DNA of 28,473 nucleotides from a virus. Location of the stretch: IMG/VR virus record IMGVR_UViG_3300050014_000182, positions 1 through 28,473 of that record. One strand, given 5' to 3'. Under the pieces are notes generated by a model. The model made no database searches. It saw nothing but the letters and a program-made list of their open reading frames with translations, and was not told where the DNA came from. Below, piece after piece: positions 1-28,473 of the stretch (the stretch's first letter is position 1; the number at the start of each line of letters is the position of its first letter). A program made the position numbers and the translations under genes.

Positions 1-165
1 CGCTCCACCGCCTAAAATGGTTAGAACTCCTTGTAAAGAATAGGCCAACGCCTCGGTAATGTATCCGTCGCTTGATAACCATAAAATTATCAAACCACAT
101 ATGCCGATAATCGCTGTCTTTTTTCCGTCAAGGAACTTTAACACGTTAATTAAAATGTTTTTCAT
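1..165 (-). CDS. Holin-like small membrane protein (C-terminus cut by window edge)
   Basis: The minus strand has an ATG at 165-163 and an open frame that runs off the left edge after 55 codons. The start reads MKNILINVLKFLDGKKTA, followed by a hydrophobic segment (about residues 18-30, rich in I, L, G and W) and a second apolar stretch near residues 40-52. An N-terminal FLDGKKTAIIG-type motif before one or two membrane helices is common in phage holins and holin-like proteins, which sit in the inner membrane and time lysis. It lies 11 bases after the stop of the papain-like peptidase gene, a sensible place for lysis genes at the end of a tail module. The identity is inferred from size, hydrophobicity and position; another small membrane protein is possible. 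Confidence 0.5.
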   Translation of the reverse strand, partial: MKNILINVLKFLDGKKTAIIGICGLIILWLSSDGYITEALAYSLQGVLTILGGGA

Positions 166-176
166 AGAAACGAAAG

Positions 177-1160
177 TTAGTTAATTATATTTCCTTTCCC
201 GTCTTTATGAGGAACGGAATTAAAATCTTTTAATGTCAAGGGGATTGGAACTTGGTAGGCGTGGCTTCTGGCCGTGGCGTTGAGCAAGGTGTCAATCTTG
301 TTATCGTAAATAATCAACGCCCCGTCAAGGAACATCGCCAACTTCTGCTCGCTCCCTTCCACTAAAAGATAGAGTTTGTTCTGTCCAAAGTTTGCCATAA
401 GTTTATTGTTAAAGTTAATAAAGTATTTAATTCCAAAATATTGAAGGTTGCCGTCCTCTAAACTTTTAAGCCACGGCTCATAGGTGTCGCATATCACGTT
501 CCCCTCGGCTTTGATTAAAGCGACGGCGTGATTAAATCCGTCCACGAACTTGTATTGCCCGTCCGTGTCCAAGTGCCAAGCGTCCGTGAAAATCTGTATC
601 GGTGAATATTTTAATCCGTCGGCGAAGTTCGGCTTCTCAATCCACTCCCAATTAGTCGGGAACAATCCGGCGAACTCCTTGCCCAGATTGACGAGGTCGG
701 CGTCAATCTCTTTGTAGTATTCCTCGGCGGTCATATCGTCGGTCATATCCCACAAGGAGCTTGGAATTAAACCGCATTTCTTAATAGTGTCCGCTACCAC
801 TCCGCCGGTGTTCCCGTAGCCGATAATCGTCCCGCTCATTTTCGCAATGAAGCGGGAACTAAACTCAATCAAATCGTTAATCAAATAGCCCTTGTCAAAC
901 AAGAACTCCGTCTGGTCAACCCGTAATAATTTATTATGGTAAAGATAATTGAATTGTATCTCTAATAATTTCACCGCACTCTCGCTCACGCAATCCCAAG
1001 CGTCAAAGTTCTTGTTTCTCTGCCGGTCAAAATCGGAAAGGTAAAGCGTCCAATCAGCGTAGTCAAGCAATGCCTCGTTTTCAATCGGGGAAAATATCCC
1101 GAAGCGTAGGTCGTTTGGTTTGGGTTGCTGTAAAATTAAGCCGTAGTTTTTGTCTGGCAT
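177..1160 (-). CDS. Papain-like (C1 fold) cysteine peptidase, possible lysis or virion enzyme
   Basis: A 327-residue protein with no signal peptide. Residues 53-58 read DAWDCV, with C57 followed by a helix-like stretch, as at the papain active-site Cys. GNTGGVVADTIKKCGL (116-131) resembles the papain pattern of GG, a helix, then a G-L turn. FNHAVALI (209-216) supplies the candidate catalytic H211, and D225 in CDTYEPW could be the third residue, where papain has Asn. The order C, GG, H, N/D is that of C1-like peptidases. It sits between the fibre genes and a holin-like gene, so it could cut host surface or cell-wall peptides, or process virion proteins. The C-terminal 90 residues (FGIKYFINFNNKL onward) look like an extra beta domain. 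Fold assignment is fairly firm; the role is inferred. Confidence 0.6.
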   Translation of the reverse strand: MPDKNYGLILQQPKPNDLRFGIFSPIENEALLDYADWTLYLSDFDRQRNKNFDAWDCVSESAVKLLEIQFNYLYHNKLLRVDQTEFLFDKGYLINDLIEFSSRFIAKMSGTIIGYGNTGGVVADTIKKCGLIPSSLWDMTDDMTAEEYYKEIDADLVNLGKEFAGLFPTNWEWIEKPNFADGLKYSPIQIFTDAWHLDTDGQYKFVDGFNHAVALIKAEGNVICDTYEPWLKSLEDGNLQYFGIKYFINFNNKLMANFGQNKLYLLVEGSEQKLAMFLDGALIIYDNKIDTLLNATARSHAYQVPIPLTLKDFNSVPHKDGKGNIIN

Positions 1161-1167
1161 ATTTTTA

Positions 1168-2853
1168 TTATTCTATTTCAAGGGCGAAGTCATAAATCTC
1201 AAAACTTAAAGTCACGCCCGAAGTATTTTTCATTTCCCAATAGCACTTGCTTCCGCCCGTGCTTGAATTGGCCACATAAACCTGTTTGGCAAATCCGATT
1301 AAAGCGGTATCCGTTCCAATCAAAGTTGTCCCGTTGTAGAAACTCACTTGGCCTAAAATCTGGCAGAAGTAGGCTTTCTGGTAAGTGTTATCTTTATCGC
1401 CTGCCCACAAGCAATATCTCGTCCCGACTTTGAATAAAATCCCGCCGACCGGAGCATTGGTATTAAATTGTTTTTGTCCAACTCCCATAGGCGTCCCGAA
1501 TACCACGTCAACGTTATTGCTCGTGGCCGAAGTTCCCCTAACCAGAACTATTTTTCCGCTTGAAATATCAAACGCCCAAACCTGTCCCGTGGCCGTCGTA
1601 CTTGGAACGCTGAAAATTGCCGATAGTTTATTGGCGGCATAGGTTTCAAAAAAGTTCATTTGGCTAACAAGACAACTGCTGAACGTTTCATTACTGCCAA
1701 CCTGTTTCAAGTCAGCCAAAGTCAAGGTCGTTCCCGACCAAGTAATATAAGCCACGTTGCCGTAGTTCCCAAATACAATCGCTTTCCCCGCCACAATCCA
1801 AGCCATATTGAAAGCACTATCTAGATAACAACTTCCGCTTGTCATAACGTTCAAAGAAGTTCCCGCCGTAATGGTCGTAGTTGAAACGGTGCAGACTGTC
1901 ACGAAGTTATCTCCCGCCGTCGCTGAACTTGAAAGCACTAATGCTTTATCGGTCGTATCTGTCCAAGCAATCATATAAGCGATATTCGTTCCCGTGGCCG
2001 TTCCCACGTTAGCCACAACCCCAATCGTCGGGACTGTTCCCGCCGTAGTGAAAGCCCTTGCTTGACATTGTTTCGGAGTATTGCTGTCGGCAAAAAATAT
2101 CATACCCTTCCCCGCCGTCACCAAAGAAACAACCGAAGCGAAACTCAATGTATAGGTGGAAGCCGTAAATTGAACGGGCGTGCCGGCTGTGATAACTGTT
2201 CCCGCAACCGTGCAGACAATTATATAGCCATAGTTAGTCGTATGTGGCATAACCACGCAGAACTTATTCGTATCAATAATACAGGCACTCACATTAGCCC
2301 TCGTGGTCGTGGCCGTAGCCGACATACTAACTGGCGTTCCCCAAGTCAAATTATGGTTAGCGTCAAAAGTTCCAACCACCGCATAAAGAGCAGTGGTAGT
2401 ATAAATCATTACAAAGTTATTGGCGTCCAAAGCCAAACAATAAAGCGTATACATATTCGCCAGAACAGAATAGGTCGGGTCAAACGTCACGTTTTTCCCC
2501 AAGGTGGCGTAGCGGACTGCTCTCAAACTCTTATAATTATTAACCCAACTTCCCGCCGTAATTTTTATAACTCCGTTGTTAGCGATATTATCTCTCGTTC
2601 CTACGTCCTGAAAAAGTTGATTATAGTAAATCTTGGCGTTCGTGACCAAAGTATTAATGGTCTTATAAGCGTTCTGCGAAGCCCCGCCGTAGTTCGTGGT
2701 TGAAGGCACAAGGGCAACGTCGGCGTTCGTGGCGTCGCTGAATTGCTCTAATCCCGCATACCATAGCGGGTCAAACCGCATTATGGCTGGGTAGTCAACC
2801 CCTTTCTGGGCGGAGAACTTTGAACTCGGCGAAGCGTTTATTGAAATAGGCAT
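1168..2853 (-). CDS. Large beta-repeat tail fibre / receptor-binding-like protein
   Basis: A 561-residue protein rich in T, S, G, A, V and aromatic residues, with almost no Lys/Glu-rich helix after residue 120. From about residue 136 it shows repeats of 50-60 residues, each with a short strand after a turn (LDANNFVMIY, IDTNKFCVVM, VTAGKGMIFF, TDKALVLS, VAGKAIVF), then a strand pair and a G-T-P/S-V or T-I-T-A-G-T turn. I count about six units between 136 and 480, which suggests a beta-propeller. A C-terminal beta domain follows (VSFYNGTTLIGTD onward). The N-terminal 120 residues probably attach to the virion. Position after baseplate and fibre genes fits a distal tail protein that contacts the host. 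No enzyme motif is visible. The leader is AT-rich (ATAAAAATAAAACT before ATG) without SD. Confidence 0.55.
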   Translation of the reverse strand: MPISINASPSSKFSAQKGVDYPAIMRFDPLWYAGLEQFSDATNADVALVPSTTNYGGASQNAYKTINTLVTNAKIYYNQLFQDVGTRDNIANNGVIKITAGSWVNNYKSLRAVRYATLGKNVTFDPTYSVLANMYTLYCLALDANNFVMIYTTTALYAVVGTFDANHNLTWGTPVSMSATATTTRANVSACIIDTNKFCVVMPHTTNYGYIIVCTVAGTVITAGTPVQFTASTYTLSFASVVSLVTAGKGMIFFADSNTPKQCQARAFTTAGTVPTIGVVANVGTATGTNIAYMIAWTDTTDKALVLSSSATAGDNFVTVCTVSTTTITAGTSLNVMTSGSCYLDSAFNMAWIVAGKAIVFGNYGNVAYITWSGTTLTLADLKQVGSNETFSSCLVSQMNFFETYAANKLSAIFSVPSTTATGQVWAFDISSGKIVLVRGTSATSNNVDVVFGTPMGVGQKQFNTNAPVGGILFKVGTRYCLWAGDKDNTYQKAYFCQILGQVSFYNGTTLIGTDTALIGFAKQVYVANSSTGGSKCYWEMKNTSGVTLSFEIYDFALEIE

Positions 2854-2883
2854 AGTTTTATTTTTATTTTATAAATTATTAAA

Positions 2884-3150
2884 TTAAGTTTTTACAATCG
2901 CCCCAACTGTTCCGTCGGTGTTATAAGTCAGCGTCCAAGTATTCGTGCCGTCCGTCCAAGATACTAATTTCCCGCTCGCCCAAGTAAAGGCATAAGTCGC
3001 TGAACGGTCGGTATCAACAACGGTTGCGATAGTTCCGTCGGTGTTATAGGTAAAGGTCGCATTGCCGTCGGCAAAGTCAAGCAAGGCGAAGTTCTTGTTT
3101 AAATCGCTCGCATATACCCTGTCGCCCATCACCCAACTTTTAATTGCCAT
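2884..3150 (-). CDS. Small fibre protein with YD-like repeats
   Basis: 88 residues. The N-terminus MAIKSWVMGDRVYASDLNKNFALLD resembles the attachment motif of many phage fibre and baseplate proteins (G-D-x-V-x-A-x-D-L-N-x-N-F). The rest is two units of the type F/L-T-YNTDGT-hydrophobic-V, like the YD/RHS repeat, joined by WASGKLVSWTDGTNTW. It ends shortly after the second YNTDGTVGAIV unit. It is probably a short virion-associated fibre tip or adaptor. It lies between the large fibre gene and two 18-bp hairpin elements. The motif is recognised from family knowledge; the exact role is unknown. Confidence 0.5.
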   Translation of the reverse strand: MAIKSWVMGDRVYASDLNKNFALLDFADGNATFTYNTDGTIATVVDTDRSATYAFTWASGKLVSWTDGTNTWTLTYNTDGTVGAIVKT

Positions 3151-3161
3151 ATATTTTGAAG

Positions 3162-3197
3162 TTAAGGGCTATGCCCGTTTTAAGGGCTTCGCCCGTT
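3162..3197 (-). repeat. Two tandem copies of an 18-bp GGGC-NNN-GCCC mini-hairpin
   Basis: Positions 3162-3179 read TTAAGGGCTATGCCCGTT and 3180-3197 read TTAAGGGCTTCGCCCGTT on the plus strand, two 18-base units with different loop bases (TAT, TTC). Each can form a GGGC/GCCC stem with a 3-base loop on either strand. The pair starts exactly after the TAG stop of the upstream gene (stop at 3198-3200) and ends 12 bases before the next ATG. A third copy, identical to the first, is at 6245-6262. No U tract follows, so this is not a normal intrinsic terminator. Confidence 0.85.
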
Positions 3198-3773
3198 CTA
3201 ATTAATCGTGTATTTACAGGAAATATAAATGCTCCCGCTCTTAATCCAACCGCCGGTAATAAGTAAACTGAACGCCTGTCCCGTGTTTGCTACTGCTCCG
3301 CCGTCAATGAAAGTTCCCCACTCTCGGAAGGTCTGATTTCCAATGTCGCCGGAAGCAATAAAGTAATCCGCATAAGCAATATTGCTGTCGTAGGAAAGGG
3401 ACGAAGCCAACTTCCTATAAACTTCCGTGTTCAACTGGGTTGAGCCATTGGTGAAGGCCGTGCTTCCGCTTCCCAAAGCCCCATAGTTAATCGCTCCCGT
3501 GTAGGTGGTATCTCCGGCTAATCGTCTGGCCAGAACGCTCCGGCCGGTCGTCACAATCAAATTGTCCGCTCGCTTGTATTCTTGTATCACTCCCACCTTG
3601 GTTAAAAGGTCAAACCAAAAGCAATCATTTTTTCGCACGAAGTTCTGTATGGCCTGCTTAACCATTTTAAAGCCCCACGTGCCTTCCTTGATTTTCGGGT
3701 TAATGCTGAAAAAGAAATGCTCACCCTTAATCTTGAAATTGCCTTGGTCGCCCGTTATATTATTTTTTTCCAT
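3198..3773 (-). CDS. Phage tail fibre / baseplate-associated protein
   Basis: 191 residues. The centre contains NLIVTTGRSVLARRLAGD (about 88-105), then INYGALGSGSTAFTNGSTQLNTEVYR, the pattern of a widespread fibre/baseplate protein family (a G-R helix, then A-x-G-x-G-S/T-T, then T-x-L-x-x-E-x-x-R). The C-terminal half (YADYFIASGDIGNQTFREWGTFID) is predicted beta, as in that family. The first 75 residues (MEKNNITGDQGNFKIKG) carry a local start and a helix. It lies between the large virion protein at 3789-4613 and the two hairpin repeats, inside the tail-tip operon. It is most likely structural. The family is recognised by pattern only. Confidence 0.55.
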   Translation of the reverse strand: MEKNNITGDQGNFKIKGEHFFFSINPKIKEGTWGFKMVKQAIQNFVRKNDCFWFDLLTKVGVIQEYKRADNLIVTTGRSVLARRLAGDTTYTGAINYGALGSGSTAFTNGSTQLNTEVYRKLASSLSYDSNIAYADYFIASGDIGNQTFREWGTFIDGGAVANTGQAFSLLITGGWIKSGSIYISCKYTIN

Positions 3774-3788
3774 ATAAAATTATTTTAA

Positions 3789-4613
3789 TTATAAGTTCGC
3801 AATTTCAATGCTCATTTCTGGTGTGCCTGAACTGGTGCTATCGGCATAAATAACTGGGAATAAAGCGGAAGTGTCATAAACTTGAACTAAACCAGTCCTT
3901 AATAAATCGTGATTGTCGCCGTCGCAAACCGCCATAACCCTGCCCGTCCATAAAGGGCGAAGCACTAAAACGTTGAACGCACCGGCGGTCATTGCCGTGC
4001 TTCCGTTCGTCACGATAACGCTCTCAATTTTTTGAACTCCCGTGTCCCCGCTTGCCAATCCAATCTGGAACATACGCCCAAGGGTAAGGTTGGCCACGGC
4101 CATAACGGCCGAAATGATTGAAGTGTGACCGGGATTGCCGTCTTGGTCGGTATAGGTAATTTGAACTTGCCAGTTGTTTCCCGTGACGAACGCCGTCTGG
4201 ACTTCAATCCAAATCTCCAAACCTTTGTAGTCGGCATGGGGAACTCGGCTCGCATAAGAAGGTTGCGTGTTCAAGGTGGTTGTTCCGGCTGAATAAGCAT
4301 AACTGCCGGCATTAAAAAGCCGGTCATAAAGTTGAATACGGCAAGCGACAGAACTCCCGAACTCAATCTTGGAAATGTAGCCGGTCGCTCCGCCCCCAAA
4401 AGCGTTAAGGGTCGGGTAGCCGGCCACGGAAATATCCGTAGGCACTAAACCATTGGCCGTATTGCCGATTGATAAGTTGCCGGTGCTTGGGTTGCCAGCC
4501 AAGTCAAACAGGGAAAAAGGCATAGCAGAAACTACTGTCCTGCTCGCCGTCTTAATGAAAGTCAATCTCTGCTTCACGGAAGCGATATAATTGTCTAATG
4601 ATAAAATGCTCAT
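3789..4613 (-). CDS. Phage virion structural protein of the NTANGLVPTD family
   Basis: 274 residues with a distinctive set of motifs seen in many metagenomic siphophages: MPFSLFDLAGNPSTGNLSIGNTANGLVPTD (about 31-60), IEFGSSVACRIQLYDRLF, DYKGLEIWIE, GRMFQIGLASGDTGVQKIESV, VLRPLWTGRVM and a C-terminal DSTSSGTPEMSIEIANL. From memory, members of this family are found next to tail-tip genes and are annotated only as hypothetical or virion proteins. The sequence is beta-rich with no transmembrane or enzyme motif. Its place directly after the baseplate hub gene supports a baseplate or fibre component. Function is otherwise unknown. Confidence 0.55.
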   Translation of the reverse strand: MSILSLDNYIASVKQRLTFIKTASRTVVSAMPFSLFDLAGNPSTGNLSIGNTANGLVPTDISVAGYPTLNAFGGGATGYISKIEFGSSVACRIQLYDRLFNAGSYAYSAGTTTLNTQPSYASRVPHADYKGLEIWIEVQTAFVTGNNWQVQITYTDQDGNPGHTSIISAVMAVANLTLGRMFQIGLASGDTGVQKIESVIVTNGSTAMTAGAFNVLVLRPLWTGRVMAVCDGDNHDLLRTGLVQVYDTSALFPVIYADSTSSGTPEMSIEIANL

Positions 4614-4631
4614 ATTGTTTTTATAATTAAA

Positions 4632-6239
4632 TTAATAAACTTTTAATGAATAATCCAATCTCCCTTCCCTCTGCGGGTCGTGGTATTCGTTCGTCTGGAA
4701 AATGTCCGCCACGGCTAACGCTTTCTGTCTGGCTGAATTAAGGGTAAAAAGATTATAGTTATCGGCTCGGGGAACTTGCTGAAACATATAAAAGTTAAAG
4801 TTCCAACGCACTCGGTATCTGGCTAAAACCCACGTCGGCTCCACGCCCGCTCCTAACGGGTCGGTTTCCACTAACTCGGCAATCGCCACGCTCGCTTCGT
4901 CGCTCACGGGCAGAATTGTCCCTATGTCCTCAACAATGCTCACGCTCTGCGTATCGGAGAATATATCCTCGGTGACCTCGGAAGCGTCCGCACTCAACGG
5001 GGCAGGTCGCAAAATCATTTGTAGCAGTTCAATCAATCCCTGTCGTTTGGTGCTTACGCACTCGGCCGTATAGCCAAAATTGTTAGCGTCCAACGGGTGA
5101 AAGGTCAAGGTCTTAATGGTCAAGTCGTCGTCGCTGTTTCGGGTGGTGCTTGAAATGTTAATGCTCATACCAACCCGCAGTCCGCTTGTTCTGGTTTCAA
5201 AGGTGGCGTCAATAATCTTATTTGAATAAGCATAAAGTTCCGCACTCGCCCTCTGCCTCGCTACTCCGTTTGAAGTAATGTTATCGTCCCGAATAAGTTT
5301 TTCAATCTTGCCATAAGAAGCGATTGAAACGCTATCCTCGGCCACGGCGAATACTCTGGTTTTCGGGTTGCCGGAAAAAGCGATAATGTCGCCGTCGTTA
5401 AGGTTGGCGTTCCAACGGATATTTTTCTGTTCAAAGTTATAAAGAACATCGTGCGTCGCAAAATCGTCAATATTATCAATGCCTAAAACTTGCGGAACTG
5501 TATTTTTTAAAATAACTAAATTGGCAAATTGATAAGGCAAGGTAAAACTTTTTGAATTGCTTCCCTTAACCGTTATGCTGTCGCTGTAAACGTTCCCGTT
5601 ATATTCTCCGCCTCTAACTTTCACCCTGTTCGTTATCTGCGTTCCGTCTAAAACTCGTTGAAGCGTTTGAAAAACATAATTACCGGAAGTGTCGGTCAAA
5701 TTAAAAGGAGCAGATACGCTGTTCTTGGCAAAGAAGTGAACGCCTTTGTTCTCGTCCACATACCAATCGTTCATCACAATCTCCGCCAACTTTTTCAAGC
5801 AATCGCTCGGCAACATTTGGTTGAAGGTGATATTCGTAATTAAAAATGAGCAGGTAATTCCCACGGCCGTGAAGCCAGTAGTGTAGTTCGCTAAAATGTC
5901 ATCAATAATATCCTTAACGGTCATACTCTCATACGTTTCGGCCACCAATCGCTTGTCCATAACAATCGTATAATCCGAGCAGTCAATCTGGTAGTTAATA
6001 ACTCCGCCTGCCCCTTCGGTTGTTTCGGTAATGGTTTGAATAATCCCGCCGAATATCTGGGTCGCTCCGTCAAAAATCTTAACGTCGTCATTATAATCAA
6101 GCGTAAAACTCCGGCTCCCATATTTTTTCACGACGAAGGAAGCGGTGTCAACCTGATTGGTCAAGTTCTGCTGAACTTGTAGGCTGTCCCGTTGAATATA
6201 ACTTGTTAAATCTACGCTGTTAATTAAAACCTGTATCAT
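4632..6239 (-). CDS. Baseplate hub / tail-associated protein
   Basis: 535 residues. The N-terminus MIQVLINSVDLTSYIQRDSLQVQQNL and the following DTASFVVKKYGSRSF, DDVKIFDGATQIFGGII, YQIDCSDYTIVMDKRLV motifs match the hub proteins that cap the tail tube (gp27/Tal-like fold), including the D-L-T-x-x-I start and the short beta strands around F-G-G-I/T-I. The middle region (YVDENKGVHFFA; LDGTQITNRVKVRGG) also fits. The C-terminal part after about residue 420 (ADASEVTEDIFSDTQSVSIVEDIG) is a linker, followed by a domain ending WVLARYRVRWNFNFYMF. It follows the tape measure gene, the usual order. No lysozyme or peptidase domain is visible. Its ATG is 5 bases from an 18-bp hairpin element. Confidence 0.65.
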   Translation of the reverse strand: MIQVLINSVDLTSYIQRDSLQVQQNLTNQVDTASFVVKKYGSRSFTLDYNDDVKIFDGATQIFGGIIQTITETTEGAGGVINYQIDCSDYTIVMDKRLVAETYESMTVKDIIDDILANYTTGFTAVGITCSFLITNITFNQMLPSDCLKKLAEIVMNDWYVDENKGVHFFAKNSVSAPFNLTDTSGNYVFQTLQRVLDGTQITNRVKVRGGEYNGNVYSDSITVKGSNSKSFTLPYQFANLVILKNTVPQVLGIDNIDDFATHDVLYNFEQKNIRWNANLNDGDIIAFSGNPKTRVFAVAEDSVSIASYGKIEKLIRDDNITSNGVARQRASAELYAYSNKIIDATFETRTSGLRVGMSINISSTTRNSDDDLTIKTLTFHPLDANNFGYTAECVSTKRQGLIELLQMILRPAPLSADASEVTEDIFSDTQSVSIVEDIGTILPVSDEASVAIAELVETDPLGAGVEPTWVLARYRVRWNFNFYMFQQVPRADNYNLFTLNSARQKALAVADIFQTNEYHDPQREGRLDYSLKVY

Positions 6240-6244
6240 ATTTA

Positions 6245-6262
6245 TTAAGGGCTATGCCCGTT
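6245..6262 (-). repeat. Third copy of the 18-bp GGGC-TAT-GCCC element
   Basis: TTAAGGGCTATGCCCGTT, identical to 3162-3179. As at the other site it directly abuts a TAG stop (tape measure gene, 6263-6265) and is followed within 5 bases by the next ATG (6239-6237). The same placement at two unrelated gene junctions 3 kb apart points to a mobile or functional junction element rather than chance. Confidence 0.85.
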
Positions 6263-8077
6263 CTAATAACTTGTTCTCTGGTTTAATTGTAATTTCCGGC
6301 TGATTGCGTCGCCCACCATTTCCGCCAGTTGCTTCACTCCGTTCGTGCCGGCAATCGTGTTTCCCGAAATATAAATATTAATTCCGCCCAAGCCGTTCGC
6401 TTTGTTAAGCGGTATCACGGCTTCCGCTCCGGCCTCGCCAATCATTGCCAGCGTCGGCCTCGTCACAATCCCGCCTTCTGCTAATAAAGGAATAGTCGGT
6501 ATGCTCGGTATGGTAAGCCCCACAACTTTCGCTCCGCTTTGAGCAAGGTTGTTTGCCTGCGTAATCACCCAATTAATTTTTTCTAAAATCCAATTAATGC
6601 TTCCCTTAATCACGTTCTTAATTCCGTCCCAAGCCGAGGTGACCTTCCCGCCAATGGCGTCCCATAAGGAACTCCAAGCGTCTTTGAGCGGTTGCGTCGC
6701 TTTGTCAAATAAATCTTTTAAGAAAGTAAAGGCCAAACTCACGGCTGACTTAATGGCGTCCCAAATGCCGGAAAGTATTTTGCCAATTTCCGTCCAGAAG
6801 GCCGTCCAAGTTTCGGAAAACACGGTAGCGAAAACTCCGAACACTTCCTTAATAAAGTTCCACGCACTTTGTAAAAATAATTTAATGTTATTTATCACGG
6901 CCACAATGTCAATCCCCATTAACTTGAAGCCGGCAATCACAAGTCCCACGGCCAAGGCCACAGCGAACTTGAAAATATTTGAAATCACCGTCCACACCTG
7001 CGTAAAGAAAGCCACAATGCCGTTCCACGCTTCGGTCAAGGCGGTAGTAATGCTCGTCCATATTCCCGTAAAAAATAAAGCCACGGCGTTCCAAATTTCC
7101 ATTGCCTTGGCTTTAACTTCGTCCCAATGTTTGTAAAGTAAAACTCCAATAGCAATCAATCCGGCAATAGCCAAAACAATCAGTCCAATCGGGCTGAGTA
7201 GCAAGCCGAACATCGTCGCTAAAGCAGAAACTCCGCCAATAATTGCGGGTAAAGCCATACCAAGTATTCCCACGAACATAGCCAGTCCGGCAACTGCTCC
7301 GCCAATTAAAAGTATTTTCGCCAGAAGGTCGGGGTTTTTCTCCGCCCAAGCAGAAAACCTTTCTATAAGCGGTGTGACGGCTTCAACAAGTTTCGTCAAA
7401 GCCGGTGCTAATGCCTGCCCCACGGCTTCTTTTAAGTTCGTAAAACTCACCTTCATCGTGTCGGTTTGTCCCTTAATCGTTTCCGAGTAGGCCTTCGCTT
7501 GGCCGGCCGTCCTTTCTGTGACGATACGGAAGGCGTCCTGCTTCGTGGTGGTGTCGTCAACTTCAATGCCCAACATTTTTAACTCCCGCATTGAGCCGGA
7601 GTTCATTTTCATCAACGCACTTGTCGCTGTCGCCAAGTCCACGTTTTTATATCTGGCTAAATCCATAGCCATATTGTGAAGGTCTAATGCTTGCTTGTAG
7701 TCGCCGGTGCTTTGCGTCAATCGGGCTAAACTCGTAGCCGTGTCCTCGTCGTCAAAGCCAAGGGCAATCATTTTTTGGCTTACGTTATTAATATCGTCCT
7801 TAACTCCTTGAAGGTTTTTTCCTAAACTCTTGCCGACGCTATCGGAAAGGGTATTCATAATGGCATTGACTTTTGAAGTTTCCGCTTGGGCGTCGGAGAA
7901 CGCTGAAAGAGAACTCATAACGCCGGCTGAAATTGCCCCAAACGCAATACCCCCGCCCACCGCCAAGGCTTTGAAGGCCGGTTGAAGGCTATCCAAGGTC
8001 GCTCCAACGTTTTTAAGTTGGGCTTGGGTTTCGTCCTTGGCGGTGATTAAAAGTTGTAGTTCTCTGGTTTCTGCCAT
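6263..8077 (-). CDS. Tail tape measure protein
   Basis: 604 residues. The order is: an N-terminal helical domain (1-250) with DETQAQLKNVGATLDSL typical of tape measure proteins; a TP901-type core (ALKMKNS-like SALMKMNSGSMRELKMLGIEVDD at 153-175; TERTAGQAKAYSETIKGQTDTMKVSFTNLKEAVG at 188-220); strong hydrophobic segments at about 253-280 and 287-314; then W-rich amphipathic repeats (FFTGIWTSITTALTEAWNGIVAFF) to about 530; and a C-terminal domain with AEGGIVTRPTLAMIGEAGAEAVIPL. The protein sets tail length by spanning the tube lumen. By the usual 0.15 nm per residue this predicts a tail near 90 nm. The gene follows the frameshifted chaperone by 2 bases. Confidence 0.85.
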   Translation of the reverse strand: MAETRELQLLITAKDETQAQLKNVGATLDSLQPAFKALAVGGGIAFGAISAGVMSSLSAFSDAQAETSKVNAIMNTLSDSVGKSLGKNLQGVKDDINNVSQKMIALGFDDEDTATSLARLTQSTGDYKQALDLHNMAMDLARYKNVDLATATSALMKMNSGSMRELKMLGIEVDDTTTKQDAFRIVTERTAGQAKAYSETIKGQTDTMKVSFTNLKEAVGQALAPALTKLVEAVTPLIERFSAWAEKNPDLLAKILLIGGAVAGLAMFVGILGMALPAIIGGVSALATMFGLLLSPIGLIVLAIAGLIAIGVLLYKHWDEVKAKAMEIWNAVALFFTGIWTSITTALTEAWNGIVAFFTQVWTVISNIFKFAVALAVGLVIAGFKLMGIDIVAVINNIKLFLQSAWNFIKEVFGVFATVFSETWTAFWTEIGKILSGIWDAIKSAVSLAFTFLKDLFDKATQPLKDAWSSLWDAIGGKVTSAWDGIKNVIKGSINWILEKINWVITQANNLAQSGAKVVGLTIPSIPTIPLLAEGGIVTRPTLAMIGEAGAEAVIPLNKANGLGGINIYISGNTIAGTNGVKQLAEMVGDAISRKLQLNQRTSY

Positions 8078-8079
8078 AT

Positions 8080-8280
8080 TTATTTTTTAAGATTTGTTTT
8101 TTCTATTAAATTGCGAACGCTGATAATATCAACATATTTCTCAATTTCGCAAAACCTTTGTTCTTTTATCTGGCTCGGCGTCCACCCGTATTCCCTGCTC
8201 AACATTTCCATAATGGTTATGTCGCTTGGGTTTTTGTTCCCTTCAAGCTCCTGCTTAATCTCCCAATCGTCCAAAACTAT
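8080..8280 (-). CDS. Frameshift extension of the tail assembly chaperone (T-like part)
   Basis: This frame encodes about 66 residues (IVLDDWEIKQELEGNKNPSDITIMEMLSREYGW and on) and ends 2 bases before the tape measure ATG. It has no ATG in the overlap: going upstream it meets a TGA at 8301-8299, and its only possible start is a TTG at 8274 with no ribosome site. It is therefore best read as the -1 frame extension of the gene at 8277-8594, giving a 171-residue fusion. This matches lambda G/GT, where the T part recruits the tape measure protein. The sequence YGWTPSQIKEQRF suits the short helical T domains of siphophages. The separate-gene reading is less likely. Confidence 0.75.
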   Translation of the reverse strand: MVLDDWEIKQELEGNKNPSDITIMEMLSREYGWTPSQIKEQRFCEIEKYVDIISVRNLIEKTNLKK

Positions 8281-8594
8281 TTTTTTTTTGCCAAGGTGTC
8301 AATCTCTTTATACAATGCGTCGCCGTCCTCGGGTGAAAGGTTGTTAATCCACTCACGGCTGAAAACAATTTCCGCTCCGGCTTCGTCCGTAATTTTCTTG
8401 ACGCAAATCTCAAAGGTCTTATATTTCACTTCCAATAAAACGCTCGGGTCAAAACTGTTCAAGCCGTCTTGGTTAACGTTCGCTCCTTTGATAAGGCAAT
8501 TTTGTATCTGCTCTTTTTCGCCCCAAGTAATGAACTCCAAAACGTCAACGTCGTAGTGGCTTAACTTAATTTTTTTTGTAGGTCTGTTTTCCAT
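8277..8594 (-). CDS. Tail assembly chaperone (G-like, zero frame product)
   Basis: 105 residues, between the major tail protein and the tape measure gene, where siphophages carry the G-type chaperone that coats the tape measure protein during tail assembly. It starts MENRPTKKIKLSHYDVDVLEFITWGEKEQIQNCLIKG and has the usual beta-then-helix layout (EVKYKTFEICVKKI). It ends LAKKK then TAG, and the three Lys codons plus one preceding A are a run of ten A bases at which ribosomes can slip. Its leader is the only one here with an AAGGA motif (14 bases before ATG), and that motif lies in a structured region (8604-8652). The family is set by position and by the frameshift arrangement. Confidence 0.8.
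   Translation of the reverse strand: MENRPTKKIKLSHYDVDVLEFITWGEKEQIQNCLIKGANVNQDGLNSFDPSVLLEVKYKTFEICVKKITDEAGAEIVFSREWINNLSPEDGDALYKEIDTLAKKK
8280..8289 (-). promoter_or_regulatory. A10 slippery site for -1 programmed frameshift
   Basis: On the coding strand the end of the chaperone frame is TTG GCA AAA AAA AAA TAG, with ten A bases at 8289-8280. An A-AAA-AAA heptamer is a known -1 slip site. A one-base slip back reads ATA GTT TTG GAC GAT TGG and enters the frame of 8080-8280. The zero-frame stop follows the run at once, which can raise slippage. Homopolymer slippage by the polymerase could give the same outcome. Confidence 0.75.
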
Positions 8595-8603
8595 AAAATT
8601 GTT

Positions 8604-8652
8604 TTCTGTCCTTCTGGTTGTTCGGGCGGACAGAAGTGCCGTCGCAACCAGA
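8604..8652 (-). promoter_or_regulatory. Structured 5' leader with two interlocked stems before the chaperone gene
   Basis: Two inverted repeats cross each other. In plus coordinates, TTCTGTCC (8604-8611) pairs with GGACAGAA (8628-8635), and TCTGGTTG (8613-8620) pairs with CAACCAGA (8645-8652); each is 8 bp. In the mRNA the order is B, A, B', A', so the stems form either a pseudoknot or two mutually exclusive hairpins with loops of 24 and 16 bases. With only one base between B' and A' (8612), a full pseudoknot is strained and an alternating switch is easier to build. The AAGGA motif, the only SD-like one seen in this window, lies across the two stems, and the ATG is 9 bases further on. Confidence 0.65.
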
Positions 8653-8683
8653 GGAACAATTTATATTAATAAATTATTTAAAA

Positions 8684-9673
8684 CTAAACTGTCGGGGCAG
8701 TAGCGTATTCGGTGGTGACGTTCCGCAGAATTAATTTGCTCTGCTTGCTATCCGTCGCATTATAGTAGGCCTTGAAGCCAACTTCCTCGGTGACGACGGC
8801 GTCGGCTTTCCCGCTCCGTGTCCAACTGTTAATCATAACCTTGTAAAAGGTGAAGGTCAAAGTCGGTTTTGAAATAGCCCCAATGGTCGTATCGCCCAAA
8901 ATAGTAATGCTCATATACTTCGGGGTATCGACTAAACTCAAATCTTTGAAGGTCGTAGCGTCAAAGTTTTTAACGAACTTGCCCTCAATGCTGAACTTGG
9001 AATTATAAACGTCGTTTGGCGTCGCACTTCCAAGAATAAAATCCTGTATCGCTCCGCTATCAAACTTAATATCAACTTGCTTAACCTTGGTTGCGGTCGC
9101 ACCCGGAAGGCCGGCCTCGGTATCGGCAATCTTAACGGTTATGTCCTTGCCAATAAAGTCGTATTCGGTGTTATAGACCGGAGAAGCCACGCTTGCTCCG
9201 CTCGCCTTGCCAACAAAGCCGGCGGTGTATTTCACGAAGTCATTAACAACGCACTTAATTTCCAAGGCCTTAACCATACAATTTGAAAATGCTTTCTGCT
9301 GTATGCTTCCATCCTTGGCGTAAACTGAAAGCGAAGCGTGACTAATGCTTTCTGCCAAAGTGAAGGTATGGTCGTAGGCGGTTGTTTCCACCACGGCCGA
9401 ATTAATCGCTCCGTAAAGGTTATAAAATAAATAACCAATGGCGTCGGCGTGAACGTTGCCTTCAAGGTTGCCCTCAATCCAAAGTTTTACAACTCGTCTT
9501 TGGTCGCCTTCGCTTAAAGTGTTATGGACGCTTTCGTCGTCCTTAACTTCCGCCTTCTCTACAATGCCGGCGGTCACATTTTTAACCCACTTCTCTACGG
9601 TAGCCGGTGACGTGCCTCTCACGTTTTCCACGCTATAACCGACTTCTAAATTGCGTCCGATTATGTCTGCCAT
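8684..9673 (-). CDS. Major tail (tube) protein
   Basis: 329 residues. MADIIGRNLEVGYSVENVRGTSPATVEKWVKN is the usual opening of the tube family that starts with a G-x-x-x-E-x-x-x-G-T pattern. The segment LWIEGNLEGNVHADAIGYLFYNLYGAI matches the conserved G-N-x-x-A-x-x-x-G-x-L-L core. The C-terminal part holds beta strands (KPTLTFTFYKVMINSWTRSG; EEVGFKAYYNATDSKQSKLIL) of the tube fold. Many copies stack to form the tail tube, and two short C-terminal regions may decorate it. It follows the tail terminator gene by 75 bases and is preceded by a 16-bp hairpin. No sheath gene is near, so the tail is non-contractile. Confidence 0.8.
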   Translation of the reverse strand: MADIIGRNLEVGYSVENVRGTSPATVEKWVKNVTAGIVEKAEVKDDESVHNTLSEGDQRRVVKLWIEGNLEGNVHADAIGYLFYNLYGAINSAVVETTAYDHTFTLAESISHASLSVYAKDGSIQQKAFSNCMVKALEIKCVVNDFVKYTAGFVGKASGASVASPVYNTEYDFIGKDITVKIADTEAGLPGATATKVKQVDIKFDSGAIQDFILGSATPNDVYNSKFSIEGKFVKNFDATTFKDLSLVDTPKYMSITILGDTTIGAISKPTLTFTFYKVMINSWTRSGKADAVVTEEVGFKAYYNATDSKQSKLILRNVTTEYATAPTV

Positions 9674-9685
9674 AATTTTGCTTTA

Positions 9686-9723
9686 TTCTTATTTCAATTT
9701 AATGGTTAAAGTTGAGATAAGAA
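9686..9723 (-). promoter_or_regulatory. Long AT-rich hairpin in the leader of the major tail protein gene
   Basis: In the mRNA the order is UUCUUAU, UCAA, UUUAA, loop CCA, UUAAA, UUGA, AUAAGAA: stems of 7, 4 and 5 bp with one mismatch and one bulged base, 16 pairs in all. It ends 12 bases before the ATG at 9673. A TATAAT (9726-9731) lies just upstream of the hairpin but has no convincing -35 element, so a promoter there is doubtful. A hairpin at the 5' side of an abundant structural gene could protect the message or mark a processing site. Confidence 0.65.
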
Positions 9724-9748
9724 AAATTATATTTTAATTTTTATTATG

Positions 9749-10177
9749 TTAATTATTTGTATTAAGTTCAATGGTCAAAGAAAGTTCACACACCGCTTCC
9801 AAGCCCTTATCGGTTTTATTCACGCTCCAAGTTCCGCTCGTCAATGTCGCCCATACTCGGTGGCCGTCAATCGTCCCGCCATTATAGTCCGTATCAAATT
9901 GCTGAATAATATCGTCCACAACGTTCGGCAGGGTGGTGGCGAATATCTGCTTAATGGTTGTCTGCTCCGCTCCCACAATAACCCAAAGTTTAAACTTATA
10001 GGCCTTTCGGTTTTCCGCCGTGCTTTCGTAGGCGTTCGTCATTGCGTCCGGCATAAATATCACGGCCGGATAAGCGTTGACGAGGTCGCACGGGTGCGGT
10101 AGCACCAATGCCAACTTCGTCACCTTAGCAAGGGTAGTTGAAATGTAAGTCATCAATGTCGTATATTTCGCACTCAT
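9749..10177 (-). CDS. Tail terminator / tail completion protein
   Basis: 142 residues at the place of gpU/tail terminator proteins, between the HK97 gp10-like gene and the tube gene. It opens with helix MSAKYTTLMTYISTTLAKVTKLA, then a strand block LVLPHPCDLVNAYPAVIFMPDA, a mid region with KAYKFKLWVIV, then FATTLPNVVDDIIQQFD and a terminal strand GLEAVCELSLTIELN. This helix-strand-strand-helix-strand order is that of the gpU/DUF806-like fold that caps the tail tube and joins it to the head. The call rests on order and fold pattern. A leader with three GGCC motifs precedes it. Confidence 0.6.
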   Translation of the reverse strand: MSAKYTTLMTYISTTLAKVTKLALVLPHPCDLVNAYPAVIFMPDAMTNAYESTAENRKAYKFKLWVIVGAEQTTIKQIFATTLPNVVDDIIQQFDTDYNGGTIDGHRVWATLTSGTWSVNKTDKGLEAVCELSLTIELNTNN

Positions 10178-10293
10178 ATCGTTTTTTCGGCCTGTTCTGG
10201 CCTGTTATAGTTAATTTATAGGCCTCTGGAAGGCAATATAAAGCAAGTTTCGGGGAAAGTTGGCTATTGGGTCGTCCGGCTCTGGCTCGTTCA

Positions 10294-10671
10294 CTACGAG
10301 GCCAATGCTCGGATAATCTCGTCCCCCATTTCGCTTTCCAAATTGTTCACCTGCTGTTCCTCGGTTGTCATTGCGTAGTCCAACCACGGCCGGCCTTTGT
10401 GAACTGCTTCGGCGTAGGGTGCGGTCGGTCTAATGCTCGCTTGGAACGCTCCGACTTGGTCAATGTGCGTATCTCTTAAATTGCCGGTGCGAACTGGGCT
10501 TCCGCCCCCGCTCATACCAATCCGCCAAGGGTTGTTTTGTATCTGGCTTCTGTAAAGTGCCACGGCTCTCACTAAAAATCTACTCACCTGCGTCGCCACT
10601 ACCTGCGGGTTTTTCTGTATGGCGTCTTGGAACTCTTTTAAACCGAATATTTGTATATTGTAGTCCGCCAT
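10294..10671 (-). CDS. HK97 gp10-like head-tail joining / tail completion protein
   Basis: 125 residues. Conserved motifs are a helix start (MADYNIQIFGLKEFQDAIQ), SGGGSPVRTGNLRDTH (55-70) with the R-T-G-x-L-R core, then IRPTAPYAEAVHKGRPWLDYA (82-104) with the Y-A-x-x-V/H-x-G-R signature. This is the HK97 gp10-like family (PF04883), which sits between head and tail in siphophages. Neighbours on both sides are head closure and terminator genes, in the usual order. A final helix ends MGDEIIRALAS. The start has the AT-rich leader AAGATAAAAAT. Confidence 0.75.
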   Translation of the reverse strand: MADYNIQIFGLKEFQDAIQKNPQVVATQVSRFLVRAVALYRSQIQNNPWRIGMSGGGSPVRTGNLRDTHIDQVGAFQASIRPTAPYAEAVHKGRPWLDYAMTTEEQQVNNLESEMGDEIIRALAS

Positions 10672-10683
10672 ATTTTTATCTTG

Positions 10684-11007
10684 TTAAACGCTTACATAAG
10701 TTTCGGCTCGCTCGGCGATAATCTGTAAATGCGTATTGCCCCCTAAATAATTATTATTGTTCAATGCTCGGACATTGTATTGGTATGTGCCGTCGTTAAT
10801 AATATCTCCGGCCTTGACGTCTGTTAAAGGAGAACACCAAATCGTAAAGGTCTTGGTCATCGCAAATCCTAAACTTTCGGTCAACTCGGGGTTGGTCGGT
10901 TGCTTGTGTCCATAGAAACTTCCAACTGATTGTAAGGAACTTTTATCGTTCGCCCACACCGGCCGTTGAATAGTGAATAAAGTTGTATAAAATCTGGTAA
11001 TTCCCAT
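10684..11007 (-). CDS. Head closure / head-tail adaptor protein
   Basis: 107 residues of beta character: MGITRFYTTLFTIQRPVW, MTKTFTIWCSPLTDVKAGDIINDGTYQYNVRALNNNNYLGGNTHLQIIAE. This size and fold (strands around a K-x-G-D-x-I-x-x-G turn) match the SPP1 gp16-like head closure proteins that sit on the adaptor ring. It follows the connector gene at once (11009) and precedes the gp10-like gene. The family is assigned from place and strand pattern, not from a long conserved motif. Confidence 0.65.
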   Translation of the reverse strand: MGITRFYTTLFTIQRPVWANDKSSLQSVGSFYGHKQPTNPELTESLGFAMTKTFTIWCSPLTDVKAGDIINDGTYQYNVRALNNNNYLGGNTHLQIIAERAETYVSV

Positions 11008-11008
11008 A

Positions 11009-11632
11009 TTAAAGTATTGCTTTTTTATAACTGTTCAAAATATTAATCGCTGATTTCAAACTCGCCCACTCCTCGCTCCCATTAATGTTATCGTAAGAAA
11101 CGGAATAACTGCCAATGCTTTCGCTCTTAACGGAAGCGTCCCCAAGTTGCCGGTTGGCGTTATACATACCAGAAGCAATAATCGTCGCACTCATCTGTAA
11201 ATCCTCGGGCGGTGTCGTCGCCCAACCCCACTTGGCTGTGATTTTCTGGTTTTGTATTCCCATTATAAAATAGTTGGCTCGGCTAAATATTTTTCTAATC
11301 GGCACGCCCCAAGCAGTATTGTTATTCGGCAAAGTATAATAGCGGTTTGCTCCTGTCTTGGGTATCTCACTGAAACTATCGCCGTAAGCGTTCACGCCCA
11401 CCTCAACCTTGGTAATCTCCACGCAGTCATCAATGGTCAACTCTTGGCTTCCGTCCCCGTTAAAGTAGCGGGCGGACGCTGTGCTGTCTGCCTTGAAACT
11501 CCGGCTCGTATAGCCGTCAATATAGGCCTGCGTCGCTAAAATGTAAGGGCTTAAATCATCGGCAATAGTAATGCCCCCAAGGAACGCTTGTATTAATGCT
11601 TTGGTCGTATATCCCTTATCGGTGGTTGGCAT
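11009..11632 (-). CDS. Head-tail connector (gp6/gp15-like adaptor)
   Basis: 207 residues. YTTKALIQAFLGGITIADDLSPYILATQAYIDGYTSRSF (8-46) is the helical N-terminus of the HK97 gp6/SPP1 gp15-like adaptor. A beta insert with NGDGSQELTIDDCVEITKV and YYTLPNNNTAWGVPIRKIF follows. Then KITAKWGWATTPPEDLQMSATIIASGMY is the conserved G-W/Y-x-x-P-x-D-L/I-x-A helix of that family. The C-terminus returns to helix (SLKSAINILNSYKKAIL). The protein forms the 12- or 13-fold ring on the portal. The gene's first 17 bases overlap the stop region of the short gene at 11616-11771. Confidence 0.75.
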   Translation of the reverse strand: MPTTDKGYTTKALIQAFLGGITIADDLSPYILATQAYIDGYTSRSFKADSTASARYFNGDGSQELTIDDCVEITKVEVGVNAYGDSFSEIPKTGANRYYTLPNNNTAWGVPIRKIFSRANYFIMGIQNQKITAKWGWATTPPEDLQMSATIIASGMYNANRQLGDASVKSESIGSYSVSYDNINGSEEWASLKSAINILNSYKKAIL

Positions 11633-11771
11633 AATTTTGTTTGGTTAAATAATTAAAGTTTTCAATACCCCGCACCTCGCTAATCAAAACAAGGTTTGGG
11701 TTTTCAATCGGCCTCTGCGAATAGACTTTCAGTCCGGTGTTTTTATTTTGGTATATATATCTGTAAATCAT
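11616..11771 (-). CDS. Small head-region protein, 51 residues
   Basis: ATG at 11771-11769, TAA at 11618-11616. The product starts MIYRYIYQNKNTGLKVYSQRP and ends QNYANHR. It is preceded by the leader GCAAAAAATT and starts 18 bases after a hairpin. A small ORF of similar make-up (Y-x-Y at the N-terminus, then K-N-x-x-T-G-x-K-V-Y/F-S) is common between capsid and connector genes in related phages, where its function is unknown. The overlap with the connector start (17 bases) suggests translational coupling. It has low aliphatic content, no signal and no zinc motif. Confidence 0.7.
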   Translation of the reverse strand: MIYRYIYQNKNTGLKVYSQRPIENPNLVLISEVRGIENFNYLTKQNYANHR

Positions 11772-11787
11772 AATTTTTTGCTTTACG

Positions 11788-11814
11788 GGGCAGAGGAATA
11801 ATAAGCCCCTGCCC
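11788..11814 (-). promoter_or_regulatory. Stable hairpin after the major capsid gene
   Basis: In the transcript GGGCAGGGG (from 11814 down) pairs with CCUCUGCCC (ending at 11788) over 9 pairs, one being G-U, with a 9-base loop. It begins 18 bases after the capsid stop. There is no U tract: CGUAAAGCAAAAAA follows. It is therefore more likely an mRNA-stabilising or partial-termination hairpin than a full terminator. It can protect the capsid message from 3' decay and lower expression of later genes. Confidence 0.7.
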
Positions 11815-11832
11815 TAAAAACAAACAATCAAC

Positions 11833-13035
11833 TTAAATGCTTGAAGTCTTGGTTAAAAGTCTGGTCATTGCTTTCGGTAAGATAGCAATGTATCCAACAC
11901 GTTCCACCCAACGGATTGCTTGGCGGTCGGTGGTGATTAAATTAATATCAGCATTATCGTCAATGTTTCTAATAACACCGGCGTCAAACTGCTTAACGTT
12001 AATCGCTCCTTTGTAGCCCAAGATACAGGCTTTCTTCATATCGCCGAATAAAACGAAGCCGGTATTATCAGCGTCGTCGGCAACAGAAGGCATTGCTTCA
12101 ACTAACACCACCGGATAATTCCAAATGGTTTGAACATTGCCAGCACTCGGGGCTTGGTAAATATACACACCACTGTCGCTCGCTTTCAATTTTCTAACGA
12201 TTGAAAGGATAGAACGGTGCATATAAAACTTGCCGTTGGCTAATGCTCCCTGCGGAGTGGCGTCCACCATATCCAACAGGTCGTCGGCGGTCAAACCTTC
12301 AATGGTTGTTCCGGCCAAAGTCACCTTGTTCAAAGAACTATTGTTCAATAAACCGGTGAAGCTACCAAACGGGGTAGTGCCGTCGCCTGCGAAAAAGGCC
12401 AAGTCCTCTTGCTTCGCAAAACCTTCCGCAACCCTTTCGGTTAAGAAGGAAGCCAAGTCAATTTCCTCGTCCTCTAACAATTCGTCGGTCATAGAAACGA
12501 TAGTCGCTAATTTGTTCAGCACTAATTCGCTCTGGCCTAAAACGGTTTGAGTAGAGCCAATGACATCGCCTTCGTCAACCCAGAATACTGATAAATCAGT
12601 CACAAGGTCGTTTGCTTTATAGGAGTTCTTGGAAAGTTGAATAGCCAACATTTCTTGACGGGCAATACCATAGTTGGTAATTAAGTGACGGATTTCCGCA
12701 CTCAATTCAAACGTCACGGTATAGCCGGCGTAAGGACTGCCTTGAACGTCGGTGGACATTTCTTTACACAGAACGGTCTTAATCAATTTCCGGCATTGCT
12801 CGTTTAAGAGTTTTCTGTCGGCTTTGATTTCCGGATTATACATACCGGCTTTTTTCTCGGAAAGTTCTGCTTGCTTCTCCATAAAGGCTTTCACTTCGCC
12901 CTTCACGTTAGCCTCAATGCTCTTAACGGATTTGCTTATTGCTTTTTCAATCGCTTCGGCAACTTCCGCTTCCTCTTTGGTTTCCTCTACTTTTTCGTCC
13001 TCTACTTTTTCGTCCTCAATTTTTTTGTCGTCCAT
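11833..13035 (-). CDS. Major capsid protein, HK97 fold
   Basis: 400 residues. Residues 1-90 are charged and helical (acidic repeats of EDEKVE, then AEAIEKAISKSVKSIEANVKGEV) and look like a delta/scaffold domain that is normally cleaved. The rest follows the HK97 pattern: FWVDEGDVIGSTQTVLGQSELVLNKLATIVSMTDELLEDEEIDLASFLTERVAEGFAKQEDLAFFAGDGTTPFGSFTGLL is the E-loop end, spine helix and G-D-G-T-x-x-P/x-G turn. KFYMHRSILSIVRKLKASDSG and GYPVVLVEAMPS-like NYPVVLVEAMPS are the P-domain. The C-terminus VGYIAILPKAMTRLL matches the last strand. The protein forms the icosahedral head, and the protease upstream in the operon probably cuts the N-terminal domain. A hairpin follows its stop. Confidence 0.9.
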   Translation of the reverse strand: MDDKKIEDEKVEDEKVEETKEEAEVAEAIEKAISKSVKSIEANVKGEVKAFMEKQAELSEKKAGMYNPEIKADRKLLNEQCRKLIKTVLCKEMSTDVQGSPYAGYTVTFELSAEIRHLITNYGIARQEMLAIQLSKNSYKANDLVTDLSVFWVDEGDVIGSTQTVLGQSELVLNKLATIVSMTDELLEDEEIDLASFLTERVAEGFAKQEDLAFFAGDGTTPFGSFTGLLNNSSLNKVTLAGTTIEGLTADDLLDMVDATPQGALANGKFYMHRSILSIVRKLKASDSGVYIYQAPSAGNVQTIWNYPVVLVEAMPSVADDADNTGFVLFGDMKKACILGYKGAINVKQFDAGVIRNIDDNADINLITTDRQAIRWVERVGYIAILPKAMTRLLTKTSSI

Positions 13036-13048
13036 ATTTTTGTTATTC

Positions 13049-13990
13049 TTAATTTTTTAATTTATATAAACTTCTAATCGCTTTGTGTATTAAACGATTG
13101 CTCTCAACTCTAACGTCCTTTGCAGGGCGTGTATCGGCCTTTGTTTCCTCGTTGATAAGTTTAATAGCGATTATAACTTTATTTAATGCTTTTAGTTTTC
13201 TGTCCTCGGCGGTCTTGAAAGCGTCAAGGATTTTCCGGCTCGCACTTTTTGCTTCGGTCTTGTTCTCGGGGTCGGTTATGCTGTCGCTAACTTTTTCTTT
13301 TTCGACTTCGGCTTCGGTGTCGGTGTCGGTGTCGGGCTTGGCGTCGGTTGCGGTGTCGGCGTTATCTCCGGCGTCGGCGTCGCCAGTTCCGTTTCCTGTA
13401 TCGGCTTCATTATTTTCTCCTGCTCTATCTCCACCACTATCGTCGTCGGCGATGGCGTCGCCTTCATCGCTTCCCTCACCTTCACTATGTTTCGTATTGC
13501 TTCGCTCATAAAGTTTGTCAACCTCAATCCCTTTCGCCTTGGCTAACGCCATTGCGTTGGCCGGAACGGAAACGGCAGAGATTTCTAATAATTCGCTTTT
13601 TAAAATCTGGTTAGTGTCATCAAACTCCTTGGGAATAAAGCCCACGGAAAAGGCATTAAGAAAACCGCCGGCGTAAAGGTCAAAGATAATCTTGGCCTTC
13701 GGGTTTTCAAGGGTGGCAAACTTAATGTCGCCCTCTAATCGTTTCTCACCGGTCGCTTCGTCCTTAATAACTTTAATGCTCACGGCCTTCCCGATAACGT
13801 CGGTAGCGTCGCCGTAGTTATGGCTGTTCAAAATGACGGGATTGGCCTTAAAGTTTTTCAAGTCCCAATTTTGAACAACAACTTCGCCGTGTCTGTCCTC
13901 ATCGGCGGTGGAGAATATCGCTTCAAGGGTGGCGTTAGCAACGTCCACTTTTTTGAGCATTATATTCATTTTAATCAATGTTTTTTCCAT
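13049..13990 (-). CDS. Prohead protease with acidic linker and helical C-terminal domain
   Basis: 313 residues. The N-terminal 150 residues are a HK97 gp4-like (U35) serine protease: PVILNSHNYGDATDVIGKAV (51-70) with candidate catalytic H57, LNAFSVGF (111-118) with S115, and ELLEISAVSVPANAMAL (133-149) with E136. Residues about 167-245 form an acidic low-complexity linker of D, A, T, G and E, including a TDTDTE stretch coded by GTCGGT-type repeats. Residues 248-313 are a basic helical domain (SRKILDAFKTAEDRKLKALNKVIIAIKLI), perhaps scaffold or capsid binding. The enzyme cleaves the capsid delta domain during maturation. The ATG at 13990 is in a good AT-rich leader; M8 and M11 are other options. 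Confidence 0.8.
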   Translation of the reverse strand: MEKTLIKMNIMLKKVDVANATLEAIFSTADEDRHGEVVVQNWDLKNFKANPVILNSHNYGDATDVIGKAVSIKVIKDEATGEKRLEGDIKFATLENPKAKIIFDLYAGGFLNAFSVGFIPKEFDDTNQILKSELLEISAVSVPANAMALAKAKGIEVDKLYERSNTKHSEGEGSDEGDAIADDDSGGDRAGENNEADTGNGTGDADAGDNADTATDAKPDTDTDTEAEVEKEKVSDSITDPENKTEAKSASRKILDAFKTAEDRKLKALNKVIIAIKLINEETKADTRPAKDVRVESNRLIHKAIRSLYKLKN

Positions 13991-14024
13991 ATAGTTTGGA
14001 ATTATTTATAAATGAGTTAATAAT

Positions 14025-16016
14025 TTAAATTGAGCAACGGCAATTAATTGTTTCCTCGGCGTCGCCTCTCGGGTCGTGCGGGAACATAAGTCCATTGCTG
14101 AACGGCATATTCATCGGCACTTCCTCGCCGTCGGCTTCGGCGTGGCTATCTCTGGTGGCGTCGTCCATAACGGCCACCCAGATTTTAATATCCACTCCGG
14201 CCTGCTTATAACCTTCATAATTTCCTTTCTGGAAGTAGCCCCCGACTTCTGTCCTCGCAATGGTCTTGGCTCGGCCGGTGCTAATGTCGCCGTATAGGTT
14301 TTCAATCTGGCTAACGAACTCGTCCCTGTTCGTGTTTCCCTGTATATGGTCGGCCAATCGGGCTTTAAGTTGTCCGAGGGTGGTGTCGTTAATCTTGCCA
14401 AGGAAGTAGGAAGCCCGCTTATCAATCCAACCCGCAATGTCGCCGGTCAGCATAAAGTCGGTTTTCGCTCCCACAAGGGTCTTGGCGTCATTGCCGGCTT
14501 TAAGCAGTATGGTTTCAAGTAGCGGTTTCAATTCTTTAATGCCAATCTTGACCTCGCTTCCGGCGTGGAAAACGTCGTCCATTAAATCCTTATGAAAGGA
14601 ATTGACTTGACTGGCGTTTAACTTATCCACAACCCTGCGTTTCTGTCCGGCCAAATATTTTTTCAGTTCGGTTTGGAACTTGGCCTCAAACTTATCCGCT
14701 TTTTTAATATACTCCCCCCAATATTTAATCCTAAAATCTTTATCTCTTAAAGGGTGATTAAAACTTTTTTTTTTACTTTCTGCCGGTGCGGTATTTTCTG
14801 CCGGCGTCGGTGGCTCTGCTCCCAAAGGTGAAACTGAAAATGGGGCAAGAATTGTGTCGCCGTTTTCAATCGGGTCAAGCCCGACGTTCGCTCTGGCTTC
14901 GTTAATCGTCATATAATAATTTTGTATGCCATTGGCGTTCTGCTGTAAAACAATATCCATATCGTCCGGCACAGGATTATTAAAAGTTAATTCATAGCCA
15001 ACCGGCACGAGTTCGGTTTTCTCATTTAATTTTTCGCACAACGCACCCATTAAAGGTTTAACAGTATCCCGCAAAAATATTCTCATTAAAACTTCGGCGT
15101 TGTCATATTTAATATCCTCGGCGGTTGATAACAAAACTTTCGGCACGTCAGTTAAAACTGAAATGTCGTTAAGGGTTGAACGCTTGCTTTCCAAATAAGA
15201 AAGTTCAGTAGGGTTAAGAGCAATGTTTTTATAGTCCGCTTCACCGCCTAAAAATAAAGGCATACCTGCTTTGGTCGCTTCGCTATAATTCTTTTTATAA
15301 TCGTCTTTAAGTTCTGCCAATTTTGTCGGGGACATATCGCCTTTGAAGTTCATAATACCCTCAATTTTTCCGCCGTTTTTCAAAACATTAACCTGATAAT
15401 TTTCTAATTCCATTTCGGTTGATATGGCTTTCGCTCCGGCTCTTAAAATACTCATACCTCGTAGCGGGTTGCTCGGGTCTGGGTAAAAGTCAAATATGAT
15501 TTCCTCTGGCTTATAAGTGATTGCCTTGCCCTCGGTCGTCTGTCGCTTGTAGCCAACAACATTTGTGTAGGTGGCGTCATAAAGTATTTCCATTTGGCTC
15601 GGGTTAAGCAAATGTAATCCGGCAACTTTCAAATCCGTTCCGCCGAAGGTCATCTTGGGTTCAAGCCAAACATAAACCTCGCCATAAATATCTTTGTATT
15701 TTTGGTAGAGGGCGATAAATTGTCTTCCCGTGTGAAACTTGTTTGGTTTGGAAAGTAAATTAAGCAACGGGTCGTCGTCAATAATTTCTTCATTTTTTTC
15801 CAAAATAAAATTAATCTCGCTGACTTTTTCCGCCCGCTTATTAATCGCCTTGTTAACATACAACGCTAAATTGTAGGCGTTCAAAAAATCTTTTTGCGTC
15901 CAACTTTCCTCTTTGCTTTTCATCTGCTTGCTTTGAAATAAAATATCCATAGTATCGCCCAATTCTTTTTTGGCAAAGCCGTTGAATATTTTTGTGAAGA
16001 AGTTTTTCCGTTCCAT
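14025..16016 (-). CDS. Portal protein fused to a MuF head-morphogenesis domain
   Basis: 663 residues. Residues 1-410 are a portal of the HK97/SPP1 type: NKAINKRAEKVSEINFILEK, the wing with YGEVYVWLEPKM, EEIIFDFYPDPSNPLRGMSIL, and later VLLSTAEDIKYDNAEV with the crown helix. A linker (APAESKKKSFNHPL) leads to a MuF domain (about 430-663): YIKKADKFEAKFQTELKKYLAGQKRRVV, then RAKTIARTEVGGYFQKGNYEGYKQAGVDIKIWVAVMDDATRDSHAEADGEEV, and a terminal FPHDPRGDAEETINCRC. Usually these are two genes; here the minor head protein is built into the portal. It lies directly after the terminator-like leader. The protein forms the DNA entry ring and probably carries MuF into the capsid. Confidence 0.85.
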   Translation of the reverse strand: MERKNFFTKIFNGFAKKELGDTMDILFQSKQMKSKEESWTQKDFLNAYNLALYVNKAINKRAEKVSEINFILEKNEEIIDDDPLLNLLSKPNKFHTGRQFIALYQKYKDIYGEVYVWLEPKMTFGGTDLKVAGLHLLNPSQMEILYDATYTNVVGYKRQTTEGKAITYKPEEIIFDFYPDPSNPLRGMSILRAGAKAISTEMELENYQVNVLKNGGKIEGIMNFKGDMSPTKLAELKDDYKKNYSEATKAGMPLFLGGEADYKNIALNPTELSYLESKRSTLNDISVLTDVPKVLLSTAEDIKYDNAEVLMRIFLRDTVKPLMGALCEKLNEKTELVPVGYELTFNNPVPDDMDIVLQQNANGIQNYYMTINEARANVGLDPIENGDTILAPFSVSPLGAEPPTPAENTAPAESKKKSFNHPLRDKDFRIKYWGEYIKKADKFEAKFQTELKKYLAGQKRRVVDKLNASQVNSFHKDLMDDVFHAGSEVKIGIKELKPLLETILLKAGNDAKTLVGAKTDFMLTGDIAGWIDKRASYFLGKINDTTLGQLKARLADHIQGNTNRDEFVSQIENLYGDISTGRAKTIARTEVGGYFQKGNYEGYKQAGVDIKIWVAVMDDATRDSHAEADGEEVPMNMPFSNGLMFPHDPRGDAEETINCRCSI

Positions 16017-16028
16017 ATTTTTTAATAT

Positions 16029-16065
16029 AAAAAATGACTACCCCGTCAAATGCGGTCGTAGTCAT
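16029..16065 (-). terminator. Hairpin plus U6 in the leader of the portal gene
   Basis: In RNA, AUGACUAC (from 16065) pairs with GUAGUCAU (ending 16034) and CCG pairs with CGG inside, around a 7-base loop. Six U bases follow (16034-16029). This is a good intrinsic-terminator shape, placed 13 bases before the portal ATG and about 30 bases after the predicted transcription start. It may attenuate late transcription, stop upstream transcripts, or define a short RNA. I see no clear alternative (antiterminator) pairing. Confidence 0.7.
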
Positions 16066-16102
16066 AGGTTGCCCCTTATGAGAAAATTGTATTTATAAAT
16101 TA

Positions 16103-16131
16103 ATTATAGCATATAAGAAAAGTTCTGGCAA
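16103..16131 (-). promoter_or_regulatory. Sigma70-type promoter for the head-tail operon
   Basis: In the minus strand TTGCCA (plus 16126-16131) is followed by exactly 17 bases and TATAAT (plus 16103-16108). The -35 has five of six consensus bases and the -10 all six. The predicted start is near 16096, about 80 bases before the portal ATG. It is the best promoter I see in the window. Confidence 0.75.
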
Positions 16132-16132
16132 T

Positions 16133-16157
16133 ACCTTCAAGGTTATATTTATTTGCC
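16133..16157. promoter_or_regulatory. Operator-like dyad beside the -35 element
   Basis: ACCTTCAAGGT (16133-16143) is an 11-bp perfect dyad one base upstream of the -35 hexamer. A second pair, GGCAA (16127-16131) and TTGCC (16153-16157), flanks it as a wider inverted repeat that includes the -35. Such nested symmetry next to a strong promoter suggests a site for a dimeric regulator. No candidate regulator is tied to it. Confidence 0.45.
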
Positions 16158-16192
16158 ATATAAGTATATAATACACTTTTTTTTAAATGTCG

Positions 16193-16402
16193 TCAAGGGT
16201 TTTCTGCCAAGTCCCCGAAGCGAACGGACTTCTTAATCATAGAACACTCAATCCCTGTTATCTTGCTCCCGTGGACGATAACCTCAAAAGTAATCCGGCC
16301 ATATTTAACCCTTGCCACTTCGTCCGCCAAAAGTCCAAGTATCATACGCTCTTGGTTGTTCTCGGCTTCTTTAAGTTCAATGCCGTTTATTGCTCTTGAC
16401 AT
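16193..16402 (-). CDS. Small DUF2292-like protein
   Basis: 69 residues: MSRAINGIELKEAENNQERMILGLLADEVARVKYGRITFEVIVHGSKITGIECSMIKKSVRF. The segment from VARVKYGRITFEVIVHGSKITGIE, with a final IKKS-x-R-F, resembles the short DUF2292 (YezD-type) proteins (a Y-G-x-V/I core, a strand, H/D-G-x-I-x-x-I-E). Their function is unknown. It sits between the large terminase and the promoter of the head module. The ATG follows TAATTTATAAACT. The likeness is short, so the family call is tentative. Confidence 0.5.
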   Translation of the reverse strand: MSRAINGIELKEAENNQERMILGLLADEVARVKYGRITFEVIVHGSKITGIECSMIKKSVRFGDLAENP

Positions 16403-16415
16403 AGTTTATAAATTA

Positions 16416-17804
16416 TTACGCAAAGCCCACAAAGGCCTGCTCATAAAATGTTAGAATAAATGCGTCCGCATAGTCGGGGCTTTTATGCGTTCGGGCTTTC
16501 AAGCGTTCCTTTGGCTCAATCTGTATGGCCTTGTCGCCTGTCGCCTGCTTGTATTTAATCCACGTTAATTGATTAAAACCGTCCTCTTTAACAAATACGC
16601 CCCCGCCTTCCACCCATAGTTTGGCCTTCCAAGTTAGTTCGGCCTTCAAATTAAAAAAAGTATTCTTATCCCGTGCCGGCGTCCCCACGGAAACTCCCAC
16701 GCACCAATAAATCTCTTTTAGTCGGTCGCTCACGCCCCTGCCAATCCCAATATCGTCAATAAAAACATTGTCCCACTTAATCCCGTATTCCTTGACAAGT
16801 TCCTCAATCTTTTTCACGTTCACCATAGTATCCTTGGTTTGTAAAATCCCAAGGCAACAAGCCACCCTTCCCTTCCGGCCAACAAATACGCTCTTATCTC
16901 CACCCCCGCCAATATCGCACCCAAGCATAATGTCGCCTTCGCTCTGGTCAAACTTGTCCCTGCTCACAAAGCAAATCTGGTCGTTAAGGATTAACTTCAA
17001 ATAGCCGTCAGCGTCGTAGGCGTCCTCGGGCGGGAACTCGCAAGCGAATAAAATATCAAATAGCGGTTTGCCGTGGGCTTCGTCTATGAACTCTTGGCTA
17101 TACCTGTTCTCCTTAATCGCCTGCCGGTGGTCAATGAAAATGCGGGCGTAGTTCGGGTTGTGCCAACTCTCATAAAAATGCGTGTTCGGGGCTTGGTTAT
17201 AAAACGGGTTTCCAATCTTACAATAAAATGCGTCCGCCCCCTTGCCGGCAATCATACGGAATATGGTCGCCTCGGTCTGGTCGTTGATTAAGCACGCCTC
17301 GTCCATAATAACAATTTTCGCTCCCTGCCCCATAGCACTTTCAATGCTCTTGCCAAGACTTTTTTGCTGTGCGGAAAGAACGAATATACCCCCGCCGTTT
17401 CTTAAAATAATCCTCTGCTTGCTGTCCTCTTGGCGTAGCCGTTCCAGTTTAGTTTCATAGTCCAGTTCCTCGCTGAACAATCGGTTATCTCCCAAATGTT
17501 CAATGAAGTATCGCATTATAATCTTGGCCTTGTCGTTGGTCGGGGCAATCACGGCCACAACCTCATTTTGAAAGCAAGTAATAATCAAGCAAGCCAATGC
17601 CACAACCAAACTCTTGCCGTATTGCGTAGAACAAATAATTTCCAACCTCGTATAGTCCCTAAAAATAAGGGCGTCCAAAATAACAAGTTGTCCGTCCGCG
17701 ATAATCTGGTCAAAAGAAACCCCATTAAGGTTGAACAGGCTCGCTATCCCCAGAAGCGTCTGCTTCCGCTTCGGGTCTAATATTGGAAGTGGTATCTTTA
17801 ACAT
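16416..17804 (-). CDS. terL: Terminase large subunit
   Basis: 462 residues. It has the ATPase Walker A-like CSTQYGKS (58-65), Walker B IVIMDEA (164-170), a coupling motif near the GNP at 198-200, and an RNase H-like nuclease with D297 (LGCDIGGGGDKS), D350/D351 (FIDDIGIGRG) and D444/D447 (SPDYADAFIL). It is the motor that packs DNA into the prohead and cuts the concatemer. The start overlaps the small subunit by 80 bases, longer than usual; the leader ACTTATAAAAT lies inside that gene, and no later Met fits. The length is near the usual 450-550 residues. From this sequence I cannot tell headful from cohesive-end packaging. Confidence 0.9.
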   Translation of the reverse strand: MLKIPLPILDPKRKQTLLGIASLFNLNGVSFDQIIADGQLVILDALIFRDYTRLEIICSTQYGKSLVVALACLIITCFQNEVVAVIAPTNDKAKIIMRYFIEHLGDNRLFSEELDYETKLERLRQEDSKQRIILRNGGGIFVLSAQQKSLGKSIESAMGQGAKIVIMDEACLINDQTEATIFRMIAGKGADAFYCKIGNPFYNQAPNTHFYESWHNPNYARIFIDHRQAIKENRYSQEFIDEAHGKPLFDILFACEFPPEDAYDADGYLKLILNDQICFVSRDKFDQSEGDIMLGCDIGGGGDKSVFVGRKGRVACCLGILQTKDTMVNVKKIEELVKEYGIKWDNVFIDDIGIGRGVSDRLKEIYWCVGVSVGTPARDKNTFFNLKAELTWKAKLWVEGGGVFVKEDGFNQLTWIKYKQATGDKAIQIEPKERLKARTHKSPDYADAFILTFYEQAFVGFA

Positions 17805-18276
17805 ATTTTATAAGTTCGTTTAATTTATCCTTGGTCTGCTTATTCTCGGCTCTGTCCTCGTCGTCAATCTTAATGTTCTGGGCGGGCGTTCCTAAAATCC
17901 TATTAAGTATTTCCCTGCTCGCTTTCAATCTGGCGTCGGCGTTATATCTCCCCGCCATAAGGGCAATAGTAGTTCGGGTCGCAAGTTCCACGCTTTCGTC
18001 AAGCAGGGTCTTGGCTCGCTCAATGGCTTCCTGCCTCATAAGCCCTCGGTAAGCGTCATACGCCGGCCGTAGTTTGCCTTTCTCATAAAACCATTGTCGC
18101 AGGTTGACGGCGTCCAATGAATAAACATATTCGGGAAACTCCTGCTTTAATAGTTTGCTTAAATCCTCATAGCGTCCGCCTTCATACTTCAACTCAATGG
18201 CACGCATTTCGGTCTTTGTCAATTCCTTGGAGTTTGTTTCCCATTGTAATAAATAGTTTTCCTTGTCAAGTGCCAT
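17725..18276 (-). CDS. terS: Terminase small subunit
   Basis: 183 residues from the ATG at 18276 (MALDKENYLLQW), which has the AT-rich leader TTATAATTAT typical of this window. An upstream GTG/ATG-frame extension to 18312 would lack such a leader. N-terminal residues (ELTKTEMRAIELKYEGGRYEDLSKLLKQEFPEY) look like a helix-turn-helix DNA-binding domain, with LNLRQWF-like NLRQWFYEKGKL as a recognition helix. The centre is helical (oligomer core: EAIERAKTLLDESVELATRTTIALMAGRYNADARLKASREILNRILG). The acidic C-terminus probably binds the large subunit. It pairs with terL next to it. Confidence 0.75.
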   Translation of the reverse strand: MALDKENYLLQWETNSKELTKTEMRAIELKYEGGRYEDLSKLLKQEFPEYVYSLDAVNLRQWFYEKGKLRPAYDAYRGLMRQEAIERAKTLLDESVELATRTTIALMAGRYNADARLKASREILNRILGTPAQNIKIDDEDRAENKQTKDKLNELIKYVKDTTSNIRPEAEADASGDSEPVQP

Positions 18277-18280
18277 ATAA

Positions 18281-18997
18281 TTATAATTTATTCCACTTAA
18301 AACGCACCTCAAATTGGTTATGCTTCTTATGGAAAATGACTTTAACTTTATCGCCGTATCTTTTAAGCATATACCCGCATTGAACTTTCATAAAGTCGCT
18401 GTCTTTGTAATATCCCATTGCCCCGCCGTCCTTGCTTTTCATCTTGTGTAAAAACATATAGTCATACCAACAAGCGGTCTTAAATCCCCGCACAATAAGT
18501 TTGGCACTCAAATCCCAATCATTGAAAATCTTTAAGCGGGTATCATAGCCCCCAATCTCGGTAATTTTTTCTACGTCCAGAAAAACCATACCCCACGCCC
18601 CGACTTTCTCCTTGAACTTCTGGTCTTTAACATACCAATTATGGCCGGCAAAACTCACCATAAGTTGGGCGTAGTTCTCCTTTCGCATTATTTCCTCGGC
18701 TTCAAATAAAAATCTGTTAAGGTCAACTGGCTTGCCGTTCCGTTGTTTCAAGCCGTATATGTCGTCGTCCGCAAATAAAATGTATTTCTGGCCGGCAAGG
18801 TGGTAATGCCGGACAAGGAAGTCCATAACATACCCGAAGCCTTTGTCGTTTTCTGGCATAACAATCAAAGCGTTTTCCCCCACTCGCTCCCTGTATTTCT
18901 CGGCGTCCTGCGGTTCGCAAATAATATCAACCAGCGGGAACACCTTGTCAATCGTATAATCCAATCTGTTCTTGCTCGGCGAAACAATTTTTATCAT
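18281..18997 (-). CDS. GT-A type glycosyltransferase with DDD motif
   Basis: 238 residues. It opens MIKIVSPSKNRLDYTIDKVFPLVDIICEP, and YILFADDDIYGL (72-83) contains the metal-binding D77-D78-D79. A mid block AGHNWYVKDQKFKEKVGAWGMVFLDVEKITEIGGYDTRLKIFNDWDLSAKLIVRG has the W-G, GG-Y-D and N-D-W-D-L-x-x-K elements of the GT-A acceptor side. It probably transfers a sugar from a nucleotide donor. It resembles the phage glycosyltransferases sometimes found near DNA base-modifying enzymes (TAGT-like), but I cannot confirm that. Its ATG overlaps the radical SAM stop (ATGA at 18997-18994), so the two are translationally coupled. Confidence 0.65.
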   Translation of the reverse strand: MIKIVSPSKNRLDYTIDKVFPLVDIICEPQDAEKYRERVGENALIVMPENDKGFGYVMDFLVRHYHLAGQKYILFADDDIYGLKQRNGKPVDLNRFLFEAEEIMRKENYAQLMVSFAGHNWYVKDQKFKEKVGAWGMVFLDVEKITEIGGYDTRLKIFNDWDLSAKLIVRGFKTACWYDYMFLHKMKSKDGGAMGYYKDSDFMKVQCGYMLKRYGDKVKVIFHKKHNQFEVRFKWNKL

Positions 18998-20283
18998 ATT
19001 GTCGCTTTCTTATAATTAAAAAAATAAATAGCGTGTCCGTCCTTGCCCTTTCCGCCAACAAACACAAGCCCTTCAAAGTATTTTTCAAAAAAGCCCCTAT
19101 CCCATTGCCGTTCAAAATATTCCTCGTAAGTCATATTGCGGATAATGCTCGCCTTCGTGCCGGCCACGTTCAGCGTTCCCCCAACCTTGGCCGTGTTTCT
19201 CCACTCCCTTTCCGCTTCGTCCGGCGTCGCTTTGGCCTCGGCAAAAGTAATAAATCCTTTGGTCTTGGCAATTTGTAGCAGGCTCGCCCATTGTTCTCGG
19301 GCATAGCCGTTAAAATGCTCATTGCTATCAAGTAATCCGCAACAGCTCCCAGAACAATTTTTGTCCTTATGGTGGGCGTCGCTAATAAAATATTTCAAAT
19401 CGTATTTCTCGCATAAGTTCACATATTTCCAGACATAAGGCTTAATGAAGTCGCTGTTAAGTCGCACAAATCCCGCTCCTGTCCCGAACTTCTTATAAAA
19501 ATCAATCAGGGAAAATCCGCAGGCCTTTGATATTTCTTGGTAGTTCATCAAGGTTTTATTCTTGCCATAACTCCGGCGTTCCAAACAAAAAAACTCGGTA
19601 GTAATGCTCTGACAACCAATCTCTTTGGCCGTCTTAATCTGTTCCTCTAAATCCAAATCAGTCAGCCCCACAATGAACGGGCGTAATCTCCACGTCGTCA
19701 ATGTCCCGCACTCTTGGTTAAGCCGGCGTAGGTTTTCCACCCGCTCCTGCGGGCTTGGCGTTCCTTTCTCCACGAGTTTACTTTTTTCTGGGTCAAGTGT
19801 GATAATGCTCGCCTTGTAATGCCACCGGCTTCCGGCCTTCTTAAACTCCGCCAAGTATTCTGGGTTGCGGGTCGGCAAGGTGGACTTGCTGGAAAAAGAA
19901 ATCGGATACTCAAACTCGTTGAATAGCCGTAAAAGTTCTAATCCCACGGATAAGTTTTCCTCGTAGTGGCAGAACGGGTCGGATAATCCGCCCCATTGAA
20001 TTGGTTTTTTGGCTTTAATCCAAGCGTTGAACGGGGACTTGGTCTTGCCTTCAAGCAGTTTCCGCACCTTGGCCACGTCCACGGCCTTAACGTGCTTGGC
20101 GTTGTATTCGTCCTTGCCGTTTCCCATACCCCTCTGGTATTGGGAAAAACAATAAGCACAATTATACGAGCAGTTGGAATACTGGTCAAAAGTTAATGGC
20201 ATTGAACAATCAGCGAACTCGTATGTAATCCGCATTGAATTATACTCACCGGCACATTTGTCTTTTAATTCGGGTTTAAGCAT
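18994..20283 (-). CDS. SPL-like (COG1533) radical SAM enzyme
   Basis: 429 residues from ATG 20283 (MLKPELKDKC); a TTG two codons earlier is unlikely. The [4Fe-4S] motif is C38-x3-C42-x2-C45 (CSYNCAYCF). GGLSDPFCHYEENLSVGLELLRLFNEF matches the G-x-x-D-P-F/Y-x-x-x-E signature of the spore-photoproduct-lyase-like (COG1533) family, and ISFSSKSTLPTRNPEYLAEF matches its T/S-K-S-x-L-x-x-R block. A later CSGSCCG could bind a second cluster. Members act by 5'-deoxyadenosyl radical chemistry; some act on DNA thymine lesions. It lies between ParB-like and glycosyltransferase genes, overlapping both. Substrate unknown: DNA base, glycan or protein. Confidence 0.75.
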   Translation of the reverse strand: MLKPELKDKCAGEYNSMRITYEFADCSMPLTFDQYSNCSYNCAYCFSQYQRGMGNGKDEYNAKHVKAVDVAKVRKLLEGKTKSPFNAWIKAKKPIQWGGLSDPFCHYEENLSVGLELLRLFNEFEYPISFSSKSTLPTRNPEYLAEFKKAGSRWHYKASIITLDPEKSKLVEKGTPSPQERVENLRRLNQECGTLTTWRLRPFIVGLTDLDLEEQIKTAKEIGCQSITTEFFCLERRSYGKNKTLMNYQEISKACGFSLIDFYKKFGTGAGFVRLNSDFIKPYVWKYVNLCEKYDLKYFISDAHHKDKNCSGSCCGLLDSNEHFNGYAREQWASLLQIAKTKGFITFAEAKATPDEAEREWRNTAKVGGTLNVAGTKASIIRNMTYEEYFERQWDRGFFEKYFEGLVFVGGKGKDGHAIYFFNYKKATI

Positions 20284-20896
20284 TTTCAATTAAAGTTAAT
20301 AATTTATCCTTGTCCAATTCCCCCTTGCGGGTCGTTTCAAAGGCGTCCTTAATGGTCTTGTATTCGTCCCAAGTTTCCACATAAAAAGCCAATTTATTAC
20401 ATCGCTTCGGGTCGTCCGGCGTGGCCAGTTGAACGGCCACCTTCTCATTGCGGTCAAAAAGTTTTTTAAGTTCCTCGTCGTTTTCCGGCTCGTAGTTTCC
20501 CGTCTGCTCCGCCATAAGTTCCTGCCGAGCAAGGAATTGATTAACTTCCTCGTCCCTAAAACCAAGGGCTTCGTTTTTTAATTCACCAATCATTTTCGTC
20601 AATTTTACTTCGTCCCAACTGCCGTTGATTTTGTTCAAGGCCAAATTCAAGCGTTTCTCGTTTTTCTTATCAAGGTCAACCACGAAACACGGCACTTCGT
20701 CCCAACCAAGGGCTTCTGCTCCGAACGCTCTTTGGTGTCCCCCGATAATGGTCATATCCTTGTTCACCACCACCGGCTCAACAAACCCAAACTCTTGTAT
20801 GCTTTGTTTCAAGGCTTCCATTTCAAAGTCAAGCATTATCCTCGGGTTGTATTCCGCTTTTTTTAACTCGCTAATTTTAATTTTTTTGATTTCCAT
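20276..20896 (-). CDS. ParB-like N-terminal domain protein
   Basis: 206 residues. The ParB/sulfiredoxin fold is clear: KKIKISELKKAEYNPRIMLDFEMEALKQSIQEFGFVEPVVVNKDMTIIGGHQRAFGAEALGWDEVPCFVVD, with GGHQR (52-56), which can bind CTP or act as an NTP-binding/nuclease centre. KRLNLALNKINGSWDEVKLTKMIGELK extends the domain as in phage forms. The C-terminal 80 residues (acidic, VAVQLATPDDPKRCNKLAFYV) have no ParB DNA-binding helix pair. Phage ParB-like proteins next to terminases often pair with modification enzymes rather than segregation. Its end overlaps the start of the radical SAM gene by 8 bases. No methyltransferase domain is fused to it here. Confidence 0.75.
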   Translation of the reverse strand: MEIKKIKISELKKAEYNPRIMLDFEMEALKQSIQEFGFVEPVVVNKDMTIIGGHQRAFGAEALGWDEVPCFVVDLDKKNEKRLNLALNKINGSWDEVKLTKMIGELKNEALGFRDEEVNQFLARQELMAEQTGNYEPENDEELKKLFDRNEKVAVQLATPDDPKRCNKLAFYVETWDEYKTIKDAFETTRKGELDKDKLLTLIENA

Positions 20897-20914
20897 AATA
20901 TTATTATAATCTTT

Positions 20915-21019
20915 TTATAAGGCTTGGTCAAGGACGAAGTTCCCATAAATTAAAAAGAACATCGCCAACAGGAAAAATAAACTCAAAATAAAGAACGCCA
21001 TTTTAGTTTCAAAGTCCAT
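20915..21019 (-). CDS. 34-residue single-span membrane peptide
   Basis: ATG at 21019-21017 follows the TAA of the upstream gene without a gap, and TAA is at 20917-20915. The product begins MDFETKMAFFILSLFFLLAM and then continues FFLIYGNFVLDQAL. Residues 8-25 are a strongly hydrophobic helix rich in F and L, with a charged N-terminus. It may be a membrane-disrupting or regulatory peptide. The abutting stop and start point to translational coupling, which supports its being real. No known family is visible. Confidence 0.6.
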   Translation of the reverse strand: MDFETKMAFFILSLFFLLAMFFLIYGNFVLDQAL

Positions 21020-21415
21020 TTATTTTTTCTCCGCTTTATAGTCAATCAACGCTTCCATAATCCGCAACCAATCCGTGAAGGTCATAGCAGTATAGTCCAC
21101 GCCGAAGTTCCCCATAATATACATTTTCAAATGCTGGACAATCTTGTTCTGCTTGTCCACCTGCTCAAACATTTCGGGATAAGTTTCCCGCATTTTGTTT
21201 CCGGCTTCGCTGTCCTTGCCTAAATAATACATTTCTTCCCATAAAACTTTCTCGGGGATTTCCACTTCCTTGCCTTCCCTCGTGAACTTGTGCGTCCGCT
21301 CGCTGTTCTGGGCTTTGGCCGTGCGAACTTGCTCGCTCGTCACGTCGTCCATTGCCTTAACTTCATCGGCCATTTTGAATAGCCCGTCTAATTTTTCCTT
21401 GGTAATTTCTAACAT
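21020..21415 (-). CDS. Hypothetical helical protein
   Basis: 131 residues, no family recognised. It begins MLEITKEKLDGLFKMADEVKAMDDVTSEQVRTAKAQN, has a central EVEIPEKVLWEEMYYLGKDSEAGNKMRETYPEMFEQVDKQN and ends with a helix (FTDWLRIMEALIDYKAEKK). The whole is charged and helical without membrane segments, cysteine pairs or nucleotide motifs. Such proteins are often seen between phage ParB and glycosyltransferase genes. It is in the same dense operon. An AT-rich leader (ATATAAAAAACT) precedes its ATG. Confidence 0.6.
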   Translation of the reverse strand: MLEITKEKLDGLFKMADEVKAMDDVTSEQVRTAKAQNSERTHKFTREGKEVEIPEKVLWEEMYYLGKDSEAGNKMRETYPEMFEQVDKQNKIVQHLKMYIMGNFGVDYTAMTFTDWLRIMEALIDYKAEKK

Positions 21416-21426
21416 AGTTTTTTATA

Positions 21427-22224
21427 TTAATTAATTAAACAATCGTGATAATTGACAATCACCCCGTCTTTAAGTTCAAAGGTGAAGCCGTTCGGGAATA
21501 TAATTTTCTTAAAACAATTTTTGGTCATCATTTTAATTAAGAACTCTTTACGATTTCGGTAGTATTTGTATTCCGGCGAATTATTTTTCTTATGGTCAAT
21601 CTCGCTTGTCCCATAATGAAACGCTTTCCATTTGCCCTGCTCTTTTAAGCGGTAGTAAAAGTCAAAATGCTCGCCCTCAATTTTCAAATCGTCGTCCCAT
21701 TGGTTGTCCTGCCAACACGCCTTTCTAAAAAGGGCGAAGTTCGCCACGCAGTCGCAGGTAGAACTCTGGGCGTGGGTCACCCTCAATATTCTCTGGTCGC
21801 TGAAAAAGTCATTATCATAACTAATTTTTCTAATTTCAAAATCATAATTAATCTTGACTTCCTTGCCGAACTCCAAAACTTTCCCGCCCACAACTCCAAT
21901 ATCCTCGCCGGCCAAAAGTTTTTGTTTCATCGTTTCAATGTCGGTCTTGTCCGTAAATACGAAGTCGTCCTCTAACAATAAAAAATAAGGCGTCTTGCTC
22001 CGCTCGGCAAGGTAATTTCTCATAAAAGAAAGGCCGGCGTCAAACGGCATTTCGTATATGGTGACGGGATTTCGGCGTCGCAGGGTGTTAAACGTGGGCT
22101 TTAAACGGCCACAGGAAGCAATTAAAACCCTATAACCCTTATAGTGGTCGTCTATGCTGTTCAAAAGGCGTTCTAACTCCTTAATCCTTTCAAAGCAAGT
22201 TATCAATATGGTTATTTCTGCCAT
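21427..22224 (-). CDS. GT2-like glycosyltransferase
   Basis: 265 residues, GT-A fold. It opens MAEITILITCFERIKELERLLNSI, then SFMRNYLAERSKTPYFLLLEDDFVFTD (66-92) with metal-binding E85-D86-D87. The acceptor side has WDDDLKIEGEHFDFYYRLKEQGKW, like GalNAc-type transferases (E-G-E/D-x-x-D-x-x-x-R), and a conserved HAQSSTCDCVANFALFRKACW block. A C-terminal 40 residues may bind an acceptor. It likely transfers a hexose or HexNAc. Its ATG overlaps the stop of the GT-B gene by 13 bases, so the cassette is one transcription unit. Confidence 0.7.
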   Translation of the reverse strand: MAEITILITCFERIKELERLLNSIDDHYKGYRVLIASCGRLKPTFNTLRRRNPVTIYEMPFDAGLSFMRNYLAERSKTPYFLLLEDDFVFTDKTDIETMKQKLLAGEDIGVVGGKVLEFGKEVKINYDFEIRKISYDNDFFSDQRILRVTHAQSSTCDCVANFALFRKACWQDNQWDDDLKIEGEHFDFYYRLKEQGKWKAFHYGTSEIDHKKNNSPEYKYYRNRKEFLIKMMTKNCFKKIIFPNGFTFELKDGVIVNYHDCLIN

Positions 22225-23189
22225 AAAATTGTTTCCAATTTTTTAATTTCCCTTTCCCAGTCGCACTCTTTTTTAATGGTTTCAAATCCGGCCTTCCCAA
22301 TCCGCCGGCGTTCCTCTGGGTCTTTAAGCAATTCCCAAATGTTCCGCTCATAATCCTCAACGCTCGCCCGTTCGCAAAGCCGGCTATTCTCGCCGTGAAC
22401 GCAGTATTCGTGGGCGGAAGGTATATCGGTCGTCACAACAGGCGTCCCACAAGCCATTGCTTCAATAATTGGCAGGCTCGCCCCTTCCAACAAGGTCGGC
22501 TTAAAGAAAATATCCGCCGTGCTGTAAATCGTCCGTAGCGTTTCCTGCGGTGGCTTGCTAATAAGCCGGTCATAAAGTCGGCTATTAATGCCTGTTCCGT
22601 TCCAAGCCAAATACCAAATGTCGCACTTGTCCCGAAACTTTTGAAGTGCCAGCATACCTTGGTAAATATTCTTATAATAAAAGTCCGAGTTGCCTTCAAT
22701 TAAAATCGTCGTCCGCATTTTCTTTAACCTCACCACCCACTCGTCCCTGTGAAATTGTTTGAAGTCAACGCAGTTTTTAATGTAGTAGCTCCCTTCCTTA
22801 ATCTCGTCCCGCAACCAATCTTGAACTGACTTGCCAATCGCAATAAGTTTATAGCCCATTTTGTAAGTCTGCCTCACAAGTTGTTCGTCGGCCTTGCTCT
22901 TGTTAAAATACGGCTCTAATCCTTGAACGAGGTAAAACTTCCGGCAGTTCAAGTTCATACGCTCAATGTCATAAACGGTTTTCCAGAAGGTCGCAATCAC
23001 AACGTCCGGCCGGTCAATCTCCCAAACGAACGGAACTTCCAATCCGTCAAACCAATCCTGCGTCATTTTCTTGTCGGTAGAATATAAAAAAACATCGTGG
23101 CCGAGTTTCTTTAATCGGTTGGCGTGTTCATAAACTATTCGTATGCCCCCGCAACAAATGGTTGCCGGTATCACATAAAATATTCTCAT
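22212..23189 (-). CDS. GT4-type (GT-B) glycosyltransferase
   Basis: 325 residues from ATG 23189 (MRIFYVIPATICCGGIRIV). The upstream frame extension is unlikely, because the ATGA at 23189-23186 overlaps the methyltransferase stop. The N-terminal Rossmann domain has a G-G-I/x-x-R-I-V-Y-E loop; the C-terminal one has FFKPTLLEGASLPIIEAMACGTPVVTTDIPSAHEY, the E-x7-E donor motif of GT4. It would use a nucleotide sugar (donor unknown). It is an unlike fold from its GT2 neighbours, which suggests a multi-step sugar chain rather than one reaction. Confidence 0.8.
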   Translation of the reverse strand: MRIFYVIPATICCGGIRIVYEHANRLKKLGHDVFLYSTDKKMTQDWFDGLEVPFVWEIDRPDVVIATFWKTVYDIERMNLNCRKFYLVQGLEPYFNKSKADEQLVRQTYKMGYKLIAIGKSVQDWLRDEIKEGSYYIKNCVDFKQFHRDEWVVRLKKMRTTILIEGNSDFYYKNIYQGMLALQKFRDKCDIWYLAWNGTGINSRLYDRLISKPPQETLRTIYSTADIFFKPTLLEGASLPIIEAMACGTPVVTTDIPSAHEYCVHGENSRLCERASVEDYERNIWELLKDPEERRRIGKAGFETIKKECDWEREIKKLETILWQK

Positions 23190-23752
23190 AATTTTTTTGC
23201 TAATATCCAAACTTCGGGGTCGCTCCGGCGGTGGTGGAAGTTTGATAAAATCTCCATACCGCACGTTTCTAAAAACTCGGCGATAATTCTCCCGTCCTCA
23301 AAAAAAGAGAAGTGGGCTTGGCTCTGCGGTATATCCCCAAGGGTCGGCACAATTAAAAATAAATGTCCGCCCTTCTTAATAAATCTCAACATTTTATTTA
23401 TGGCCTGCTCCCAGTGCGGGAAATGTTCCAAAGTATGGGAGCAGAAAATAAGGTCATAAAAGTTATCCGTGTCCTCGTATTCGTAAAAGTCCGCACATAC
23501 GGCGTCAAATCCTTTCGCCTTGGTCGTTTCAATTCTGTCCTCTAATGCGTCCACGCCTTTCAATCCCTTAATGCCCAACTCCTTGAAGCGTTCAAGGGCA
23601 TAGCCGTCCCCGCACCCTACGTCTAAAACGTTTTCAATTTTCTCGTCTTTTAATTTTTCCATAGCAAAGTCCACGCCTTCCCGACACATAGCAATAATAA
23701 TCGGGTGGTTGCGGAAATTGTTATCAACTTGGGCTTCAATATATGCTTTCAT
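23186..23752 (-). CDS. Class I SAM methyltransferase (first of two)
   Basis: 188 residues from ATG 23752 (MKAYIEAQVDNN), 2 bases after the previous gene's stop at 23755; a longer frame to 23794 is a read-through of that gene. Motif I is LDVGCGDGYA (43-52). IKGLKGVDALEDRI holds the acidic residue for the ribose, and DLIFCSHTLEHFPHWEQAINKMLRFIKKGGHLFLIVP matches motifs IV-V of methyltransferase domain 11. No target-recognition or DNA-MTase (N/D-P-P-Y) motif is present, so a small molecule, sugar or protein substrate is likely. Its stop overlaps the GT-B start. Confidence 0.8.
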   Translation of the reverse strand: MKAYIEAQVDNNFRNHPIIIAMCREGVDFAMEKLKDEKIENVLDVGCGDGYALERFKELGIKGLKGVDALEDRIETTKAKGFDAVCADFYEYEDTDNFYDLIFCSHTLEHFPHWEQAINKMLRFIKKGGHLFLIVPTLGDIPQSQAHFSFFEDGRIIAEFLETCGMEILSNFHHRRSDPEVWILAKKL

Positions 23753-23754
23753 AA

Positions 23755-24357
23755 TTATTTTGTAATTAAGTATATCGTATAAACGGCGTTCCACTTGTCC
23801 GTAATCTCAAAGCGTTCAAACTTCCCCGCCGGCAACTCGGCTTCAATCTCGGTTTGTAAGTAGTCCTGCTCGCAAAAACCAAGGACGTTATAAATCTTGC
23901 CTTTGGTCTGGCCTGCCCCTCGGTAAAAAATCAGGAAGGCGTAGTCCTTGGCAATCCGCAAGCACTCGGCAATCGCTTTTTTATATTCGTCGCCGTCAAG
24001 GTGTTCAAATATTCCTCGGGCGTGAACAACGTCAAACTCCCCGTCCTTAAATGGCAACTCCCGAATATCGCCTTGAACGCAATCAATGCCTTTCTCCTTG
24101 GAACAAAAATCAAGGAACTTCTGCGTGAAGTCAAGGCCAACAAAACGCTTGCCTTCTAAAAGGCCGGCTTTCTTAAAAATCAAATAGTCAACTCCTGTCC
24201 CGACCGGCACGTCTAAAATTGACTTGAACTCAATCTTTTTTAATAGTTCCAAAACAAACCAACGGGACGGGTGGTCTGTGCCACTCTGCTCGTCGTCCAT
24301 AAACTTTTGATACGGGTCAAAAACTTCAAACAAATTATTTTTCTTAACGTCAAACAT
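23755..24357 (-). CDS. Class I SAM methyltransferase (second of two)
   Basis: 200 residues. ILDVPVGTGVDYLIF (47-61) is motif I, with P in place of the usual G/C; VGLDFTQKFLDFCSKEKGIDCVQGDIRELPFKDGEFDVVHARGIFEHLDGDEYKKAIAECLRIAK follows the domain 11 pattern, including the D and H motifs. LIFYRGAGQTKGKIYNVLGFCEQDYL is the C-terminal beta unit. Again no DNA-methylase motif IV is visible. It probably methylates a sugar or amine. It sits between a GT2 gene and the first methyltransferase in one operon. Confidence 0.75.
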   Translation of the reverse strand: MFDVKKNNLFEVFDPYQKFMDDEQSGTDHPSRWFVLELLKKIEFKSILDVPVGTGVDYLIFKKAGLLEGKRFVGLDFTQKFLDFCSKEKGIDCVQGDIRELPFKDGEFDVVHARGIFEHLDGDEYKKAIAECLRIAKDYAFLIFYRGAGQTKGKIYNVLGFCEQDYLQTEIEAELPAGKFERFEITDKWNAVYTIYLITK

Positions 24358-24368
24358 AATTTTATAAA

Positions 24369-25166
24369 TTAATAATATTTTAAATTAGCAAGTTCCGGCG
24401 GTATCGGCCGGCCTTCGTGGAGTTCGGGGTCGTAGGGTTTAATGGCGTCCCGCAAGAATACCATTTCCAATTCCTCGTAGGTCGTCCCTTCCAAACGTTT
24501 CGTGACATAGTCGTCAAAAAAACCTTCAACCTTGTCCCCCAAATAAAAATAAAATAGCCGGCTTCGCACAAAGTTTTTCGGGCTTTTAAATCGGCAATGC
24601 CAAATAAAATCCTTAAACAAATCACCTTTCATAAATAATTTTCTCTGGTGTATAAGGGCTTCCAAGCCCTCGCAAGAAATATCGGCTATATAAACCCTAC
24701 CCGGAATATTGCGGAAAATAGCACACTCCCCGCCTTGGCCTATGTAAACATTTTTTTTATCTCGGCAAAGTATTGTGTTCGTCAAATAAAATCCTTGAAC
24801 GCTGTCGTCTGTTTCCGCCAGAATTGTATTTCTAATTTTCTCGCAAAGCCACGGCTCGGCGAAAAGGTCGCCGTCCCATTTAATAACCCACTCTCGGTCG
24901 CAAAATGAAAGGGCAAAATTATAATAATCGGCAAGGGTGGACTTGTTATGCTGAACGTTCAAATCGTATTTTTCAATAACCATTGTATCAAGTTTGTGCT
25001 TTTTCTTAAACTCCTCGGCAATAAAAAGCGAACTATCAATAGAATTGTTATCAATAAAAACAATCTGGTCGCCAATCTGTCTGGCACACTCCAACGCCAA
25101 GGCCAAGGTTATGCCCTCGTCCCTGTTTCTAATCATCACGCTAATTCCTTTTTTACGTTCTAACAT
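24369..25166 (-). CDS. GT2 glycosyltransferase
   Basis: 265 residues. It begins MLERKKGISVMIRNRDEGITLALALECARQIGDQIVFIDNNSID, typical GT2 with D39-N-N as the donor-binding site. WVIKWDGDLFAEPW (93-106) gives the metal motif D98-G-D100. The C-terminal half (FIWHCRFKSPKNFVRSRLFYFYLGD) carries a basic H-C-R-F-K patch. A GT2 of this sort transfers one sugar to a lipid or other acceptor. The ATG overlaps the previous GT2 stop (25166-25160), as in translational coupling. Confidence 0.75.
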   Translation of the reverse strand: MLERKKGISVMIRNRDEGITLALALECARQIGDQIVFIDNNSIDSSLFIAEEFKKKHKLDTMVIEKYDLNVQHNKSTLADYYNFALSFCDREWVIKWDGDLFAEPWLCEKIRNTILAETDDSVQGFYLTNTILCRDKKNVYIGQGGECAIFRNIPGRVYIADISCEGLEALIHQRKLFMKGDLFKDFIWHCRFKSPKNFVRSRLFYFYLGDKVEGFFDDYVTKRLEGTTYEELEMVFLRDAIKPYDPELHEGRPIPPELANLKYY

Positions 25167-25897
25167 ATTGTAATTTCTTTATATTCGCACAAGTCCATTT
25201 GCTCGGGCGTAATGCGATACTCTTTATCTAAAACCGGCTTCCACCTTTCAAGGTCGCCAATGCTTTTTTCAAGGTTGCCTTCGTGCTTTCTGTAAATTGA
25301 TAAAAACTCGTTCACATATTTCACCCGAAAACACAAGTTCATAATCCTACACCATAATTCGTAGTCCTCGCAATAATTCATTTTCCTCTTACACCCGCCG
25401 GCTTCAAGATAAACCTTCCGCTTCATAGCAACTGTGCCTTGATTAATGTGATTGCCGTTGTTCAGCATTTGGCGTAGGTCGGCTTGGGTTGTCTTGGCTT
25501 CGGTCAGTTTGTCTTTTTCTAAAATGCGGTAGTTCCCATAAATCATATCGGTCTGCTGTAATTCGTGGAAGGAAACGTCCAACCGGCTCGGTAGCATAAT
25601 GTCGTCGCTGTCTTGGAATACAAGGTATTCGCCTCGGGCTTCGGTCGCCCCAATGTTTCGGGGAATACAAGCGTTGCCGGTCTGTTTTTCTGTTTCAAAA
25701 ATGCGAACTTTCGGGTGCCATTTATAACTCATAACAACATCTCGGGTCGCCTGCGGGCTTCCGTCCATAATCAAAAGCAGTTCAAAGTGGTCAAAGCCCT
25801 GCTCCAACACGCTCTCTATGCTCTGTCGTAGTATGGCCGTGCGGTCATAAATCGGCGTAATCACGGATATTAATTTGTTCTTAAAAATGTCGGCCAT
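25160..25897 (-). CDS. GT2 glycosyltransferase
   Basis: 245 residues. Classic GT2 layout: LISVITPIYDRTAILRQSIESVLEQGFDHFELLLIMDGSPQAT (9-51), then GNACIPRNIGATEARGEYLVFQDSDDIMLPSRLD (74-107) with the D96-S-D-D99 metal motif, and the acceptor side MNYCEDYELWCRIM with the E-D-x-x-L/W motif. It is the most canonical of the four GT-A enzymes. It opens the cassette in the direction of transcription and follows the PD-(D/E)XK nuclease gene without a gap. It adds a sugar of unknown type. Confidence 0.85.
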   Translation of the reverse strand: MADIFKNKLISVITPIYDRTAILRQSIESVLEQGFDHFELLLIMDGSPQATRDVVMSYKWHPKVRIFETEKQTGNACIPRNIGATEARGEYLVFQDSDDIMLPSRLDVSFHELQQTDMIYGNYRILEKDKLTEAKTTQADLRQMLNNGNHINQGTVAMKRKVYLEAGGCKRKMNYCEDYELWCRIMNLCFRVKYVNEFLSIYRKHEGNLEKSIGDLERWKPVLDKEYRITPEQMDLCEYKEITIC

Positions 25898-25898
25898 A

Positions 25899-26642
25899 TT
25901 AATAAAAGTTTAACATTTTTCCAATTTGTTTTTTTAAAGCATTATAAACAGGAGCGTCAATTAAAATCAATTTAACTTCGGGATAATATTTGGCCATACG
26001 TTTTAGCTTCGTCTTGCTCGCACTATCCATATATCCCTTAACTTCGTGATACTCAAAAGTCCCGTCATTATTAAAAACCTTAAAATCTGGACGATAGGAG
26101 CGTGTCCCAAACTGAATTGCGTCAAAAACAAAAACATCAATCTCGAACTCCCACGCCTTAATCTGTTTTTTTTCAACTAAAAAATCTAAATAAAGAGCAT
26201 AATTCGCTTCCCACTTGCTTCTAAAATAAACGCTTCCCTTCGAACACTCATAGTCGCCCCGTTGTATATTAGCATAATTTCCAGTTCCAAACATAGTATT
26301 TTTTGGCATTTTCCCAAACTTGGCATTTGATAATTTAATTCTATGCTCCAAAGTCAACGGGCTTCTTGTCTGTCTAATTTTAAATTGAACTTCCGGCTTA
26401 TACATAGCGTCCTTTGTCCTTGAACGAATACGTTCCAACCACTCCGGCGTCCCCTTTTTTAGTCGGCCAATTTTTCGTCTGTGCCTTTCACCATTACTCA
26501 ATCCGTCTTTTATTCTTTTTGCTTCCACGGAGCAAAGGAAAGAGCAAAACTTTTTTTGCGACCATTGCGTCAAACTATATTTATAAAGTTTAACTAATTC
26601 TTTCCCGCAGGTCTGGCATTTTCGTTTTGGTTTTTCCAGCAT
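25899..26642 (-). CDS. PD-(D/E)XK nuclease with NUMOD-like motif (homing-endonuclease-like)
   Basis: 247 residues. The N-terminus has a zinc finger C9-x2-C12 ... C33-x3-C37. The middle has LTLEHRIKLSNAKFGK (97-111), like a NUMOD3 DNA-binding motif. The C-terminus is a PD-(D/E)XK nuclease: SKWEANYALYLDFL (E145), SYRPDFKVF (D186), EYHEVKGYMD (E200-V-K202) and a last KLILID strand. Homing endonucleases of this fold occur as free-standing genes in phages. Base use is more AT-rich than the glycosyltransferase genes, for example long T-rich stretches on the plus strand, which suggests recent arrival. A role in DNA repair or restriction is possible instead. Confidence 0.65.
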   Translation of the reverse strand: MLEKPKRKCQTCGKELVKLYKYSLTQWSQKKFCSFLCSVEAKRIKDGLSNGERHRRKIGRLKKGTPEWLERIRSRTKDAMYKPEVQFKIRQTRSPLTLEHRIKLSNAKFGKMPKNTMFGTGNYANIQRGDYECSKGSVYFRSKWEANYALYLDFLVEKKQIKAWEFEIDVFVFDAIQFGTRSYRPDFKVFNNDGTFEYHEVKGYMDSASKTKLKRMAKYYPEVKLILIDAPVYNALKKQIGKMLNFY

Positions 26643-26655
26643 TTTGTTTTTTTAG

Positions 26656-26802
26656 TTAATGACTTTCGCAATCCCCCTCATAGTCTTTTTTAATCCGCAT
26701 AGCAATTATTAAACCACGCCTCGGATAGTGTCTTTTTTCCGTTTCGTGTTCAACATATTCTCTTAATTCGTCCCAAAACTTTTTATCTTGAAAATTTATC
26801 AT
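26656..26802 (-). CDS. Small hypothetical protein, 48 residues
   Basis: From ATG 26802 the product is MINFQDKKFWDELREYVEHE, a short helical charged run, and then RHYPRRGLIIAMRIKKDYEGDCESH. A longer start at 26877 (MATRTLFEKQ) would add 25 residues that overlap the upstream gene and read through a terminator-like hairpin, so I prefer the short form. The hairpin lies between the two genes and ends 10 bases before the ATG. Function is unknown, and the protein is small enough that expression needs proof. Confidence 0.45.
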   Translation of the reverse strand: MINFQDKKFWDELREYVEHETEKRHYPRRGLIIAMRIKKDYEGDCESH

Positions 26803-26811
26803 ACCGGCAAC

Positions 26812-26843
26812 AAAAAAAGCAGGGGCTATGCTGTCCGGCCTGC
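26812..26843 (-). terminator. Rho-independent-like terminator after the HTH gene
   Basis: In RNA GCAGG (from 26843) pairs with CCUGC (ending 26819), with a 15-base loop, followed by seven U bases (26818-26812). The stem is short (5 bp), which makes it modest in strength. It overlaps the stop region of the HTH/zinc-finger gene (26826) and lies between it and the 48-residue gene, so it could limit read-through from the early region. Confidence 0.55.
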
Positions 26844-27224
26844 TTTCTTGTTTTTCAAATAGTGTTCGTGTCGCCATTGTTTCTTATGGGCTTCTCGCTC
26901 CTCGGGGGACATAAGGTTTCGTTTGCGGTCGGCGAAGCATTTGTAGGAGCAATACTTCCGCCCCTCGTCCGAATAGTCGTAGCGGTAGGTGAACTTCGTC
27001 CCGCAGTAGGCACAAGTTTCTGTCTTAACTTCCGCCTTGGCTTTCTGTTCGGCCTTAATCTTTTTCACATAAGCCAGCCGTGCCTTGTAATCCTGCCAAC
27101 TAATATTGTCCATTAAAATCTGATGTATGCGTTGCTTACTCAAATTATACTTCGTCGCCAAATCAATCAGTCGCAACGGCTCGGTCTTAAAATCACGGAT
27201 TATTTGTTCGTTATTTGTAATCAT
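26826..27224 (-). CDS. HTH plus zinc-finger DNA-binding protein
   Basis: 132 residues from ATG 27224. RLIDLATKYNLSKQRIHQILMDN (18-40) is a sigma70 region 4/Trp-repressor-like helix-turn-helix (A-x-x-x-x-L-S-x-x-R/I-x-x-I-L). A basic linker rich in K and A follows, then C71-x2-C74 ... C92-x3-C96 (CAYCGTKF; RKYCSYKC), a zinc finger, and a basic tail (REAHKKQWRHEHYLKNKK). It may control the early or late genes. The longer frame upstream (to 27266) is excluded because it would cross the promoter at 27231-27259. TATAAT lies 6 bases before the ATG. Confidence 0.7.
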   Translation of the reverse strand: MITNNEQIIRDFKTEPLRLIDLATKYNLSKQRIHQILMDNISWQDYKARLAYVKKIKAEQKAKAEVKTETCAYCGTKFTYRYDYSDEGRKYCSYKCFADRKRNLMSPEEREAHKKQWRHEHYLKNKKAGRTA

Positions 27225-27230
27225 ATTTTT

Positions 27231-27259
27231 ATTATAACGCATTTTCAAAGTGCGGTCAG
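27231..27259 (-). promoter_or_regulatory. Possible leaderless sigma70-type promoter
   Basis: CTGACC (plus 27254-27259) is followed by 17 bases and TATAAT (27231-27236) on the minus strand. The -35 matches four of six consensus bases. The -10 ends six bases before the ATG of the HTH gene, so the expected transcription start would fall on or near the A of that ATG, giving a leaderless message. Confidence 0.5.
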
Positions 27260-27278
27260 CGGTCAAGAGAATTAATAT

Positions 27279-27590
27279 TTAACTTCCGAACGGGTGATAC
27301 CACTCGTCCCGTGAAGCGTCAATCTCGGTCTGCTTGTCGCCCCGTTTCATTTTCGTCAAAGTCATTCTCATACGGGTTTCGGCTTCCTCTTGGCCGTAGT
27401 CTGTTTCGTCCCACGCCCGCTCCGCCGAAGCGTTGCTCGTATGCGTCGGCCTCTGGGCTTTCCACCAAGTCGCCTTGACCTTCCGTATTTCAAGCAGTCG
27501 CTCGGCCAACTTTCCGTATTGGTAGGTCAACTTGGCTTTGCCTTCGCTCAAATGCCCGATGACCGTATTATTGTAGTGGTCTAAACTCAT
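27279..27590 (-). CDS. Hypothetical protein, 103 residues
   Basis: MSLDHYNNTVIGHLSEGKAKLTYQYGKLAERLLEIRKVKATWWKAQRP opens the protein, with an amphipathic helix region (KLAERLLEIRKVKATWW). The middle is rich in S, N, A and E (SNASAERAWDETDYGQEEAETRMRM), and the end KMKRGDKQTEIDASRDEWYHPFGS is polar. No family, no cysteine pair and no transmembrane segment are seen. The gene has the 26-bp repeat in its leader, shared with the 113-residue gene at 28044-28385, so the two may be co-regulated. Confidence 0.55.
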   Translation of the reverse strand: MSLDHYNNTVIGHLSEGKAKLTYQYGKLAERLLEIRKVKATWWKAQRPTHTSNASAERAWDETDYGQEEAETRMRMTLTKMKRGDKQTEIDASRDEWYHPFGS

Positions 27591-27632
27591 AAAGTTCTTT
27601 TTTTATAGACATATTATTTTATTATTATTTTA

Positions 27633-27658
27633 TAATTAATTATTAAGCGGAGGGGTTA
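27633..27658. repeat. 26-bp direct repeat, copy 1
   Basis: On the plus strand TAATTAATTATTAAGCGGAG followed by GGGTTA. The same 26 bases are at 28398-28423. In minus-strand genes it forms a leader with CCCCTCCGC then AT-rich bases. It is 43 bases before the ATG of the 103-residue gene, and its last three bases are the TAA stop of the small zinc-finger gene. Confidence 0.9.
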
Positions 27659-27796
27659 ATCGTCAAAATGCTCTTCTTTCAATTTAATTTTATAAAGACA
27701 TAATTTACAGATAAATTTATCAATAGGATTTCCATCTAAATCGTAGCAAATTTGGACATCTTCTTTTATCTTATGGCAAAAATCACATTCTTTCAT
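27656..27796 (-). CDS. Small zinc-finger peptide, 46 residues
   Basis: ATG at 27796-27794, TAA at 27658-27656. The product starts MKECDFCHKIKEDVQICYDL and then DGNPIDKFICKLCLYKIKLKEEHFDD. C4-x2-C7 ... C30-x2-C33 is a treble-clef or zinc-ribbon layout. It is too short to have more than a zinc site. Such mini zinc proteins are common in phage early regions and may bind nucleic acid or host proteins. The ATG has the AT-rich leader AATAAATAT. Its stop is inside the 26-bp repeat. Confidence 0.65.
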   Translation of the reverse strand: MKECDFCHKIKEDVQICYDLDGNPIDKFICKLCLYKIKLKEEHFDD

Positions 27797-27810
27797 ATAT
27801 TTATTATCTA

Positions 27811-27829
27811 CCCGACACTATCGGTCGGG
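27811..27829 (-). promoter_or_regulatory. CCCGAC/GTCGGG hairpin at the edge of the hexamer array
   Basis: CCCGAC (27811-27816) pairs with GTCGGG (27824-27829) around a 7-base loop. A shifted CCGA/TCGG pairing is also possible. It lies between the end of the tandem array and the ATG of the zinc-finger peptide, 14 bases from that ATG. There is no U tract, so it is more likely a processing or boundary element than a terminator. Confidence 0.6.
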
Positions 27830-27835
27830 GGTTAG

Positions 27836-28042
27836 TCAATAAGACCCAGACCCAGACCCAGACCTAGACCAAGACCAAGACCTAGACCTAGACCTAGACC
27901 AAGACCTAGACCCAGACCTAGACCAAGACCAAGACCTAGACCTAGACCAAGACCTAGACCCAGACCTAGACCAAGACCTAGACCCAGACCTAGACCAAGA
28001 CCTAGACCCAGACCTACCGTATTGTTCTAAATATATAAACAT
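27836..28042 (-). CDS. Possible S-[RWG] dipeptide repeat protein encoded by the hexamer array
   Basis: A frame of 68 residues starts at ATG 28042 one base after the stop of the previous gene and ends with TGA at 27838. After MFIYLEQYG it is built of S alternating with R, W or G, ending SGSGSGSY. All repeats use TCT for Ser and NGG for the other residue, where N is A, T or G, never C. There is no synonymous variety, so nucleotide-level expansion explains the sequence better than selection for an SR-type protein. Placement of the ATG supports translation, but I give it low weight. Confidence 0.3.
   Translation of the reverse strand: MFIYLEQYGRSGSRSWSRSGSRSWSRSGSRSWSRSRSWSWSRSGSRSWSRSRSRSWSWSRSGSGSGSY
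27842..28015. repeat. Tandem array of 29 AGACCN hexamers
   Basis: A perfect 6-bp periodicity runs through 174 bases: each unit is AGACC followed by C, T or A on the plus strand (never G). The variable bases in order are C C C T A A T T T A T C T A A T T A T C T A T C T A T C T. A higher-order 24-bp unit (T A T C) is repeated at the right side, so expansion took place by blocks. On the minus strand it is a G-rich GGTCTN run. It is flanked by the CCCGAC hairpin on the left. Confidence 0.95.
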
Positions 28043-28043
28043 A

Positions 28044-28385
28044 TTATTTTTGTTCGCTTGGTAATTTATGTATCCAGGGAAATATATCGGTGATAGAATT
28101 GATATTCACCAAAGCATCGCCGACTGGCTCAACTTCGTTTAATATTCCCTTTTTAATGGCTTCCATAAACCGACCGCTGTCGGCTATCCAAGAAGCATTT
28201 TCCAAGACAAAGAAATTACCGACAATCTTCTTTACCTCACCGACCAAATGATAAGTGACAGTTCTGATAAAGAACTTCTTACCCACGAAATCCTTTAACT
28301 CATTGACATCAAACCTTTCTTCTTCGTTTAACTGTTCTTTAATGAGTTCAAAACTCTCATCGCTGATTGTGATTGTTTTTGACAT
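28044..28385 (-). CDS. Conserved hypothetical phage protein, 113 residues
   Basis: Starts MSKTITISDESFELIKEQLNEE. KDFVGKKFFIRTVTYHLVGEVKKIVGNFFVLENASWIADSGRFMEAIKKGILNEVEPVGDALVNINSITDIFPWIHKLP has the look of a small conserved family (R-x-V/T-Y-H-x-x-G-x-V, A-S-W-I/V-A-D-S-G-R-F, F-P-W-x-H-x-L-P) that I recall from phage and metagenome contigs; function unknown. It is beta-rich and likely folds alone. The second copy of the 26-bp repeat is in its leader, 12 bases before the ATG. The stop is one base before the repeat-array frame. Confidence 0.65.
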   Translation of the reverse strand: MSKTITISDESFELIKEQLNEEERFDVNELKDFVGKKFFIRTVTYHLVGEVKKIVGNFFVLENASWIADSGRFMEAIKKGILNEVEPVGDALVNINSITDIFPWIHKLPSEQK

Positions 28386-28473
28386 AGTTTTTATAGTTAA
28401 TTAATTATTAAGCGGAGGGGTTATTTGTGAATTATACTTAAATGAACATTTTTATATTTACATCTTTTTAATT
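28386..28473 (-). other. Leader region upstream of the 113-residue gene
   Basis: No gene is visible in these 88 bases. They hold the second 26-bp repeat (28398-28423) and, further upstream, a TATAAT (plus 28433-28438) with no clear -35 element at a proper distance. The region is otherwise AT-rich and is cut by the right edge of the window. Confidence 0.6.
28398..28423. repeat. 26-bp direct repeat, copy 2
   Basis: Identical to 27633-27658 over 26 bases. In the minus strand it reads TAACCCCTCCGCTTAATAAT then TAATTA, and it lies between a TATAAT and the ATG at 28385, so it is likely at the 5' end of the message. Confidence 0.9.

What the first reader, a model, noticed from the sequence alone, without database searches (positions are those of the whole stretch)
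18281..20896. ParB-like, SPL-like radical SAM and DDD glycosyltransferase genes are coupled next to the terminases
Three genes overlap end to end (8 bases and an ATGA). The radical SAM protein has the C-x3-C-x2-C motif and the G-x-x-D-P-F...E signature of the family that includes the DNA lesion enzyme spore photoproduct lyase. ParB-like and glycosyltransferase partners are known from predicted phage base-modification systems. A phage DNA hypermodification pathway is therefore an attractive inference, with a radical step and then a sugar. No TET/JBP hydroxylase, hydroxymethylase or base-DNA kinase is visible here, so the base precursor would have to be made elsewhere.
Basis: partly seen in the sequence, partly recalled or inferred. 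Interest (0 to 1): 0.65.

Follow-up and report, generated by a model that had tools for sequence, protein, structure and literature searches.

The report
Phage radical-SAM DNA-decorating gene module
The three overlapping genes belong to a large, almost unstudied family of modules in uncultured phages and prophages, in which a radical-chemistry enzyme next to a ParB-like protein and the packaging genes is paired with swappable decorating enzymes (sugar or amino-acid transferases), so these viruses probably disguise their DNA with bases whose first step may not need oxygen.

Summary
ParB-like, radical SAM (rSAM) and TAGT glycosyltransferase genes overlap by 8 and 4 bases and run straight into the terminase genes. 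The pathway inference is largely supported, the "SPL-like" label is not. A motif search found more than 100 viral loci encoding this rSAM family, in two subfamilies, plus 43 loci in bacterial genomes. A ParB gene sits immediately upstream in 43 of 94 independent neighbourhoods (random anchors: mean 2). The partners next to the rSAM are DNA-modification genes and they swap: TAGT, GT4, a TET/JBP hydroxylase (two related contigs), an amino acid:DNA transferase with a kinase-like gene (Bacteroidetes/Clostridia prophages), or a PLP enzyme (short subfamily). A distant relative is the rSAM of Pseudomonas phage M6, whose thymidine is hypermodified; M6-type rSAM itself co-occurs with this one in two loci, so they are different steps. 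No spore photoproduct lyase match by profile or fold. The family is nearly absent from 50,697 deposited phage genomes. Best reading: a DNA hypermodification module in which the rSAM acts on a base and TAGT adds a sugar. That the rSAM makes the handle itself, without TET or hydroxymethylase, is not excluded and would be new.

The parts
20276..20896 (-). ParB-like protein (ParB_N domain only, 206 aa), first gene of the module
   Evidence: PF02195 2.1e-10, phrog_620 5.5e-43; ParB gene at -1 in 43/94 neighbourhoods of the rSAM family
18994..20289 (-). Radical SAM enzyme, 431 aa, long (A) subfamily; cluster motif C40-x3-C44-x2-C47, WGG-x2-DPF 99-106, conserved C28 and C316-C317-G
   Evidence: PF04055 4e-8; alignment of 44 relatives; AlphaFold2 model pLDDT 92.8
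18281..18997 (-). TAGT-type glycosyltransferase, GT-A fold, D77-D78-D79 and G192-G193 conserved
   Evidence: PF20691 4.2e-14, phrog_842 1.5e-17; alignment A4; model pLDDT 93.0, TarP/RmlT-type GT-A hits
17725..18276 (-). Small terminase-like subunit, next gene downstream
   Evidence: phrog_2538 0.0014; homologue in L015 at the same place
16416..17804 (-). Large terminase subunit
   Evidence: phrog_2 2.4e-26; homologues in L002, L003, L015
21427..25897 (-). Upstream block: three GT2, one GT4 and two methyltransferase genes, possible further sugar-building enzymes; link to the module unproven
   Evidence: Pfam

Best explanation
The three genes form a phage DNA hypermodification module encoded with the packaging genes. 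The ParB-domain protein brings the enzymes to phage DNA (inferred). The radical SAM enzyme cleaves S-adenosylmethionine and uses the 5'-deoxyadenosyl radical to activate a base in DNA, most simply a pyrimidine at C5 or its methyl group (inferred). TAGT then transfers a sugar to the resulting or pre-existing hydroxymethyl-type handle (inferred from TAGT biochemistry in T6). The result would be glycosylated virion DNA that resists host nucleases. Shown here: gene identity, coupling, recurrence of ParB-rSAM with swappable DNA decorators, and distant kinship of the rSAM to the phage M6 rSAM. Not shown: any chemistry.
For: Profiles for all three proteins. More than 100 viral loci with rSAM relatives from one motif scan. 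Over 100 independent clusters, ParB at -1 in 43/94 against a random-anchor mean of 2.0, maximum 8. TAGT within two genes in 17/60 long-form loci (random mean 4.2, maximum 10) and ADDT/kinase in 9/60 (mean 2.5, maximum 8); neighbours often overlap by 4 bases. L012/L061: ParB-TET/JBP-ParB-rSAM-TAGT-SPASM rSAM. L132, L133, L136, L138, L170: ParB, amino acid:DNA transferase (PF18724 above cut-off in L132 and L133), usually a kinase-like gene, rSAM. The rSAM profile finds the phage M6 rSAM (1e-9; hhalign 97.4%), which lies 1 kb from the M6 ADDT and 2.5 kb from its thymidylate-synthase homologue. TAGT next to TET/JBP in P12024L, L006, L007.
Against: No enzyme that makes a hydroxymethyl base is in the window, and the window is a fragment. 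Only 2 of 45 relative contigs hold TET/JBP and 2 of 45 a thymidylate-synthase-type gene. The 'kinase' label rests on a loose cluster (Pfam HMUDK only 0.044). ParB-like genes are common in phages without this rSAM, mostly with DNA methyltransferases. The fold of TAGT is also that of wall teichoic acid GTs. No chemistry is known for this rSAM family.
Confidence: 0.72

Rival explanations
1. A sharper version of the best explanation: the rSAM makes the base handle itself. It oxidises or functionalises a pyrimidine (thymine methyl or C5 of cytosine) without oxygen, replacing TET/JBP or dNMP hydroxymethylase, and TAGT, GT4, kinase plus ADDT, or a PLP enzyme then decorate it.
For: The rSAM and ParB are the constant parts while decorators swap across the rSAM tree. 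43 of 45 contigs, several of 80-140 kb, lack TET, and 43 of 45 lack ThyA-family genes. A 109 kb contig has ADDT, kinase-like gene and rSAM with neither, whereas phage M6 does have its ThyA homologue. 9 of 19 host genomes, including the isolate Selenomonas S137, have no ThyA family and none a TET. Host genomes are mostly from anaerobes. L074 and L082 carry the M6-type rSAM as well, so this rSAM does another step.
Against: L012/L061 carry TET/JBP in the same operon. Contigs and MAGs are incomplete. The TET search rang in no control genome. A ThyX-type or unknown hydroxymethylase is not excluded. No radical SAM enzyme is known to me to hydroxylate a DNA base.
Confidence: 0.3
2. Another version inside the DNA reading: the rSAM tailors the sugar or adduct after transfer (isomerisation, dehydration, deoxygenation), as the M6 rSAM is reported (from memory) to rearrange an amino acid adduct; a hydroxymethyl base comes from genes outside the window.
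For: Distant homology to the M6 rSAM. The top PDB fold match is the sugar deaminase DesII, and AprD4 is also listed. TET/JBP coexists in L012/L061.
Against: The same rSAM subfamily occurs with sugar and with amino-acid decorators, so one adduct-specific reaction fits poorly. DesII is only one of many generic rSAM hits with TM about 0.3. M6-type and window-type rSAM co-occur.
Confidence: 0.35
3. The genes act on glycans or proteins: the GT block and rSAM build or tailor a surface or virion glycan (or a peptide), and adjacency to ParB and terminase is incidental.
For: Three GT2, one GT4 and two methyltransferase genes lie upstream. GT-A fold resembles TarP and RmlT. Some loci have GT4 in place of TAGT.
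Against: Repeated partnership with TET/JBP, amino acid:DNA transferase and ParB, none of which acts on glycans. TAGT profile above cut-off. Strong ParB coupling.
Confidence: 0.12
4. The rSAM is a DNA repair enzyme of the spore photoproduct lyase kind that happens to sit beside TAGT.
For: NCBIfam's best matches are the PA0069 and Rv2578c rSAM families, which I recall as COG1533, the orthologous group of SplB; a BFVD fragment of high structural similarity is named 'DNA repair photolyase'.
Against: Matches are far below NCBIfam cut-offs and no SPL model appears; no SPL among PDB hits; partners are modification genes, not repair genes.
Confidence: 0.04

Closest known systems
Pseudomonas phage M6 thymidine hypermodification pathway (5-(2-aminoethyl)dU; rSAM step recalled from Lee et al. 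2021, not held in the library)
   Same: Phage rSAM with the TDPF/SDPF motif next to an amino acid:DNA transferase; profile match 1e-9, hhalign 97.4% over 178 columns
   Different: Window family is a separate clade with a different C-terminus (CCG), pairs with TAGT and ParB, and co-occurs with true M6-type rSAM in L074/L082; no ADDT or ThyA homologue in the window
TET/JBP-TAGT systems (for example Nonlabens phage P12024L gp26-gp27)
   Same: TAGT homologue with adjacent base-acting enzyme
   Different: The rSAM gene stands beside TAGT where TET/JBP stands in P12024L; no TET/JBP in the window
T6-type beta-glucosyl-HMC-alpha-glucosyltransferase (TAGT, PF20691; PMC13216743)
   Same: Family profile and GT-A fold; the paper likewise finds the TarP-like GT2 group closest
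   Different: No alpha- or beta-GT alongside; acceptor unknown. The paper notes 288 of 753 phages with solitary TAGTs of unknown role
CmoX/CmoY carboxymethylcytosine phage modules (PMC12783734)
   Same: ParB-domain protein often in the neighbourhood; handle followed by a decorator
   Different: Handle made by a methyltransferase-type enzyme, not an rSAM
Spore photoproduct lyase / COG1533 (PA0069, Rv2578c) rSAM proteins
   Same: Best curated rSAM matches (2e-16, 4e-12) over about 200 residues
   Different: Far below cut-offs (60 of 360 bits); extra conserved C28 and C316-C317-G and long C-terminal region; no SPL hit

Membership tests
TAGT glycosyltransferase (PF20691) | Profile score above the curated cut-off | tested here: met
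   53.4 bits against 27.5
TAGT glycosyltransferase (PF20691) | GT-A fold with DxD-type metal motif | tested here: met
   Model pLDDT 93; GT2 hits including TarP; DDD 77-79 conserved
TAGT glycosyltransferase (PF20691) | Transfers a sugar to a modified base in DNA | not testable with these tools
   Needs biochemistry
TET/JBP-TAGT base modification system | TET/JBP dioxygenase beside TAGT | tested here: not met
   No PF12851 match in the window; present in relatives L012 and L061
Radical SAM superfamily | PF04055 above cut-off and CxxxCxxC cluster motif | tested here: met
   34.1 bits against 29.5; C40, C44, C47 invariant in 44 relatives
Spore photoproduct lyase | Match to an SPL family model | tested here: not met
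   No SPL model among NCBIfam hits to E 0.1
Spore photoproduct lyase | Fold closest to solved SPL structures | tested here: not met
   No SPL among the 50 best PDB matches; profile search finds none
Spore photoproduct lyase | SPL H-atom donor cysteine | not tested
   No SPL alignment made; C316-C317 are conserved but their equivalence is unknown
M6-type thymidine hypermodification rSAM | Full-length homology to the M6 rSAM | tested here: not met
   Only about 178 columns align; true M6-type proteins match at 1e-109 to 1e-119
5hmdU kinase / amino acid:DNA transferase pathway | ADDT (PF18724) present | tested here: not met
   None in the window; present in relatives' loci or contigs L056/L071, L074, L082, L118, L132, L133
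ParB-domain proteins | ParB_N domain | tested here: met
   41 bits against 26.3
Chromosome/plasmid partition ParB | Match to the partition ParB family above cut-off, with HTH and dimer domains | tested here: not met
   TIGR00180 33.5 bits against 58.45; only the N domain matched, 206 aa

The most novel reading that the evidence does not exclude
A widespread, undescribed class of phage DNA hypermodification in which a ParB-guided radical SAM enzyme itself installs the reactive handle on a DNA base without oxygen, as an anaerobic counterpart of TET/JBP and deoxynucleotide hydroxymethylases, with interchangeable sugar, amino-acid or PLP-dependent decorators.
Probability: 0.28. Interest if true: 0.9.

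Novelty: new variant of a known kind. Interest (0 to 1): 0.74.

Why it matters
How phages of anaerobic bacteria could build modified DNA bases without oxygen-dependent hydroxylases is not obvious. This module would give a testable answer and a large source of new DNA-modifying chemistry: a radical enzyme plus swappable decorators. It occurs in at least a hundred uncultured phage contigs but almost none of the deposited phages, and it sits in genomes of culturable hosts (Bacteroides, Selenomonas, Fusobacterium, Clostridium, Faecalibacterium). It also gives a concrete context for the solitary TAGTs that PMC13216743 notes as unexplained.

Tried and rejected
Single-sequence scans with the rSAM found no relatives in viral or genome collections; a hand-made WGGxxDPFxxxE DNA pattern did. 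Terminase and two-sequence TAGT scans gave few loci. The only deposited phage hit to the window rSAM, MT835833, lies among bacterial-type genes (MutS2-like, a transporter), so it is probably bacterial. PDB sequence searches were empty for the single rSAM and weak for profiles. Lee et al. 2021 and Iyer et al. 2013 are not held, so what they say about rSAM is from memory or unchecked. Searches for papers on ParB-rSAM-terminase modules found no title or abstract describing one. SPL membership was considered and rejected. Equating the family with the M6 rSAM was rejected because both occur together in L074 and L082. SPASM rSAM within 2 genes of the rSAM is not above random (5 against mean 3.8). 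The 338-aa subfamily has no TAGT, so its product may differ.

Full report
What is there. The window is a 28.5 kb IMG/VR virus fragment. On the minus strand a ParB-like gene (20896-20276), a radical SAM gene (20289-18994) and a glycosyltransferase gene (18997-18281) overlap by 8 bases (from the internal ATG at 20283; 14 from the TTG) and by ATGA, followed by small and large terminase. Profiles: ParB_N 2e-10, Radical_SAM 4e-8, TAGT 4e-14, phrog_842 beta-glucosyl-HMC-alpha-glucosyltransferase 1.5e-17. The best curated rSAM families are PA0069 (2e-16, 60 bits against a cut-off of 360) and Rv2578c. The rest of the window is portal, capsid, connector and tail genes downstream and a block of glycosyltransferases and methyltransferases upstream.

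A large family. They fall into a long form (A, usually about 400-500 aa, the window's) and a short form (B, about 338 aa), clearly homologous (hhalign E 2.5e-59). Forty-four long forms share D35, C40-x3-C44-x-Y-C47-F, WGG-x2-DPF, E110, K135, R183, R201, E232, and nearly always C28 and C316-C317; the short form has the equivalent CCG. A scan of bacterial and archaeal genomes gave 43 loci, mostly from Bacteroidota, Clostridia and other anaerobes, many followed by terminase and portal genes and so probably prophages. In 50,697 deposited phage records two different members found only one fecal fragment at E 1e-10, and the window protein found one low-scoring, probably bacterial place. The family is thus common in uncultured phages and nearly invisible among deposited ones.

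Neighbourhoods. After merging rSAM proteins at 80% identity, 100 clusters remain. ParB lies immediately upstream in 43 of 94, against a mean of 2.0 (maximum 8 of 2000 trials) for random anchors in the same loci. Long-form loci carry TAGT within two genes in 17 of 60 (random mean 4.2, maximum 10), GT4 in 9 (mean 2.3, maximum 6), ADDT or the kinase-like gene in 9 (mean 2.5, maximum 8); short-form loci carry a PLP-dependent enzyme in 7 of 37 (mean 2.0, maximum 6) and no TAGT. These controls use short loci centred on the rSAM, so they measure tight linkage, not genome-wide association. Overlaps of 4 to 14 bases between rSAM and its neighbour recur. The window's own clade (L015, L023, L030, L079, L091, L093; support 100) is sugar-type wherever the neighbourhood is readable, while across the tree sugar and amino-acid partners need at least 4 changes.

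Why DNA. L012 reads ParB, TET/JBP (PF12851 4e-24), ParB, rSAM, TAGT, SPASM-type rSAM, and its relative L061 the same as far as it goes. Bacteroidetes and Clostridia prophages read ParB, amino acid:DNA transferase (PF18724 above its cut-off in L132 and L133), usually a P-loop kinase-like gene, rSAM, terminases. L056/L071 and L118 also carry ADDT. In P12024L, L006 and L007 TAGT follows TET/JBP directly. Profiles of the family detect the rSAM of Pseudomonas phage M6 (1e-9 in that genome; hhalign 97.4% over 178 columns). M6 DNA contains 5-(2-aminoethyl)deoxyuridine (PMC6449724, abstract), and its rSAM gene lies close to an ADDT and a thymidylate-synthase homologue. That the M6 rSAM rearranges the amino acid adduct is from memory (Lee et al. 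2021, not held). PMC12783734 independently reports ParB-domain genes beside phage cytosine-modification genes.

What the rSAM does. L074 and L082 encode a true M6-type rSAM (397 and 363 bits to M6) as well as the window-type rSAM, so the latter is a different step. The constant part of these modules is the rSAM, usually with ParB; the decorators vary. In known systems the constant step before varied decorators is handle formation (inference). Enzymes known to make handles are rare here: TET/JBP in 2 of 45 long-form contigs and ThyA-family genes in 2 of 45, the same search finding M6's gene. A 109 kb contig with ADDT, kinase-like gene and rSAM has neither. Nine of 19 host genomes have no ThyA-family gene and none has TET/JBP. 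Contigs are fragments, MAGs are incomplete, and the TET/JBP test rang in no control genome, though it rang in L012 and L061. I give oxygen-independent handle formation about 0.3 and tailoring of an adduct about 0.35; both sit inside the DNA hypermodification reading, at 0.72. Against handle formation, L012 has both TET/JBP and this rSAM.

Structure. The rSAM model is confident (pLDDT 92.8). PDB matches are generic rSAM enzymes (DesII, viperin, TsrM, AprD4; TM about 0.3-0.4) without SPL in the top 50. TAGT models as GT-A (pLDDT 93) closest to RmlT, chondroitin polymerase, TarP and TarS; PMC13216743 reports a TarP-like GT2 neighbour for the T6 TAGT, so this does not argue for teichoic acid as the acceptor.

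Verdict. The new points are the size of the family, its decorator swapping, its link to TET/JBP and amino acid:DNA transferase operons, its near absence from deposited phages, and its presence in genomes of culturable hosts. No reaction has been shown.

Noticed in passing
window 21427-25897 (-): Three GT2, one GT4 and two methyltransferase genes lie upstream of the ParB gene; they could build a methylated oligosaccharide on DNA or a surface glycan.
   Followed up: partly
L118 3174-4545 and L074 4698-6553: The rSAM gene is interrupted within its cluster-cysteine motif by an intein-like insert with an HNH-type nuclease gene, a sign that this site is under strong constraint.
   Followed up: no
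L068, L048, L109, L155, L168: Short-form rSAM followed by a PLP-dependent enzyme (PF00291, phrog_3650) and preceded by one or two ParB genes, often then terminases: a second decorator type.
   Followed up: partly
L145 4380-7263: After ParB: GT4, a 168-aa protein with an HCDDAFLS motif (PIG-L deacetylase-like by eye, no Pfam hit), rSAM, then terminase: possible deacetylated sugar.
   Followed up: partly
L010 378-1073, L133 3431-4069: A glutamine amidotransferase-like protein (GATase_6, just below cut-off in L133) sits next to the amino acid:DNA transferase.
   Followed up: no
L012 8176-9213, L061, L126, L053, L119: A second, SPASM-domain radical SAM gene follows TAGT in several loci; a candidate sugar-tailoring enzyme.
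   Followed up: partly
window 14025-16016 (-): Portal protein fused to a Mu F-like head morphogenesis domain.
   Followed up: no
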